Of a DNA stretch of 64,000 nt, positions 1 through 64,000 are shown piece by piece. The translations under genes and the position numbers were made by a program. The stretch spans positions 2,356,001-2,420,000 of the forward strand of contig NC_008709.1 in NCBI RefSeq assembly GCF_000015285.1, read 5' to 3'. This DNA comes from Psychromonas ingrahamii 37. GTDB lineage: Bacteria > Pseudomonadota > Gammaproteobacteria > Enterobacterales > Psychromonadaceae. Each line of letters starts with the position of its first letter. The stretch's first letter is position 1. Below the pieces are notes generated by a model. It had not been told where the DNA came from. It saw nothing but the letters and a program-made list of their open reading frames with translations, and did no database searches.

Positions 1-377
1 ACCCCGTGAAGAGAAAGATTAAATTTAATGGATTCAATATAAGTATCACCCACATTTAATTCTGAAAGTTTATCTACATTAACAGAGCCTCTAATTTTTG
101 CTTCCATAAAATCAGATGTTTCAAATAGTATTGCTTTCATTCTTTCATTACGGATATCTACATTTGTTTCAACACTGCTAAGATCAATATTTACCATCAC
201 TTCGCCAGCATCATTAATTGAACCATTAATTTTACTGAAGCTGTGAACCTCACCAACTGTTGATTTCTTAACCGAAACAAAGTTAAGATTTTATTCGGTT
301 TCCTGTAGTTCCCATTGTGCAAATGCACTCGGTAATAAACATACCAATAGTAATGCTATTATCGAAACACCTTTCAT
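1..377 (-). pseudogene. YceI-family periplasmic protein, interrupted by a stop codon (partial)
   Basis: The gene runs off the left edge of the window. The start at 377 opens a clear signal peptide ending in SAFAQWEL. The following sequence has the YceI lipocalin-like pattern: F-V-S-V-K-K, a GEVHSFSKINGSI stretch, an I-D-L-S-S-V-E-T segment and an R-N-E-R-M motif before LFETSDF. Codon 29, at 291-293, is TAA in the middle of the first beta strand, and the frame continues intact on both sides. YceI proteins bind isoprenoid-type lipids in the periplasm. With this stop only a secreted 28-residue peptide would be made, so I call it a pseudogene. A sequencing error at one base is the alternative. 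Confidence 0.8.
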
Positions 378-660
378 AAATCAGTCTCCAATTAAATTTT
401 ATTTAACCTGCAAAATAAACCCAACAAATGCCATCGCCCTAAGAAATGATATAATTTCTCATTTTTGGCCGATCTGCGCCGCAAAGACTAATTTATATCA
501 CGACTTAATTTTAAATGTCATTTTATTTTTTAAATGCTAAAAACATGAAAAAAATCAGTTACACATTGTGTTAAGAATGTCAGGTAATCTCAGGTATAGA
601 AGAATGATAAGATGCTATTGCATTATCAAACTGTCCAGACTGTTATTATTTACAACGCAA

Positions 661-987
661 CTATTTACAACGCAACAATAGCTTGGCCACTTTAACTGCT
701 GCGGAACTGGCCTTTTTGATCGTCTTCGCTACCTGGTTAATTCTTTTGCTAACATCATCAATGGACTCTTTTGCATCAATTGCATTTTTTGTCACTAGAT
801 TCAATTGATCAATGGCAGCCGTTAGCTCAGGCGTATTTTCCAGTAGCGTTTTATAGGCTAATTCTGATGCTTGAATATTTAGCTTATCCCGTTCTCTACG
901 CACATCTCTCTGCTCATCACCTTCAAGCAAAGGCCAAAGATCGTTTAGAGCATTAATTGCTTTGTTTAATTCAGACAACTCAGACAT
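661..987 (-). CDS. small helical protein of unknown function
   Basis: The product has 108 residues, no signal peptide and no recognised family. It is strongly helical, with heptad-like Leu/Ile/Ala spacing, an acidic first half and a very basic C-terminus (KTIKKASSAAVKVAKLLLRCK-like tail). An AGGAG ribosome site lies six bases before the ATG. The gene follows the lipoprotein gene at 1031-1993 by about 43 bases with no terminator between, so the two are probably one transcript and may work together. The role is unknown. Confidence 0.65.
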   Translation of the reverse strand: MSELSELNKAINALNDLWPLLEGDEQRDVRRERDKLNIQASELAYKTLLENTPELTAAIDQLNLVTKNAIDAKESIDDVSKRINQVAKTIKKASSAAVKVAKLLLRCK

Positions 988-1030
988 AATTGTTCTCCTA
1001 ATAATTTATTTTTTTGAGTTTTCAGCTGGA

Positions 1031-1993
1031 TTATTGACAGATAATACCTTTCTCATCATCTGATATTATCTTTGTTTCACAGCTCTTCATAAGTTCTTCC
1101 AGATCGTCCAAACTCCTATGAACAGTTTTTATATTTTTAATAGATTTAGCTATATTTTGGCTGCTAAAACGATTTTTTTTCAATTCCTCCGTCAATACAC
1201 TATGCGCTTCCATGACAGATAATATTGCTTGTTGTGCTTGAACTACCGTCGCCGTTGTCGATTCCATCGCGATATATTTCTCATAAATTTCATCCAGCAT
1301 TTTTTTCTTTTTCGCAAATGAAAGCTCGTCGGTCTGTGTATTATAATCAGAAAAATATCCAGCCAACTCATTTCCCTTCATTGTATATAAACGCCCTTCT
1401 ATTACGCCCATCAGTAACTGATCATTTATTATATTTCCTATTATTTGCACACTAGAATCTGCTGCTATTATAATTTCCTTAAGTGCTTCCCCCCTTTTGT
1501 ACTCAACGTAATAACGAGAAATTTCTGTAATAACCCGGCTTATCTTTCCACTATTTTCATCGCTTATTAAATCGCTTTCGGTTTCTTTGAATGACTTATA
1601 TTGCTCATTCATTCCCTTAAGCGATGTTGACAATTTCACGCCAGCCAATGCCAATTCTTCACGCGAACCCGCATTAGCTAAATCGGATAAAGAAGCGGCA
1701 TAGCCTCCAAGTGCATTATTAGCTTTGTATAGTGCGAAGTTTTTTTTGTCCGAATCCCGAATAATAATTTGTTTAATCGGATCCATATCTGATGTGACAT
1801 ATTTCTTATTTGATTGAGCCATCGCAACCAGTTTGTCATTAACATTGGCTTTATTATAATCACTTATTACTGTGTCGATTTTACTGGTTACATCAGCAGC
1901 AGCAATGCCAAAAGCATCAATATTACCCGTTGGTGTCGATGTACAACCTGACAAAATAAGGACTGCGAAAGATACCATTGGAACTATTCTCAT
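1031..1993 (-). CDS. helix-rich lipoprotein of unknown function
   Basis: The 320-residue product starts with a lipoprotein signal (SFAVLILSGC lipobox, Cys17), so it is probably lipid-anchored. The rest is almost entirely predicted helix and coiled coil (long K/E/S/L-rich stretches), with two Cys residues near the C-terminus (KSCETK and IICQ). An AAGGAG ribosome site precedes the ATG by six bases. It is first in a two-gene unit with the small helical protein downstream. I recognise no family; an elongated periplasmic adaptor or a helical envelope-stress protein would fit, but this is a guess. Confidence 0.7.
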   Translation of the reverse strand: MRIVPMVSFAVLILSGCTSTPTGNIDAFGIAAADVTSKIDTVISDYNKANVNDKLVAMAQSNKKYVTSDMDPIKQIIIRDSDKKNFALYKANNALGGYAASLSDLANAGSREELALAGVKLSTSLKGMNEQYKSFKETESDLISDENSGKISRVITEISRYYVEYKRGEALKEIIIAADSSVQIIGNIINDQLLMGVIEGRLYTMKGNELAGYFSDYNTQTDELSFAKKKKMLDEIYEKYIAMESTTATVVQAQQAILSVMEAHSVLTEELKKNRFSSQNIAKSIKNIKTVHRSLDDLEELMKSCETKIISDDEKGIICQ

Positions 1994-2768
1994 GTAATTT
2001 CTCCTTTGTGTTTAAATACAACAGATTGACTCTCTGCGTTTATTGAATCTAACAAGGTTATATACAGACAACGAGGTGTAGGGAATTATTTGCTGCACAA
2101 AGTCGACAGAGATGAATTTACTTTGGCAGGATAAATCAGTGTTGCTCTTTTTTTTAAAATAAGTTTCATTACATTTCACTCTGGCGTAACACCACAAACG
2201 AAACACCCTCACCGCGTTTTTCAGAAACTCATTCTGACCGGGTGTGGTGTAGACAACCTTTTCCTACTTGCATCATATGACATGCGTAAAAGGTTCTCTG
2301 TATCCTTTAACAGTAGATGGAATATAGAAAAATTGTATTATTTTATCTTCAGTATCTGTTAATAATTTGACACCTGCTTGCTGATCTTTTTATATTGATT
2401 ATTTTTTACCATTCACTCAAAATATTTAACGTTTTTTAGGCGATATATTGTTCAACCCATTTATTTAACACAGGTAATACTGACTCTGTTAAAAGAAAAT
2501 AAATCGATAAGCCAAATGATTTTTTAATACCTGACGTAAATATTAACTATGCTACCGCCTAGGGAAAGGCAACAATAAAAAACGAAGAAAATATAAATGG
2601 TTTGTACGAAAATATCTGCTGAAATGAAGGTCTATGGGGAAACACAGCCCGTTGCTATAGCCTATGCTTTAGTTATCGTTAAGGTGAATTCTATACACTG
2701 CAAGCAGTGAAAATAAGTGCGCGGAGCACAACCTACGAGCTTAGTTTTTTATTTCAGAAGTTTAAAAA
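1994..2768. other. long intergenic stretch, no gene supported
   Basis: No convincing gene is visible. A 66-codon frame at 2012-2212 has no ribosome site and a composition unlike a protein. A core-site-like heptamer ATCTAAC (RYYYAAC) lies near 2046-2052, close to the start of the lipoprotein gene. Just before 2768 is a GC-richer segment (about 2715-2750) of unknown role. The rest is AT-rich. Confidence 0.5.
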
Positions 2769-3305
2769 TTAGATCACCAAATCTAGCCTTTTCAGACTTT
2801 CTTGTTGTGTCCTTAGGTAATCCACCACTTTCACTTGAAAAGAGACTTCCGAATAAAATTGCTTAAGCAGATTAATAGATGGGATGTCAGTACGCTCCAT
2901 CAACGGGACTGCGCGGCCAGTGGCAACCACATAAGCATGCACATCGCGATGACGCGCCAACATTGGTTCAATAATATCTTTATACAAAGCATTTGCCAGC
3001 AAGGTGGCATAACCTTTATTACGATGTTTATGGACAGTAACGAAATGAATAACCCCTAAATCCTGATATGTAATACTTTGATGATGAACAATTTTATCAG
3101 GAGAGGCTTCGTAATTTTCAAGGAGACCATAACCAACCAACTGATCATCGGCATAAAGTTTAATGATTTCGGCCTGAATACCATAGCGCAGTTCATCATG
3201 TTTAGTTAACCAGTCAAACATGTACCACATCTTCATGTTGTCATTACCTAAGGCAAGTAACTCATGGGCACAGGTTTTAACATTGCAGTGCTCAAATCTA
3301 AGCAT
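2769..3305 (-). CDS. GNAT-family N-acetyltransferase
   Basis: This is a stand-alone GNAT acetyltransferase of about 178 residues, expected to move an acetyl group from acetyl-CoA to an unknown amine. The central strand (LGVIHFVTVHKHRNKGYAT) carries the acetyl-CoA pyrophosphate-binding loop in the form H-R-N-K-G-Y-A. I choose the ATG at 3305 because GAGG lies six bases upstream; two TTG codons precede it. It is one of two unrelated-looking acetyltransferases in this same-strand run of small genes, which is typical of cassette-borne genes. The substrate cannot be predicted. Confidence 0.8.
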   Translation of the reverse strand: MLRFEHCNVKTCAHELLALGNDNMKMWYMFDWLTKHDELRYGIQAEIIKLYADDQLVGYGLLENYEASPDKIVHHQSITYQDLGVIHFVTVHKHRNKGYATLLANALYKDIIEPMLARHRDVHAYVVATGRAVPLMERTDIPSINLLKQFYSEVSFQVKVVDYLRTQQESLKRLDLVI

Positions 3306-3335
3306 CAACAACCTCTTTGAATTTTTGTAAGCCAG

Positions 3336-3377
3336 TTAAGCTAATTAAGCTAATTAAGCTAATTAAGCTAATTAAGC
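3336..3377. repeat. 9-bp tandem repeat TTAAGCTAA, about 4.7 copies
   Basis: Four perfect copies of TTAAGCTAA plus a partial fifth lie directly upstream of the acetyltransferase gene that starts at 3305. The unit is partly palindromic (TTAAGCTTAA-like). At this position copy-number change could alter expression of the gene, but no promoter is recognisable. Confidence 0.9.
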
Positions 3378-3540
3378 CGAGGTATAATAAAAGATATTTT
3401 TGAGCAGATGACACAGAACATCCTTGTACACAATAAGAGAGGAGATATTCGCATAGTATGTCCAAGCTTGTCACTCTTTATTCTTTTCATTTTAAACAAC
3501 ACATTTCAGTACTGCCTGCATCAATAGCACTAAGGGTTTA

Positions 3541-3620
3541 TCCACCAGCAAATAAGTTGATATTATTTTTGTCTTCAGTAAAGACCGTCGCAGCTATATC
3601 GCGTTCGAGTGCAGTCGTTT
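3541..3620. repeat. nested stem-loop spacer, attC-like (copy 1)
   Basis: The 3' spacer of the acetyltransferase at 3621-4046 holds a nested hairpin. The outer arms are GATAT (3559-3563) and ATATC (3596-3600); the inner arms are GTCTT (3571-3575) and AAGAC (3581-3585). The layout, with a 10-base asymmetric spacer on one side and a CCACCAGC flank, matches the copy at 6641-6725. Imperfect nested palindromes 3' of a cassette gene are the hallmark of integron attC sites, but the terminal GTTRRRY core is not intact here. Confidence 0.5.
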
Positions 3621-4046
3621 TTATTTGAGCACGCCAGATTTAACAGCAAGCGGTTGATTTTGAAAAATGGCCATTGCCGTCGTCATAAACTTAAAACCCA
3701 ACCCCAGATAAAACCCCTCTTTACCCGGTTTCGCATACATGATTATCTTGCTATGCCCGCTGGATGCATCGATAAGTTTATTCACAAGTTGCTTACCCAA
3801 GCCCCTACCTTGATATTCAGGATGGATAACAATATCACAAATGTAAGCGCAATCTGCACCATCCGCTAACGCTCTACCAGCACCAATGAGTTTTCCAGAA
3901 TCCATAACAATAAACTTGAACAAGCTGCTATTAAATACAAGTTCTAAATGTTTTGCTGACTTTTGACCAAGAGGCGCGATACGAAAAAGTTCGGATAATT
4001 CATTCCAATCTATTTCATTAAAATTGCTAGACCATGTAAATTCCAC
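3621..4046 (-). CDS. GNAT-family N-acetyltransferase
   Basis: The 141-residue product is a compact GNAT enzyme. It has the acetyl-CoA loop H-P-E-Y-Q-G-R-G-L-G-K-Q and the C-terminal GKEGFYLGLGF segment typical of the family's last strands. The start is GTG at 4046, chosen for a GGGAG ribosome site six bases upstream. The gene is followed by an attC-like hairpin spacer and looks like an independent mobile unit. The substrate is unknown. Confidence 0.85.
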   Translation of the reverse strand: MEFTWSSNFNEIDWNELSELFRIAPLGQKSAKHLELVFNSSLFKFIVMDSGKLIGAGRALADGADCAYICDIVIHPEYQGRGLGKQLVNKLIDASSGHSKIIMYAKPGKEGFYLGLGFKFMTTAMAIFQNQPLAVKSGVLK

Positions 4047-4153
4047 TGTAACTCCCTGAAAAAATAACGCCCTTATTAAGAAGCAATAATATAGTGGGCT
4101 AAAATATTGAGCGGAGCAAAAAAACCAAGGGTATTTTTTCCCGCTTGAACAAC

Positions 4154-4462
4154 TTATTGTGCATTTTCACGCTGACAGTTCCAGCATATCTCAAAAGAAG
4201 GATCATTTTTCTCAGAACAATTTTTACAAATCCAATCATTTTTTTCACTACTGCTCTGCGATGATGTTGCGATTTCCAGCGCACGATCAAAATCTGAATT
4301 GTTATAAACCCAAACTTCAGGCCAGGAATCGAGGGGAGATATTTCCCCCATCGCACCCTGTGCAAATTCATTTTTAAGAAATGTATTTATTTCTTGCGCC
4401 TCAATAAGATTTTTTACATTGTTCGCAAGAAAGTGACTTTCATTGGTATAAACCATCTTCAT
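4154..4462 (-). CDS. DUF2007-type protein with C-terminal zinc ribbon
   Basis: The N-terminal part (KMVYTNESHFLANNVKNLIE, then a WPEVWVYNNSDFDRALEIA segment) fits the DUF2007 fold, a small PII-like domain sometimes called a putative signal-transducing protein. The C-terminus is a RanBP2/zinc-ribbon motif, W-x-C-x2-C followed by C-W-N-C, which should bind one zinc ion. DUF2007 proteins usually start at the MK-V-Y segment, so I prefer the ATG at 4462 (about 102 residues); an ATG eight codons upstream is possible. The function is unknown. Confidence 0.7.
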   Translation of the reverse strand: MKMVYTNESHFLANNVKNLIEAQEINTFLKNEFAQGAMGEISPLDSWPEVWVYNNSDFDRALEIATSSQSSSEKNDWICKNCSEKNDPSFEICWNCQRENAQ

Positions 4463-4579
4463 AATTGAATACTTAATCGTGGCCATAAGCGACGTCAGGT
4501 GTGTGTTGCAACAGTTGGGAATCCACTGGAACTGATTGTTATGTGCTTATCCCTATAAATACTGATACAAACGAATAAA

Positions 4580-4786
4580 CTATAACCTTATAAAATACGG
4601 TATCACGATTAAAATAATACCCACAATAACTAACATTGCAACACTGGTCATAAAATAGGGAAAAACAATAAGCGCTAATCCTGCGCATAGGGGAACAATT
4701 GCTCTTTGCTTTTTACCATACATTAAAAATCCCATCCCAACGCTGCTAAACAAAATACTCCAAATAATTATTGATGAACTAGCCAT
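4580..4786 (-). CDS. small two-helix membrane protein
   Basis: The 68-residue product consists of two or three hydrophobic segments (residues about 3-22, 29-46 and 48-66) around a short basic loop, GKKQR. It should be an inner-membrane protein. The spacer on its 3' side separates it from the acetyltransferase and DUF2007 genes, and the attC-like copy at 4797-4900 lies just upstream. I do not recognise a specific function. Confidence 0.6.
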   Translation of the reverse strand: MASSSIIIWSILFSSVGMGFLMYGKKQRAIVPLCAGLALIVFPYFMTSVAMLVIVGIILIVIPYFIRL

Positions 4787-4796
4787 TTAAAAAGTC

Positions 4797-4900
4797 CTAC
4801 TTTTATTGAATGCGAGATTACTTCAAACACTGGCATGTAGGTTACTTTTGATTTTAGCAACCGACAGCCGTTATGCATTAGTGATTAGACTTATAGTGTG
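4797..4900. repeat. attC-like spacer, diverged (copy 2)
   Basis: Read on the minus strand, this spacer 3' of the GDCCVxC gene shares two blocks with the copy at 9440-9543: GCTAAAA followed by CAAAAGTA, and then CTACATGCCAGTGTTTGA against CTACGCGTCAGTGTTTGA. It also contains AATGCATAACGGC. It is weaker as a palindrome than the other copies. Confidence 0.4.
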
Positions 4901-4901
4901 T

Positions 4902-5117
4902 TTACGACGAACAACAAGCGCTCGAATTTTGCTGAATGGGTGGGCATGGAACAGTGCCATAAGAACAAAAAACACAACAATCACCTTTCTTAGGTTTAAG
5001 TAGCACGCCACAACTTTTGCATTCATAAAACCACTGACAAGCGTTAGTGGGCATTTTTTCAGTTTCTTGATGCCCGCACTTGGGGCATGTAATAATAGAG
5101 TCTAAAATTATTTCCAT
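4902..5117 (-). CDS. GDCCVxC domain-containing small cysteine-rich protein
   Basis: The 71-residue protein has an N-terminal C-P-K-C-G-H zinc-ribbon half and a second C-x2-C pair (YECKSCG). It then carries the diagnostic G-D-C-C-V-F-C-S-Y-G-T motif and a C-terminal CCSS tail. Some members of the GDCCVxC family are selenoproteins; here all positions are ordinary Cys codons. The family often lies near mercury, copper or oxidoreductase genes and a metal or redox role is suspected but not established. A GAGGAAA ribosome site precedes the ATG. Confidence 0.8.
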   Translation of the reverse strand: MEIILDSIITCPKCGHQETEKMPTNACQWFYECKSCGVLLKPKKGDCCVFCSYGTVPCPPIQQNSSACCSS

Positions 5118-5232
5118 CGCTAGATTTCCTCATTTTATGGTTTTGTAATATGGTTTGGAAAAGTTTCTAGTGCATCTTACATGGCTACAAAGCCCCACTT
5201 ATTATATATGGAACAACAACAACATAAGTGAA

Positions 5233-5606
5233 TTATTCTTTGACCCATTCCCATGCATCTTGTAAGCAACTTAATTCAAAATGCTTTTCACTTACACCGA
5301 CTAATTTTCCAAAGGGACTGTCTGCCGCCACCAGCCATCCCAACACGTTACTTTCAGAAATTCAGAAACAATAGCGCGTTTATTAATATTTTTAAGGTGT
5401 TTGAATATCCACTTCAAGTCTTGATAGGCTACATCAACCCCAAAATTTATTTTTCCATCCAAAACAACTAAAATATTAATCTTGTCATATTCTTCAATCA
5501 GCTTATTAAATACCACTATCCATTGATTCTCTTGTTCAACATCTATTTTTCCAGAGACTTTGCTCCCAATCCTAGCGCCTTCACTTTCTGGTCATTTTCT
5601 GATCAT
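5233..5606 (-). pseudogene. SpoIIAA-like (STAS-related) protein, doubly inactivated
   Basis: A strong AGGAAGG ribosome site precedes ATG at 5604-5606. The frame then reads M-I-R-K, a TGA stop (5592-5594), and continues as a SpoIIAA-like domain (SKVSGKIDVEQENQW, LIEEYDKINILVVLDGKI, DLKWIFKHLKNI). At 5353-5368 an 8-bp direct duplication (TTTCTGAA twice on the minus strand) shifts the frame. Removing one copy restores RAIVSESNVLGWLVAADSPF, then GKLVGVSEKHFE and DAWEWVKE with a stop at 5233-5235. The repaired protein would have about 121 residues, the normal family length. Two independent lesions make a pseudogene far more likely than a read error. Confidence 0.9.
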
Positions 5607-5729
5607 CTTTCCTTCCTCTTTTATGGGAAGTTTTCGACTAAATGATAACTTACCGTAATACGTCAGATTTTACTGCCTTATTAGCGCGATAATTAAATTA
5701 TTCAAATCTTTTGAGTTCCTTGGCTTTAA

Positions 5730-6323
5730 TTATTTTTTTCTCGATTCAATGCTTTTTTGAAATCTAGTTAGTTCCTTGATCATCGTCTCACCCCAGCGCC
5801 CAGTCTCCGAGAGGGTCGTTGTATATAATTCACTCGTATAATCTTGTATTAATAAAAATCCGGCATCGAGGTCTTCACTATCACCGCCCCTCGATTCCAG
5901 GTAATGGCACCATGAAATCCTGGCATCCGTAATTAACTTCTCTAATTCTAATTGAGTCGTAACAAATCTAATATGACCTTCAGTGCCGCCAAATAAAGAA
6001 TTGGCGGTTAAGCAACTTGCCGCGATCGCAATGAATACATAACCATACTGAGCTAAAGATTTAAACTCTGGGTTTGCAGTTGTGGCAAGCAAGGGAAGCA
6101 GTAATCCAATAGTACCGGATACCCAAGCCGCAAATCTTGATATACCTGATATCCAGGCTCTTGTCGTACGTCGGCGATAGTAGTATGTAACTTCAGCTGC
6201 GGCTAAATCATCGACGGCGCAAAAAAGTTGAGAAAGAGACTCTGCAGCATGTTGATCATCCCACAGTAATCCTTGTGTCGCTTCTCGGAATGTCTGCAAT
6301 CTGACTGGATCTTCTGGTCTCAT
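5730..6323 (-). CDS. probable SLATT-domain two-helix membrane protein (orphan effector-like)
   Basis: The 197-residue protein has a soluble N-terminal helical segment with a YYYRRRTTRAW motif. Two membrane segments follow (about residues 62-80 and 93-112: FAAWVSGTIGLLLPLLA and YGYVFIAIAASCLTA), then a long C-terminal helix bundle. This pattern (Y-x2-R before two membrane helices and a cytosolic helix) matches SLATT proteins, which in other bacteria are pore-type effectors paired with nucleotide-second-messenger or SLOG sensors. No cyclase, SLOG or reverse transcriptase gene is adjacent. AAGGTG precedes the ATG by six bases. The family assignment is from pattern only. Confidence 0.6.
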   Translation of the reverse strand: MRPEDPVRLQTFREATQGLLWDDQHAAESLSQLFCAVDDLAAAEVTYYYRRRTTRAWISGISRFAAWVSGTIGLLLPLLATTANPEFKSLAQYGYVFIAIAASCLTANSLFGGTEGHIRFVTTQLELEKLITDARISWCHYLESRGGDSEDLDAGFLLIQDYTSELYTTTLSETGRWGETMIKELTRFQKSIESRKK

Positions 6324-6640
6324 ATTTTCACCTTTTTCGATTTACTGTCTGTATTAGCAGATCGCGCTAACGGGATTGTAGAATGACTATTACAGCTAAT
6401 TTTCAGAAGTAAACGAGTTCCTATAACAAATTCTAAGCGCGTTTAGGACATGAGGCAATGCCTTTGCAATATTTTAAAAAACTTTAAAACTACAAAATGA
6501 GTTATTCAGCAGCCTATTGGTATTGTTATTATTTTTGCATTTTTCTGTTTGCAACTTTTTCTGTTTGCAACAATGATGACAACCGTTATGCGACCGGTTA
6601 AAGGACTTTAAAAAGGTTTTACTGTCTTCCCTTTAAAGCC
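6324..6640. other. intergenic, no gene seen
   Basis: I see no gene. A GAGTTATTCAGCAGCC block near 6500-6515 resembles GAGTTATTCTACAGCC at 7416-7431, so a decayed copy of the palindromic element at 7299-7433 may lie here. A short direct repeat, CTTTTTCTGTTTGCAAC-like, occurs around 6541-6570. Confidence 0.5.
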
Positions 6641-6725
6641 TGCCCACCAGCCGGTAAGTTGGTACTGTTTGTTTTTAGCAAAAACCGCAACCACTGTACC
6701 AAGTGTGAGGGTAGCAACTTATTAA
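6641..6725. repeat. nested stem-loop spacer, attC-like (copy 3)
   Basis: This is the best-preserved copy of the nested hairpin family and lies directly 3' of the lipoprotein gene at 6732. The outer arms are TTGGTAC (6659-6665) and GTACCAA (6696-6702); the inner arms are GTTTTT (6671-6676) and AAAAAC (6680-6685). On the minus strand the 3' flank reads CTTACCGGCTGGTGGGC, resembling the right half of marine integron attC sites, but it lacks a clean GTTRRRY crossover box. Confidence 0.55.
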
Positions 6726-6731
6726 GCCTTT

Positions 6732-7292
6732 TCAACAATTAAGTGGGCTTATGCCAACCCAGACCTGTTGCTCAAACCTAATTGTTGGCAGCGTTATTTT
6801 TTCACCATCAATGATAAGTAATGGACTCAATAACTCAAACTTCTTAGGCATTGGATTCGGTAATTGAATGTCGATTGAAAACCTTGTCATTCCTGGTAAC
6901 GTCTTATGTGGTGCGGCATAGGGAATTGTGTTTAACTTTTTAAAGCTGTCATGTTTATTGGCAAAAACAGACAACACATTTATCGCGATATTGTTATCAA
7001 GATCAATCACTTTAAAATCTGTCGACGTAAAATTTATATTATTCCATGCGCATCCTGAAAAACCGATATAAACGATATTTTTATGTTCTCCATCATTTGC
7101 CCAGGCTCTTATATGGACACTCTGATGGGGACTCCCGATAACGATGTCGAGTAAGGATACTGTTGGCACAAACCCTTTGGCATGAACGTAGCCTCCCTCA
7201 GCTGCGGGCCTGTAGTATGTAACAGCATTAGGTACGCAACCACTTAATGTAAGAACGAGAGATAAGAATAGAATAAAGGTGTTTATTTTCAT
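6732..7292 (-). CDS. lipoprotein of unknown function
   Basis: The start at codon 5 (MKINTFILFLSLVLTLSGC) gives a standard lipoprotein signal with lipobox LSGC. The ATG at 7304 four codons earlier is possible and overlaps a GTTGGGC core-like site. The mature part (about 165 residues) is beta-rich and contains no motif I know. The gene lies exactly between a perfect inverted-repeat element (7299-7433) and an attC-like hairpin (6641-6725), so it looks like one integron cassette. Confidence 0.7.
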   Translation of the reverse strand: MKINTFILFLSLVLTLSGCVPNAVTYYRPAAEGGYVHAKGFVPTVSLLDIVIGSPHQSVHIRAWANDGEHKNIVYIGFSGCAWNNINFTSTDFKVIDLDNNIAINVLSVFANKHDSFKKLNTIPYAAPHKTLPGMTRFSIDIQLPNPMPKKFELLSPLLIIDGEKITLPTIRFEQQVWVGISPLNC

Positions 7293-7298
7293 TTCATT

Positions 7299-7433
7299 GC
7301 CCAACGAGGCTGTAGAATTTCTCCATTTTCAGAAAAAAAACACTTTCTCAAAATTTAATTTACTTTTAAAACAATAAGTTAAAAAAGTATAAATTTTCAT
7401 AAATTTATAAAAAACGAGTTATTCTACAGCCTC
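7299..7433. repeat. inverted-repeat element with core-site heptamer (attC-like or MITE)
   Basis: GAGGCTGTAGAAT (7306-7318) and its perfect complement ATTCTACAGCCTC (7421-7433) enclose about 100 bases of AT-rich sequence. GCCCAAC (7299-7305) abuts the left arm; on the minus strand this is GTTGGGC, a perfect match to the integron core GTTRRRY. The next gene's first possible ATG lies immediately beyond it. The total length is similar to the long attC sites of vibrio-type integrons. A small non-autonomous transposable element is the alternative. Confidence 0.6.
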
Positions 7434-7459
7434 AACGCCTTAATAACAGGCTAAGTTTG

Positions 7460-8506
7460 TTAGCACCTAGCAGCAAGCCGTAAGGTTAACTTCTTTGCAG
7501 AAATCTCTTTACAGCCAGAAGTGTTTTGTCCGCTCCATAGCGGTGAAAAATCATCAGCCCCTAGCTTTTCAAAATAACCTCGTAATTGTGTCATTTCAAT
7601 GGAAGCGTAAGGAAAATCTGGCGCTAAAACATTTATATAACCCAATTCTTTGATCGCCCGGTTAACAATACCGCGAGCTGGTTTACCTGAAAAAACATTC
7701 GTAATAGCCGTATGCTGAGATTTGGAATGCTTTAGTGCTGAACGGTGTAATTGAGATGTTGTTGCTTCTGTACACAACAAATAAGTTGTACCGATTTGCA
7801 CCGCGCCAGCGCCAAGCAATAAAGCGGCTTGCACACCTTTACTATCGGCTATACCACCCGCTGCGATGACGGGTACGCTTACTTTATTGACAATTTGAAG
7901 GACTAAAGCTGACATGCCTACCTGAGTAGAAACATCATCGGACAAGAACATTCCCCGATGCCCACCAGCTTCGAAACCTTGAGCAATTATTCCATCAACG
8001 CCTTTAGACTCTAACCACAATGCTTCTTCAATCGTTGTAGCAGAAGAAACGACTTTAGTTCCCCAGCTTTTTACACGAGCAAGCAATTCCTTATCGGGAA
8101 GACCAAAATGAAAACTAATAAATTCAGGGTGAAATGACTCAATGGCATCTGCTACATCATGATTAAAAGGTATTCGCGTTGCACTATTAGGCAGGCTTCC
8201 ACACTCAACACCCAATTCTGTAAAATACGGCTTTAATTGAGCTTGCCATTTTGATTGCTTTTTTTGATCATAGTCAGGCATCTTATGGCAGAAGAAATTA
8301 AGGTTATAGGGTTTATCCGTTGCCGCTTTAATTAGCTTGATTTCGCTAACAACTTTATCAATACTCAGCATTCCACAGGGCAATGAACCTAACCCACCAG
8401 CCTGACAGACAGCAATAGTTAATCTACTATCTTGAACGCCTGCCATTGGTGACTGAATAAGTGGAAAATCAGTTTCAAATAAACCTTTAATGTTTTCTCT
8501 ACGCAT
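7460..8506 (-). CDS. nitronate monooxygenase family flavoprotein
   Basis: The 348-residue protein has the NMO/2-nitropropane dioxygenase TIM barrel. It shows the N-terminal PLIQSPMAGVQDSRL segment, the flavin-contacting GFEAGGHRG loop, VPVIAAGGIADSKGV and the GAGAVQIGTTYL phosphate-binding segment. Such enzymes oxidise alkyl nitronates (propionate-3-nitronate) using FMN; some members have other substrates. ATG at 8506 is preferred over a TTG one codon upstream. The start overlaps the last codons of a truncated VOC-family gene, so the two were probably once an operon. Confidence 0.85.
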   Translation of the reverse strand: MRRENIKGLFETDFPLIQSPMAGVQDSRLTIAVCQAGGLGSLPCGMLSIDKVVSEIKLIKAATDKPYNLNFFCHKMPDYDQKKQSKWQAQLKPYFTELGVECGSLPNSATRIPFNHDVADAIESFHPEFISFHFGLPDKELLARVKSWGTKVVSSATTIEEALWLESKGVDGIIAQGFEAGGHRGMFLSDDVSTQVGMSALVLQIVNKVSVPVIAAGGIADSKGVQAALLLGAGAVQIGTTYLLCTEATTSQLHRSALKHSKSQHTAITNVFSGKPARGIVNRAIKELGYINVLAPDFPYASIEMTQLRGYFEKLGADDFSPLWSGQNTSGCKEISAKKLTLRLAARC

Positions 8507-8654
8507 CAATCATTCCCTTAAGAGTTTGCTTACCGGCAACCGTCATATGACGATATTTAACGGCTTGTAAGGCAGTAATTTGACGTTCAAAACTAACCTC
8601 ATCACGAATACCTACCCTATTACCATCAGGATCATAGATATTAATAACACTAAC
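8499..8654 (-). pseudogene. C-terminal remnant of a VOC (glyoxalase/dioxygenase-like) gene
   Basis: An open frame of 52 codons without a start reads VSVINIYDPDGNRVGIRD and ends TLKGMIDA-stop. I-Y-D-P-D-G-N is the classic last strand of a VOC module. The 5' part is absent: the remnant starts within five bases of the stop codon of the ion-channel gene. It overlaps the start of the monooxygenase gene, suggesting a former VOC-monooxygenase operon that was cut when the channel gene arrived. Confidence 0.75.
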
Positions 8655-8658
8655 CTAA

Positions 8659-9420
8659 TTATTGCGAATCCGATTTGATTGCTTTGTTATCTTTTGCTGT
8701 CAAAGTCTCTTTCATTTCACTTTCACGTGCTTTTGACAAAGCAGATGCAACTAAACCGGTGGGAATTGCAACCACACCTAAACCTATCGTTAGAATAAAA
8801 AACGTAAATAGCTTGCCACCTGCAGTGACAGGATACATGTCTCCATATCCTACGGTCGTTAGCGTTGTTACTGACCACCAAAGGCTATGAAACACCGATT
8901 TAAATTGTTCTGGTTGTGCAGCGTTCTCACAATAATAAATACCAACAGCTGACAAATAAAGCATTATTACCGCGACAAAACCGAATAAAATCAATTCTTC
9001 TTTCGCTATCACTAAGGCGTGATGGAATCTACTTATTGCCTGATTATATTTAAATAACTTGAGTATCCGCACAAGACGAAGAAGCCTAAATATCCTGATT
9101 GCACGAAGATCAAAACCAGAAGCAATGTAAAAAGGCAGGATTGCAAACAAATCCACTAATCCATAGAAACTAACTATAAATTTCAATTTTCTTGTCGATA
9201 TTATAAGCCGCAATAGGTATTCAAGCGTAAAGAGACCCACTGTCACTATCTCGATAATATTGAGAATGTTTTTAATCTCTAACGAGAGATCCGGCAACGT
9301 ATCTATTGAAAAGGTAATAAGTGAAACAACAATTAACGACTGAACAGTGAATGTAAAAACCTTACCCGAAAAATGCTCAGTACTATCTACCATTTTTCTT
9401 ATATTTTCTTTATTAATCAA
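8659..9420 (-). CDS. voltage-gated potassium channel, six-helix type
   Basis: The protein contains an S1-S4 voltage-sensor domain with the charged S4 segment LRAIRIFRLLRLVRILKLF (Arg at every third position). A pore module follows with the selectivity filter TTLTTVGYGDMYP, then a last helix and a short charged C-terminus. It should pass K+ across the inner membrane in response to voltage. An ATG frame can be read from 9537, but that start lies inside a hairpin repeat. TTG at 9420 has AAGGA seven bases upstream and is the better start (about 253 residues); ATG at 9393 is a third choice. Confidence 0.85.
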   Translation of the reverse strand: MINKENIRKMVDSTEHFSGKVFTFTVQSLIVVSLITFSIDTLPDLSLEIKNILNIIEIVTVGLFTLEYLLRLIISTRKLKFIVSFYGLVDLFAILPFYIASGFDLRAIRIFRLLRLVRILKLFKYNQAISRFHHALVIAKEELILFGFVAVIMLYLSAVGIYYCENAAQPEQFKSVFHSLWWSVTTLTTVGYGDMYPVTAGGKLFTFFILTIGLGVVAIPTGLVASALSKARESEMKETLTAKDNKAIKSDSQ

Positions 9421-9439
9421 CGCTGACTTCCTTAAAAAA

Positions 9440-9543
9440 AATAATGCCTCAAACACTGACGCGTAGACTGACGCTGTTTTACTACTTTTAGTTTTTAGCA
9501 AAAATCGCGATAACTGTATCGAGTCCGCATGAGGCAACTTGTT
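9440..9543. repeat. nested stem-loop spacer, attC-like (copy 4)
   Basis: The outer arms TGCCTCA (9445-9451) and TGAGGCA (9530-9536) are perfect. The inner arms are TTTTT (9492-9496) and AAAAA (9500-9504) around AGC, the same loop as the copy at 6641-6725. On the minus strand both copies share the block CGCGATTTTTGCTAAAAAC or its near equivalent. The element lies 3' of the Dabb gene and replaces what would otherwise be read as the N-terminus of the ion channel. Confidence 0.5.
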
Positions 9544-9560
9544 CCCTGCTAATTATCTAC

Positions 9561-9857
9561 TTACACCGTATAATCAAACACAACCAGATCCTCAAGTATC
9601 GGTATAAGTAGTTTTTTCAATTCACCGTGATCAGGATGCGGTAGATAGTTATCTCTGCCGGCATCATCAACAAAGTTCATCAAGACTACGTGAGTGTAGT
9701 CCTTGTTCTTCCCCTCGGGACTATCATTTAGTCCCCATTCAACTGAATGCACACCTTCTACTTTTAAGGGCATTGACTCGAAACTCGCTTTGAGCTCATT
9801 AATTTCATTTATTTTTGCAGTAGCTTTAAACTTAATTAAAAGAATATGTCTGATCAT
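9561..9857 (-). CDS. Dabb (stress-responsive A/B barrel) family protein
   Basis: The 98-residue protein has the dimeric ferredoxin-like Dabb pattern: IRHILLIKFK at the start, a central helix, WGLNDSPEGKNKDYTHVVLMNF and a late HPDHGELKKLL motif, with the C-terminal strand VVFDYTV. Dabb proteins form dimeric alpha/beta barrels; some are cyclases or stress proteins, and most bacterial members are uncharacterised. The gene ends just before an attC-like hairpin. Confidence 0.85.
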   Translation of the reverse strand: MIRHILLIKFKATAKINEINELKASFESMPLKVEGVHSVEWGLNDSPEGKNKDYTHVVLMNFVDDAGRDNYLPHPDHGELKKLLIPILEDLVVFDYTV

Positions 9858-9896
9858 TTTTTATTTACCTATGAACGTTGGAATCGAATGGTAGTT

Positions 9897-9939
9897 AACA
9901 GTGTATTAGTCTGCATTCTCACTAATACACATTTAAAAT
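9897..9939. repeat. direct repeat A, copy 1 (partner at 13075-13117)
   Basis: The block AACAGTGTATTAG-Y-CTGCATT, followed by a TCAC-K-AATA and ATTTAAAAT stretch, occurs here and at 13075-13117 with only a few differences. Each copy lies just upstream of a small minus-strand gene. The pair brackets the mercury-resistance remnant. Confidence 0.8.
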
Positions 9940-10109
9940 GCATTAAGAATATGAAACTTGTGCATCAAGTGTGCAATAAAAGTGAAAAAACTCCTTATAT
10001 CAATTAAGACTGTATATAAAAACAGTTGTATTGTAAGTAGCGTAAATATGTCACATTCCCCTTTTCTTAAATCAATACGTAGCGAATTAAAAATGGGAAA
10101 AAAGATAAG

Positions 10110-10248
10110 ACAACCAAATATTTTCGTTTCTAAAACACCAAACCAATGCGGCTACAAAAATTTTCGACCGTTTTTCTTGCCTGAGAAATTACTTTAGCAA
10201 AGGAAATCAGGGAGCGAATTGAATGCCAGTTCAGTCTTATGAGCGGGC
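10110..10248. repeat. direct repeat B, copy 1 (decayed; partner at 13270-13408)
   Basis: Shared blocks with 13270-13408 include TTTTCGTTTCTAAAACAC, CGGCTAC-AAAA and GGAGCGAATTGAA, followed by GCAGTTCAG-CTTAT and AGCGGG. In this copy the central palindrome seen at 13325-13372 has decayed. The unit is not a recognisable gene. Confidence 0.75.
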
Positions 10249-10283
10249 TAATTTCTGCGTGACCTATTTTATTTTTCTGTTGA

Positions 10284-10526
10284 AAAAGAAAACATCATGA
10301 AGGTCAGATCTTTCATTTTGCACAGTCAAAGACTCGCAATGAGACTATCATCAAATCTTATCAATCAGGTAGTTACACGATGAAAGAGATTGGCGGCTAT
10401 TTTAAAATACATTATTCATCAGTAAGTCGTATTGTAGCGGCAAGTAAAAAACAAGATAATAAAAAATAAAAGACCTCTCCCAGTGACCTTTACAATAGAC
10501 GTTTCCGGCCCGTCAAGGTTGAATAA
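10284..10526 (+). mobile_element. remnant of a transposase C-terminus (REP-associated Y1 type) and flank
   Basis: An open frame to the TAA at 10467-10469 contains T-R-N-E-T-I-I-K-S-Y-Q-S-G-S-Y-T, then MKEIGGYFKIHYSSVSRIV. This is the C-terminal helix-turn-helix typical of REP-associated tyrosine (Y1) transposases (Y-S-x-K-E-I-G-x-x-F-G-x-H-Y-S-x-V-S-R). The catalytic HUH part is absent, and a second shorter copy lies at 12024-12105. At 10498-10526, GACGTTTCC to TCAAGGTTGAATAA nearly repeats the last 30 bases of the YddG-type gene (17767-17796). Confidence 0.55.
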
Positions 10527-10751
10527 ATCATCCCTACCTTAGGCACTCATAAGCCCTAAAAGGTACACGCTTACCGAAAAAGTGTGCTGCACTTTAAAAT
10601 TAATTTGATCTGCCCTAAAAATCCCCACGCTCTCTTTCGACCAACAGCGAGACACATAAACGTTTCTTACCTGTATAAATGAATAGAAAATTAATGGGTT
10701 TGGTATAACATACCCTAGCGATAATATATTCAATAAATTTAGTGAGAAAGT

Positions 10752-11159
10752 ATGTCCTTTACAATTGGGAGGTTAGCGCAGCTAGCGGGTGTCAATATTG
10801 AAACTATTCGCTTTTATGAACGCAGAGGTTTATTGATACAGCCGATAAAACCATTAACGGGTTATCGGCAATACGATGACCAAGCGCTCAGCCGCATTCG
10901 ATTTATTAAACGTGCTCAGGAGGTTGGCTTTACCTTAAGTGAAATACAAAGCTTGCTTGATATTGAATCTAATAACTGCAATAAAGTACAACATTTAGCG
11001 ATGGAAAAGCTGACCTTAACGCGACAAAAAATAACTGATCTGCAACATCTTGAAAAGTCACTTCAACATTTAGTCACACAATGTGAAATAACTCAGAATA
11101 AAACTCACTGCCCCATTGTGGACTCTTTCAATAACGCTTCTTCTTTAAATAAAAAATAA
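10752..11159 (+). CDS. merR: mercury-responsive regulator MerR
   Basis: The 135-residue protein has the MerR winged helix (IGRLAQLAGVNIETIRFYERRGLL, then GYRQYDD) and a dimerisation helix. It has the three mercury-binding cysteines at the expected spacing: Cys76, Cys111 and Cys120, the last two separated by eight residues (QCEITQNKTHCPI). In the presence of Hg(II) MerR untwists the mer promoter. Here merR is read in the same direction as merT, and the operator lies between them (11180-11211). The gene looks intact although its targets are broken. Confidence 0.93.
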   Translation: MSFTIGRLAQLAGVNIETIRFYERRGLLIQPIKPLTGYRQYDDQALSRIRFIKRAQEVGFTLSEIQSLLDIESNNCNKVQHLAMEKLTLTRQKITDLQHLEKSLQHLVTQCEITQNKTHCPIVDSFNNASSLNKK

Positions 11160-11179
11160 CCTTTATTTCACGAACCCTA

Positions 11180-11211
11180 TTGACTCCCTACTTGGGTACG
11201 GCATGTATAGT
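11180..11211 (+). promoter_or_regulatory. mer operator-promoter
   Basis: TTGACT (11180-11185) and TATAGT (11206-11211) are separated by 20 bases, the over-long spacer that MerR-type regulators need. The spacer holds the dyad CCCTAC-TTGG-GTACGG, nearly identical to the classical mer operator (CCGTAC-N4-GTACGG). It drives merT. Confidence 0.85.
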
Positions 11212-11241
11212 TAATCTATTATACAAGCAGAGAGTTAAGCA

Positions 11242-11607
11242 ATGAACCAGGTACCAGCAGAACAAAAAACCAATGCTTTCATGCCATTATAGTCTGGATT
11301 TTTAGCCGCAATTGGCTCTGGTCTGTGTTGTGCAGGCCCCTTTTTCTTATTATCCCTTGGCCTCGGTGGCGCTTGGGTAAGTAACTTAACACTGCTTGAG
11401 CCTTATCGACCTCTCTTTATTGTTACCGTTATTATTGGTTTTTCTCTCGCTGGCTACCGTATTTACCGCCCTATTAATCATTGTAAAAAAGGGACTGCTT
11501 GTGCTGTTACTGCAAATCGATTTCGCCAACAGATTATATTTTGGTTCGCTGCACTGATAGCGGCTATTTCTATTACCAGTATTTACTGGCTCCCGCTTGT
11601 CTTATAG
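11242..11607 (+). pseudogene. merT: merT, mercuric ion transporter, with premature TAG
   Basis: The reading frame is full length for MerT (121 codons). It has the paired cysteines in the first membrane helix (GSGLCCAGPF), the conserved GGAWVSNLTLLEPYRP segment, a second pair C-K-K-G-T-A-C in the loop, and a third helix to VL. Codon 17 (11290-11292) is TAG, before the first membrane helix. I see no good restart, so the protein is probably not made unless the stop is suppressed. Confidence 0.9.
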
Positions 11608-11634
11608 TTAAAAATTTACATTTAGGATTTAAAA

Positions 11635-11879
11635 ATGAAAAAATATTTATAATATTAAGCCTGTTGAACATCACAAATATCACCTTAGCAGCAGAGAAGA
11701 CGGTATCGCTTCATGTGCCGGCAATGACTTGCCCTATTTGCCCGTTTACCGTTGAAAAAGCGCTGAAGGGTGTTGATGGCGTAACAACAGTCAATGTTTC
11801 TTTCGATCAAAAAACAACAGCGACAGCATTAACAGCGGCAACTAAAAATGCAGGCTACCCGTCTACTGTGAAAAATTAA
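11635..11879 (+). pseudogene. merP: merP, periplasmic mercury-binding protein, frameshifted and shortened
   Basis: From ATG at 11635 the frame hits TAA after five codons. One extra A in the A6 run after the ATG would restore a normal signal peptide (MKKIFIILSLL) leading into AAEKTVSLHVPAMTCPICPF, with the Hg-binding C-P-I-C motif. The C-terminus ALTAATKNAGYPSTVKN is typical. About 10-12 residues between VSFDQK and ALTAAT found in other MerP proteins are missing. So there are two lesions; no merA follows. Confidence 0.85.
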
Positions 11880-12215
11880 GCAAGGGTTATGGTTATGGCA
11901 TAAAAAATACTGCACTTCCCTTGAACGGTTTCTAAAAAACAACAGATCGCGATCATAGTGAGTGCTTCAACAGCTTTTGCTTGTAGTAGAAATTTAACAA
12001 GATACCCATGTTAAAAATTTTGTTCATCAGTCAATCGTATCGTAGCGGCGAGTAAAAAAACAAGAGAATGCAAAATGAAAGACTTGAGCCCAGTGACATA
12101 CAGTGATTATTTAATAAAATAAAAAAGTTAAAAACAGAAACTGAATAGTTAAATAAGAGCCTCAATCGCCTTTAAAAAAGCTACAAGGCGAAATACCGAC
12201 CAATACAGATCCCAC
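11880..12215. other. intergenic debris after merP, with transposase fragment
   Basis: No merA, merC or other mer gene follows. At 12024-12105 the frame SSVNRIVAASKK repeats the transposase C-terminal remnant of 10400-10469, including the following CCAGTGAC. The rest is unrecognised. Confidence 0.5.
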
Positions 12216-12219
12216 AATT

Positions 12220-12303
12220 TACTATAAATAAGTAGGCACGAGCTTGTTCAACAACCAGATAAGGTGTCAGCTGTGCGATACCTATCCTTATTTGTTATAT
12301 TTT
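12220..12303. repeat. imperfect palindrome 3' of a small lipoprotein gene, attC-like
   Basis: On the minus strand the spacer begins ATATAACAAATAAGGATAGG and ends GTGCCTACTTATTTATAG, so the ends are near complements (AAATAAG-TAGG / CCTACTTATTT). It also contains ACACCTTATCTGGTTGTTG in the middle. Start (TATAACAA) and length resemble an attC site. Confidence 0.45.
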
Positions 12304-12306
12304 TAT

Positions 12307-12639
12307 TTATTCTACTGTTAGTCCTTGTTTTTTAAATGAAATCGCATTCTCTAAAGTGAAATTTTTAGCGATCCATTTTGATGCAGTTCTTGGGCTGAAT
12401 CCTGCTTTATTCCACTCAACAATTGTTTGAGGCGATTTGATCCCTGCTTGAATCCATTCTTTGGTATCCGTTGGAGTAAAACCATTACTACGTAGAGTGC
12501 TTGCATCATAAGCTTGCACACCAATACCTTTCCATGCGTTTGCCTCTTGGTATGGCATTACATCCCAAGGGCTATATGAAGCACAACCTGTTAGAGTTAG
12601 TATCCCTGTCAATACTGCGGCTGTTACAACTTTCTTCAT
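12307..12639 (-). CDS. small lipoprotein with repeated Trp motifs
   Basis: The start at 12639 is set by AAGGAG six bases upstream and gives a signal with lipobox LTGC. The mature 90 residues hold about four degenerate 15-17-residue repeats of the form W-x3-G-[IF]-x5-A (AWKGIGVQAYD, EWIQAGIKSPQ, EWNKAGFSPRTAS, KWIAKNFTLENA, SFKKQGL). I do not know a function; helical repeats of this type suggest a protein-binding surface in the periplasm. It is flanked by attC-like spacers and looks like a cassette. Confidence 0.75.
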   Translation of the reverse strand: MKKVVTAAVLTGILTLTGCASYSPWDVMPYQEANAWKGIGVQAYDASTLRSNGFTPTDTKEWIQAGIKSPQTIVEWNKAGFSPRTASKWIAKNFTLENAISFKKQGLTVE

Positions 12640-12649
12640 TATCATCTCC

Positions 12650-12761
12650 TTTGTTTAATGATCTTTGTGATTGATCTACTTACTACTGCTAAAAATACCA
12701 ACGCCCTGCTCTCTTGTGCTAAGACTAAAGCGTCCAGTACAATTGCTTGTTATAACTTAAT
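12650..12761. repeat. attC-like spacer, left half conserved
   Basis: On the minus strand the gene end is followed by TTATAACAAGCAATTGTACT and then GGACGC. This start is very like that of attC sites in marine gammaproteobacterial integrons. A GGGCGTTGG block lies in the second half. The right core is degenerate. Confidence 0.45.
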
Positions 12762-13064
12762 TTAATTAAGCTCGTAATTTACAAACCTATTCCACTTATT
12801 AATAGCATCGTTAGCAGCCTGTTGATGTGTTTCCACTGCTTCATTTTGTTTATCAACAAAATTATTAATACAATGCTTATAACGTTGCACGTCGTCATTA
12901 AAGCTATCAATCTCCCATTGAGAATTAAATTGGAAAGGCTTTGATGGTTTTGAACAAAGTGGGCTTGGTGCAAACATATCAGCGAAAGCGGGAATAGAAA
13001 AAGCCAATACCAATACTACAAAACTGGACGATATTTTATTTTTTAGTGTCACTCTGGGCCCCAT
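12762..13064 (-). CDS. small secreted protein of unknown function
   Basis: The 100-residue product has a Sec signal peptide (hydrophobic stretch VVLVLAFSIPAFA, cleavage likely after FADM or AFA). The mature part is polar and helical, with two Cys residues (PLCSKP and YKHCINNF) that could form a disulphide. The start is uncertain: the ATG at 13064 has no clear ribosome site. It lies between an attC-like spacer and direct repeat A. Confidence 0.55.
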   Translation of the reverse strand: MGPRVTLKNKISSSFVVLVLAFSIPAFADMFAPSPLCSKPSKPFQFNSQWEIDSFNDDVQRYKHCINNFVDKQNEAVETHQQAANDAINKWNRFVNYELN

Positions 13065-13074
13065 CGTGAATTAT

Positions 13075-13117
13075 AACAGTGTATTAGCCTGCATTATCAC
13101 GAATATATATTTAAAAT
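13075..13117. repeat. direct repeat A, copy 2
   Basis: This matches 9897-9939. Both copies lie upstream of small minus-strand genes, so the repeat may carry a promoter or be a former recombination point. Confidence 0.8.
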
Positions 13118-13269
13118 CTTATTTCTTGATAATAATTATATGATAACAGACTTACAAAACAGTTAGATAGATCCAAATCATGCTTTTAAATTGATATTTT
13201 AAAATTTAACAATACTAATTTAACAAAACACCCATGTTAATTAAAAAAAACTAATTAACCAAAAAATTA

Positions 13270-13408
13270 AACAACCAAAGCTTTTCGTTTCTAAAACACA
13301 GGACTAATACGGCTACGAAAATTTCCATGTTACCACTTGCTAAATCAATCTCTTTAGCAAGTGGAAACATGGAGCGAATTGAACGGCAGTTCAGGCTTAT
13401 AAGCGGGA
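13270..13408. repeat. direct repeat B, copy 2, with a 20-bp-stem hairpin
   Basis: It contains an almost perfect hairpin at 13325-13372: left arm 13325-13344, 8-base loop and right arm 13353-13372, with one mismatch. TTTAGCAAG and CTTGCTAAA are the inner arms. There is no T-run, so it is not a classical terminator. Its partner at 10110-10248 has lost the palindrome. A REP-like or MITE-like element mobilised by the Y1-type transposase whose remnants lie nearby is possible. Confidence 0.75.
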
Positions 13409-13409
13409 C

Positions 13410-13734
13410 AGGATCTGCCTGTCTCTGTATACGGCATTGTGAGTTATGCGCCAGCATAGTGTTACGAAAAAAATTCTCTTTACCTTATTTTTTTGCTGTT
13501 GAAAAGCATGATTCTCTGAAGGCTTATACATAAACGATGCGCTATTAACATCACCTCTCAGAGCGTGAGATCGCCGGAAAGGACAAAAGCTGGAAGCCTA
13601 TCTCGTACAACCCGTCACGGCATAGTAAAAAAATTAATAAACGAATAAAGGTCAAATTATTATTGATTGAGATCTTTTAAGCTGACACTTTCGTATCGTT
13701 ATTATACAAATAATCAATATTTAGGAAGTACACC
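13410..13734. other. intergenic debris before the flavin reductase gene
   Basis: The segment TTTTTTTGCTGTTGAAAA near 13490 also occurs near 10270, extending the similarity of repeat B. Around 13555-13625 a frame reads HLSEREIAG followed by KSWKPISYN; this faintly resembles the N-terminal helix-turn-helix of IS30-type transposases but is too short to assign. Confidence 0.4.
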
Positions 13735-14421
13735 ATCAATTACAAACATTATAATAGTGACGATTTATCCCAAATGGATAACCGTTACCGCGCCCAGTTT
13801 ATAAACAGCTTGTCCGGTTTTAAGAGCGTTAACCTTATTGGCACGCAGGATTCCAACGGACAAACTAATCTTGCGATATTTAGCTCAGTTGTACACTTAG
13901 GCGCGTCACCTGCATTGGTTGCTTTTGTTATGCGGCCGGATAACGGATCAAGACATACTCTTGATAACATTATCAGCACAGAGCATTACACTATAAATCA
14001 AGTATCAGCTCAATTTTATCAGGCAGCTCACCAAAGCTCTGCTTGCTATCCAAAAGAGGAAAGCGAATTTACCCGCTTAGACTTATCAGAAAGTTATATT
14101 AGCGATATTAATGCCCCCTTTGTTAAAGAAAGTCGCTTGAAGTATGCGGTTAAGTTAAAAGAAATCCTGCCAGTCTCGAGTAATAACACCCAGTTTATTA
14201 TTGGGGAAATCACCCATGTCATTTGCGATGAGAGTGCTCTAAAAGACGATGGTTATATCGATATAGAAGCCTTAGAAACTGTGACTGTCTCCGGGTTAGA
14301 CAGTTATCATATAAGCGTACGACTGGCTCGTTTAAGTTATGCAAAACCTGACAAGTCCTCAACTGAGATTTCATTAAATGGCTCAGAAAATGTTAGTGCT
14401 GACGCCAGGGGTAAAAGCTAA
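13735..14421 (+). CDS. flavin reductase-like domain protein, start codon apparently ATC
   Basis: The protein matches FMN-binding flavin reductase-like proteins: LSGFKSVNLIGTQD, TNLAIFSSVVHLGASPAL, HTLDNI, YTINQV, AHQSSACYPKEESEF, and VSGLDSYH near the end. The first ATG is at 13774 (215 residues). The family N-terminus normally continues upstream, and the frame does so as NYKHYNSDDLSQ. AGGAAG (13723-13728) lies exactly six bases before an in-frame ATC at 13735, where ATG would be expected. Either a rare ATC start or a mutated start with fallback to 13774 applies. Confidence 0.8.
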   Translation: MNYKHYNSDDLSQMDNRYRAQFINSLSGFKSVNLIGTQDSNGQTNLAIFSSVVHLGASPALVAFVMRPDNGSRHTLDNIISTEHYTINQVSAQFYQAAHQSSACYPKEESEFTRLDLSESYISDINAPFVKESRLKYAVKLKEILPVSSNNTQFIIGEITHVICDESALKDDGYIDIEALETVTVSGLDSYHISVRLARLSYAKPDKSSTEISLNGSENVSADARGKS

Positions 14422-14422
14422 A

Positions 14423-14854
14423 ATGAGAATATGGCAATGGCTGGGCTACCTAGGACTTATTCCCTTTGTGGCTTGCCTGTGGTTATTAGAAATATCTATT
14501 AACAGCTCTGCAAATAATTTATTGTTTAATCCGCAACAAGCTTTTCTTTTTTACAGTGCGATTATACTGAGTTTTCTAGCGGGGGCTTTATGGCGGAAAG
14601 ACACACTAACCCCACATATCGCAACGCAAATTATCAGTAATTTTTTGTGTCTATATGCTTTTGTCTGTCTGTTTATGCCAATATTTTATGCCTTGATGTT
14701 TTTACCTATTGGCTATTTTAGTTTATTTTTCGTTGAATATGTTCTGTGCAATAACAAAGAGAAAGCCTATACAACGTCTTATTTTCTCATGAGATTAAGA
14801 CTAACTGTGTTAGTCATTTTTTTGCATGCAGCGGCGCTTATGTTATGGTTTTAA
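14423..14854 (+). CDS. DUF3429 family membrane protein
   Basis: About 143 residues with four hydrophobic segments. WQWLGYLGLIPFVACLW, FYSAIILSFLAGALW and an LCLYAFVCLF to MPIGYFSLFFVEY stretch fit DUF3429 inner-membrane proteins of unknown function. ATG at 14423 follows the flavin reductase stop by one base and has AGGGG about ten bases upstream; an earlier ATG at 14378 would overlap. It is translationally coupled to the flavin reductase gene and followed by a strong terminator. Confidence 0.8.
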   Translation: MRIWQWLGYLGLIPFVACLWLLEISINSSANNLLFNPQQAFLFYSAIILSFLAGALWRKDTLTPHIATQIISNFLCLYAFVCLFMPIFYALMFLPIGYFSLFFVEYVLCNNKEKAYTTSYFLMRLRLTVLVIFLHAAALMLWF

Positions 14855-14883
14855 CAAAGAAAAAAAGTCAATATAAATGAGTT

Positions 14884-14932
14884 ACACCTTCAAACAGCAG
14901 TGTCTATCGAGTCTGTTTGAAGGTGTGTTTTT
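14884..14932 (+). terminator. rho-independent terminator
   Basis: A perfect 14-bp stem (arms 14884-14897 and 14913-14926, ACACCTTCAAACAG) with a 15-base loop is followed by GTTTTT. It ends the flavin reductase-DUF3429 transcript. Confidence 0.9.
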
Positions 14933-15014
14933 CGCAAAAAATAACTGTTGTTAGTTGTCATCACCTGAGGAAGATATAAAGCCCACAATCGAAGTGAGCA
15001 TGAGCTTTATAATA

Positions 15015-16322
15015 TTAGTTAAAAAGGAATAATGCTGTTGGAATGGCTAACACTAAACTTAGAGCGGTACGAATAAACCAAATAATAACTAACTTAGGCA
15101 CATTTAATGGGATTTTAGTCGAAAGAATACATGGAATTGACGCAGAGAAAAAGAGGATTGACGATATCGCAACAACCCCTGCCGAAAAGCGTGCAATAAT
15201 ATCCGCATCTTTCATTAATAATGCAGGTAAGAACATTTCAGCCAACCCCGATGCGCTAGCTTTAGAGAGTTCCATCGCATTATCTATACCAAATGCCCAT
15301 GGAATTGGATAAAAAAAGTAACCAATCCAATTAAACAGCGGCGTGTATTTAGCCAATAATAAACCGATTAGACCGACTGACATAATTGAAGGTAAAATGC
15401 TGATTGTCATCAGTAAACCATCTTTAAAGTTAACTAATATACTTTTGCCAAGGGGTTGTGCTTTTTCGGCTACTTCCATGCCACTTTCAATTGCTTTGGA
15501 CAGTCTATTGCCTGAATTGCAATTAGGCTCTCTAAATTTTGCATCGTTATTCATTGTTGATAACGGAGGAATACGTACAGTAATGGCTGTGATAATAAAT
15601 GTAATTAATAGTGTTATCCAAAAATATAGATTCCAAAATTCCATCAAGTTTAATGTTTTTGCAACAATAATCATAAAGGTTGCTGAAACAGTTGAAAAAC
15701 CTGTTGCTATTATTGCCGCTTCTCGTGCAGAGTAATGACCAGAAAGATATACTCGGTTGGTAATAAGCAAACCGATTGAATAACTGCCAACAAAAGAAGC
15801 AACAGCATCAATTGCAGAACGACCGGGTGTGCGCCAAATTGGTTGCATAATCTTTTGTAAAAGAATACCAATGCTTTCTAACAAACCGTAGCTTATTAAA
15901 AATGCTAGAAATACCGAACCAATGGGTACAATTAAACCGACAGAGATAACCAGTTTATTGAATAAAAAAGGTAGCATATCTGGGGTTTGCAGAAAAGTGG
16001 GGCCAGATTTTGTTATAGCCAGAGCAGCTGCGACAACCCCGAGCCATTTTAATAAAAGAAAAATTTTGTTAGTAAGACTGCTACGCCATTCATTGCTAAT
16101 AATTGGATAAATTGCACCCGCGAGAATCATTATCATTGCATACCAGGCAGTTCCTGTTCCAAGCGTTGCTTTCAGCCATCCTACAATTTGGTCTAAAGGA
16201 ATACTTTGCTTACCAGCAACCGTAATTGGAATAAAAAAGATAAATATACCAATACCACTTAAGCCAAATAACCTACTCCAAATAAAAAATTGTGATAGAT
16301 TCGATTTTATCAATTGGTTCAT
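15015..16322 (-). CDS. YjiH-type nucleoside-recognition (Gate) domain membrane protein
   Basis: About 435 residues with ten or so membrane helices. The Gate-domain features are visible: GSYSIGLLITNRVYLSGHYSAREAAIIATGFSTVSATF and a later IDNAMELSKASASGLAEMFLPALL segment. YjiH-like proteins are inner-membrane transport-related proteins of unclear substrate. The frame opens at 16391, but ATG at 16322 (or the adjacent ATG at 16325) has GGAG six bases upstream and is preferred. It is a single gene, read towards the DUF3429 terminator. Confidence 0.85.
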   Translation of the reverse strand: MNQLIKSNLSQFFIWSRLFGLSGIGIFIFFIPITVAGKQSIPLDQIVGWLKATLGTGTAWYAMIMILAGAIYPIISNEWRSSLTNKIFLLLKWLGVVAAALAITKSGPTFLQTPDMLPFLFNKLVISVGLIVPIGSVFLAFLISYGLLESIGILLQKIMQPIWRTPGRSAIDAVASFVGSYSIGLLITNRVYLSGHYSAREAAIIATGFSTVSATFMIIVAKTLNLMEFWNLYFWITLLITFIITAITVRIPPLSTMNNDAKFREPNCNSGNRLSKAIESGMEVAEKAQPLGKSILVNFKDGLLMTISILPSIMSVGLIGLLLAKYTPLFNWIGYFFYPIPWAFGIDNAMELSKASASGLAEMFLPALLMKDADIIARFSAGVVAISSILFFSASIPCILSTKIPLNVPKLVIIWFIRTALSLVLAIPTALFLFN

Positions 16323-16391
16323 CATATTCTCCATATAATGTAAAATTTTTGTTAACAATGCAGGGTGCATGGTTAACAATATGTTATACAA

Positions 16392-16869
16392 TTACAATAA
16401 AATGTGTATACATTTAAGTGCGATCGACAAGTTATAATGAATGATTTGTGACTGATGTTAATTTTTCACTGCTGTATTTATCTATTCCCTCTCTATACCT
16501 AAGACTTTAGTCAACAAATCTAGAGAGAAATAAAATAATTGTATATACACAATAGTAAATTTTATATTAATAAAAAAATCAAGTTATCACTCAATATTTG
16601 CGAGGGTTTGTGCGATGGGAAAAGCGGATATTCAAAATTTTTATTATCTGCAAATTGGATTCTCCCCAAATCTAAAGCCTGTGATACGGCGAAAAAGTCG
16701 AGTAAGACAAATTGATCTTCGTCCTTTTATTGCAGAAAAACCAAGGATATTTTATCTACTATCATTGTTATTCATAATACATTCACTTATTTTTGCTTCA
16801 TATAATAAGCCGTATTTGTTAGCCTTCATTATCGTGCAAATCTGATAGACAAACACAAAAGGAATTATC
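16392..16869. other. intergenic between divergent genes; one doubtful ORF
   Basis: The stretch separates the YjiH-type gene from the YddG-type gene and must hold both promoters; none is distinctive. A 76-codon plus-strand frame at 16615-16845 ends in a hydrophobic segment and has no ribosome site; I do not call it a gene. Confidence 0.5.
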
Positions 16870-17796
16870 TTGAATAACATACATAAATGCACCATTGCAG
16901 GCTGCTTGGCTATTCTAATATGGAGTACAACGGTTGGGTTGGTGCGCAATGTGGCGGAACAATTAGGTCCTATTGGTGGTGCTGCAATGATTTATTCTGT
17001 GAGTGCTGTGTTTCTTTTGGTATTTCTTGGTGCGCCCCGCTTTAAAGTCTTCTCGTTAAAATACCTTCTGATCGGTGGAACACTGTTTGTCAGCTATGAA
17101 ATTTGCTTATCGCTTGCCTTGGGAATGGCTAATAACCGCATTCAAGCAGTCGAAATGGGCGTCATTAATTATTTGTGGCCATCTTTAGTGGTATTACTCG
17201 CGGTGTTTACCAGTAAGAAGCCGGTTGATAAAAGACTTTATCCGGCGATAGCCCTGTCGTTTTTTGGTGTAGCTTGGACGGTGAGTGGTGATGGCGGGCT
17301 TTCGATTAGTCAATTGGCCGGTAATATAGCAACCAACCCTTTAAGTTACTCAATGGCGCTCGGTGGGGCTTTTATTTGGGCATTTTACTGCAATATCACT
17401 AAGCGACTGGCGAACGGAAGAAATGCTATTACCTGGTTCTTTATCGCCACCGCGATAGCTTTGTGGATCACCTATTTTATGAGTAATGAACCTGCCATCG
17501 CTTTTACATCAGGTGCGGCAGTTGATTTATTGATAACGGGCGTTGCGATGGGCAGCGGATATGCATTATGGAACATAGGTATTATTGGCGGCAATATGAT
17601 GCTGCTGGCAACCCTGTCATATTTCACGCCTTTATTATCTACTTTCTTCTCCGCATTGATTTTGAATATTGAACTCACTGCAACGTTTTGGCAAGGCGTG
17701 GTAATGGTGACTATTGCCTCCTTACTTTGTTGGTGGTTTACCCGAGAAAAACCTTCTCCTGCAGTAGATGTTACCCGACCTATCAAGGTTGAATAA
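16870..17796 (+). CDS. yddG: YddG-type aromatic amino acid exporter (EamA/DMT family)
   Basis: 308 residues with ten predicted membrane helices arranged as two EamA repeats. MNNIHKCTIAGCLAILIWS, INYLWPSLVVLLAVF and GNMMLLATLSYFTPLLSTF are typical of YddG, which exports aromatic amino acids and drug-like cations across the inner membrane. The start is TTG at 16870 with AAAGGA six bases upstream. The last ten codons closely match a stretch of mobile debris at 10498-10526, so the C-terminal tail may be acquired. Confidence 0.85.
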   Translation: MNNIHKCTIAGCLAILIWSTTVGLVRNVAEQLGPIGGAAMIYSVSAVFLLVFLGAPRFKVFSLKYLLIGGTLFVSYEICLSLALGMANNRIQAVEMGVINYLWPSLVVLLAVFTSKKPVDKRLYPAIALSFFGVAWTVSGDGGLSISQLAGNIATNPLSYSMALGGAFIWAFYCNITKRLANGRNAITWFFIATAIALWITYFMSNEPAIAFTSGAAVDLLITGVAMGSGYALWNIGIIGGNMMLLATLSYFTPLLSTFFSALILNIELTATFWQGVVMVTIASLLCWWFTREKPSPAVDVTRPIKVE

Positions 17797-18174
17797 GTTG
17801 CCATATGTTGCCATATGTTGAACGTTGTCAAATTAACAAGCTTCTCATTCAGAATAGCCCGGTGTCAGACTCATTTTTGATAACGATTAGAAACCCGTTC
17901 AGCAAATGGAACACATTGATTAAACGGTAGGAATTGTCTTAGGTAATGATAATTTAAAAGCTAAAGAAGATAGAAAATGTAGTTTGTCCCGGCTTTATTT
18001 TTTATAATGACGATAACAGCCCTTAATTAAACTGACGCTATAGAATTAAAAATAATCTTACCGGTAGGCTTATTGCCCTATTTATTGGGGTAATAAGTTG
18101 AGGTCTTATCAGTATTGGTGAATTTTTTAATACGATTTAATGATAATATAAGAAAAAAAATAAAGGTCTATCCT
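17797..18174. other. intergenic between yddG and the CDF gene
   Basis: It begins with a 10-bp tandem repeat (GTTGCCATAT about 2.4 times, 17797-17821). Otherwise it is AT-rich with no gene seen. AAAGG shortly before 18175 is the ribosome site of the next gene. Confidence 0.5.
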
Positions 18175-19071
18175 ATGTCAGAACACCATCACCATCACCC
18201 AGTAAGCGGTAAAAATCTTTTTATCACTATTGTGTTAAATATCATTATCACTCTCTCGCAAATAGTTGGCGGAATACTCTCAGGTTCGCTTGCACTGTTA
18301 AGTGATGCGATGCATAACCTGAGTGATGTGGTCGCTTTATTAATTGCCTATTGGGCAAATAAAATTTCATCAAAACCAAAAAACAATCAAAAGACGTTTG
18401 GCTATAAAAGGGCTGAGATCATAGCGGCACTTTTTAACGCATCGGCACTTTTTGGTATCGCACTTTTTCTTATCATAGAAGCTATCCATAAATTCTTAAA
18501 TCCAGAGACCATAGATTCTATACTCGTTATTGCGTTAGGATTTTTAAGTATCGTTTTAAATGCCATCAGCGTACTTCTCATAAAAGATGATGCCAAGCAC
18601 AACATGAATATGAAAGCTGCTTATGTTCACCTACTTACCGATGTGATGACATCGGTTGCAGTGGTTGTTGGCGGGCTATTGATGTACTATTTTAACTTGT
18701 TTTGGATAGATTCAATTATCACGGTTTTAATTGCAGGTTATCTTATAAAAGCATCTTATGCTTTGATTGTAGAGTCCATCTCAATATTAATGCAAAGTGT
18801 TCCAGACGACATCAATATAGATGAGCTAAAAATAGACATAGAAAAGTATGAACCCATTGATAATATTCACCATCTTCATATTTGGAAATTAGACGATCAC
18901 GATATACATTTAGAGGCGCATATTGATTTCAATGAAAATTTAGCATTAAAAGAGGTAACAAAAATTTGCGATGAAATTTCTGATGCTATCAAAAAGAAAT
19001 ATCATATCACCCATATGACGATACAACCTGAATATGAAAAAAATGATAATAAAGAATTGATTTATTCTTAG
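18175..19071 (+). CDS. cation diffusion facilitator (zinc-type metal exporter)
   Basis: About 298 residues. The N-terminus MSEHHHHHPVSGKN is His-rich. The membrane domain shows the CDF metal-site pattern in helix 2 (LLSDAMHNLSDV, giving H-x3-D) and helix 5 (HLLTDVMTS, H-x3-D). The cytosolic C-terminal domain carries HHLHIWKLDDHDIHLEAHI. It should export Zn2+ (or Cd2+/Co2+) in exchange for protons, as in CzcD/ZitB. Start 18175 is preferred to 18115 because AAGG lies seven bases upstream and the family starts at the His cluster. Confidence 0.9.
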   Translation: MSEHHHHHPVSGKNLFITIVLNIIITLSQIVGGILSGSLALLSDAMHNLSDVVALLIAYWANKISSKPKNNQKTFGYKRAEIIAALFNASALFGIALFLIIEAIHKFLNPETIDSILVIALGFLSIVLNAISVLLIKDDAKHNMNMKAAYVHLLTDVMTSVAVVVGGLLMYYFNLFWIDSIITVLIAGYLIKASYALIVESISILMQSVPDDINIDELKIDIEKYEPIDNIHHLHIWKLDDHDIHLEAHIDFNENLALKEVTKICDEISDAIKKKYHITHMTIQPEYEKNDNKELIYS

Positions 19072-19088
19072 GAGCAGAAGATAAAAAG

Positions 19089-19266
19089 ACAGGCCGGGCT
19101 TCGAACTTTCGGGCTTCGAACTTTCGAGCTTCGAGCTTCGAGCTTTGAGCTTCGAGCTTTCGAGCTGCGAGCCTTCGAGCCTTCGAGCCTTCGAGCCTTC
19201 GGGCTTCGAGCTTTGAGCTTTGAGCTGCAGGCTTTCGAGCCTTCAAGCTGTGGGCTTCGTGCTTTA
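19089..19266. repeat. TTCGAGC-type repeat array, copy 1
   Basis: About 180 bases consist of degenerate 7-8-base units, GCTTCGA, GCTTTCGA and GCCTTCGA, with occasional GGGC or TGAGC variants. Units contain the palindromes AGCT and TCGA, so many alternative hairpins are possible. The array fills the convergent gap between the CDF gene and cspA. The same repeat fills the convergent gap after pabB (52637-52693). Confidence 0.9.
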
Positions 19267-19280
19267 AAATAAGCAAAAAA

Positions 19281-19313
19281 AATGGCAAACCCGCAAAGGT
19301 TTGCCATTTTTTT
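19281..19313 (-). terminator. bidirectional terminator between CDF gene and cspA
   Basis: Arms AATGGCAAACC (19281-19291) and GGTTTGCCATT (19298-19308) form an 11-bp stem with a 6-base loop. A-rich on the left and T-rich on the right, it can end transcription from both sides. Confidence 0.85.
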
Positions 19314-19356
19314 AATCTTAAATCAGCTCTCTATGAGAGCTAAATATCACCGAAAA

Positions 19357-19566
19357 TTAAAGTCCTACGATACTGTCTGCTTGCGGGCCCTTTGGACCTT
19401 GGCTTACAGTGAATTCTACTTTTTGGCCTTCAGCTAACGTTTTAAAACCTTCGCTTGCAATAGCACTAAAGTGAACAAATACATCTGGACCAGATGCTTG
19501 CTCGATAAAACCAAAACCTTTCGCTTCGTTGAACCATTTAACGGTTCCTTGTTCTTTATTAGACAT
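19357..19566 (-). CDS. cold-shock protein, CspA family
   Basis: The 69-residue protein is a single cold-shock domain. KGFGFIEQ (RNP1) and VFVHFSAI (RNP2) are the nucleic-acid-binding strands, and it starts with the usual [11 protein letters not shown]. It acts as an RNA chaperone that melts structure in the cold. A long AT-rich leader (about 19567-19800) precedes it, as is common for cold-regulated csp genes. Confidence 0.95.
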
Positions 19567-19935
19567 AATAACAATATCCTGTAATTTTAATGTAGGGTGC
19601 CTTTAAAAGGCTTGAATAGCGTAAAAATAGACTGGAACTTAAAAACTACAGAGCGAGGTATTATCAATAAAACAACGGAACGGAGAATGTAAAAAAAAGC
19701 TTTATTTTTTGCTGATAGACACTTTATCGAATATAAAGTGAAAGTCAATAGTTGTTTAAAAAACAACCAAATAATCAAATAACCACCTGCAAATTACACA
19801 AAAAAAACATTCTCTAAATTATAAAAAGAGAATGCTCGTTTAAATCAACAGGCAAAGGACTTAAGTCTGTTTTACAATGTGCTCACTTAATTATTTTTTT
19901 ACTGTTAATTAATCACAATACGCCAACACGTCAAT
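19567..19935. other. intergenic upstream of the cold-shock gene
   Basis: The AT-rich stretch probably holds the promoter and leader of the csp gene. A short hairpin-like repeat CATTCTC / GAGAATG occurs at about 19809-19835. No gene is supported. Confidence 0.45.
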
Positions 19936-21237
19936 TTATAGTTTTACATATAGTAACTTTACTTCTCCTGGGAGAAGGTTGTATTCCAGAAATGCCGGGA
20001 CGTCTTTCATTCGGCGGCTGCGGGAAATATCTTTCACCTTATCAGATCCCATGATGCCGTAGACATTCGACTCTCGAACCCTATAACTACTATGACCATC
20101 GGGATTCGCCAGCATCATAATTTTTTCCTGCCCGTTACGGCTTTCTTTAGTAAAACCGATGACGTGTCGATCGTTCAACTGGAGCATTTCGATTCCATTA
20201 TCTTCCTGAAGAACATCGTAACTCGCCTTGATTTTGTTGATTTTTGCAATGTCATCGGAAATATCGTAGCAAATAGGTTCCCACCAGGAGGGATTGGCTT
20301 GGACAACATCAATTTGCCGCTGAAATCCATATTCGAAGCCGATAGTAGTGGAAATACTGGAACAGATGTAAGCCCCCAATTCGTAGCGCAAAAGTGCCTG
20401 GTACTGATTGCCGCCGAATTGATCGGCGCTGCGGATCGTGTCATGATTTTCTGGAAAGGAGACCGACGAGGCATGACGACTGTATTCCCAGTTCTGCTCC
20501 AGAAACCACTGCTCTTTTAAATCCCACCATTTAAAGCTGTTGGTAATAAAATCGAAACCTGCCTCAGCAATATCAACGGACTGTTGTGATGAACAACCCA
20601 GGGTTTCTGCCAAAAATATTGCGTTAGGATATTTTTCTTTAATGCGTGGAATGAGGAAGTGCCACAATTCGCTCGGGACATGATAGGCCGCGTCGCAACG
20701 GAATCCTCGAATCCCCAGATCCAAATAAAACAGCATCATTTCTAGCCAGTAGTTCCAGAGATTATCGCGGTCGCTGGAATGGGCGTTGTTAATCTGGGCC
20801 AGATCTTTCCACTCGACCCAATTCTCACCATCCTGCGCACCGGGGTGTTTCAGTTGACCGTCAATATCACGCTCGTACCAGTCCGGATGTTCTTCGCTAA
20901 GAGGCGAATCAAAAGCGGTATGATTGATCACCAGATCCATCATGATCTTCATTCCACGTTGCTCGGCTTCTTTGCATACATTTTTCAGAAGCTTGTTGCC
21001 CTTCTCGACATGCGCTTCTGGGTTCTCGAAATCCATCTCTCCTGTGACGTAAAGCGGATGATAATGATAATAATTTTTTATCGAGTAATCTGATCCGGAA
21101 AAGCCGGGATAATTGATTGGATTAATATAGATCCAGTCAAAATTCATGGCTTGGATACGATCAAAATGTGTGATCCACATATTCATCGATCCAACAAGTT
21201 TTGGATATAAGTTATAAGCACGTATACCTTTTGTCAT
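19936..21237 (-). CDS. GH13 alpha-amylase family enzyme, GlgE-like
   Basis: 433 residues, one TIM barrel plus a short C-terminal beta domain. The catalytic residues are visible: nucleophile Asp182 (GFRCDAAY), acid/base Glu211 (FLAETLG) and Asp266 (PENHDT), with region I at MDLVINH (about 100-106). The start, NLYPKLVGSM, then WIYINPINYPGFSGSDYSIKNYY, resembles the barrel of GlgE maltosyltransferases, but the N-terminal domains of GlgE are absent. It probably acts on alpha-glucans or makes an alpha-glucosyl product in the cytoplasm (no signal peptide). It stands alone. Confidence 0.8.
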   Translation of the reverse strand: MTKGIRAYNLYPKLVGSMNMWITHFDRIQAMNFDWIYINPINYPGFSGSDYSIKNYYHYHPLYVTGEMDFENPEAHVEKGNKLLKNVCKEAEQRGMKIMMDLVINHTAFDSPLSEEHPDWYERDIDGQLKHPGAQDGENWVEWKDLAQINNAHSSDRDNLWNYWLEMMLFYLDLGIRGFRCDAAYHVPSELWHFLIPRIKEKYPNAIFLAETLGCSSQQSVDIAEAGFDFITNSFKWWDLKEQWFLEQNWEYSRHASSVSFPENHDTIRSADQFGGNQYQALLRYELGAYICSSISTTIGFEYGFQRQIDVVQANPSWWEPICYDISDDIAKINKIKASYDVLQEDNGIEMLQLNDRHVIGFTKESRNGQEKIMMLANPDGHSSYRVRESNVYGIMGSDKVKDISRSRRMKDVPAFLEYNLLPGEVKLLYVKL

Positions 21238-21613
21238 GATGCTTCCTTAGTAAGCTAATACGCGAAAGTGCAAACCAAATGTTACATTTTATTTAACCAA
21301 CCACTATTAACAACAATAGACCACTTTTTAAATATGGTTATTGCGTTATATTATTCGCTCGCGGACATAAACAGGGGTTAAAATTTGTTATTGACAATAA
21401 CAGTTTAAGAAGAATTTAATTGGAAACGGCACTGGTCAACAATACATTACGAAACAATGCCTTACCAGCTTAATCTGACAAGGCTATTCGACATTAAGCG
21501 GGCTCAGCAAATACTTCAACCATAGTACTCATAAAAAGCATAAAAATGACCCACCTCTGGGTCTCAATACCACTGATTAGCAGGCTAAATCATTTCCCCA
21601 CCGATTTTCCTGC
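21238..21613. other. intergenic between GH13 and dehydrogenase genes
   Basis: I see no gene. A TTGTTATTGACAATAACA dyad lies around 21390-21407 and could be an operator. Confidence 0.4.
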
Positions 21614-22696
21614 TTAGGGTATCAGTACAAATTTACCGACGTGCTTTTTCTCAAGAAACTCTTTTTGAGCTTCGGCAATCGAAGATAACGGAAAGGTCTT
21701 CGCTAACACGGGGTGAATTTCGCCCTGCTCTATGTAGCGCACAAGATCAGGGAAAACAGTTTTCTCCCAAGCGGTTGTACCTATTAGCGTGATGTCTTTC
21801 AGGTACATATCGCGCATATCAAGTTCAACAATAGGCCCTGCAATCGCGCCGGATGAGACAAACCGCCCACCTCGTTTTAATAGTTTGAGCATGGTCGGAA
21901 AACCACTTCCGCCCACATTATCAACCACAACATCGACAGATTGCTCCCCTAATTCCACAAGCAGATTAGCGCTTCTGCCTAACAGAATATCTGCGCCAAG
22001 CGGAGCTACTTTGTCATGCTTTTCCTCTCCCGCAATGGCGATAACCTTGGCTCCCCTGCGCTTTGCAAGCTGTACAGTAGCAGAGCCTACTCCACCTGAT
22101 GCACCCGCTACCAAAACCGTTTCACCGGCTCTCAAATTGGCCCTGTTGAGCATATTCTCGGATGTACCATAGGCACAAGGAATAGTACCAAGTTCTGCAT
22201 CGCTCCAGTTACAGACCACTGGGAACACTTCAGTTGCTCGAATTTTCACATATTCAGCAAAAGCACCATCAAAATCAGATCCCATCCAGATATTATCCAA
22301 AGAGCCAAAACCGTGTTCGCGAATACAGGGCCGGATAAGTACCCGTTTGTCCATAAGACCAGTATCGACATCGTCTGCCACATTCACCACCACCCCACAG
22401 CAATCTGTGCCTTGAATAAATGGAAAAGCCGTTTGCTTATTCCAGCCGCCGTCGGCCTTTGGCTGATCTTTCTCTGAGTTCGAGGTGTCGTTGGTAGAGC
22501 CGTGCACTGAAGAAGAATACCATCCCAGTCTGGTATTAATCTCAGTATTGTTAACGCCGGCGGCCAACACTTTAACCAGCACTTCTCCATTGCAGAGATC
22601 TGGAATTGGAACTTGTTTGCAGACCAATTGGTCATAACCGCCACTGCCTGTGGTGACTATGGCTGTCATTGAAGCTTTCATTGAACTAGGGGACAT
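21614..22696 (-). CDS. MDR-family alcohol dehydrogenase / quinone oxidoreductase
   Basis: About 355-360 residues. The N-terminal GroES-like domain (GEVLVKVLAAGVNNTEINTRLG, FIQGTDCCGVV) is followed by a Rossmann fold with the nucleotide loop AGASGGVGSATVQLAKRRGA and VDVVVDNVGG. The structural-zinc cysteines of classical ADH are not seen. Such enzymes reduce quinones, enals or similar carbonyls with NADPH. Start candidates are ATG at 22696, 22681 or 22672; none has a clear ribosome site. No operon partner. Confidence 0.85.
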   Translation of the reverse strand: MSPSSMKASMTAIVTTGSGGYDQLVCKQVPIPDLCNGEVLVKVLAAGVNNTEINTRLGWYSSSVHGSTNDTSNSEKDQPKADGGWNKQTAFPFIQGTDCCGVVVNVADDVDTGLMDKRVLIRPCIREHGFGSLDNIWMGSDFDGAFAEYVKIRATEVFPVVCNWSDAELGTIPCAYGTSENMLNRANLRAGETVLVAGASGGVGSATVQLAKRRGAKVIAIAGEEKHDKVAPLGADILLGRSANLLVELGEQSVDVVVDNVGGSGFPTMLKLLKRGGRFVSSGAIAGPIVELDMRDMYLKDITLIGTTAWEKTVFPDLVRYIEQGEIHPVLAKTFPLSSIAEAQKEFLEKKHVGKFVLIP

Positions 22697-23432
22697 TATT
22701 CGGGTTCCTTCTATAATTACAGAGTTTCAGTTAGTTATAACAGATATTTTATTGAAAATAGCGGATGACAATATGCTTTCTGCGATTATTTTATTTTATT
22801 TCACACAAAGCTCATCTATCTGCATTTTTAGAGGCCACTGTATAGATACGCCATCATAACTACAGCATCATTTTCCCCTTTCACTATAGAAAAGCAACGC
22901 GCAAATGTATCCAATATAATATCAGTATGTCTGCACATTTATAACCAAATCGATTGACCAACTTTAAGCTGACATTATGACAGAGTGATTGATTTCACTT
23001 AACAGTAAGGAACATGTTATAGGTATTTTTAGTTCCCCCCCCCTTTGGTTACATTAAAAATCAAATAGTTACAATATTAATTTACCTGTTTCCATTATAA
23101 CTATCAAATACATATACCTGATCTATTAGAAAAAAATTCAATTTAAAAACGATCATTCACTGACCGTCATCATAATGAGAAAACAGATCAAATTAACTAA
23201 AGACTTTCCAGTATATATTTATATTACGTTACAAAGCTGTTACAAACGCGTTACAAAATGTTACAAGATTGATCTGTTTATGTGATTTATCTCCTTAACT
23301 ATTTGGGCATAGTTGGTTTATGATTTGGTTTTATAACTGACCTCGCTTTTATTGTTAAATAACGGCTCTTTGGTAAGTTCCAATCTGATCAGCAGTTCGG
23401 CTGTCAGATAATTTTAGTCAAGGGAATATCAC
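22697..23432. other. long regulatory region before the sugar ABC operon
   Basis: No gene is supported. It holds the control region of the ABC operon, including the phased GTTACAAA array at 23228-23267. A C-run (about 23035-23043) and a TTATGTGATTTA half-site resembling a CRP box near 23278-23290 are also visible. Confidence 0.5.
23228..23267 (+). promoter_or_regulatory. four helically phased GTTACAAA repeats
   Basis: GTTACAAA begins at 23228, 23239 and 23250, and GTTACAAG at 23260. The spacing of 11, 11 and 10 bases puts all copies on one face of the helix. The array lies about 170 bases before the binding-protein gene, where a regulator would act. Confidence 0.75.
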
Positions 23433-24686
23433 ATGAAAATTTCAAAACTATTTTTAAGTATTTCATTAGCATTGGGCCTAACAGCCGGTGCTCAAGCAGC
23501 TGAAATCGAAGTACTGCACTATTGGACTTCAGGGGGTGAAGCTAAATCTGTTGCCGAACTGAAAAAAATGTTAGAAGCAAAAGGACATGACTGGAAAGAC
23601 TTCGCAGTGGCAGGTGGTGGTGGTGAAAGTGCCATGACAGTACTAAAAACACGTGTCGTTTCAGGTAACCCACCAGCAGCCGCACAAATCAAAGGGCCAA
23701 GTATTCAGGAATGGGGTGACGAAGGCGTATTAGCTAACCTTAGCGCTGTCGCTCAGGCCGAAGGCTGGGATGACTTGCTACCCGGTGTTGTGGCAGATGT
23801 TATGAAGTATGACGGTAAATATGTAGCCGTTCCCGTTAACGTACACCGTGTAAACTGGATGTGGGTAAACCCTGAAGTCTTTAAAAAAGCCGGTGCAAAC
23901 GTACCAACAACCTGGAAGGAATTCTTTGTTGCTGCTGATAAAATTAAAGCCGCGGGCATGACGGCTGTTGCCCATGGTGGACAACCTTGGCAAGATGCAA
24001 CCATGTTTGAATCTGTTGTGCTAGGTGTTGCGGGTGCTGAGTTTTATAAGCAGGCATTTGTTGAATTAGACCCTGAAGCTTTAAACAGCCCAACCATGAT
24101 TGATGCACTGAAGACGTTCCATAAAATCAAGAACTATACCGATGCAGGATCGCCAGGACGTGACTGGAATCTGGCCACAGCCATGGTTATCAATGGTGAA
24201 GCCGGTATGCAGTTTATGGGAGACTGGGCAAAAGGTGAATTTACTGCCGCCGGTAAAGTACCGGGTAAAGACTATATCTGTACTGCTGCACCGGGTACAT
24301 CTGGCGATTTCACCTTTAACATCGACAGTTTTGTGATGTTTAATCTGGAAGACAAAGAACAGCGTAAAGGTCAAAATGATCTGGCCAGCACTATCCTAAG
24401 CGTTCCTTTTCAGGAAGTCTTTAACCTTAATAAAGGATCAATTCCTGCGCGTTTGAATATGTCCATGGATAAGTTTGATGATTGTGCAAAACTGTCGGCA
24501 AAAGATTTTGTCAAAACAGCTAAAGCAAATACGTTAGTGCCAAGTATGGCGCACGGTATGTCAACCTTCTCTTCAACCCAAGGTGCTATCTACGACACTG
24601 TTACTGAGTTCTACAACTCAGATTCAATTAGCGCAGAAGAAGCAGCAGAAAAACTAGTAAAAGCAGTCGCAGCAGCTAAATACTAA
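23433..24686 (+). CDS. carbohydrate ABC transporter substrate-binding protein (GtsA-like)
   Basis: 417 residues with a Sec signal peptide ending AGAQA-AEIEVLHYW. LHYWTSGGEAKSV, AVAGGGGESAMTVLKTR, NPPAAAQIKGPSIQEWGD and the later GDWAKGEF segment closely follow glucose/mannose binding proteins of the GtsA type. It captures the sugar in the periplasm. It is first in a four-gene operon with two permeases and a MalK-type ATPase. A stem-loop after the gene (24713-24740) probably lets it be expressed above the rest. Confidence 0.9.
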   Translation: MKISKLFLSISLALGLTAGAQAAEIEVLHYWTSGGEAKSVAELKKMLEAKGHDWKDFAVAGGGGESAMTVLKTRVVSGNPPAAAQIKGPSIQEWGDEGVLANLSAVAQAEGWDDLLPGVVADVMKYDGKYVAVPVNVHRVNWMWVNPEVFKKAGANVPTTWKEFFVAADKIKAAGMTAVAHGGQPWQDATMFESVVLGVAGAEFYKQAFVELDPEALNSPTMIDALKTFHKIKNYTDAGSPGRDWNLATAMVINGEAGMQFMGDWAKGEFTAAGKVPGKDYICTAAPGTSGDFTFNIDSFVMFNLEDKEQRKGQNDLASTILSVPFQEVFNLNKGSIPARLNMSMDKFDDCAKLSAKDFVKTAKANTLVPSMAHGMSTFSSTQGAIYDTVTEFYNSDSISAEEAAEKLVKAVAAAKY

Positions 24687-24712
24687 ATAAGGTCTGATCC
24701 TTTAGACCTGTT

Positions 24713-24750
24713 GGATCTCAGCGTATTTCAGCTGAGATCCGATTATTGTT
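24713..24750 (+). terminator. intercistronic stem-loop after the binding-protein gene
   Basis: A perfect 10-bp stem GGATCTCAGC / GCTGAGATCC (24713-24722, 24731-24740) with an 8-base loop, then GATTATTGTTTTTTG. In ABC operons such hairpins protect the first mRNA segment or partly end transcription, giving an excess of binding protein. Confidence 0.8.
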
Positions 24751-24775
24751 TTTTGCTGTACAGGAGATTAATCTA

Positions 24776-25675
24776 GTGAAGAAAAAATCCAGCGCCCCGC
24801 GTCAATCCCTTGGGAACTTTTTACCAAAACTAGTAGTGGCGCCTACTTTTGTCGTTGCAGTTATTTTTATCTACGGTTTTATGTTTTTAAATGCGTGGTT
24901 ATCCTTTAGCTCATCACGTCTGTTGCCAACCTATGATTGGGCCGGCACGATACAATACGAAAAACTATTCGCCAATGATCGCTGGTGGGTAGCCGCTGAA
25001 AACCTCATGCTGTTTGGTGGTTTGTTCATTGTTATCTGTTTACTGCTTGGATTATTTCTGGCCATTTTTTTGGATCAGAAAATTCGTGCTGAAGGTGCTA
25101 TTCGCACTATCTATTTATACCCGATGGCACTTTCCTTTATTGTCACCGGTACTGCTTGGAAATGGATTTTGAATCCTGAACTGGGTGTTCAACGTTTGGT
25201 ACGCGAAATGGGCTTTGAATCCTTCACCTTTGACTGGCTGGTCAATACCGAAATGGCGATTTATACCGTTGTTATCGCGGGAGTCTGGCAATCCTCTGGT
25301 TTTGTGATGGCACTCTGCCTCGCAGGTTTACGCGGAATCGATGATAATATTATCAAAGCCGCTAAAGTTGATGGTGCTTCAATGCCGCTCATTTACCGTA
25401 AAATAATCATTCCAGGACTGCGCCCGGTATTTTTTAGTGCATTGATTGTACTGACTCACATTGCTATCAAAAGCTTTGATTTGATTGTTGCCTTAACAGG
25501 GGGCGGCCCGGGTTTTGCAACCGACGTACCGGCTACCTTTATGTATACTTATTCCTTTACTCGCGGACAAATCGGGCTTGGGTCGGCAGCTTCGATGATG
25601 ATGTTAATGGCAGTCGCAGCCATTATTGTGCCTTACCTGTATTCGGAACTAAGGGAGAAGAAAGATGAGCATTAA
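24776..25675 (+). CDS. sugar ABC transporter permease (GtsB/MalF type)
   Basis: About 299 residues, six membrane helices, with the EAA loop as KAAKVDGASMPLIYRKIIIPGLRP near the C-terminal third. GTG at 24776 is chosen because AGGAG lies eight bases upstream; the frame opens earlier. It forms the membrane channel with the next gene, whose start overlaps its end by 11 bases (translational coupling). Confidence 0.9.
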   Translation: MKKKSSAPRQSLGNFLPKLVVAPTFVVAVIFIYGFMFLNAWLSFSSSRLLPTYDWAGTIQYEKLFANDRWWVAAENLMLFGGLFIVICLLLGLFLAIFLDQKIRAEGAIRTIYLYPMALSFIVTGTAWKWILNPELGVQRLVREMGFESFTFDWLVNTEMAIYTVVIAGVWQSSGFVMALCLAGLRGIDDNIIKAAKVDGASMPLIYRKIIIPGLRPVFFSALIVLTHIAIKSFDLIVALTGGGPGFATDVPATFMYTYSFTRGQIGLGSAASMMMLMAVAAIIVPYLYSELREKKDEH

Positions 25676-26510
25676 TAGAGTATTGATTTATAGCATACTG
25701 AGCTTTGTCGCACTTATATATTTAATGCCACTGGTTGTTATGCTCATCACTTCGCTCAAGGATTTAGATGAAATTCGTTCAGGCACCCTACTATCTTTAC
25801 CGCAGTCATTAAATTTTGATGCTTGGGGTAAAGCCTGGGGAACTGCCTGCACCGGCGTAAGCTGTGAAGGTTTAAAAGGTTACTTCTGGAACTCTGTGCT
25901 GATCGTCGTACCGGCGGTTGCAATTTCTACCGTATTAGGCGCGTTAAATGGTTATGTACTGACTAAATGGAAGTTCAAAGGCAGCGATCTATTTTTTGGT
26001 ATGTTGTTAATCGGCACTATGATTCCGTTTCAAGTGATCCTGTTACCCATGGCGCGGACTCTGGGCTTCCTTGGGTTGTCGGGGACTACTTCCGGGTTAA
26101 TTATGGTTCACGTCATTTATGGTCTGGCATTTACTACCCTGTTTTTCCGTAATTATTATATTAGTATTCCCAATGAATTGGTGAATGCGGCACGTATTGA
26201 TGGTGCAGGTTTTTGGCTGATTTTCTGGCGGATTATTATACCGGTATCAATACCTATTATCGTCGTATCGGTAATCTGGCAATTCACTCAAATCTGGAAC
26301 GACTTCTTGTTTGGCGTGGTTTACTCTTCGGGTGATTCGCAGCCGATTACGGTTGCACTGAATAATTTGGTCAATACCAGTACAGGTATTAAAGAATATA
26401 ACGTTGATATGGCCGCGGCAATTATTGCTGCACTGCCCACCCTGCTGGTCTATGTAGTAGCCGGTAAGTATTTCGTTAAAGGTCTCACAGCGGGTGCTGT
26501 TAAAGGATAA
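25665..26510 (+). CDS. sugar ABC transporter permease (GtsC/MalG type)
   Basis: 281 residues, six membrane helices. The EAA loop is AARIDGAGFWLIFWRIIIPVSIP, and the C-terminus ends KYFVKGLTAGAVKG, the typical MalG-family tail. It starts within the end of the preceding permease gene with a good AGGGAGAAGAA ribosome site. Together they form the inner-membrane channel. Confidence 0.9.
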   Translation: MSINRVLIYSILSFVALIYLMPLVVMLITSLKDLDEIRSGTLLSLPQSLNFDAWGKAWGTACTGVSCEGLKGYFWNSVLIVVPAVAISTVLGALNGYVLTKWKFKGSDLFFGMLLIGTMIPFQVILLPMARTLGFLGLSGTTSGLIMVHVIYGLAFTTLFFRNYYISIPNELVNAARIDGAGFWLIFWRIIIPVSIPIIVVSVIWQFTQIWNDFLFGVVYSSGDSQPITVALNNLVNTSTGIKEYNVDMAAAIIAALPTLLVYVVAGKYFVKGLTAGAVKG

Positions 26511-26521
26511 GGAACACTATT

Positions 26522-27625
26522 ATGCACGCTTTAAAAATACAAAATGTTGAAAAAACCTATGGCAAAGTGAATGTACTAAAGGGCATAGATATAGAAATAG
26601 AACCCGGTCAGTTTTTAATTTTAGTTGGGCCTTCGGGCTGTGGTAAATCGACCCTGTTAAATATGATTGCAGGTTTAGAAGAAGTAACTAAGGGTAACAT
26701 TTTCATTGGTGATCGGGATGTCACGCATTTAGATCCAAAAGATCGTGATATTGCGATGGTATTTCAATCCTATGCGCTCTATCCGAATATGACGGTTCGC
26801 CAGAATATTTCCTTTGGTTTGGAAATACGCAAAACAGAAAAATCTGAGCAACAAGTCATTGTTGATAAAGTGTCGAAATTACTGCAAATCGAACCTTTGC
26901 TTGATCGCAAACCAAAGCAGCTATCGGGTGGACAACGCCAGCGTGTTGCCATGGGACGAGCCTTAGCCCGTGACCCTTCGATCTTCTTGTTTGATGAACC
27001 CTTATCAAATCTTGATGCTAAGTTACGTGTTGAGATGCGCAGTGAAATCAAAGAGTTGCATCAACGTGTTGGAACAACCATAGTATATGTGACTCATGAT
27101 CAGATTGAAGCCATGACCTTAGGTGATGTGATCGCGGTAATGAAAGACGGTGAAATACAACAAATGGGATCACCACAGGAAATCTATGACAATCCACGCA
27201 ATCAGTTTGTTGCCGGTTTTATGGGCAGCCCTTCAATGAACTTTATTCCTTGCCAGATTGAAAAAGTGAACGGTGTTATGCAGGTAGGATTGGAAAGTGC
27301 TGGCGCGCAGCATCAAATGATCATTAAACAAACTATCCCGGGGCTGGAGAGTTATGCAGGCAAAAAAGTGGTTCTTGGTATTCGCCCGGAACAAATCACT
27401 CAGCAGGGAGAAGATAAACTTGATAGCGCTATGCTTGATTGCGCCGTTGAAATTATTGAACCGACTGGGCCAGATACGCAGATTACAGCGCGCATCAATG
27501 GAGTAAGAACAATTTGCCGTATTCACCCAACTGCCGAATGTAGGTTAGATAAATTGATGCCGTTGATGCTGGATATGTCAAAAGTGGTATTTTTTGATCC
27601 CGATACGCAGATGCGTATTTACTAA
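26522..27625 (+). CDS. MalK/UgpC-type ABC transporter ATPase
   Basis: 367 residues. Walker A is GPSGCGKST (residues 36-44), the signature is LSGGQRQRVAMG, Walker B is IFLFDEP, and the H-loop is YVTHDQIEAM. The C-terminal part is the OB-fold regulatory domain of MalK-type ATPases (VLGIRPEQI). It powers the sugar importer. Its last bases (CGTATTTACTAAAATAAAA) and the following terminator are duplicated at about 30915-30975. Confidence 0.92.
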   Translation: MHALKIQNVEKTYGKVNVLKGIDIEIEPGQFLILVGPSGCGKSTLLNMIAGLEEVTKGNIFIGDRDVTHLDPKDRDIAMVFQSYALYPNMTVRQNISFGLEIRKTEKSEQQVIVDKVSKLLQIEPLLDRKPKQLSGGQRQRVAMGRALARDPSIFLFDEPLSNLDAKLRVEMRSEIKELHQRVGTTIVYVTHDQIEAMTLGDVIAVMKDGEIQQMGSPQEIYDNPRNQFVAGFMGSPSMNFIPCQIEKVNGVMQVGLESAGAQHQMIIKQTIPGLESYAGKKVVLGIRPEQITQQGEDKLDSAMLDCAVEIIEPTGPDTQITARINGVRTICRIHPTAECRLDKLMPLMLDMSKVVFFDPDTQMRIY

Positions 27626-27632
27626 AATAAAA

Positions 27633-27670
27633 AAGGCCGCTCTAGGTTATATACTCCATAGGGCGGCCTT
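27633..27670 (-). terminator. bidirectional terminator between ABC operon and lipoprotein genes
   Basis: Arms AAGGCCGC (27633-27640) and GCGGCCTT (27663-27670) are perfect, and the inside partly pairs. An A-run on the left gives a U-run for transcripts from the minus strand. A duplicate lies at 30938-30974. Confidence 0.85.
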
Positions 27671-27690
27671 ATGTTATTTTAATTAAACGA

Positions 27691-28998
27691 TTATTTAGAT
27701 AACATTGCCCATTTACCAGCGAGAGTCGATACGAAATTTTTTTCAGTAGAAAATATGATAGGCGTCGTTGCAGAATTCACTTCCATAGCAATAATCATGT
27801 CTTCATTACCAGCACCTTTTCTAAACTCCAGGTAATCAGATGGCCCTGCATCATTTTCTATTGTAAGTGCAAGGGTACCGTTTATTAATGTATAAGTACC
27901 ATTTTGCACCTCTTCATCATAAGCAGCTGTTAATGTCTGATTTGTTGCATGGAGAGTAAGGCTTGCAGTGAAGATCTCAATTGCTTGTGTCCCTGCAGTG
28001 TTAGTATCATTCATGACGTACCAAGTTTTACCTTGTATCTCATCTGCAGTAAAGCCAGTTGTGCTGTTTAAATCTGCCTTAGAGTAAACAAAAAGATCAT
28101 TGTCAGCTGTCACCGACAGTACTAATTCTTTAGAAACATAGATATACTCATCACTAACACCGTCAATCATTACTTTATTATTGTCAATAGTGTAGTTAAA
28201 AGTATCATCGGTTTTATTTGTATCGTTATATGTTGATGTTCCTTTACCGTCAACAAGTGATATTTCCATAATACCTTCTATCGAAGAATAATATTGACTA
28301 AAACTGGTGCCATAGAATGTTTTACCATCTTCGATAAAATCGACAATGTTGGCAATACGAGCGTGATGGCTCGAGTTATCATCATTCAGTTCAACTTCTT
28401 TCAGATCATCATTCTCAGTGAAATTAGTATCAATATAAGAAACCGATTCGCCTGCATAGGCTCTTAAACCAGGCGCATCATCATCATCATTGTCATCATC
28501 TAATTTTTTGGCCAGGCCACGTGCCACTAGATGTGCTTTACCGTCCGTTGACTTGACATAATCACCGCTTACGTCTGCTTCGTCGAGTTGCAGCTCAGCG
28601 GCAAGCGCTGTTAATGTCATCACACTAATATTAGCAAGGGTTGTAAAAGGAGTCACCACGGTAGAATCCACTGTACTGCGCATTTCATAACTTTTTGCAA
28701 CAAATCCTGCGCTATCACTGTCAGTCGTTTTACCTGCAATAATCTTCGCTATCACAGTATAACCTTTATATTTAGCTTCTATTTGTATTTTGCCATTGGC
28801 ATCGGTCTCACCAATAAGTATTTCAGTGCCACCATCGGGTGAAAGAACATAAACTTCAGCAGCACTTAAATAACCATCAATAACGGTATAAGTGGTTGAT
28901 CCTGTGTCAGTTGACCCTGAATCTGTACCATCAGATGAACCTCCACAACCGGTTAGAATGGAAGCAAGTGCAACAGCAAGAAGAGATTTTTTAAGCAT
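27691..28998 (-). CDS. surface or periplasmic lipoprotein, paralogue A
   Basis: 435 residues with lipobox LTGC (Cys19), a short S/T/D/G-rich linker and an N-terminal domain shared by all four paralogues. That domain reads TYTVIDGYLSAAEVYVL, GETDANGKIQI, GYTVIAKIIAGKT, SYEMRSTVD, VVTPFTTLAN, and ends with an Asp-rich segment. The C-terminal 210 residues are a separate beta-rich domain (GKTWYVMND-type) also found in paralogue C. The N-domain resembles Ig-like or carboxypeptidase-regulatory folds in lipoproteins. Function unknown; possibly cell-surface binding. Confidence 0.85.
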   Translation of the reverse strand: MLKKSLLAVALASILTGCGGSSDGTDSGSTDTGSTTYTVIDGYLSAAEVYVLSPDGGTEILIGETDANGKIQIEAKYKGYTVIAKIIAGKTTDSDSAGFVAKSYEMRSTVDSTVVTPFTTLANISVMTLTALAAELQLDEADVSGDYVKSTDGKAHLVARGLAKKLDDDNDDDDAPGLRAYAGESVSYIDTNFTENDDLKEVELNDDNSSHHARIANIVDFIEDGKTFYGTSFSQYYSSIEGIMEISLVDGKGTSTYNDTNKTDDTFNYTIDNNKVMIDGVSDEYIYVSKELVLSVTADNDLFVYSKADLNSTTGFTADEIQGKTWYVMNDTNTAGTQAIEIFTASLTLHATNQTLTAAYDEEVQNGTYTLINGTLALTIENDAGPSDYLEFRKGAGNEDMIIAMEVNSATTPIIFSTEKNFVSTLAGKWAMLSK

Positions 28999-29579
28999 GG
29001 TAATTTCCTATAGTCATTAATCATTAAAAACGCAAATGTGAATGAAAAAAAATTTAATTTTAAATGTAAATAAAAACAAACCAAAAATCAAGATGTTTTA
29101 TGGAGCTGCTTTATTGCTTTTTTATTTATCCGGTTAAGTCAAAAATAAAACAAAAAAGAGTAATAAATAAAATATAAGTATTTTAAAAAATAGAGTAAAT
29201 AAAAGAAATAGTTAAGAAAGAGAGGTAAAAGAGGGAGTGTTAACCAAAGACAATCTGATGATAAGTATTACTTAAATTTTTGGATAAAGATTGATTATTT
29301 TTGCTGAGCGACTTTACCGGGCAAACAAAAAAGTCACCGATCGTTTCCACGTTCAGTGCTTTATATGCCCTCAAAGTATCCGCTGAGATATTGCTTAATC
29401 GAACGGCATTGACCATATGGCGATTCAATTACGTTGAATCTATAATCTTAGCCGTCTATCCGTTCATAAATTGAGAATCCTGTACGCCATAATTTTACCT
29501 ACTGCCAAAAGACCCATTTAAAAAATGATTCATAATGATGATTTTATCATTATGAATTCTGCGCTAATGTTAATTGTAA
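28999..29579. other. intergenic in the lipoprotein cluster
   Basis: Blocks such as GTGTTAACCAAAGACAATC and TTTTTGGATAAA recur upstream of paralogues A, B, C and D, so this is duplicated purF-downstream and promoter sequence. A 62-codon frame at 29240-29428 (MNRHMVNAVRLSN) is unrecognised and I do not call it. Confidence 0.55.
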
Positions 29580-30389
29580 TTAATCATATTCGATATGGTT
29601 ACTATCATCATTCGATTCGCTATGACTACTATCATTATTCAATTCGCTATGGCTACTGTTGTCATTAGATTCGTTATAGCTACTGTCATCATTCAATTCA
29701 TTATGGCTACTGTTATCATTAGATTCGCTATGGTGAGAGACACGAACTCCAGAGGAAAGATTATCGTCTGTATCATAATGCAGTTCAACTGTATCTAAAT
29801 CATCACCATGTTGTTCATGGTTATCCCTGATATAAGTAACCGAATTACCTGCTAAGGTTTTTAAATGGTCAGCATCATCATGATCATTACTGCTATCATC
29901 ATCTAATCGCGCGGCCAGGGTACGCGCCACTAAATGTGCTTTACCGTCCGGTGAATTAACATAATCCCCGCTTACGTCATCTTTCTCGAGTTCGAGCTCA
30001 AGAGCAAGATCTGTTAATGTCATCACATTAATATTAGCAAGCGTTGTAAAAGGGGTCACTACGGTAGAATCTGTTGTGCCGCGCATTTCATAACTTTTTG
30101 TAACAAAGGTTCCAGGGCTATCACTGTCAATCGTTTTGCCTGCAATGATCTTCGCTATCACAGTATAACCCTCATATTCAGTAGGAATCTGTATTTGACC
30201 ATTAGTATTAGTCTCACCGATTAGCGTTTTTGTGCTGCCATCGAGTGAGAGAACATAAACTTCCGCGGCACTTAAATAACCATCAATAACGGTATAAATG
30301 GTTGATCCTGGATCAGTACTATCAGATGAGCCTCCACAACCGGTTAGAATGGTGGCGAGTGCAACGGCAAGAAGAGATTTTTTAATCAT
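29580..30389 (-). CDS. lipoprotein paralogue B, short form with Ser/Asp/His-rich tail
   Basis: About 269 residues from the ATG at 30389 (lipobox LTGC); the frame is open upstream to 30485 but without a lipoprotein signal. It has only the shared N-terminal domain, then a low-complexity tail of about 55 residues built on SHSESNDDSS-like repeats, ending NHIEYD. The C-terminal beta domain of A and C is absent. The same type of tail ends paralogue D. The acidic, His-containing tail could bind metal ions; this is inference. Confidence 0.75.
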   Translation of the reverse strand: MIKKSLLAVALATILTGCGGSSDSTDPGSTIYTVIDGYLSAAEVYVLSLDGSTKTLIGETNTNGQIQIPTEYEGYTVIAKIIAGKTIDSDSPGTFVTKSYEMRGTTDSTVVTPFTTLANINVMTLTDLALELELEKDDVSGDYVNSPDGKAHLVARTLAARLDDDSSNDHDDADHLKTLAGNSVTYIRDNHEQHGDDLDTVELHYDTDDNLSSGVRVSHHSESNDNSSHNELNDDSSYNESNDNSSHSELNNDSSHSESNDDSNHIEYD

Positions 30390-30722
30390 GATATTTTCTC
30401 GAATGGTTAATGAGTTGAAGACTAATATTAGTAAAAACACAGAATTAGTAAATGCTAATATATATGCAGAAGAATCAAAAATCAAGGCATCTTATGAAGC
30501 TGTTTTACTTATCCAGCCAAGTCAAAATAAAAGCAAAAAAACCAAGATAAAAAACAGGAGCCATTTTAAAAATAAAGTAAATAAAAGAAATAGTTAAGAA
30601 AGAGAAGTAAAAGAGGAAGTGTTAACCAGTGACAATCAGAGGATAAATCTTAATGAAATTTTTGGATAAAAGTTGACTATTTTTTGCTAATATGGTTTAC
30701 AAGCTTTACAGTGCAAAAAAAT
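30390..30722. other. intergenic, duplicated leader
   Basis: It repeats the upstream blocks of the other lipoprotein genes (GTGTTAACCAGTGACAATC, TTTTTGGATAAAAGTTGAC). It probably holds the promoter of paralogue B. No gene. Confidence 0.5.
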
Positions 30723-30890
30723 TTAAGATTTGTTATGCACCCCTAAACTTACAATCTCTTCTTTCTGCGGTTGAATTGTCTTAGCATCTTCATTTCGCAA
30801 AATTTTAACATAATAAAAGTAATGCAGATCAATATCACCGGTAACAATATCATCGGTAAAATAGATACCATCAAAGGCAAAAAAGTTATA
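30723..30890 (-). pseudogene. duplicated 3' fragment of purF
   Basis: The frame FDGIYFTDDIVTGDIDLHYF, YYVKILRNEDAK and QKEEIVSLGVHNKS is a diverged copy of the PurF C-terminus ([41 protein letters not shown]). The N-terminal 450 residues are absent. Upstream, at about 30895-30935, the sequence switches to the 3' end of the ABC ATPase gene and its terminator: this is a duplication junction. Confidence 0.85.
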
Positions 30891-30937
30891 AAACTGACCG
30901 GGCAATATATTCAGCAGCATATTTACTAAAATAAAAA

Positions 30938-30974
30938 AAGCCACCCTAGGTTATATACTCCATAGGGCGGCCTT
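30938..30974 (-). terminator. duplicated ABC-operon terminator
   Basis: AGCCACCCTAGGTTATATAC-type sequence repeats 27634-27670 almost exactly, together with the preceding TATTTACTAAAATAAAAAA of the ATPase gene 3' end. It now ends the transcript of lipoprotein paralogue C. Confidence 0.8.
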
Positions 30975-30996
30975 ATGTTAGTTACAACAAAGTGTA

Positions 30997-32367
30997 TTAT
31001 TCAGCAACATCAGTCCATTTATGAACAATACTATCAGCGAATTTTTTATCGGCAGTCAGTAAGGCGGGTTTACCCAAATTATCCATAATAATAATCATGT
31101 CCTCGTTACCTACCATTTTGCTAAACGTAAGCGTCATTCCGTTCCCATCGGTAATTGAAGCTGGTAGATCAATAGAATATTTACCATTCGAGTCCACAGA
31201 GTATGGTGCATCTACCACTGGATCAGTATTTTTATGCGTGTTGATAGTGACTTTTCCTGTAATAGCAGAGAAGGTCAACGCTGCATTCATAATTTTCGGT
31301 TTTTTTGAGGTAGAGTCATCGGCAACATAATGCCAGGTTTGACCGTCTAATTCAGTTGCAGTAAACGCTGTTGTTTGCTGAACTTTTGGATCTGACTTAG
31401 ACCAAACCAAAAGATCATACTCAGAGGTCACAGCTAACGCGAACTTATTAGCCATATAGATAAATTCATCCTCATCACTACCTTGGCCTTGGTTAATGAT
31501 AATTTTATTTTCGTCTATTCTATAATCAGCCGTTCGTGAATTCTGTGGCACTAACCCAGAAACGTATTGATCTAATGTCACTGTGTTATCAGTAAGGGAA
31601 AATGATGCCCTTAAAATACCTTCGTCGTTAAACTGTGCTTGATTAAAGCTAGCAAGATAGCTGGGAGTTTGAATAAAATCGACAACGCCGGCAATACGAT
31701 CGTGATGGCTCCAGTTACCATCATTGCTATTATCATCCAGTTCAACTTCGTCAAGATCATCATTATCAGTAAAATTAGTGTCAATATAAGAAACTGAATC
31801 GTTTGCATAGGTTTTTAAGCCATCAGCATCATCATGATCATTGCTGCTATCATCATCGAATTTTTTGGCCAGGCCGCGCGCCACAAAACGTGCTCTACCG
31901 TCCGGTGTGTTCATATAATCACCGCTTACGTCCGCTTCGTCGAGTTGCAGCTCAGCGGCAAGCGCTGTTAATGTCATCACATTAGTATTAGCAAGGGTTG
32001 TAAAAGGAGTCACAACGTTAGAATCTACTGTGCCGCGCATTTCATAACTTTTTGCAACAGGTATTCCAGGGTTATCAGCGTCAATCGTTTTGCCTGCAAT
32101 GATCTTCGCTATCACCGTATAATCTTGATCTTGAGCCGGGATCGATATTTTACCATTGACACCCGTATCACCAATAAACTTTTCTGTGATGCCATCGGAT
32201 AAAAGAATAGAAACTTCAGCATAGCTTAAATAACCATCAATAACGGTATAAGTAGTTGCTGTTCCATTTGTACCATCGGATGTTCCTATACCAGTTGTTC
32301 CTGTATCAGTACCACAACCGGTTAGAATCGAAGCAAGTGCAACGGCAAGAAGTGATTTTTTAAGCAT
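30997..32367 (-). CDS. lipoprotein paralogue C
   Basis: 456 residues, lipobox LTGC, with the shared N-terminal domain (TYTVIDGYLSYAEVSILL, YTVIAKIIAGKTIDADNPG) and a C-terminal beta domain related to paralogue A (SYLASFNQAQFNDEGI, EFIYMANKFALAV, DGQTWHYVADD). It lacks the low-complexity tail. As the copy of A in the second duplicated unit, it has diverged mostly in the C-terminal domain. Confidence 0.85.
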   Translation of the reverse strand: MLKKSLLAVALASILTGCGTDTGTTGIGTSDGTNGTATTYTVIDGYLSYAEVSILLSDGITEKFIGDTGVNGKISIPAQDQDYTVIAKIIAGKTIDADNPGIPVAKSYEMRGTVDSNVVTPFTTLANTNVMTLTALAAELQLDEADVSGDYMNTPDGRARFVARGLAKKFDDDSSNDHDDADGLKTYANDSVSYIDTNFTDNDDLDEVELDDNSNDGNWSHHDRIAGVVDFIQTPSYLASFNQAQFNDEGILRASFSLTDNTVTLDQYVSGLVPQNSRTADYRIDENKIIINQGQGSDEDEFIYMANKFALAVTSEYDLLVWSKSDPKVQQTTAFTATELDGQTWHYVADDSTSKKPKIMNAALTFSAITGKVTINTHKNTDPVVDAPYSVDSNGKYSIDLPASITDGNGMTLTFSKMVGNEDMIIIMDNLGKPALLTADKKFADSIVHKWTDVAE

Positions 32368-32647
32368 GGTAATTCCCTTTAAGATTAATGATTGAAAATG
32401 CGACTATAAATAAAAAAAAGCTCAACAATTAAATCAATAAATCAACCAAAAATCAAAACTTTACGCGAATATTCTTTATTCTTTTTTCATTTACTGGGTT
32501 AAGTCGAAGATAAAAAATAAATAAAGCACATAAAATAAACAGTTAAGAAACGAAATTAAAATATAAGGTGTTAATCTGAGGATAATTCTTAAGGAAATTA
32601 TAAGAGGGAAAATTGACTTTTTTTTTTGCTGATCGAGTTTACCAGGT
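32368..32647. other. intergenic, duplicated leader
   Basis: Upstream region of paralogue C; it resembles the region below purF (GAGGGAAAATTGAC, TTTTTTGCTG). No gene. Confidence 0.5.
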
Positions 32648-32742
32648 AAAAAAAAACCACAAATAAATTTGTGGTTTTTTTTACAGGATAAAAATTTAAG
32701 ATTCGTTATGCATCTCTAAACTTGCTATCTCTCCTCTGCTAA
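32648..32742 (-). pseudogene. purF tail remnant with duplicated purF terminator
   Basis: On the minus strand the last codons of purF (EIASLEMHNES-stop, about 32694-32729) are preserved almost exactly. They are followed by the hairpin CCACAAATAAATTTGTGG with T-run (32651-32682), a near copy of the purF terminator at 34724-34755. It marks an older duplication between paralogues C and D. Confidence 0.8.
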
Positions 32743-34464
32743 TCAATCATATTCACTATGGTTAGTATCATCATTGGATTCGCTGTGGCTACTATCATCA
32801 TTCGATTCATTATGACTACTGTCATTATTGGATTCGCTATGGTGAGAGACGCGAACTCCAGAGGAAAGCTTATCTTCAGTATCATAATGCAGTTCAACTG
32901 TGTCCAGATCATCTTGATGGTGGTTTTCACTGATATAAGTAACCGAATTACCTGCTAAGGTTTTTAAATGATCAGCATCATCATGATCATTGCTGCTATC
33001 ATCATCTAATCGCGCGGCCAGAGTACGCGCCACTAAATGTGCTTTACCGTCCAGTGAATTGACATAATCCCCGCCTACGTCAGCTTCGTCGAGATCCAGA
33101 TAAAGAGCAAGATCTGTTAATGTCATCACATTAATATTAGCAATAGTTGTAAAAGGGGTCACTACGGTAGAATCTGCTGTGCCGCGCATTTCATAACTTT
33201 TTGTAACAAAGGTTCCAGGGCTATCATTATCAATCGTCTTACCTGCAATGATCTTCGCTATCACAGTATAACCGTTATATTCAACAGGAATCTGTATTTG
33301 ACCACTAGTATTCGTCTCACCAATGAGCGTTTCTGTGCTGCCATCGGGTGAAAGAACATAAACTTCCGCGGCACTTAAATAACCATCAATAACGGTATAA
33401 GTGGTTGATCCTGTCTCAGTTGACCCAGTATAAGTTGACCCTGTATCTGCTGACCCAGTATCAGTTGACTCTGTCTCAGTTGACTCAGTATCTGCTGACC
33501 CAGTATAAGTTGACTCTGTATCTGCTGACCCTGTGTCAGTTGACTCAGTATCTGTTGAACCAGTATAAGTTGACTTTGTATCTGTTGACCCTGTATAAGT
33601 TGAGCTTGTGTCAGTTGACCCTGTATAAGTTGAGCTTGTGTCAGTTGACCCTGTATAAGTTGAGCTTGTGTCAGTTGACCCTGTATCTGTTGACTCAGTA
33701 TCTGTTGACCCAGTATAAGTTGAGCTTGTGTCTGTTGACCCTGTATCTGTTGACTCAGTAGTATCAGTAGATTCGCTATGACTACTGTCATCATTGGATT
33801 CGCTATGACTATCGACACGAACTCCAGATGAAAGATTATCTTCAGTATCATAATACAGTTCAACTGTGTCCAGATCATCACCATGCTGTTCGTGGTTATC
33901 CCTGATATAAGTAACCGAATTGCCTGCTAAGGTTTTTAAATGATCAGCATCATCATGATCATTGCTGCTATCATCATCTAATCGCGCGGCCAGAGTACGC
34001 GCCACTAAATGTGCTTTACCGTCCGGTGACTTGACATAATCTCCACCTACGTCAGCTTCCTCGAGTTCGAGCTCAAGAGCAAGATCTGTTAATGTCATCA
34101 CGTTAATATTAGCAAGCGTTGTAAAAGGGGTCACTACGGTAGAATCTGCTGTGCCGCGCATTTCATAACTTTTTGTAACAGGTATTCCAGGGCTATCATT
34201 GTCAATCGTTTTACCTGCAATAATCTTCGCTATCACAGTATAACCTTCATATTCAGTAGGGATCTGTATTTTACCATTAATATCCGTCTCACCAATGAGC
34301 GTTTTTGTGCTGCCATCGGGTGAAAGAACATAAACTTCGGCGGCACTTAAATAACCATCAATAACGGTATAAGTAGTTGATCCTGTATCAGTACTATCAG
34401 ATGAGCCTCCACAACCGGTTAGAATAGAAGCAAGCGCGACTACCAGAAGAGATTTTTTAAGCAT
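32743..34464 (-). CDS. lipoprotein paralogue D, internally duplicated with repeat linker
   Basis: 573 residues. Lipobox LTGC, first copy of the shared domain (about residues 31-215), a SHSESNDDSSHSES bridge, a linker of pentapeptide repeats STDTG, STDTS, STYTG, STDTE (about residues 231-353), then a complete second copy of the domain (354-560) and an SHSES-type tail. At DNA level the linker is a 15-bp-based minisatellite with three perfect 30-bp units (33585-33674). The two domain copies are almost identical, so the duplication is recent. The number of repeats is likely to vary between strains. Confidence 0.85.
   Translation of the reverse strand: MLKKSLLVVALASILTGCGGSSDSTDTGSTTYTVIDGYLSAAEVYVLSPDGSTKTLIGETDINGKIQIPTEYEGYTVIAKIIAGKTIDNDSPGIPVTKSYEMRGTADSTVVTPFTTLANINVMTLTDLALELELEEADVGGDYVKSPDGKAHLVARTLAARLDDDSSNDHDDADHLKTLAGNSVTYIRDNHEQHGDDLDTVELYYDTEDNLSSGVRVDSHSESNDDSSHSESTDTTESTDTGSTDTSSTYTGSTDTESTDTGSTDTSSTYTGSTDTSSTYTGSTDTSSTYTGSTDTKSTYTGSTDTESTDTGSADTESTYTGSADTESTETESTDTGSADTGSTYTGSTETGSTTYTVIDGYLSAAEVYVLSPDGSTETLIGETNTSGQIQIPVEYNGYTVIAKIIAGKTIDNDSPGTFVTKSYEMRGTADSTVVTPFTTIANINVMTLTDLALYLDLDEADVGGDYVNSLDGKAHLVARTLAARLDDDSSNDHDDADHLKTLAGNSVTYISENHHQDDLDTVELHYDTEDKLSSGVRVSHHSESNNDSSHNESNDDSSHSESNDDTNHSEYD
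33414..33760. repeat. minisatellite in lipoprotein D (15/30-bp units)
   Basis: Units based on TTGACCCTGTATCTG / TTGAGCTTGTGTCAG are repeated about 23 times, in frame (15 bases give five residues). Three consecutive perfect 30-bp copies start at 33585, 33615 and 33645. Being multiples of three, changes in copy number keep the frame. Confidence 0.9.
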
Positions 34465-34723
34465 GATGAATTCCTGTAATGGTTAATAGTTAAAAGTTAA
34501 AAGCACTAATATAAATGAGAGCTTAATAATTTAATCAGTAACTAAAGTGAGAATCAACTAGAAATAAACAGCTTTCTTGAATCTGCTATATTTCTTTTTA
34601 ATTTACCCGGTAACATCAAAAATAGAAGATGAGCCATTAATAAACAGATAATTAAAAATAATAAATTTTGATAAAATTGAGAGGGGAAAATTGACTGACT
34701 TTTTGCTGTTCGGGTTTCTGGGC
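34465..34723. other. leader of lipoprotein D, downstream of purF
   Basis: AT-rich; it probably holds the promoter of paralogue D. A frame at 34554-34736 is not a gene. Confidence 0.4.
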
Positions 34724-34755
34724 AAAAAAACCACAAACAAATTTGTGGTTTTTTA
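34724..34755 (-). terminator. purF terminator
   Basis: Arms AAACCACAAA (34728-34737) and TTTGTGGTTT (34742-34751) with an A-run on the left (U-run for the minus transcript). Directly after the purF stop. Confidence 0.9.
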
Positions 34756-34772
34756 ACAGAATAAAAATAAAT

Positions 34773-36287
34773 TTAAGATTCGTTATACATCTCTAAACTT
34801 GCTATCTCTTCTTTCTGCTCTTGAATTATCTTCGCATCTTCATTGCGTAAACTTTCAACATAATCGAAGTAGTTTTTGTCTATGTCACCTGTCACATAGA
34901 GTCCATCAAAGACTGAACACTCGAAATCATCTGTATTAGGGTTTTGTTTACGAAGCGCATCCTTGAGATCTTCTAAGTCCTGGTAAATAAGCGCGTCAGT
35001 CCCGATACAATCGCTAATCTGCTCTACCGTGCGGTTATAAGCAATCAATTCACTGGCTGTTGGCATATCAATGCCGTAGACATTTGGATGGCAAACCTGT
35101 GGCGCGGCTGAAGCAAAATACACTTTTTTAGCACCGGCATCCCGCACCATTTCGACAATCTGTTCCGAGGTAGTACCACGTACTATCGAGTCATCCACTA
35201 ATAAAACCGCTTTATCTTTAAACTCAGATGTAATTGGATTTAATTTACGGCGCACGGCATTGCGGCGCTGTGTTTGCCCCGGCATAATAAATGTTCTGCC
35301 AATATAACGATTTTTTACAAAACCCTGACGATAAGGCAATCCCATTTCCAAAGATATTTCCTGCGCAATATCATTCGATGTTTCTGGGATAGGTATCACA
35401 ACATCAATCTTTACATCAGCCCATTCTCGTTTTATTTTTGCGCCTAATTTACGGCCCATTTCTAAACGCGCTTCATAAACAGAAATACCGCTTAAGGTGG
35501 AATCGGGACGCGCTAAATAAACATATTCAAAAATACAAGGTGTTAAGCGCGGGTTTTCAGCACATTGTTGGGTAAATAACTGCCGATCTTCGGTGATATA
35601 AACTGCTTCACCAGGTTCAACATCACGGATAACTTCAAAACCAATAGTATCAAGACCCACACTTTCTGAAGCCACAATATATTCTAAATTCCCTTCTTCT
35701 GTCTTACGAGAGCCTAATACTAATGGGCGGATACCATAAGGGTCGCGAAATGCGACCATGCCGTGGCCGATGATCAATGATACAACAGCGTACGCACCTT
35801 TAACGCTTTTATGAAGCTCTCCGACAGCTGTAAACACATCTTCTGGTGATAATTTATCACTTTCAACTTTATCAAGCTCGGCAGCAAAAACATTTAACAG
35901 CACTTCAGAATCAGACGTTGTATTGATATGACGGCGGGACTTAACTAATGAATCTCGTAAATTTTGGGCGTTGGTTAAATTCCCGTTATGTGCGAGGGAA
36001 ATTCCCCAGGGGGAGTTGACATAAAACGGTTGAGCTTCTGCGGCACTGGAACTGCCCGCAGTCGGATAGCGTACATGACCTATACCAATATTACCTTTTA
36101 AACGCTGCATATGCTTAGAATCAAAAACATCTTTCACCATACCATTGGCTTTACGCTGTTTATAATTATCATTTGAAATAGTAACGATGCCGGCAGCATC
36201 CTGCCCACGGTGTTGTAGTACGGTCAATGCATCATAGATACTTTGATTAACGGGAGTTGCTCCAACTATACCAACGATTCCACACAT
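34773..36287 (-). CDS. purF: amidophosphoribosyltransferase
   Basis: 504 residues, the normal length. The N-terminal nucleophile follows the start Met (MCGIVGIVG), the class II glutaminase signature includes [11 protein letters not shown], and the PRPP loop is [14 protein letters not shown]. It makes 5-phosphoribosylamine from PRPP and glutamine, the first step of purine synthesis. It follows cvpA in the conserved cvpA-purF arrangement. Parts of its 3' end are duplicated within the lipoprotein cluster. Confidence 0.97.
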
Positions 36288-36409
36288 AAATAATGCCTTA
36301 ATTATTAGAAAAATAAGTTATATCAGTCATACCAAGTAACAGGTTATTTTATATAAATGATAGTGATTGTAAATTTTAAATGGGTGTAAATTAAACGCAG
36401 AGTCTGCAT

Positions 36410-36910
36410 TTAATTGATTTCCTTAATATTATTCAAAAAACTAGAGGCATTTTCAATATGTTGAAAGAACCACTCGATAATTATTCCAAACTCAGGTGCC
36501 AACGTTGATTCTTTCCACCAGTCGCTCTGGTTTAAATTAGTAAATGAATCAATAAAAAACAGGAGTGCACTGATAATTAAAACACCACGAATAGCACCAA
36601 AAACAATACCAAGTAGTCTGTCTGTGCCGGACAACCCGGTAACAGCAACCAAGCGGTTAATAATGTAGTTAATTAAGGCACCCAGTAATAACACCGCAAT
36701 AAATAAAATAGCGATCGCAACAGCGTTGCGAATTAATGGGTCTTCTAATTCTGTTAAATAGACGGCCACTTCAAGGTAAAAATTACTGGCAATGAAAAAA
36801 GCGCAGAACCAAGTCACTAAGGAGAGTGCTTCTTTAGTAAAACCCCGTAATAAACTGATAAAAGATGAAACAGCTATAATGCTAAGAATGGCGATATCAA
36901 ACCAACTCAT
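36410..36910 (-). CDS. cvpA: colicin V production family protein CvpA
   Basis: 166 residues with four membrane helices ([18 protein letters not shown] at the N-terminus, [16 protein letters not shown], and [15 protein letters not shown]). [12 protein letters not shown] and [20 protein letters not shown] are family hallmarks. Inner-membrane protein needed for colicin V export and envelope integrity in other bacteria. Between dedD and purF, as in E. coli. Confidence 0.95.
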
Positions 36911-36981
36911 TGCGATCCTTTAAAATAAAATTGAAAACGGCGGCAGTTTACCAGAGAAGCGCGGCAATTACTGTAAATAAT

Positions 36982-37599
36982 CTAAGGATTTATTGCTTTG
37001 AAGGGTAATATTTTACCTTGTAATTGGGTTACTTTTTTTAAACGAGGTAATTGCTCTTTTAGACGTTTCTGTGAAACGTCAGGTCCGACGAATACGCGGG
37101 TTAATACCCCATCAATGACCTCTTGAGGGACAGTATGAACTTGAAATCCTGCTAGTTGTAACTGCTTTAATAAGGTATTTATATTTTCTGCATTTTCAAA
37201 GGCACCTAACTGAATTATCCATGCAGATTCAGGAAACTGTTTTTTCTCTGTTTTTTCTACACTTTCTAGCGGCTTGTCAGAAAGAGTAACGGGTTTTGTG
37301 ACTTCTTCAATTTCCCAATCATCATTTTTAGCGAGCTGCGTTTCCTGTTTTTTATTTTTCCCTTCGATAGGATCGATCGCGAGCTGATTTCTGTTGGTTG
37401 TTAAATTTGATTCCGTTTGAATAATATCAGGCTCACTGCCCGTGAAGGTGTGTTTTTTAGTCTCCGGTTGGATCGGGGTTGCTGTGAATTCATCTTGATA
37501 AGATATTTTTTCACCATCAATAATGGTTGGCAAAAAAATAACAACAGAGGCAACTAAAATAGTTACCCCTACTAAACGATTTTTAAACTGAGAAGCCAC
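36982..37599 (-). CDS. dedD: SPOR-domain division protein DedD
   Basis: 205 residues: an N-terminal membrane anchor (LVGVTILVASVVIFLPTII), a disordered charged linker, and a C-terminal SPOR domain (SAWIIQLGAFENAENINTLL to TRVFVGPDVS). SPOR binds denuded septal peptidoglycan, so it acts at the division site. Three bases separate it from folC, so it is in the same transcript. Confidence 0.93.
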   Translation of the reverse strand: MASQFKNRLVGVTILVASVVIFLPTIIDGEKISYQDEFTATPIQPETKKHTFTGSEPDIIQTESNLTTNRNQLAIDPIEGKNKKQETQLAKNDDWEIEEVTKPVTLSDKPLESVEKTEKKQFPESAWIIQLGAFENAENINTLLKQLQLAGFQVHTVPQEVIDGVLTRVFVGPDVSQKRLKEQLPRLKKVTQLQGKILPFKAINP

Positions 37600-37602
37600 A
37601 GG

Positions 37603-38889
37603 TTATCCTTGTGAAAAATTTAAAAAATCAGAAACAGTATGGAATGAACCAAAGATAATAATTATATCAGATGAATCGACTTTATTACGTACTGTTTCAT
37701 AAGCCAGATTAACATTTTCGAAACAAATAGGGGTCGTTAGCGCATTTTTTGATTTTTGATGGTTTTCTAACAGTGAGTCAGCGCTAAGACCTCGATAACA
37801 ATCTAAAGAGACAAGATTACAAAAATCAATTTCTGTGTTTATTTGATCAAAAGTACCGGTAATATCTTTATCGGCTAACATACCGACAATGGCATGTACT
37901 TTACATTTTTCCGGTTTTTCCGCCTTTATTAGGCGTAACTGACTCGCAAGATAGCCTGCAGATTGCGGGTTATGAGCAACATCTAAATACACATCACAAA
38001 CAGATGTTGTGCTGATTTTTTGCAAACGACCGGCTAAACTTGCATTTTCAATGGCATTTTTAAGCACAGCAGGATTTACTTTGACTTGCAGCGCTTCAAT
38101 AACCGCCAGTGCAGTTGACGCATTTTGAACGGGTAATAACGGTAAACGAATATCCTTGAGCGTTTGTTTTCCTGACCAATTCCATTGCTTCCCGGTTACT
38201 TGATAGGAAAAATCTTTACCTGCGTATTTGATTTGGCAATTAAGATTTTGCGCATGAGCTTGTAAAGATAATGGTGGATCAAATTCACCGCAAATGACCG
38301 GCTTATTCGCACGAAAAACACCTGCTTTTTCAAAACCGATTTTTTCACGATCGCTGCCTAGCCAATCAATATGGTCTATATCTATTGTGGTTATCACGCT
38401 GGCATCGGATTCAACAACATTGGTGGCATCTAAACGCCCTCCCAACCCAACTTCCAGTAAGATATAATCACAGTGGGCTTGTTTTAATAAAGATAAACAA
38501 CCCAATGTGGCATACTCAAAATAACTTAATGAAGTCTCTTTCCGTATTTTTTCTATTGCCGAAAAAGCGTCACAATGCGCTTGATCGGATAATTCCTGTT
38601 TATTGATACGTAAGCGCTCGGTGTATCTTTGGATATGCGGTGAACTGTAAACCCCCACTTTAAAACCCGCTTGCAGCAAAATTTCTTCTAGAAAAGCACA
38701 AGTTGTGCCCTTGCCATTTGTCCCCGCAACAGTGATCACTTGCGCATCAAAATTGATCACTTGCAGAGCCGAAGCGACCTTGGCAATACGCGACAGCCCT
38801 AAATCGATAGCGCTTGGGTGTAATATTTCAATATAGGCCAACCATTGTGGCAGTGTTTGAGGAAGTTTTTGAGGAATAACATTATGCAT
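37603..38889 (-). CDS. folC: folylpolyglutamate/dihydrofolate synthase
   Basis: 428 residues. The ATP loop is GTNGKGTTCAFLE, and YSSPHIQRYTERLRINK and YILLEVGLGGRLDATNV are Mur-ligase/FolC motifs, with DVAHNPQS later. It adds glutamate to dihydropteroate and folates. In E. coli accD lies between truA/dedA and folC; here folC follows truA directly, so accD is elsewhere. Confidence 0.97.
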   Translation of the reverse strand: MHNVIPQKLPQTLPQWLAYIEILHPSAIDLGLSRIAKVASALQVINFDAQVITVAGTNGKGTTCAFLEEILLQAGFKVGVYSSPHIQRYTERLRINKQELSDQAHCDAFSAIEKIRKETSLSYFEYATLGCLSLLKQAHCDYILLEVGLGGRLDATNVVESDASVITTIDIDHIDWLGSDREKIGFEKAGVFRANKPVICGEFDPPLSLQAHAQNLNCQIKYAGKDFSYQVTGKQWNWSGKQTLKDIRLPLLPVQNASTALAVIEALQVKVNPAVLKNAIENASLAGRLQKISTTSVCDVYLDVAHNPQSAGYLASQLRLIKAEKPEKCKVHAIVGMLADKDITGTFDQINTEIDFCNLVSLDCYRGLSADSLLENHQKSKNALTTPICFENVNLAYETVRNKVDSSDIIIIFGSFHTVSDFLNFSQG

Positions 38890-38902
38890 ATTTTGCTCTG
38901 AT

Positions 38903-39688
38903 TTATAGTTCTAAAAATAGCGGACCGCAGGGGGGGCGGGGTAAATCATACTGCGAGGGATAGTCAACTTCAACTAAATATAACCCGCCGGGTTTTGCTG
39001 TCGCCGCGGCTTTAGATCTGTCTTTATAAGCTAGTAACGTTTTTAGCCAGTCGACCGGTTGCTTACCACATCCTATCTCAATTAAGCTACCGGCAATATT
39101 TCTGACCATATGGTGTAAAAAAGCATTGGCTTTAATATCAATAATGATGAATTGGCTGCGCTGGCTAATGTTTAAATATTCAATGCATTTCACCGGGCTG
39201 CTCGCCTGACAATGTAACGCACGGAAAGAGGTGAAATCTTGCTCGCCAAGGAGCATCTGTCCAGCCAAATGCATTTTTTGCACATCTAAATCCATATGAT
39301 AATGACTCAACCCGGTCCCTAAAATGCCCGGACGAAAGGCACCATTATAAATAATATAACGATAATGGCGTGCAGTTGCACTAAAACGGGCATGAAATGA
39401 TGAATCTACCTGTTTAACCCAGCGTACTGCAATATCCTTGGGCAGATTAGCATTGACACCCAGTGTCCAAGCAACATCTTTACGAATGGCTTCGGTTTCA
39501 AAGTGAACCACCTGACCGGTGCTGTGCACACCTGAATCTGTTCGTCCTGCACAATGAACTCTGACCGTATGATTCGCTATTTTCGACAGCGATTGTTCTA
39601 GTTCCTGTTGTACCGAGATCACCTCTTTTTGGCGCTGCCAACCATAATAGGCAGCACCATCATATTCAATTCCCAGTGCAATTCGCAT
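38903..39688 (-). CDS. truA: tRNA pseudouridine(38-40) synthase
   Basis: 261 residues with [15 protein letters not shown] at the start and the catalytic aspartate in [28 protein letters not shown] and [15 protein letters not shown] follow. It converts uridines 38-40 in the tRNA anticodon arm to pseudouridine. It is the first gene of the truA-folC-dedD-cvpA-purF run, 13 bases before folC. Confidence 0.97.
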
Positions 39689-39835
39689 TAATCATCCATC
39701 CTAAAATTCAAATGGCATAGTATATACTATGTGTTTGTGCTTTTAAAAATGAATTGTATTTAACAAGGCTTAAATGCAGCTTCCTGCACGCGTTTTCGGT
39801 GATTTGACTAATGGCGCAGAACAGAGTATAAAAAA

Positions 39836-40330
39836 TCACTCAATTAATGATATTCCATATTTTTCATTGCGCAGTGGAATGACTTTTAAAAGATCAACAC
39901 TGTGCTCATCGGTAATTTGCAGAGCAGAATGTATGGAACGCTTATTATTAGCGATGATATCAATATAATAATTGCGCTGTTCATATCTAAAAAAAATGCT
40001 TAGGATCCCACCGTCTAAACCCCAAATACCATCAACTGTTTTATCATCGAATAAACTGCCTACCCGCAGATGGTGATCTGCGTTGAATTTTAAAATCAAT
40101 GGCAAGTTTTGCTTTGACATAATAATCCATGAATGCGAAATAACTTCATCCGCTTCAAATTTTCTTTTACTCAGTTCCCACAGAATATAATCCCCTTCCG
40201 TGGAGATAAAAGAACGATCATCATCACTTAATCTGGCAAAGGACAATAAGCTGTTTTTCTGGCCTCTTTTTTCATAATTAAACAAGATGACTTTCCGTTC
40301 TAACTCGCTTAACAATGAGTACTGCGGCAT
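39836..40330 (-). CDS. conserved-looking hypothetical protein
   Basis: 164 residues, no signal or membrane segment. It looks like a mixed alpha/beta soluble protein with an N-terminal helix (LLSELERKVILFNYEKRG), a WIIMSKQNLPLILKFNADHH centre and a C-terminal IPLRNEKYGISLIE. I recognise no family. It lies between topA and truA and replaces the fimV/usg genes expected next to truA in relatives. Confidence 0.6.
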   Translation of the reverse strand: MPQYSLLSELERKVILFNYEKRGQKNSLLSFARLSDDDRSFISTEGDYILWELSKRKFEADEVISHSWIIMSKQNLPLILKFNADHHLRVGSLFDDKTVDGIWGLDGGILSIFFRYEQRNYYIDIIANNKRSIHSALQITDEHSVDLLKVIPLRNEKYGISLIE

Positions 40331-40645
40331 AAATACTACTCCTTAAAATAGCTCAGTATGGATAACAGCGTTGAATTTTTTACAATTCAAATTTTATTAC
40401 AAGATAAATCATATTTCAGCTAATGAAACGGCGTAGATCATTTAATTTGAGTAAAATCAAAAAAAAGGAGGGTGAAAATATGTTTTTTGAGGTTTGCTCA
40501 CAAACTATAACTATCTATAAAATAATTTATAGTTTGTAAGCTAGGAGCTTTACCAAGAACTGCTCTCAATACAAGATAAAGCGCCTGAGTGTCAATGTAA
40601 ATATCATTCACTATGTTAGCTAATCGCTACCAACGAAAAATGCCT
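40331..40645. other. intergenic downstream of topA
   Basis: Contains an inverted repeat ACAAACTATA / TATAGTTTGT (40500-40509, 40529-40538) without a U-run, possibly an mRNA 3' end structure of topA, and a GGAGGGTGAAAATATG start-like context (about 40468-40483) that leads to only a short frame. Confidence 0.5.
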
Positions 40646-43297
40646 TTATTTCTTCGCTTTAACAGCCCGTTTTTTAGTCTGTTCTTCAACCCATTTACCA
40701 TCAATGTACTTTGCGGTCCAGCCAGTCGCTTTCTTGTCAATCTCAGTCATCACATACTGTTCTTTGTTTTTCCGACTGTAACGAACAACCGCTAAATTAC
40801 CCTCTGGGTCTTTTTGCGGTGCTTCGGCCAAATAATAAAATTTTGGCGAAATACGATCTTTAAAACGCGCCAGTTCAGCGACCTTAGGCGCACGCGTTTC
40901 TCGAGAACGAGGAAACGTATTTGCCGCTAAGAAAATACCCGAGGCACCATCTCTGAGAATGAAATGCGCATCACTTTGCTCACACTCTAATTCCGGCAGA
41001 TCAACAGGATCTTCTTTAGGCGGCGCAACTTCGCCACTGCGTAAAATTTTACGGGTATTTTTACACTCTTCATTAGTGCAGCCCATATATTTTCCAAAAC
41101 GGCCATCTTTTAACTGCATATCACTGCCACACTTGTCACATTCAACAACGGGACCGTCATAACCTTTGATTTTGAATTCACCATATTCAACAAGATGACC
41201 ATCGCACAGCGGGTTATTACCACAAACATGCAGTTTTCTTTTCTCATCAACCAGATAACTGTCCATGGCCATATCGCATTTAGGGCAACGTTGTTTAGCC
41301 ATTAACGCAGCGGTCTCTAAATCTTCGCTTGATAGAAGATCAACAACCTCTTCACCATCCACTAAATTGATGGTTGTTTTACAGCGTTCTTTAGGCGGCA
41401 GAGCATATCCAGAACAGCCTAAAAAGACCCCCGTTGAAGCTGTTCTGATGCCCATTTCACGATCACAAGTAGGACAATGTATCTCCTTAATGATAACCGG
41501 TTCATTAAGGCGCATACCGCCTTCTTCAGGATCTCGTTCGGCTTTCTCTAACAGTGTGGTGAGATCCTGATAGAAATCATCTAATTGTTCAGTCCAATTA
41601 GCTTTCCCTTCTGCAATGGCATCAAGATTACGTTCCATTTGCGCGGTAAAATCATAACTCATTAACTCAACAAAATTTTCACTAAGACGATCGCTTACAA
41701 TCTCCCCCATTTTAACCGCATAAAAACGCCGCTTATCGACTTTGACATAACCACGATCCTGAATGGTTGAAATAATACTGGCATAGGTCGATGGACGGCC
41801 AATACCTTGTTTCTCCAGCTCTTTAACTAAAGCCGCTTCTGTAAAACGTGCAGGGGGTTTAGTAAAGTGCTGCTTAGGATCCAACTCGACTAATTCCAGT
41901 ACCTCACCAATGGCGAGCTCTGGGAACTGTACTTCATCCACCTGAGTTTTAGCCACAGGCTGCACCTTTGTCCAACCTGCAAAGCGCAGTGTACGCCCCT
42001 TGGCACGCAGCTGATAATCACCCGCCTGTACCACAAGCGTGGTTGCATCGTACAAAGCAGGGAGCATTTGACAGGCTAGAAACTGACGCCAAATAAGTTC
42101 ATACAAACGTTGCGCATCACGGTCGACGCCAACCAGTAAGGCCGCTAATTGGCCGACATCGGACGGACGTATTGCTTCATGGGCTTCTTGCGCGCCCGAT
42201 TTGCTGCTATAAACGACCGGTTCTGCCGGTAAATAATTTTTGCCAAATTCATCACTGATGAAGTCTCGCGCACTCCCCACTGCCTCTTTACTCAGGTTAG
42301 TCGAATCGGTACGCATATAGGTGATATAACCGGCTTCATAAAGACGTTGCGCCAGCATCATGGTCTTTTTAACACCAAAGCTTAAACGGGTGCTCGCAGC
42401 CTGTTGCAGGGTCGAAGTTATAAAAGGAGCACTTGGCTTACTGGTTGTTGGTTTATCTTCACGTGACAGTACTTTATATTCGGCTGATTTAAGATGATCG
42501 ACCGCTTTAAGTGTTTCAGTTTCAGTCACAGGCTTAAAAAATTTACCGTTTTCTTTAAAGACTTCTAAACGCAAATCAGATTTGGTCTTATCCTGCACAT
42601 CTGCATGTAAATCCCAGAACTCAACGGGGTTAAACACTTTAATTAAACGTTCACGTTCAACGACCAAACGCACTGCAACAGATTGAACCCTGCCAGCGGA
42701 TAATCCCCGGGCAACCTTTTTCCAAAGTAACGGAGAAACCATAAAACCCACCACCCGATCTAAAAAACGGCGGGTTTGCTGAGCATTAACACCATCAATA
42801 TTTAATTCGGTAGGATGCTCAAAAGCCTCCTGAATAGCAGTTTCAGTAATTTCATTAAAAACAACACGTTTATATTTCTGGTGTTCACCACCCAGCACTT
42901 CTCTTAAATGCCAGGCAATCGCTTCTCCCTCTCTATCCAAATCCGTTGCGAGATAGATAATGGGGGCATCAACAGCCAATTTTTGTAATTCTGCAACTAC
43001 TTTTTCTTTGCCCGGTAAAATCTCATAATTTGCTTTCCAGTGATCATTAGGATCAACACCCATTCTAGCGACCAAGGCACTTTGTGTGCGTTTTGCTTTT
43101 TCTTTTTCTTTTTTAGCGGGAGTCATACCTGCCAAAGACTTAGTTCCTTTAGCCTCTATCTTTTTCTTCGCACTACCGCTGGTTGGAAGATCCCGAATAT
43201 GACCTACGCTTGATTTTACAATAAAGTCTTTGCCCAGATATTTATTGATCGTTTTTGCTTTTGCCGGAGACTCCACAATAACAAGAAATTTGCTCAT
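40646..43297 (-). CDS. topA: DNA topoisomerase I
   Basis: 883 residues. The TOPRIM domain has E9 (VIVESPAKA) and the [10 protein letters not shown] acidic cluster (Asp119, Asp121, Glu123). The active-site tyrosine is Tyr327 in [11 protein letters not shown]. The C-terminal part has several C-x2-C zinc ribbons (CPTCDRE, CPKCDMA, CDKCGSD) and a basic tail KKRAVKAKK. It relaxes negative supercoils. Upstream are sohB and yciK, the E. coli order. Confidence 0.97.
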
Positions 43298-43487
43298 AAT
43301 ACTTACATACCTAAATAGTCATAATCGCGGAAAAGAAACTTAAATTTACATTCTTCTAATGAATTCCCTTTTTATATAAGCCAAACTTTAATCGAATAGC
43401 AACCTATATTTTAAAAAATGCACTATTTTGGACAAATAAGTTACTTTTATTCGAGTTCGCTTTTACATTCGTTTAAAAAAAACACTA

Positions 43488-44537
43488 TTACTTAAATAAT
43501 TTATTAGACTGCGTTTGAAATATTTTTAACAGACTATTTTCTAAAGCAATAACAGCAGCGTGTCCAAGTTTATCCGCAAATTTCTTACGCTGAGTGTACT
43601 TAATTTGAATGATGTGACGGCTGTCCAGCTGAGTTAACAAATAGTCATCACTGGTAGATATCTGATCAACTAAATTGCGTTCTATCGCCTGCAGCCCATA
43701 CCAATGTTCACCAGTTGCCACTTTATCAATATCAATTTGACTGCGCTGTTGGCTAACAAATTGTTTAAATAGATCATGTGTTTCCTCTAATTCCTGCTTA
43801 AACTTATCACGCCCTGCCTGATCATTTTCCCCGAACATGGTTAATGTGCGTTTGTATTCACCTGCCGTTAATTGCTCAAATTCTATGTCGTGCTTTTTTA
43901 ATACTTTATTAAAGTTTGGGATCTGGGCAATAACACCAATTGACCCTAAAATTGCAAAAGGGGCAGCGATGATTTTATTCGCAACACAGGCCATCATATA
44001 ACCACCACTGGCAGCGACTTTATCAACCGATATTGTTAATGGAATCTTATGATCTCTTAAACGTTGCAGTTGCGAAGCAGCAAGACCGTAACCATGCACC
44101 ATACCACCACCACTTTCTAAACGGACAAAGACTTCATCCTGCTCTGTTGCCACCCCTAAAATAGCAGTGATTTCCTCGCGCAGAGAGGTCACTTCTTTAG
44201 CATCAATACTGCCTTTAAAATCGATTACATAAAGTTGTGCTAATCCTTTTTCATCCAGACCTGATTTTGCTGCTTTTTTTGCGGCTTTGTCTGTCTCTTT
44301 TTGATTTTTTTTCTCTTCTTTATGACGCGCTTTTAACTGGTGATGGGTGAGTAATTTTTCTTCAATTGTTTTCTTTGTTTCTTTCAGGTGCTCTGACAAG
44401 TCAATCAGTTGTAATTCCCCTTTCTTGTTTTTTTGTTTACTTACCAGGGCAATAACAGCAGCAACAACTGCAATAATAGCAATAGCGAAAGTCACTATTT
44501 TTGCGAAAAACAAACCATATTCGATAACATATTCCAA
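43488..44537 (-). CDS. sohB: SohB, membrane S49 peptidase
   Basis: From TTG at 44537, with AGGAA seven bases upstream, the protein is 349 residues, equal to E. coli SohB; the frame continues to 44597 but the extra residues are not family-like. An N-terminal membrane segment (YGLFFAKIVTFAIAIIAVVAAVIAL) and charged coil precede the peptidase domain with catalytic Ser in DKVAASGGYMMACVANKI and Lys in TAGEYKRTLTMFG. It is a periplasm-facing peptidase of the SppA family. Confidence 0.93.
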   Translation of the reverse strand: MEYVIEYGLFFAKIVTFAIAIIAVVAAVIALVSKQKNKKGELQLIDLSEHLKETKKTIEEKLLTHHQLKARHKEEKKNQKETDKAAKKAAKSGLDEKGLAQLYVIDFKGSIDAKEVTSLREEITAILGVATEQDEVFVRLESGGGMVHGYGLAASQLQRLRDHKIPLTISVDKVAASGGYMMACVANKIIAAPFAILGSIGVIAQIPNFNKVLKKHDIEFEQLTAGEYKRTLTMFGENDQAGRDKFKQELEETHDLFKQFVSQQRSQIDIDKVATGEHWYGLQAIERNLVDQISTSDDYLLTQLDSRHIIQIKYTQRKKFADKLGHAAVIALENSLLKIFQTQSNKLFK

Positions 44538-44665
44538 AATTTTATTCCTATTGTTGATTTTATTTGCCATATAATGACAAAAAGCACGGCCAGGCACAAA
44601 AGAGATTGAGTCTTTTATTAAAATAAAGTTAAGATTGTCGCTTATTTAACAATATACGAGACAAT

Positions 44666-45403
44666 ATGAATGAATTTAAAGCACAACCTGACTCTTTAAA
44701 CGGAAAAACCATTCTAATTACAGGGGCTGGCGCAGGTATTGGTAAGACGCTCGCTTTACACTGTGCAACCCTCGGTGCAAAAGTCATACTATTAGGCAAG
44801 ACAGTAAAAAAATTAGAAGCGGTTTATGATCAAATAGAATTACAGGGTAAACAACAAGCGGCTATTTTGCCCGTTGATTTAAATGGCGCTACCGAGGAGC
44901 ATTATGCTGACTTAGCGGATACCATAAAACGTGAATATGGGAAACTGGATGCACTGGTACATAACGCAAGTCAGTTGGGTGTACTGGGCCCTTTCGCTCA
45001 AATTGAGAAATCGACCTGGGACGAGATAATACAAACTAATGTAACGGCTCAATTTTTATTAACCAAAGCGTTAATTCCAGTACTTAGTCTGGCCCCGCAG
45101 GCATCGGTGATTTTCACCACATCAAGTGTTGGTCATGCAGGCCGAGCATACTGGGGAGCTTATAGTATTTCTAAGTTTGCAAGCGAAGGCATGATGCAGG
45201 TTTTAGCCGATGAATATGAGCATAGTTCATTACGTTTTAACGCCATTAATCCGGGTGCCACACGCACAGAAATGCGCGCCAGTGCCTACCCTGCAGAAGA
45301 TAGCTCTCTCTTAAAAACGGCGACAGATATTATGCCTAGCTATTTGTATTTATTAAGTGATGCGAGTAAAGGCGTTACCGGGCAGCGAATCAATGCACAG
45401 TAA
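44666..45403 (+). CDS. yciK: YciK family short-chain dehydrogenase
   Basis: 245 residues. Glycine motif TGAGAGIGKTLA, NAS motif VHNASQLGVLGPF, and active site S-x11-Y-x3-K as TTSSVGHAGRAYWGAYSISKF. The substrate of YciK is not known. Divergent from sohB as in E. coli; ends at a strong terminator. Confidence 0.93.
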   Translation: MNEFKAQPDSLNGKTILITGAGAGIGKTLALHCATLGAKVILLGKTVKKLEAVYDQIELQGKQQAAILPVDLNGATEEHYADLADTIKREYGKLDALVHNASQLGVLGPFAQIEKSTWDEIIQTNVTAQFLLTKALIPVLSLAPQASVIFTTSSVGHAGRAYWGAYSISKFASEGMMQVLADEYEHSSLRFNAINPGATRTEMRASAYPAEDSSLLKTATDIMPSYLYLLSDASKGVTGQRINAQ

Positions 45404-45450
45404 AGCTATATTACTGTCTGAGAATTAACGGTTTAGATAAGTACAAAAAC

Positions 45451-45484
45451 AAAAAAGGGGGTATTTTGAACCGCCCCCCAAAAA
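45451..45484. terminator. bidirectional terminator yciK / lpxM
   Basis: AAAAAAGGGGG ... CCCCCCAAAAA: a GC-rich stem between A-runs and T-complement, serving the convergent yciK and lpxM genes. Confidence 0.8.
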
Positions 45485-45485
45485 C

Positions 45486-46451
45486 TTATTTGTAGATATC
45501 GACTCCTTCCTCAGGACGGGTTTTTAATAGCTTAAGTGTCCACATGTACTGCGCTCTGTTTTCATCGATCACTTTTTCAATGGCACGATTCATTAACTCG
45601 GTCTGTTGCAGTTCATCACCCTGGGGGAAATTTTGCAGCGGGGCATGGCAAATGACATCAATTTTTGAGGTGTTTGCATTGTATGAAGTATAAACAGGAA
45701 TGACCACAGCACGCCCTAATTTAGCCAATCGCCCAATCACTGGCAGGGTGGCTTTTTTAGTAGCATAAAAATCAGTAAAAATACTGTTTTCGCGCCCATG
45801 ATCTTCATCGGGTAAATAATAAAAATGGGCTTTATCGCGTAAACTTTTAATCGCAGGCTTTAAACCTTCAGAACGATGATACAAGGTTCCCTTTCCGGCA
45901 AGCTTGGTAAAACGAGTTCGATAACCCGTTACAAACCAGTCAAAGATCGGATTATTATAATCTTTAAACATACTTGATAGCGGGTAACCTCTTGCGGAAA
46001 TAGCGGCTGCCCCTGCAAAATCTAAACCGTAACAATGCGGTGCCAAGAAAATAATGGCTTTATCCTGTGCTTCAGCTTCTTTAATATAATGCTCACCAAT
46101 AAAATTGATGCGTTTAATTAAAAATGCCTGACTGCGAAAAGCAAGTTCACCGAGTGATAATAAGATTTGTGTAACCGCGCGGAAGTTTTCACGCATCAGC
46201 GCATCTTTGTCAGCTTCGTTATATTCCGGAAAACATAATCCCAAATTGATAAATGCAATTTTTTTGCGTTTATTTAGAAATTTAGTGTCATATAATTTAT
46301 TAGCAATAAATGTGGCAAAACAATCTCGCCATTTTATGGGTAAATAACTGAATAGAAATAATAAACCCAGCAAAAGCCATGTTCCCCAATATTTTGGAAG
46401 AAAGTGCTGTTTTTTCAAGGAGGTGTCAAATCTAGATTGGTATTGAGTCAT
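45486..46451 (-). CDS. lpxM: lipid A acyltransferase, LpxL/LpxM family
   Basis: About 321 residues from ATG at 46451. N-terminal membrane anchor (WGTWLLLGLLFLFSYLPI) and the catalytic H-x4-D as APHCYGLDFAG, followed by the PDEDHGRENSIFTDFYA segment. It adds a secondary acyl chain to lipid A on the inner membrane. PDEDHG and overall length favour LpxM (MsbB) over LpxL. Located next to the 4.5S RNA gene. Confidence 0.88.
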   Translation of the reverse strand: MTQYQSRFDTSLKKQHFLPKYWGTWLLLGLLFLFSYLPIKWRDCFATFIANKLYDTKFLNKRKKIAFINLGLCFPEYNEADKDALMRENFRAVTQILLSLGELAFRSQAFLIKRINFIGEHYIKEAEAQDKAIIFLAPHCYGLDFAGAAAISARGYPLSSMFKDYNNPIFDWFVTGYRTRFTKLAGKGTLYHRSEGLKPAIKSLRDKAHFYYLPDEDHGRENSIFTDFYATKKATLPVIGRLAKLGRAVVIPVYTSYNANTSKIDVICHAPLQNFPQGDELQQTELMNRAIEKVIDENRAQYMWTLKLLKTRPEEGVDIYK

Positions 46452-46495
46452 TATTAGACCTTCGGGAAACAAGGTATTATTTTAGGGGGATGTTG

Positions 46496-46608
46496 GTGGT
46501 AGACTTCCCAGCTAACCCTCGGCACTTGAATCGCTTGCTATGGCTGCTGCCTTCCGGCTCTGACCAGGTTAACAAGTTCTCAATGCGAGGAACCAAGAAG
46601 CCTACCAT
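46496..46608 (-). ncRNA. ffs: 4.5S RNA of the signal recognition particle
   Basis: The minus strand contains the SRP domain IV core, ACCTGGTCAGAGCCGGAAGG followed by CAGCAGCC, nearly identical to E. coli 4.5S RNA (Ffh-binding internal loop and GGAA tetraloop). The outer ends GGTAGGCTTC and GAAGTCTACC pair, giving a hairpin of about 113 nt, the usual length. A CCCCCTAAAATAATA sequence follows the 3' end. Confidence 0.95.
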
Positions 46609-46840
46609 TGTCACTGTTATCAAGTGTTTACGTAACGACTTGATGGAGGGAATTATACTTAATGAAGCAGATATTACAACCGCTATTTGACAATTTAAAT
46701 TCAACTGCTTAATAATTGCCCGTTCAACGCAATTTAATCCGCTTGCGCTACTATTATTCGTTAAGTTGAGCTTAACAAGCTTAAGCAATACGCAATACGC
46801 TTGCCAGCAGCAACTTAATATTTGTTATATGCCAAGGTGA

Positions 46841-48193
46841 CTAAAGCAGACCTTTGACCAGTCTATCCGCTTTAAACCTGCGCATGCGAATAAGAATTTT
46901 TTTAACATTTTCGGGATAATTAGCAATATCTTCAATTTCATTAAAGTGTTTGATTTTTCGCGTATTTGCTAATATTCCGGAAAGTTCTTTATCCAGCAGC
47001 CCCTTAATCTCCTGTTTGGGATCATCAATTAAAAGCGCATTTTCCAGATCTAAACGCCATGCTCGCGGATTTAGATTATGCCCGGTTAACATAGCAAAAC
47101 GATTATCAGAATAGAGCCCTTTAAGATGAAAACTGTTAGATTTATCTTTCCAGAGATGAATTTTTAATAACCCTTTATCAATTGACGGCTGATTTTTTGT
47201 AGCAAATTTTTTAATATTACTTTCATAAAGATAAGGTAATGTGCCGATAGTTTTAAAAGGTTTATCCGCGGGGATATAAAAGTCATTCGCGGTTTTATCT
47301 CCGACTATAATAGTCAGCTGCACGCCACGCGTTAATAACGCATTAATGTCTCGCACGATAGCGCTTGGCAAGTTAAAATAGGGTGTAAATAAAATAAGCT
47401 CCTGTTCAGTGCTTTGAAATATTTGACGAATCGTTTTATTCAGCTGATTTTTGCGGGCACCCAACCCAAATAACGGGGTAACAGTCAATTGATCCTGCGA
47501 CACTTGCCCCTGATACTGATAACTGGCTGTTCTCAAGTCGTGAATTAATGTTTTATGCGCTAATTTAAGAGACTGGAAATCCGCTATGCTCTCTGTGTTT
47601 AGTGATGCCACCGCATTGGTATTTAAAAATTGATCTTGTAAAAACCGCACTAGAGAGTCGGCTAATTCTTGGTTTTTTATTAACCAATAACGATCCAGAC
47701 GGTATTTATCCTGTTGATGCAAATAAATATTATTTAAACTTGCGCCGCTGTAAAGTACTTGATCGTCAAAAATAAAACCTTTTAAATGCTGCACACCGAA
47801 CAGTTCTTTACGTTTAACGGGGATGCCAATAATTTTGACACCAAGCCCTTCTATTTTAGCCACCTGCTGGTACCAAGTTGCATTGGTCGACGCTGATTTA
47901 TCGACACCAATTAAACCACGTTGTGCACGATGAAAATCGACACACACAACGATATCTAATGACGGATTGTTTTTTTTAGCTTGATATAAAGCGGATAAAA
48001 CTTCTTCGCCGGCCTGATCATCTTCAAGATAAAGCGCAGCGAGATAAATACGTTTTTTAGCGGCACTTATCTGTTTTAACAATTCGCTTTTAAATGATTT
48101 AGTAGTAAAAAGACAATCAATGTCCTCTACCGCAAGTGGAATTTTTTTTAGATTATTAAGAAACAACAAACTTTGTATAACTCGACTACTCAT
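46841..48193 (-). CDS. pssA: CDP-diacylglycerol-serine O-phosphatidyltransferase
   Basis: 450 residues (E. coli 451). Two phospholipase-D-type H-x-K motifs: HLKGFIFDDQVLYSGASLNN and FHLKGLYSDNRFAMLTGHNL followed by NPRAWRLDLENALL. It makes phosphatidylserine, precursor of phosphatidylethanolamine. N-terminal half repeats the HKD fold. Single gene upstream of aspC terminator region. Confidence 0.95.
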   Translation of the reverse strand: MSSRVIQSLLFLNNLKKIPLAVEDIDCLFTTKSFKSELLKQISAAKKRIYLAALYLEDDQAGEEVLSALYQAKKNNPSLDIVVCVDFHRAQRGLIGVDKSASTNATWYQQVAKIEGLGVKIIGIPVKRKELFGVQHLKGFIFDDQVLYSGASLNNIYLHQQDKYRLDRYWLIKNQELADSLVRFLQDQFLNTNAVASLNTESIADFQSLKLAHKTLIHDLRTASYQYQGQVSQDQLTVTPLFGLGARKNQLNKTIRQIFQSTEQELILFTPYFNLPSAIVRDINALLTRGVQLTIIVGDKTANDFYIPADKPFKTIGTLPYLYESNIKKFATKNQPSIDKGLLKIHLWKDKSNSFHLKGLYSDNRFAMLTGHNLNPRAWRLDLENALLIDDPKQEIKGLLDKELSGILANTRKIKHFNEIEDIANYPENVKKILIRMRRFKADRLVKGLL

Positions 48194-48226
48194 GATTTTT
48201 TAAACCCGGATATGTTGGAAAAAAAC

Positions 48227-48256
48227 AAGAGAAGGCTGCCTGAGCAACCTTCTCTT
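48227..48256 (-). terminator. terminator of aspC
   Basis: Arms AAGAGAAGGCTGC (48227-48239) and GCAACCTTCTCTT (48244-48256), one wobble, 4-base loop; U-run on the minus strand (GTTTTTTCC). Confidence 0.9.
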
Positions 48257-48274
48257 AGTATTGACCAATTTAGG

Positions 48275-49465
48275 TTAGATTACTTTAACCAGTGCATCAC
48301 ATAAAGGTTGCATATTATCTTTGGTCATACCGGCGACCGAAATACGACCTGAACCTACAATGTAGATAGCAAACTCTTCTTTTAAGCGATTGACCTGTTC
48401 AGCAGACAAACCGGAGAAAGAAAACATACCATTTTGACGGCTAATAAAGCTGTAATCTTTGGTGACACCCTTTTCTTTCAATGTGTTTACAAATAATTCA
48501 CGCATCTCTTTTATACGATCGCGCATATCTGCAACTTCTTTATCCCATTGTTGATAAAGATCAGGATCGCTCAGAATAGTAGTCACAATAGCAGCACCAT
48601 GAGCTGGAGGATTGGAGTAATTTGAACGTATACCTGATTTAATTTGACTAAATGCAGAATCTGCAATCTCGCTATCTTCAGCCACTAAAGTGATGCCACC
48701 CACACGTTCATTATACAAACCAAAGTTTTTAGAAAATGAGTTAGCAACTAATAATTCTTTATTGTATTTAGCAAAGATACGCAGTCCCTGAGCATCTTCT
48801 TCCACACCTGTTGCAAATCCCTGATAGGCGAAGTCGAAAAATGGAACAGCCCCTAAATCAGCAATCAATTTGGCTAAAATTTCCCATTGCTCCAAGGTTG
48901 GATCGATACCGGTCGGATTATGGCAGCAGCCATGGAAAAGCACTAAATCACCAGGTTCAACCGCTTGTAATGATTCCAACATAGCAGCAAAATCTAAATC
49001 ATTTTGTTCCGCGTTGTAATAGTCATAGTTGACCACTTGAAGCCCTGCGGTTTTAAAAACATTACCATGATTTGCCCAGGTTGGGTTACTTACCCATATT
49101 CTTTTTATGCCCAGTTTTTTGACAGCAAAATCAGCTGCGGTACGCAGTGCACCGGTGCCACCTGGCGCCTGTGCAGTACGTGCCCGATTTGATAGTATGA
49201 CCTCAGAATCCTGGCCAAACAACAATTTTTGAACAGCTTCGCCGTAAGCGGCAATACCTTCAATGCTCAAATAACTTTTTGTTGTTTCTGTCGCTAACAG
49301 GCGTTTTTCGGCTTCTTTAACAGTCGCTAAAATGGGGGTTTGCCCACTTTCATTTTTATAGATTCCAACACCCAAATTGATTTTTTCAGTGCGTGGATCT
49401 TTTTTAAATGCATCAGTTAATCCTAAAATGGGATCTGCTGGCGCCATACTCACTTGTTCAAACAT
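48275..49465 (-). CDS. aspC: aspartate (aromatic) aminotransferase
   Basis: 396 residues, the family length. PLP lysine in [36 protein letters not shown] and [11 protein letters not shown] are conserved; Arg near the C-terminus in GRISVAGM. It transfers amino groups between aspartate and 2-oxoglutarate. AspC is preferred over TyrB by context only. Confidence 0.93.
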
Positions 49466-49549
49466 AATTCTTCCTTACCTATACTGACGTTATATTCCTG
49501 TACTGAGTTATACCATTACTGCCTTTTCAAGCAATAAAAAACGTAATGA

Positions 49550-51088
49550 TTACGCTAATTTATCAGCAATCTCTTCTATTTTAACTTTCCAGATGGCAGG
49601 GCCCTGCTCATGTACATTATTACCTTCACTATCAACCGCCACGGTAACAGGCATATCTTCAACATCAAATTCATAAATTGCTTCCATGCCTAAATCAGCA
49701 AAAGCGACCACTCGGGATTTTTTTATCGCCTTAGAAACTAAATAAGCAGCCCCGCCAACGGCCATTAAATAGACAGACTTATGTTTGGCGATTGAATCAA
49801 CGGTTTGTTGCCCACGTTCAGATTTTCCGATCATACCGAGTAACCCGGTTTCTTCGAGCATAAAGTCTGTATATTTATCCATCCTTGTGGCTGTCGTTGG
49901 TCCCGCAGGGCCAACTACTTCGTCTCGAACTGCATCAACCGGGCCAACGTAATAAATAAATCGCCCATTAAAATCAACTCCTTCTGGTAATCCCTTTCCT
50001 GAAGTTATTAGAGAGTGAATACGTTTGTGAGCCGCATCCCGGCCGGTTAATATTTTTCCTGACAGAAGAAGAGAATCGCCACTTTTCCAGGAAGCCATAT
50101 CGGCTTTAGTGAGATTATTAACATTCACACGATGAACATTTTCACCTCCTTCCCGGGTAATTTCCGGCCACTCACTTAATTTAGGCGCGACTAATTCAGC
50201 TTCCCCGCTACCATCAAGTTCAAAATGCGCATGTCTTGTTGCGGCGCAATTTGGGATCATAACCACAGGCAACGATGCCGCATGTGTTGGACAACTTTTA
50301 ATTTTAATATCAAGTACAGTGGTTAAACCACCTAAACCCTGTGCACCAATACCGAGTGCATTAACACGCTGCATAATTTCTAAACGGAGTTTTTCATCTG
50401 CATTTAACTGCTCAGGATTGTTTTTAGCTTTTTCTTGTAAATCAAAGATATCCACCGCTTCCATTAATGACTCTTTAGCCATTACCGCCGCTTTTTCTGT
50501 CGTTCCCCCTATGCCGATACCCAACATACCCGGAGGACACCAACCTGCCCCCATGCTTGGCACGGTTTTTTCTACCCAGTCAGCAATTGAATCCGACGGA
50601 TTTAACATCACCATTTTTGATTTATTTTCTGAGCCACCGCCTTTGGCCGCGATCATGACTTCAACTTTATTCCCCGTTACCATTTCAACATGAACCACTG
50701 AGGGAGTATTATCCTGTGTATTTTTGCGTGCGCCAGCGGGGTCTGCAACAATTGAAGCACGCAGAGGATTACTCGGATCCAGATAAGCCTTGCGGACGCC
50801 GGCATCGACTAACTCTTGTACTGTCAGTTCACCTTCAAATTGAACCTTCATACCGATTTTAACAAAAACAGTGACAATGCCCGTATCTTGGCAAATAGGA
50901 CGTTTGCCTTCGGCCGACATACGAGAATTAATTAGAATTTGAGCAATCGCATCTTTTGCTGCGGGATTTTGCTCCGCCAGATAAGCCTTATGCATTGCTT
51001 TAATAAAATCAATCGGGTGATAGTATGAGATAAACTGTAATGCATTCGCAACGCTGTTGACAAAATCCTGTTGCTTAATAATAGTCAT
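49550..51088 (-). CDS. class I fumarate hydratase (4Fe-4S)
   Basis: 512 residues from ATG at 51088, which has GGAG seven bases upstream; the frame extends to 51172. Iron-sulphur cysteines are in RPICQDTGIVTVFV, KSCPTHAASLPVVMIPNCAA, and GWCPPGMLGIG. It hydrates fumarate to malate in the TCA cycle. Oxygen-sensitive class I type, of the single-chain group that is slightly shorter than FumA/FumB. Confidence 0.9.
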   Translation of the reverse strand: MTIIKQQDFVNSVANALQFISYYHPIDFIKAMHKAYLAEQNPAAKDAIAQILINSRMSAEGKRPICQDTGIVTVFVKIGMKVQFEGELTVQELVDAGVRKAYLDPSNPLRASIVADPAGARKNTQDNTPSVVHVEMVTGNKVEVMIAAKGGGSENKSKMVMLNPSDSIADWVEKTVPSMGAGWCPPGMLGIGIGGTTEKAAVMAKESLMEAVDIFDLQEKAKNNPEQLNADEKLRLEIMQRVNALGIGAQGLGGLTTVLDIKIKSCPTHAASLPVVMIPNCAATRHAHFELDGSGEAELVAPKLSEWPEITREGGENVHRVNVNNLTKADMASWKSGDSLLLSGKILTGRDAAHKRIHSLITSGKGLPEGVDFNGRFIYYVGPVDAVRDEVVGPAGPTTATRMDKYTDFMLEETGLLGMIGKSERGQQTVDSIAKHKSVYLMAVGGAAYLVSKAIKKSRVVAFADLGMEAIYEFDVEDMPVTVAVDSEGNNVHEQGPAIWKVKIEEIADKLA

Positions 51089-51211
51089 GTAAAACTCCGT
51101 TAATATAAATGAGGGTATAAAGGGCTGATATATAGTACAGAGAATGTTAATCTGTAAATACATATCCACCAAAACATTTGTTACAAAACTGTTGACTGAA
51201 TTCTAAAAAAT

Positions 51212-52636
51212 ATGACTAATGCTAATTCCACTATATTAATACAGCCTATCTTATTAACCATTGCTGAACTTACCAATATAAAAGCGCAGATAGCAGGCTT
51301 AGATTGGGCAGTTTTACTTGAATCAGCCGGGACGGATCATGTTGATAGCAGGTGGTCGATTATTAGTGCACAGCCCGTTGCTAATATGGTGACATATCAA
51401 GGGATCAGCACCATAACACAGGGCAACAAAACTATCAGTGATTCTTCTGATCCACTTGCCTTGCAACAAAACCTGCGCCAAAAATTATTTCATGATAGTA
51501 GCAATGATAATACCATAGAGACTGAGGTTCCCTTTACCGGCGGCGTATTAGGTTATTATTCCTATGGACTGGGGAATTATTTTGAGAATATCAAAAATGC
51601 TGATAAACCGGTCACGCTTGAGTTGCCTGAAATGGCGGTGGGTTTTTATGACTGGGCCTTGCTTATTGATAATAAAAATGAACAAAATTATTTAGTTGTC
51701 CATAAAATCAAACAGTGCAGCGCAAGCCTGCAGTCATTATGGCAACAAAGATTTGATTGGTTAAAAGCGCAAAATTTAAAAGCAAACAACGAAAATTTTA
51801 AATTATCCTCATCCTGGCAGGCAAATATGAGCAAATCACAATATGCACATAAATTTGCGAAAATACAGGAATATATACTCGCGGGCGATTGCTATCAGGT
51901 TAATCTAACGCAACGATTTAAAGCAAGTTACCAGGGTGACGAATATCAGGCTTACCAAGCTTTGCTGGCAGAGAACCGCCCGCCTTTTGCTGCCTTTATG
52001 CGTTTACCCGAACAAGCAATTATCTCACTGTCCCCTGAACGCTTTATAAAATTGCATAATAATATTGTAGAAACTAAACCCATCAAAGGTACAACCCCCC
52101 GTTTTAATGATTTTTTAAGGGATCAAATAAGTAAACAAACCTTATTAGACTCTGAAAAAGATCGCTCAGAAAACTTAATGATAGTGGATCTTCTGCGCAA
52201 CGATATTGGCCGAGTGTGTACTGCTGGCAGTGTCTCTGTGCCGACGCTGTTTGACATCGAAAGTTTTCCAGCCGTGCACCATTTAGTTAGCACAGTAACA
52301 GGTCAATTGGACAGACTTTATAGCAGTGAAGATTTATTACGCGCATGCTTTCCCGGTGGCTCAATTACCGGTGCGCCTAAAATACGTGCGATGGAAATAA
52401 TAGCCGAATTAGAACCACATAACAGACAAGTTTATTGTGGCAGCATTGGTTATGTTAATGGCAATGGGCGAACAGATACCAATATTGCCATTAGAACCTT
52501 GCTCTGTTATCAGGGGGCTATTTATTGTTGGGCAGGAGGCGGTTTAGTCGCTGATTCCAATGTTGATGCTGAATATCAGGAGTGTTTTGACAAGGTAAGT
52601 AAAATTTTACCCTGTCTGGAAATTTTGAACAAATAA
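51212..52636 (+). CDS. pabB: aminodeoxychorismate synthase component I
   Basis: 474 residues. Chorismate-binding domain at the C-terminus: KPIKGTTPR, DRSENLMIVDLLRNDIGRV, PGGSITGAPKIRAMEII and the final GGGLVADSNVDAEYQE. N-terminal TrpE-like domain (LLESAGTDHVDSRWSIISAQP). It makes aminodeoxychorismate for folate; folC is in the same window. PabB rather than TrpE because of length and lack of a trp operon. Confidence 0.92.
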   Translation: MTNANSTILIQPILLTIAELTNIKAQIAGLDWAVLLESAGTDHVDSRWSIISAQPVANMVTYQGISTITQGNKTISDSSDPLALQQNLRQKLFHDSSNDNTIETEVPFTGGVLGYYSYGLGNYFENIKNADKPVTLELPEMAVGFYDWALLIDNKNEQNYLVVHKIKQCSASLQSLWQQRFDWLKAQNLKANNENFKLSSSWQANMSKSQYAHKFAKIQEYILAGDCYQVNLTQRFKASYQGDEYQAYQALLAENRPPFAAFMRLPEQAIISLSPERFIKLHNNIVETKPIKGTTPRFNDFLRDQISKQTLLDSEKDRSENLMIVDLLRNDIGRVCTAGSVSVPTLFDIESFPAVHHLVSTVTGQLDRLYSSEDLLRACFPGGSITGAPKIRAMEIIAELEPHNRQVYCGSIGYVNGNGRTDTNIAIRTLLCYQGAIYCWAGGGLVADSNVDAEYQECFDKVSKILPCLEILNK

Positions 52637-52693
52637 AGCTTCGAGCCTTCGGGCTTTCGGGCTTCGAGCTTCGAGCTTCGAGCTTCGAGCTTT
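52637..52693. repeat. TTCGAGC-type repeat array, copy 2
   Basis: The gap between the convergent pabB and cysB stop codons is filled entirely by GCTTCGAGC-type units, the same as at 19089-19266. It starts directly after the pabB stop and ends three bases before the cysB stop. Confidence 0.9.
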
Positions 52694-52695
52694 AA

Positions 52696-53745
<1,050 letters not shown>

Positions 53746-53955
53746 TCAAATATATATAATTAGTTATGTGCCGTGTTGCGGGAATTAACAGATTTAAAAC
53801 ACAGAGCACAATTGTGGTTGTTGAGGTGAACAGTGATCTATATCAAATGTCTATTATCTCATTTTAAATTCAGTAACTAAATTGACACAAATCATAAATT
53901 TGCCCGCAACTTGCCTCTAGTATGACGCACATGACTAGTAAACAGGACATAATAG

Positions 53956-54345
53956 ATGACACATATTAATGATGAACAATTAAAAAATTTCCAAGCACAG
54001 CTTCTATCGTCCCTTGAAAAATTACGTAATGATGTTTCAGACATTCTGCTAAGTTCAAGTCATGCCGGGCATAAACTGGCTGCTAAACAATTACAAAAAT
54101 TATCAAATGATCAATTAGTTGAATTAACGTCAAAACTTGATGTCTCTTCTCTCGCGCATAAGACAAACGAGATTAAAAGTATTGATGCTTCGTTAAATGA
54201 TATTGAATTAGGTTTATATGGGTTTTGTTCCGATTGTGAAGCCGAAATTTCGATAGATAAACTGCAAGAAAATGTGACCACTAAACGTTGTGATATTTGT
54301 GAAAAAAAATATCAAAAGCAAAAATATAATCAGTTCAAATTATAA
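53956..54345 (+). CDS. DksA/TraR family zinc-finger protein
   Basis: 129 residues: an N-terminal coiled coil and a C-terminal C4 zinc finger (YGFCSDCEAEIS ... TKRCDICEKKYQ). ASLNDIELGLYGFCSDC is the conserved approach to the finger. Such proteins bind the RNA polymerase secondary channel. The coiled-coil tip lacks the DxxDxA motif of true DksA, so it is a variant or paralogue. Confidence 0.85.
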   Translation: MTHINDEQLKNFQAQLLSSLEKLRNDVSDILLSSSHAGHKLAAKQLQKLSNDQLVELTSKLDVSSLAHKTNEIKSIDASLNDIELGLYGFCSDCEAEISIDKLQENVTTKRCDICEKKYQKQKYNQFKL

Positions 54346-54432
54346 ACTGATGAAACAGGCAATGAGTATTTAACTTACTCATTGCAACATTGACATTCGC
54401 TACTTATAATAGGCAGATTTAGAGTTGCTAAT

Positions 54433-56121
54433 TTGCCTATTCATAATTCAAATACACCCCCTGAAGCGCAGCCGGACAACGGTTATGCTAATCCATTAAA
54501 GCCTCTTGCTGCGGAACAATGTTCACCCGATTTCAGCGTCCGATTATCAAATAAAAATAACAATAAAGATAATTGGTTGTCTATGTATCCGGTTGTGTCT
54601 CAAATCATTGCTCATTTTGAAAAATTACCACAGCCTTTACTGGTATTTAACTCAATCTATTGGCAAGCGGCTACCAGTGTTATCTTTGAATGTAGTCCTC
54701 CCAATTATCCACTTCTGGCGCTCCTTAATTACAATCAGGAAACGTTATTCGGACGGCTCACTCAGAATACAGAAAAAACGATTGATTTTGAGCAGGGTGA
54801 AATTTTCAATTACAATCACGGCTGTTTAGTTTTAGATATCAGTCCTCTTTTAATTAATCCACCCTTATGGTTTTTAATAAAATCATTTTTAATCACACGC
54901 ACCCTGCCGGCAAGATCAGCAGTAAACGGTGAAAAATTTAAGGAAAAACCCCCGGAACAACCTTTGGATAGGATAGACACTAAAATAATACTGGTGGCCA
55001 ATCGTTACCAACTTGATGAATTATCTCAAATTGATCCAGAATATAATCAAGTCGGTTCATTGTTTACAGAATTGTCGGCGCAAATAGATGCAACGGATGA
55101 AAATATCAACTGTCTGCAAAATTTCTGTCTGCAGCTGATAGCAAAAAATAACTTAATCCCGTTATCTGCAGATGCAATGTCTTTATTGTTCCATCACCTT
55201 GCAAGTTTGTGCGAACACCAAAAAAGACTGCTTTTTTCGCCTGAAGCCATTGAAAAAATGCTTCGCTATGCGCAGTTGTTCAGCCCTAATGCCGATCTGC
55301 TTGAGGCCGCTGAGTTACAAAAAGTCATTGACTTACAATCTCAGGCTCAATCATTAGCACAAAATTTTAGTGACCAGGCTCTGCTTGAAAAGCAGTTGAA
55401 AATACAGTTAAAAGGCAAAGAAACGGGGCAAATAAATGGTTTGTCTGTTGTTGAGTTAATGGGTTACCCAACTGAATTTGGTGAAATATTTAGAATATCC
55501 GCAAGTGATATGATAGGTGATGGTGAGATTATTGATGTTGAAAGAAAAGTTGAAATGGCGGGTAATATACATGCTAAAAGTACTTTAATAGTACAAGGTT
55601 ATTTAAATCATCTTTTCACTCATGTCCATAATTTCCCACTTTCTTGCAATGTTGTTTTTGAACAATCCTATCAAGAAAGTGATGGCGACAGTGCTGCATT
55701 GGCCATTTTATTAGCAGTAACATCATGTTACGCACAGACCCCCGCACACCAAAATTTATTTGTGACCGGGGCATTAGATCAACATGGGAACGTCTTAGCG
55801 ATAGGCGGGATTAATCAAAAAATACAATCGGTTACACGTTTATTTTCGATCGGCTTATTAAATGATCCGATTACCATCTTAATACCCGCAGCTAATTACA
55901 TTAACTTAACCTTAGATGCACAAAGTATGCAATTAGTGAGGGACAATAAAATCAATATATTTGGGATTAATCACTGCCGGGAAGCCTTCCCCTTTGCATT
56001 AAACGCCTCATTTATTGAGATTGTTTCATTGATAAACAAACGTGTTGAATTATTACAAAAAGAAGTACATGAAGAGTCTGAGCATAGTTTATTAAGCCGT
56101 GTTTTTTCAAAATTTCGTTAA
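54433..56121 (+). CDS. Lon-like protease LonH (YcbZ family)
   Basis: 562 residues. The C-terminal domain is a Lon protease domain with catalytic Ser in YQESDGDSAALA and Lys in IGGINQKIQSV, and LFVTGALDQHGNVLAIGG between. The N-terminal part lacks a Walker A motif, so no ATPase is evident, as in the YcbZ/LonH group. The start TTG at 54433 has no strong ribosome site. It precedes fabA as in E. coli. Confidence 0.85.
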   Translation: MPIHNSNTPPEAQPDNGYANPLKPLAAEQCSPDFSVRLSNKNNNKDNWLSMYPVVSQIIAHFEKLPQPLLVFNSIYWQAATSVIFECSPPNYPLLALLNYNQETLFGRLTQNTEKTIDFEQGEIFNYNHGCLVLDISPLLINPPLWFLIKSFLITRTLPARSAVNGEKFKEKPPEQPLDRIDTKIILVANRYQLDELSQIDPEYNQVGSLFTELSAQIDATDENINCLQNFCLQLIAKNNLIPLSADAMSLLFHHLASLCEHQKRLLFSPEAIEKMLRYAQLFSPNADLLEAAELQKVIDLQSQAQSLAQNFSDQALLEKQLKIQLKGKETGQINGLSVVELMGYPTEFGEIFRISASDMIGDGEIIDVERKVEMAGNIHAKSTLIVQGYLNHLFTHVHNFPLSCNVVFEQSYQESDGDSAALAILLAVTSCYAQTPAHQNLFVTGALDQHGNVLAIGGINQKIQSVTRLFSIGLLNDPITILIPAANYINLTLDAQSMQLVRDNKINIFGINHCREAFPFALNASFIEIVSLINKRVELLQKEVHEESEHSLLSRVFSKFR

Positions 56122-56278
56122 TTAATTTTGCGTATGCTTTATGATTGATAACAACTATTTATGAATAAAGTTGATTGTTATTTATCTGTCATATAAAGTG
56201 TGCTCAAAATTTTCCAGGGTATTTCTATTTTTATGGTGAAATACCTCACCACTTGCAATGATGACAGATAAGTGAATT

Positions 56279-56818
56279 ATGACTAAAATCCTATCCCAAA
56301 AAGAGTTGGGTAAAAACTCTTATACAAAAGAAGAATTAATCAAATGTGGTCAAGGTGAGTTATTTGGAAAAGGAAATTGCCAACTGCCTGTAGATAAAAT
56401 GCTGATGCTAGATCGGATCATCTCCATTACCGAGAACGGCGGCGAATTCGGTAAAGGTGAATTGATTGCAGAATTAGATATAGATGAAGCATTATGGTTT
56501 TTTGAATGCCATTTCCCGGGTGACCCTGTTATGCCCGGTTGTTTAGGCCTTGATGCCATGTGGCAATTAGTCGGCTTCTTCCTTGGTTGGAGTGGCGGCC
56601 CCGGAAAAGGTCGTGCACTCGGTGTAGGTAATGTAAAATTTACTGGGCAAATTTTGCCCACCTCCAAAAAAGTGACCTACCGTATCACCCTCAAACGTTT
56701 AATTATGCGTAAACTTGTTATGGGTATTGCTGATGGTGTTGTTGAAGTGGATGGGAAAGTTATTTATACGGCAGAAGATCTGAAAGTGGGTCTATTTGTT
56801 GATACAACCAGTTTCTAA
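56279..56818 (+). CDS. fabA: 3-hydroxydecanoyl-ACP dehydratase/isomerase
   Basis: 179 residues. Active-site His78 in [13 protein letters not shown] and Asp92 in LGLDAMWQ. It dehydrates and isomerises the C10 intermediate and thus starts unsaturated fatty acid synthesis, important for membrane fluidity in the cold. About seven residues longer at the N-terminus than E. coli FabA. Confidence 0.97.
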
Positions 56819-56913
56819 TTTCACTAAAACCTACTAAAATCTACTAAAGCACTGTATATGCCAATATCAGTGCTTTATTTTTATCTTCCCCTCCTAAAAT
56901 TTACAGGTTGAAA

Positions 56914-58767
56914 ATGAAATTAATCTATTCTTTTTTTAAGAGCATTGCAAAAACCATCAACATCATGCGCTTATTTATTATCAATGTTCTTTTTTTTGCC
57001 ATCCTAGCAGCCATTATTTTTGTTATTAACCTCGATCGGCCCGCTCTGTTAGTGGCTGAGAACTCAACCCTGCATTTAAATTTCACAGGTAATATAGTAG
57101 AGCAGGCAGCACCCGCTGATTTTGCAGGTGAAATATCCAAAAAAATGATTTCATCCAATGAAAATCAAAACAACGAATATCAAATTGATAAGATTTTAAA
57201 TACCATCCATCGCGCACAACAGGATCCCAAAATAAGTGCTATTTTATTAGAGCTTGACGGATTAGACGGTGCAGCTATTAATCATATTGCGGATATCGGT
57301 AAAGCATTAAATGACTTCAAATCAACGGGAAAATCCGTTACTGCCGTGGCCGATAATTACTCTCAGACACAGTATCTGTTAGCAAGTTACGCAGATAAAA
57401 TTTACCTTAATCCGCAGGGTATGGTTTTACTGCCGGGTTACTCTGTTTATCGTCTTTATTTTAAAGAGGCATTAGATAAATTACTTATTACACCACATAT
57501 ATTTAAGGTAGGTACTTACAAATCCTTTGTTGAACCTTTTACAACAAATAAAATGTCAGAAGCCAGCAAATTAGCCAATAAAAATTGGTTAGATCAACTG
57601 TGGAAAAACTATATTGATACCATTCTTTTCCAGCGTAAAGATAACAGCAAGATATCGGTACAATCAATATCTCCGACTTTAAAGCAATTAAAATCTTCCC
57701 TTATCAAGGCTTCTGGCAATAGCGCAGTTTATGCATTACAAGTCGGGTTAGTCGATGATCTTAAAAATCGTAATGACGTGATCGACAAGTTAAAAAATCA
57801 GACGCAAACATCCGGTCATAAACTTAATTTAGTCAGTTATGCGGATTATTTACCGACACTGGCAGATATTTATGCCGTCAGCGGCGCAAAAGATCAAATT
57901 GCTGTTGTTCATGCAAGTGGTGAAATTTTATCTGGAACACAACCTTCCAACGTGATTGGGGGTGACAGTTTTAGTCAATTATTAGAAACCGCACTCAATG
58001 ATAATCAAATTAAAGCTGTTGTTATTCGTATTGATAGCCCCGGGGGCAGTGCCTTTGCATCGGAAAAAATTCGTCAGCACATTTTAGCCTTAAAAAAAGC
58101 AGATAAAAAAGTCGTTGTCTCAATGGCGAGTGTGGCAGCATCTGGCGGTTACTGGATTGCATCAGCTGCCGATTATATTATCGCCACCCCGACTACGTTA
58201 ACAGGCTCAATAGGCATATTTGGCATGTATGCCAGCGCCGATAAGGCATTAAATAATTTTGGAATATTCAATGATGGTATTGGAACGACTGAACTTTCTA
58301 GTTTTAGCCCTACACGTGCTCTCAACCCTGAACTTGCTGAAATTATTCAATTAGGGATAGAAAACGGATATCAACAATTTTTAGAGGTTGTTGCACAGGG
58401 TCGCAACATGACGGTAGCAGAGGTAGATAAAATAGCACAGGGTCGCGTATGGACCGGTGTAGATGCAAAATCACTTGGTTTGATAGACGAATTAGGAAAT
58501 TTACAGGATGCTATCAATACAGCCAGCAGGTTGGCGAGTCTACAGGATTACGGTGTTAAGATTATTCAACCTGTACTGTCAACCAAACAACATCTGATTA
58601 ATGAATTATTGCTTGGTGCAGTTGAAATTATACCCCAGAGTCTGCATATCAATGCGGCTTTATACCAGACACTGAATGCAATAGAATCTCAAACGGCAAT
58701 ATTAACGCGGTTTAATGATCCACAGGGACGTTACGCTTACTGCCCTATGTGTGTTGCAGCTAAATAA
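56914..58767 (+). CDS. sppA: signal peptide peptidase SppA, 67K type
   Basis: 617 residues from ATG 56914 (AGG seven bases upstream; a TTG two codons earlier is possible). N-terminal membrane anchor, then two S49 domains. The catalytic Lys is in FKVGTYKSFVEPF (Lys203) and Ser in ASVAASGGYWIASAA (Ser410). It cleaves remnant signal peptides on the periplasmic side of the inner membrane. Two S49 peptidases (with SohB) lie in this window. Confidence 0.94.
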   Translation: MKLIYSFFKSIAKTINIMRLFIINVLFFAILAAIIFVINLDRPALLVAENSTLHLNFTGNIVEQAAPADFAGEISKKMISSNENQNNEYQIDKILNTIHRAQQDPKISAILLELDGLDGAAINHIADIGKALNDFKSTGKSVTAVADNYSQTQYLLASYADKIYLNPQGMVLLPGYSVYRLYFKEALDKLLITPHIFKVGTYKSFVEPFTTNKMSEASKLANKNWLDQLWKNYIDTILFQRKDNSKISVQSISPTLKQLKSSLIKASGNSAVYALQVGLVDDLKNRNDVIDKLKNQTQTSGHKLNLVSYADYLPTLADIYAVSGAKDQIAVVHASGEILSGTQPSNVIGGDSFSQLLETALNDNQIKAVVIRIDSPGGSAFASEKIRQHILALKKADKKVVVSMASVAASGGYWIASAADYIIATPTTLTGSIGIFGMYASADKALNNFGIFNDGIGTTELSSFSPTRALNPELAEIIQLGIENGYQQFLEVVAQGRNMTVAEVDKIAQGRVWTGVDAKSLGLIDELGNLQDAINTASRLASLQDYGVKIIQPVLSTKQHLINELLLGAVEIIPQSLHINAALYQTLNAIESQTAILTRFNDPQGRYAYCPMCVAAK

Positions 58768-58918
58768 ATTAGCCCCATCATTAATAGACATAGCATTAAT
58801 AGATATAACATTAAGAGGCGTCTGAATTTTTCGGGCTTCTCTTCGTTTTTAATCAATACTGCTGATTAACACCGTTCCGGTCATGTTTAACGCAGTAAGG
58901 CAATATGAGCCCTGTTAA

Positions 58919-59380
58919 GTGAAAATTAGACTTTACCCTCTGAACTGTTACAGCCATTCTGGCAATTTAAAACCGCCAGTATTTTTCTATCTGGTATTAC
59001 TCTTTTTGGCGCGAACTTGGGCAGTCTTTATTATTTCCGTTATTTTACGCGATGCTGATAATCCGTTGTTGCGCTTGTTTTATCCAAACAAAATTCATTT
59101 TTATTTAGGGTTAGGATCGGGTTGCATCGGCCTGTTATTATTTTTTTTGTGCGGCAGGGATCATGACAAACATCGATGGTTATCAATATTATGGCAGAGC
59201 AGTTATCCACTATTATTAGCCGCAATAGTGAGTGACTTAGCACTGCAGTTATATTATTTGTCAGATAAACATTTTCAATATTCTTTTGTCGCCTCTGTAC
59301 AACTTGTTTTTGCAATTTGGATACTTTTATACTGTCTGCGCAGTAAACACCTTAAAGACTGTTTTAAGCGCAACAGTTAA
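58919..59380 (+). CDS. DUF2919 family (YfeZ-like) membrane protein
   Basis: 153 residues with four membrane segments; LNCYSHSGNLKPPVFFYLVLLFLARTW is the conserved N-terminus of DUF2919. Function unknown. Starts with GTG at 58919. Convergent with ndh, sharing the terminator at 59385-59416. Confidence 0.85.
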   Translation: MKIRLYPLNCYSHSGNLKPPVFFYLVLLFLARTWAVFIISVILRDADNPLLRLFYPNKIHFYLGLGSGCIGLLLFFLCGRDHDKHRWLSILWQSSYPLLLAAIVSDLALQLYYLSDKHFQYSFVASVQLVFAIWILLYCLRSKHLKDCFKRNS

Positions 59381-59384
59381 CCCC

Positions 59385-59416
59385 AAACGACTTGAATAGG
59401 CTGATCCAAGTCGTTT
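59385..59416. terminator. bidirectional terminator DUF2919 gene / ndh
   Basis: Perfect 10-bp stem AAACGACTTG / CAAGTCGTTT (59385-59394, 59407-59416), 12-base loop, between two convergent genes. Confidence 0.75.
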
Positions 59417-59453
59417 AAACGGGAAATGTAATCCTCCGTTTTGTATTATATTT

Positions 59454-60740
59454 TTAGTGTAATTTTAAACGAGGACGTAATATTTTATTAATGCTTTCGA
59501 CTAAGGTAATTAATCCCGTACGAACATATCCGTGAAGCGCAACTTGGTGCATACGATACAGTGAAATATACACTAAACGAGCCACAGTCCCTTCAACCTT
59601 CATCGAACCTTTGGTTAAATTACCCATTAAACTGCCCACAGCACTGTAATTACTTAATGAAACTAATGAGCCATAATCCGTATATTTATAGGGAGATAAT
59701 GCTTTATTATCAAGTGTCGCTCTGATATTTTTAGCCACTAAAGATGCCATCTGATGGGCTGATTGAGCACGAGGAGGTACAAAACCGCCATTAGGCAAAG
59801 CGCAGCTGGCACAGTCGCCTATTGCATAAATACTATCATCTAAAGTAGTCTGCAATGTTGGTTTAACAATCAGTTGGTTTACCCTGTTTGTTTCTAAACC
59901 TGCTATCTCCTTCATAAAATCAGGCGCTTTGATACCTGCGGCCCAAACAATTAAATCAGCTTCTATTAATTCACCTTCTTTAGTCATCAACCCTGCTGCA
60001 GTCGCCTCGGTAACTAAGGTATTGGTACGAACAGAAACCCCCAGTTTTAAAAGCTCCTGATGTGCTGAACTGGATATTCTCTCGGGCAGTGCAGGTAAAA
60101 TTTTATCACCCGCTTCAACAAGACTAACGTTGAGATCCGTGGTTTTAATATCTTCAAAACCATATCTGGTCACTTGTTCTAACGCATTATAAAGCTCAGC
60201 CGACAATTCAACGCCCGTTGCCCCAGCCCCCACAATAGCGACACTTACTTTCTTAGTTTGGTGGACGCCAAGTTGTAAATATTTATTCAACATACGGTGA
60301 TGGAATTTTTTTGCCTGTTGCGGGCTATCCAGAAAGATGCAATGCTCACGCACACCTTTAGTATTAAAATCATTACTCACACTGCCAAGGGCGATCACTA
60401 AAATGTCATAACTAACGGTACATTCAGGTAAAATCTTTATACCGTCATTATCTAATAATTCAGCTATCTGTATTTTTTTATTTTCTCTTTCAATATTCGA
60501 CAATGCCCCAAGTTGAAAACTAAAATGATGATTTTTTGCATGCGCACGATAACTTAAGGCATCAATTCCATCATCAAGGGATCCGGCTGCAACTTCATGT
60601 AATAAAGGTTTCCACAAATGTGTGCTGTTTTTATCAACAAGCGTAATATGCGCCTTTTTCTTTCGTCCAAGCTTATCACCCAGTTCCGTCGCTAATTCAA
60701 GGCCTCCGGCCCCTCCTCCAACGATCACGATTTTGTCCAT
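59454..60740 (-). CDS. ndh: type II NADH:quinone dehydrogenase
   Basis: 428 residues. FAD site [20 protein letters not shown] site [21 protein letters not shown], and a second FAD segment AIGDCASC. It passes electrons from NADH to quinone without pumping protons. C-terminal amphipathic region anchors it to the inner membrane. It neighbours ycfP and nagZ as in E. coli. Confidence 0.95.
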
Positions 60741-61002
60741 AATTCACTCCAAGTTTTTGTAAATAATTATTAAATTTTATTACATTAAAACACTACTCAA
60801 TAGCCATGATCTTCATGAAAAGGGGTTTTAAATTAGCCCCGTCAGCCAGAACAAAAAGACTGATAATGGTTATCAATAGGAGTGTATTAATGTAATAAAA
60901 TGAAGATGCTAGATTTTAGTGATCCAGAGCAAATCTTGAAGGTAATTATCACTAGATTAACAATAAAGTAAATAGAAAGGATACTAAAAAACATGAAAAG
61001 AA

Positions 61003-61030
61003 AAAATGGCAATTAACATTACCATTTTGT
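61003..61030 (-). terminator. terminator of ycfP
   Basis: Arms AAAATGG (61003-61009) and CCATTTT (61022-61028); on the minus strand the stem is followed by a U-rich tract. It directly follows the ycfP stop. Confidence 0.75.
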
Positions 61031-61036
61031 AAGACT

Positions 61037-61576
61037 TTATTGCTCTTTAAATTTCTTAATCGTTTGCAAATGATGCGATATATCTTGGAATTTATGGCTT
61101 TGCTTTTCATCAAATATAATTGGATAATATTTGGTAAGCTCATAATCACTTTCTTTTGAATCAATAACTTCATCTGCTCGGGAGAGAATACATAAACAAT
61201 TATTTTTGTTTTTAACACGAAAGTCACTGACACATTTAGTATCAATATCTAAATATTCTTCAGGCCACTCTATTTTGCCAACCATGTTATCTTCGGGATG
61301 CAGATTTGGATTGAAAATAACTTGTTTAATGCCACACAGAAAACCAATTCGTTCACACCAAAACCCGCCAAGTCCAACACCACAAATTAAAGGTGATTTA
61401 TCCTCACTGCTTTGAATATGTTTGTGCACTTCTTTTAAAATATGGCTCATATCATGTTTAGGATAGATAGTGCTGTAATGAACAAAACGTACATCATCAT
61501 CAATAAACTTTAATTGCATCACTTTTTCATGGTTTCCCGGGCTCGTTGCATCAAAACCGTGTATGTAAATAATCAT
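61037..61576 (-). CDS. ycfP: YcfP family alpha/beta-hydrolase-like protein (UPF0227)
   Basis: 179 residues. [18 protein letters not shown] and [15 protein letters not shown] are the family segments; the nucleophile elbow has Gly-Val-Gly-Leu-Gly instead of G-x-S-x-G, so no serine nucleophile is seen. The nagZ-ycfP-ndh order is as in E. coli. Function unknown. Confidence 0.92.
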
Positions 61577-61659
61577 GTTATTACCCCCAGATTTCTTATT
61601 TTAATTATTCAATAAGTTTATTGAAATTAACCTAGAGTGCAAGCATTGCACTTCACTAA

Positions 61660-62673
61660 TTAGAACTGCTCGCTGAGCTGCATTAGCATTTGCTTGTTTT
61701 TTATCCAAATCGGATTTTTATTGAGGGGTAATATAAATTTATTTTTAGTACTGCGTAGTTGATTAACAGCATGGTATTGAGCAGTCGGTTTTACCTTAAG
61801 ATTATCAAGAATAGAAACCGCGCCACTTCTATCATTACACGCTAATATTAAATCACATCCCGCTTGTATTGCACTTTCTGCACGACTTAAATGGTTACCT
61901 ACAAAACTGGCTCCGTGCATCGATAAATCATCACTAATAACGACCCCTTTGAACCCTAATCGTGTTCTCAAAACATCATCCAGCCAATAGGATGAAAAAC
62001 CCGCAGGTTGCAGGTCACATTGAGAATAAACAACATGTGATGGCATTACTGCATCCAATGCCCCTTTTTTAATCAGGTTTTCAAAAGGCTTAATATCTTT
62101 AGTAAATATTTCAAGTTCACTGCGCGAGTCAACTGGTAAAGCCGTATGAGAATCAGCTTCAACACTGCCATGGCCGGGGAAATGTTTACCCGTTGAGACC
62201 ATACCCGCAGATTTCATTCCATTAATATACGCCTCAGCAAGCGTTACTGTTTCTGTTATAGAGGATGAGAATGCTCTGTTTTGGATAACATTCGAAATAC
62301 CATTTAAATCTAAAACAGGCGCAAAACTGAAGTCAATATCACAGGCGATTAATTCACTGGCCATTACCCATGCGCTGCTAAAGGCTAACTCACAAGCCGT
62401 TTTCATGTCATTTTTTTCAATTAATGAACCCGCTGAAGGTAACCGGGTAAAATCATCTCTAAATCGCTGCACCCGCCCTCCCTCATGGTCAACGGCAATC
62501 AGAAGTTCATTACCAGCGTACCGGCGAATATCTTTTACTAAGGCTTTTAGTTGTTCGATATCATAATAATTACGCGTAAACAGTATGATACCGGCGACTA
62601 ACGGGTGCGCCAAAATTTCTTTCTCTTCCGAATCTAATTCATAACCTTCAACATCAAGGATAACTGGTCTCAT
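61660..62673 (-). CDS. nagZ: beta-N-acetylglucosaminidase NagZ
   Basis: 337 residues, GH3 family. KHFPGHGSVEADSHTALP holds the conserved His/Asp catalytic pair region, VISDDLSMHGA contains the nucleophile Asp. It removes GlcNAc from muropeptides in cell-wall recycling. Cytoplasmic. Confidence 0.96.
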   Translation of the reverse strand: MRPVILDVEGYELDSEEKEILAHPLVAGIILFTRNYYDIEQLKALVKDIRRYAGNELLIAVDHEGGRVQRFRDDFTRLPSAGSLIEKNDMKTACELAFSSAWVMASELIACDIDFSFAPVLDLNGISNVIQNRAFSSSITETVTLAEAYINGMKSAGMVSTGKHFPGHGSVEADSHTALPVDSRSELEIFTKDIKPFENLIKKGALDAVMPSHVVYSQCDLQPAGFSSYWLDDVLRTRLGFKGVVISDDLSMHGASFVGNHLSRAESAIQAGCDLILACNDRSGAVSILDNLKVKPTAQYHAVNQLRSTKNKFILPLNKNPIWIKNKQMLMQLSEQF

Positions 62674-63078
62674 AAAGGGGTCTCTTAAATTTTATGCGCA
62701 ACGAGCAGATTAAAACCGCGCATTGCAGCTTATTTGATGCAGCTATAATGGGAAAGAAGTAGCAATAGCGGCGTAATAGTCAAAGGATTTAGACTTTATT
62801 AAAGTAGAGCGAGTCATTTATCAATTTCCCGACGCTATTCCACATAACGGTTTTCTCTTTAAGCCATTAATATTTTATTGGCAATTATCTTATCATCTAT
62901 CTTCCAATAAAAACGGACCAACTCTGAGCGGGCAGTGATTCAGATTTATATTGCTCACATTTTGTAGCGCAAGATTTACTTATCTATTTGTGTAATCACT
63001 CACGTCCACCTCTGAAGTAACAAAAAATGCGTCAGGTTTACTCATCTGGTTTGGTTTTTCATGCGATAAGCGTTTCGT
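62674..63078. other. intergenic upstream of nagZ
   Basis: No gene. An inverted repeat TTTTATTGG / CCAATAAAA (62873-62881, 62904-62912) lies in the middle and may end the fimV-like transcript. Confidence 0.5.
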
Positions 63079-64000
63079 TCAGCGACGAAGTACCAATGAA
63101 AAAATTAGGGCTATTAGTAATAATACGCCACCGGTAATAAGCAGCAAATTGCTTAAGACTATTTTTATCCATGACCCTTTTTGATCGTTTACACCCGTTC
63201 TATTAATCACAGACTGTTGAGCTGAATTGGGCTCAGGTTTAGACTGATTAAGCAGTTTTAAAAGAGTGAGTTGAGCTGCGCTTTCATCCTCAATTTTAGG
63301 TTTTAGAATATCTATTTTATCAATTAACTGTTGCAGTCTTGTTTTAAATTCCTCATTGGTTTTTGTCGCATCAGCTAATTGCTCATTAACAATTGTCAAT
63401 TCATCTTCTAGCGCTTTTATTTTTTCAAATAATTGATCTTTAGGTTGTTCTAAAAGTGTATTTTTAATATTATCTGTTTTTAAATTATTTTGCTGATCAT
63501 TTCCATACTCGCTTGCTGGACTGACCGATGAGTTTGGATCAGGCAAATGTTTTTTATCGATTAACGAAGCCGTTAATGATTGATCACCCGTATCGACAAT
63601 TGTTACTGTTGCCTGTTTAGAAAGAGAGGGTGACTTTATGATAATAACCTTTTTGCTTTTGGCAATAGCGACTGATTTCGTTGCTGTTTTACTCTTACCT
63701 GAAAAGTTGTTAATTAAGTTAATTGCGTCTTGATGACTTTGTTTTTTTATAAAGGTGTAAGTTGGCACATTAATCATCGCGTCTTCAATAAAATTATTTA
63801 TATCTGCGGCAACAAAAGCATCGGGATTTAATTTGTAAATGGCCAGGAGTGTCTGTTGAATACTGACGGAACTATTTGGCCGTAATTTTGTTGAGACTGA
63901 CCAGAGAGACTCATTATAACGAATTGGGCCATATTTTTTATAAGACGGCATTTCTTGCGCTGTACTAATGGTTGAATCAAGTGCAAAACTGATAGCAGGA
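63079..64000 (-). CDS. FimV/HubP-like protein, short form (5' partial)
   Basis: The frame runs off the right edge; upstream residues SAISFALDSTIS look like the end of a signal peptide. The FimV N-terminal motif follows: YGPIRYNESLWSVSTKLRPN, SVSIQQTLLAIYKLNPDAF, with a peptidoglycan-binding LysM-like region. Then come a charged coiled coil (about EKIKALEDELTIVNEQLADA) and a single membrane helix near the end (LLLITGGVLLLIALIFSLVLRR). The TPR-like cytosolic C-terminal domain of full FimV/HubP is absent: the protein ends just after the membrane helix. Confidence 0.85.
   Translation of the reverse strand, partial: PAISFALDSTISTAQEMPSYKKYGPIRYNESLWSVSTKLRPNSSVSIQQTLLAIYKLNPDAFVAADINNFIEDAMINVPTYTFIKKQSHQDAINLINNFSGKSKTATKSVAIAKSKKVIIIKSPSLSKQATVTIVDTGDQSLTASLIDKKHLPDPNSSVSPASEYGNDQQNNLKTDNIKNTLLEQPKDQLFEKIKALEDELTIVNEQLADATKTNEEFKTRLQQLIDKIDILKPKIEDESAAQLTLLKLLNQSKPEPNSAQQSVINRTGVNDQKGSWIKIVLSNLLLITGGVLLLIALIFSLVLRR

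Follow-up and report, generated by a model that had tools for sequence, protein, structure and literature searches.

How did four paralogous lipoprotein genes come to lie in a row between an ABC transporter gene and purF in the sea-ice bacterium Psychromonas ingrahamii 37, and what might their products do? The window, a 64,000-nucleotide stretch of the genome, carries these genes (A, B, C and D) on the minus strand, between a MalK-like ABC transporter ATPase gene (26522-27625, plus strand; Pfam ABC_tran 1.8e-34, OB_MalK 1.4e-12) and purF (34773-36287, minus strand; Pfam GATase_6 and Pribosyltran). In its passages on cold growth, the 2008 genome paper (PMC2405808) lists P. ingrahamii genes 1960-1964 as a candidate operon, one of three that it calls unknown, and gives no family, duplication history or function for them; we now find long homologues in other species. 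When genes are counted from anchors in that paper (1954 amylase, 1972 S49 peptidase, 1973 SDR and 1977 fumarate hydratase), with the window genes named by reading their translations, genes 1960-1964 fall between the ATPase gene and purF.

All four proteins carry an LTGC lipobox, read from the sequence, and are predicted lipoproteins by this lipobox-cysteine signal peptide, from which surface exposure is plausible. In A (27691-28998, 435 aa) and C (30997-32367, 456 aa), the lipobox and an N-domain are followed by a C-terminal beta domain (27694-28326 in A; 31000-31665 in C, from BLASTP, hhalign and a profile search), which the two share with 36% identity. B (29580-30389, 269 aa) has no beta domain, and its N-domain is followed by a hydrophilic tail of 27-bp repeats (29588-29733). 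For B, a listed TTG start at 30485 was rejected as not being the homologous start, and the ATG was used. D (32743-34464, 573 aa) ends in a similar hydrophilic tail of 27-bp repeats and contains two N-domains, D1 and D2, showing an internal duplication; they are joined by a Thr/Ser repeat linker (33404-33754), in which a 15-bp unit encoding an STDTG-type peptide recurs about 23 times (TRF period 15, 23.4 copies, score 345).

Searches of Pfam and NCBIfam gave no family above curated cut-off for A-D, a search of solved structures gave no match at E 1, and two structure predictions were poor (pLDDT 36 and 50). DUF5640 scored below threshold in A (19.4 of 28.5 bits) and likewise in a homologue from another genome (G016). 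The lack of a family and the repeat-rich tails would be expected of functionless, decaying repeats that recombination near purF had multiplied. We regard this as very improbable, as five frames (the four here and one in a sister species) are intact with lipoboxes and dN/dS is low (0.15 for B-D1, 0.38 for B-D2 and 0.39 for the N half of A-C).

The origin of the array can be read from its junctions. One edge of the duplicated segment is formed by the last ATPase codons and the terminator, the other by purF, which gives a single match per genome in 24 genomes of the genus. Between B and C lies a decayed copy of the purF 3' end (purF', 30723-30890, minus strand), recognized by alignment with two purF genes. 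Abutting it, behind C, the ATPase 3' end occurs a second time, together with its terminator (30907-30983), 88% identical over 77 bp to the original gene end and terminator hairpin behind A (27603-27679). In the self-comparison, the purF copy matched purF at 84% (30715-30821 against 34765-34871, E 7e-28). The ATPase-end match extended into genes A and C at their 3' ends (27613-27826 against 30917-31126, 72%, E 5e-24), its ATPase part alone also reaching 93% over 67 bp (E 2.4e-21). With 30600-31100 as query, the whole genome gave five matches at E ≤ 0.001, the query itself included, and all five were inside the locus. A second purF tail with stop and terminator separates C from D and is fused directly behind the stop codon of D (32648-32742, minus strand). 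It is seen in leader alignments and in a self-comparison alignment of C with D that runs into purF (31728-32754 against 33846-34833). The leader of A likewise contains a remnant of purF-following sequence, from the terminator T-run on (29252-29335, minus strand; five-leader alignment), of which 29252-29331 matched 32573-32656 at 74% (E 3e-7) in the self-comparison. The B-A spacer also holds a short dispersed sequence (29324-29391) with three further genome copies, at C1:1281476 (87%), 1155054 (85%) and 2457463 (79%, a partial copy of 43 bp).

The genes pair in the same way: nucleotide identity of the N-domains is 84.3% for A-C and 79.4% for A-B, and B pairs with D (92.7% with D1, 92.1% with D2). 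An unrooted N-domain tree of six sequences separates A and C from B, D1, D2 and the sister species' gene with a support of 100/100. Based on the two junction remnants and the A-C and B-D pairing, a tandem duplication of the segment bounded by the 3' ends of purF and the ATPase gene is supported and would explain the internal junctions. A sequence-only reading of this DNA had proposed just such units, A-B-purF' and C-D-purF, from the two abutting fragments between B and C; it had also noted the four genes in a row, the second purF tail and the beta domain common to A and C, and our analysis bears these observations out. Given the junction matches and N-domain identities, neither of the two outcomes that it had set against a duplication was found: the 30723-30975 region does match the purF and ATPase ends, and A is closer to C than to B. 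As purF' sides alternately with either purF gene where those differ, it is useless for dating the duplication.

A and C hardly look like a simple pair of recent origin, as their N halves are far more alike at silent sites (pS 0.28) than their C halves (0.58), a difference reached by 0 of 2,000 permutations. In a control pair from two other genomes (G003-G016), pS was 0.54 for the N half and 0.52 for the C half. Among 13 pairs, of which those besides A-C and the control are near saturation, only A-C had non-overlapping N and C intervals. For A-C, three partitions reject a single synonymous clock for both halves (p 1.6e-5 to 3e-12); the control pair does not (p 0.42). A conservative count of silent differences in codons with unchanged amino acid gave 29/147 for the N half and 25/79 for the C half (p 0.051). 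We did not take a plain NG86 reading of A-C (dS 0.34 versus 1.1) at face value; permutation, codon count and codon models together are mixed. Most of these sequence tests point to recombination within A and C, with one borderline, and recombination has likely remade both genes since the duplication.

The divergent block between A and C spans ∼640 bp, with less diverged sequence on both sides. Such a layout would also arise if the C-terminal half of A or C had been brought in from another strain while the N half and terminator were kept, without any need for homogenization of the N halves. This exchange is possible but doubtful: no donor was found, the C-domains of A and C are mutually closest among the six long proteins compared, and a stretch over which B and C agree (P 0.0005) favours conversion in the N half. 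The earlier suggestion that the family looks adaptive found no support, as omega fitted per segment is below 1, and for the C half approaches 1.0 only when both halves must follow one clock. Other bacterial lipoprotein families that arose by tandem duplication and undergo gene conversion form arrays, with copies of unequal length and recombination between copies. The P. ingrahamii array resembles them in its organization, unequal copy lengths and signs of recombination; it differs from them in that its segment takes in the end of the gene on either side, and these ends mark the junctions.

A comparison with a relative informs the order of events in part. The sister species Psychromonas sp. MB-3u-54 (G012), the sole relative from the one scan of genome contigs, has a single, B/D-type gene at this site, likewise flanked by the ATPase gene and purF, with the same start as B (MIKK) and a similar leader and 3' flank. 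This gene, B and D have a common shortened end and SHSES tail, and A and C have the full-length form seen in distant homologues. From the common shortened end we infer that the sister lost an A-type gene; together with the full-length form of A and C, it would mean that both types predate the species split or that the beta domain was regained. Rooted trees with the doubling before or after the split fit equally well (AU p 0.56 each), and the unrooted tree was therefore dropped as proof of a doubling older than the split. A plain tandem duplication in P. ingrahamii only, from a one-gene ancestor and with fast-evolving C-terminal halves in A and C, would agree with the sister's one gene and with the tree that places it outside all four (AU 0.559). 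It would also fit the silent differences to the sister gene, which are similar for every copy (0.14-0.19), and the terminator copies behind A and C, which share 93% of 67 bp and differ from the hairpin in the sister. We nevertheless consider it rather unlikely, in view of the shortened end and SHSES tail common to the sister gene, B and D, the likeness of A and C to distant full-length homologues, and the rejection of one clock for the A-C halves, even though the conservative count is borderline. Of the earlier claim that the family is expanding, local multiplication by duplication stands and growth in this lineage is less certain, as the sister's one-gene state may be ancestral or reduced. 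In the order that we favour over a P. ingrahamii-only event, one full-length gene would have doubled, yielding the long type of A and C and the shortened type of B and D, and a second doubling would have given four genes, the sister retaining only the B/D-type gene.

Hints to function come from other Psychromonas. Long homologues of A occur in four other genomes of the genus, and in three Psychromonas (G003, G016 and G013) a full-length homologue lies directly behind genes for a Ser/Thr kinase and an ECF sigma factor. The C-termini of kinase and lipoprotein matched each other in pairwise hhalign (99.7%, E 2.9e-26) and, within G016, in BLASTP (E 8e-24), and a whole-genome search with a lipoprotein profile (A2) found all three kinases (G016 1.8e-33, G003 7.2e-30 and G013 1.0e-14). 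The beta domain of C matched the G016 kinase (BLASTP E 6e-14 in a set of five sequences), and the A and C beta domains together matched a kinase-ectodomain profile (pairwise hhalign E 6e-11). Run over 345 genomes at E 1e-5, this profile gave nine matches (three kinases, five lipoproteins and one secreted protein), finding C at E 6.8e-17 and not reaching A. Sequence comparison shows the beta domain of A and C to be homologous to the kinase C-terminal part, directly for C and mainly through C for A; that part of the kinase is presumably extracytoplasmic.

The kinase-ECF-lipoprotein neighbourhood was present in four of the nine other genomes with a long homologue that were examined (the three above and G117), and absent at the homologues of G017, G227, G263, G049 and G183, the neighbours in the last four being judged by eye. 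The G117 kinase showed no match to the shared domain. In G017, a kinase-ECF pair lies apart from the lipoprotein gene, and its ECF is only 30% identical to the G016 one. The sequences upstream of the G003 and G016 homologues have TGTGGTTTTT and CGTACCTATTATTAAGT in common. Beside A-D there is no kinase or ECF gene. With the G016 ECF as query, no match was found at E 1e-15 in P. ingrahamii or its sister; PF07638 gave one match in each (30.5 and 29 bits, respectively; cut-off 21.1). In P. ingrahamii, the nearest kinase match to it lies ∼32 kb away, and in the sister its contig has no kinase match. A kinase and ECF pair was not found in the P. ingrahamii genome.

This arrangement recalls the ECF43 sigma factor/Hanks-type kinase systems, EcfP-PknT of Vibrio parahaemolyticus and EcfK-PknS of Xanthomonas citri (PMC8999054, PMC13147305). 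As in these, the kinase of the other Psychromonas adjoins an ECF with Thr in place of an acidic motif, here with a lipoprotein following the pair; the likeness is one of gene order and Thr motif. Ordinary ECFs have an acidic DAED motif (as described in PMC8999054), at whose position, placed by eye, the ECFs of G003, G016, G013 and G117 have Thr. Unlike ECF43 systems, the P. ingrahamii window holds the lipoproteins only. Passages on ECF43 in both accounts do not mention a lipoprotein sharing the kinase outer domain, and our literature search found no description of a kinase-ECF-lipoprotein circuit, the lipoprotein mentions seen in PMC8999054 concerning another ECF. What is new, at the level of sequence, is the lipoprotein homologue behind kinase and ECF in three Psychromonas and the homology of its beta domain to the kinase C-terminal part.

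Overall, we find it moderately probable that a tandem duplication, recombination in A and C, and descent of the lipoproteins as freed relatives of a kinase/ECF circuit together account for the locus. Probably, A-D once belonged to a circuit that senses the envelope, and multiplied after being orphaned from it. In the Psychromonas that carry it, the kinase would sense an envelope ligand or stress through its C-terminal domain and then activate the ECF sigma factor by phosphorylation, and the lipoprotein would display the same domain at the envelope, as a co-sensor or as a decoy that binds the ligand. The relocated genes of P. ingrahamii would have stayed on and encode envelope proteins that stand alone: A and C would retain the binding domain, and B and D would be anchors whose acidic tails contain Ser, Thr and His. 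A bolder and less probable reading is a three-part circuit, made up of a Hanks-type kinase, its ECF sigma factor and a lipoprotein of the outer membrane bearing a copy of the kinase outer domain, as co-sensor or decoy; P. ingrahamii would have lost its regulators, and the lipoprotein would have been freed, multiplied and diversified. The locus is a clear case of tandem duplication in which the ends of the two flanking genes mark the junctions. Because the lipoprotein domain is soluble and homologous to the sensor, it would be purifiable and could be used to search for ligands of ECF-linked kinases, and the unknown cold-growth candidates of P. ingrahamii gain a family and a testable role.

Self-comparison of the window supported the tandem duplication proposed in the sequence-only reading, which had placed four lipoprotein genes in a row (A–D, minus strand) between an ABC ATPase gene (26522-27625, plus strand) and purF (34773-36287, minus strand), with a fragment of the purF 3′ end directly next to a duplicate of the ATPase gene end; all of these elements are present. 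The decayed purF 3′ end between B and C (purF′, 30723-30890) was recovered as a match of 30715-30821 to 34765-34871 (84%, E 7e-28), and the ATPase end with its terminator as a match between sequences starting at 27613 and 30917 (E 5e-24), which agreed at 93% over 67 bp in a whole-genome search. When the genome, a single contig of 4,559,598 bp, was searched with the junction sequence, all five matches at E ≤ 0.001 fell inside the A–D locus. A second purF tail and terminator is fused immediately 3′ of the D stop codon, and the leader of A aligns to purF-downstream sequence starting at the terminator T-run, so that such sequence stands in front of all four genes. D carries two N-domains (D1 and D2) linked by ∼23 copies of a 15-bp repeat, and the hydrophilic tails of B and D are made of 27-bp repeats. 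The terminator hairpin, kept by purF, by the copy behind D and by purF of the sister Psychromonas sp. MB-3u-54, is gone from the copy behind purF′ (30640-30725). The B–A spacer (29324-29391) holds a sequence of ∼68 bp that has three further genomic copies (79–87% identity, one of them 43 bp long) and may be a small dispersed repeat.

Among 24 genomes of the genus, including P. ingrahamii, purF was found in all, five have an ATPase homologue at E 1e-120, and a lipoprotein gene between the two was seen only in P. ingrahamii and MB-3u-54. The single MB-3u-54 gene (230 aa) starts as B does, and its leader, tail and 3′ flank are also similar to those of B. Tblastn of the ∼1.5 kb downstream of purF (shorter in G018, 225 bases, and G013, 81 bases) detected no lipoprotein in the other 22 genomes; in 14 of them the ORF there resembles asparaginyl-tRNA synthetase by eye. 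The unrooted N-domain tree separated A and C from the sister gene, B, D1 and D2 with support of 100/100, in agreement with the expected pairing of A with C and B with D. When the tree was rooted on four distant homologues, a doubling that preceded the species split and one that followed it fitted equally well (AU 0.559 each; third arrangement, AU 0.165). The domain architecture favours a first doubling before the split, as A and C match the distant homologues in being full length, and a shortened end and SHSES tail are common to the sister gene and B/D. Against this order, the A and C terminators resemble each other, unlike that of the sister. The silent-site difference was lowest for D1–D2 among 15 pairs (0.079), making the internal duplication of D the youngest event seen.

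Identity between A and C is 82% for the N halves and 56% for the C halves, with pS of 0.28 and 0.58, a difference reached in 0 of 2,000 permutations; the control pair G003–G016, from two other genus members, gave 0.54 versus 0.52 for the same halves. In codon models, a single synonymous clock for both halves was rejected for A–C in three partitions (p 1.6e-5, 2.4e-10 and 3e-12) and not for the control pair (p 0.42); separate fits were saturated in the A–C C half. The leaders are again mosaic, A and B being 89% alike where A and C are 71%. The A/C genes were thus probably remade by recombination, either through gene conversion in the N half or through exchange of a C half, both of which fit the data. 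Counter to recombination, silent differences in amino acid-unchanged codons only were 29/147 (N) versus 25/79 (C; p 0.051). Run tests on 15 pairs gave P below 0.0033 for B–sister (0.0004), B–C (0.0005) and sister–D2 (0.0016); as the runs involving the sister lie within the stretch separating B/D and the sister from A/C, only B–C supports exchange across groups. Omega was below 1 in each segment, and ∼1.0 in the A–C C half when a single clock was forced. The duplication model is supported, and the growing, adaptive family proposed earlier only partly so: positive selection is unsupported by the omega fits per segment, and the timing relative to the species split fits both ways.

A full-length lipoprotein profile (A2) matched in 39 of 345 genomes of the order at E 1e-12. 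Most listed matches span only its first part, often in ORFs of at least 600 aa, so the N-domain commonly forms the front of predicted lipoproteins. Fewer genomes have the C-terminal beta domain: a profile of the C-terminal part of a Ser/Thr kinase from other Psychromonas had matches at E 1e-5 in 6 of the 345. The A/C beta domain also forms the end of a predicted secreted FG-GAP repeat protein of G173 (L104:543-2591). By the Lol sorting rule, the Gly (instead of Asp) after the lipobox Cys in the window lipoproteins favours an outer-membrane location for A–D.

By sequence comparison, the kinase C-terminal part, which lies beyond a hydrophobic stretch and by eye is taken to be extracytoplasmic, is homologous to this beta domain. 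The A2 whole-genome search recovered it at E 1.8e-33, 7.2e-30 and 1.0e-14, pairwise hhalign of the two C-termini gave E 2.9e-26 (6e-11 with only A and C on the lipoprotein side), BLASTP within G016 gave E 8e-24 (set of five sequences, composition correction off), and the kinase-ectodomain profile retrieved C of the window from the 345 genomes at E 6.8e-17. Genes for a Ser/Thr kinase (Pkinase E 1e-34 to 3e-41) and an ECF sigma factor immediately precede the long homologue in G003, G016 and G013. The G016 ECF, the one of this trio scanned for domains, matched Sigma70_ECF over cut-off (E 2e-16) and Sig-70_X6 below cut-off (E 1e-28); it shares 92% identity with the G003 ECF and 65% with the G013 ECF. 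In G003, an IS1595-type transposase gene splits the kinase gene next to the homologous lipoprotein (L060:2576-5948). Kinase, ECF (Sigma70_ECF 1.8e-30) and lipoprotein are also neighbours in G117, from another family, together with a 262-aa protein between kinase and ECF (L099:9209-9997) that has a likely signal peptide and no Pfam match; the G117 kinase did not match the shared beta domain. No kinase–ECF pair was seen next to the lipoproteins of G017 (two neighbours scanned; its pair lies elsewhere) or of G227, G263, G049 and G183 (by eye).

At E 1e-15, the G016 ECF found matches in 6 of the 24 genus genomes, close in G003, G013 and itself and at 28–30% identity in G004, G007 and G017, and none in P. 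ingrahamii or MB-3u-54. These two have one PF07638 match each; in P. ingrahamii the closest of four kinase matches is ∼32 kb away from it, and the MB-3u-54 contig that carries it has no kinase match.

The P. ingrahamii genome paper (PMC2405808) numbers an alpha amylase 1954, an S49 peptidase 1972, an SDR 1973 and fumarate hydratase 1977. Translations read by eye place these in the same order in the window, with matching gene counts between them. By our own count from both sides, the ATPase would be gene 1959 and purF gene 1965, leaving five numbers, 1960–1964, for the four lipoprotein genes and a fifth; that paper flags 1960–1964 as one of three unknown operons that are candidates for a role in growth in the cold.

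In ECF43 systems, as described in two papers (PMC8999054, PMC13147305), a kinase activates the sigma factor by phosphorylating a Thr that replaces its acidic motif. The Psychromonas and G117 ECFs resemble these in carrying Thr where the motif stands in an ordinary sigma factor (SATD or TATD, and NTTA, respectively; placed by eye). Given the domain shared with the outer part of the kinase, a lipoprotein of this family would bind either the kinase or the ligand that the kinase binds. The regulators may have been lost in the P. ingrahamii/MB-3u-54 line, with the gene kept at a new site and then duplicated. The lipoproteins would be linked to kinase/ECF sensing.
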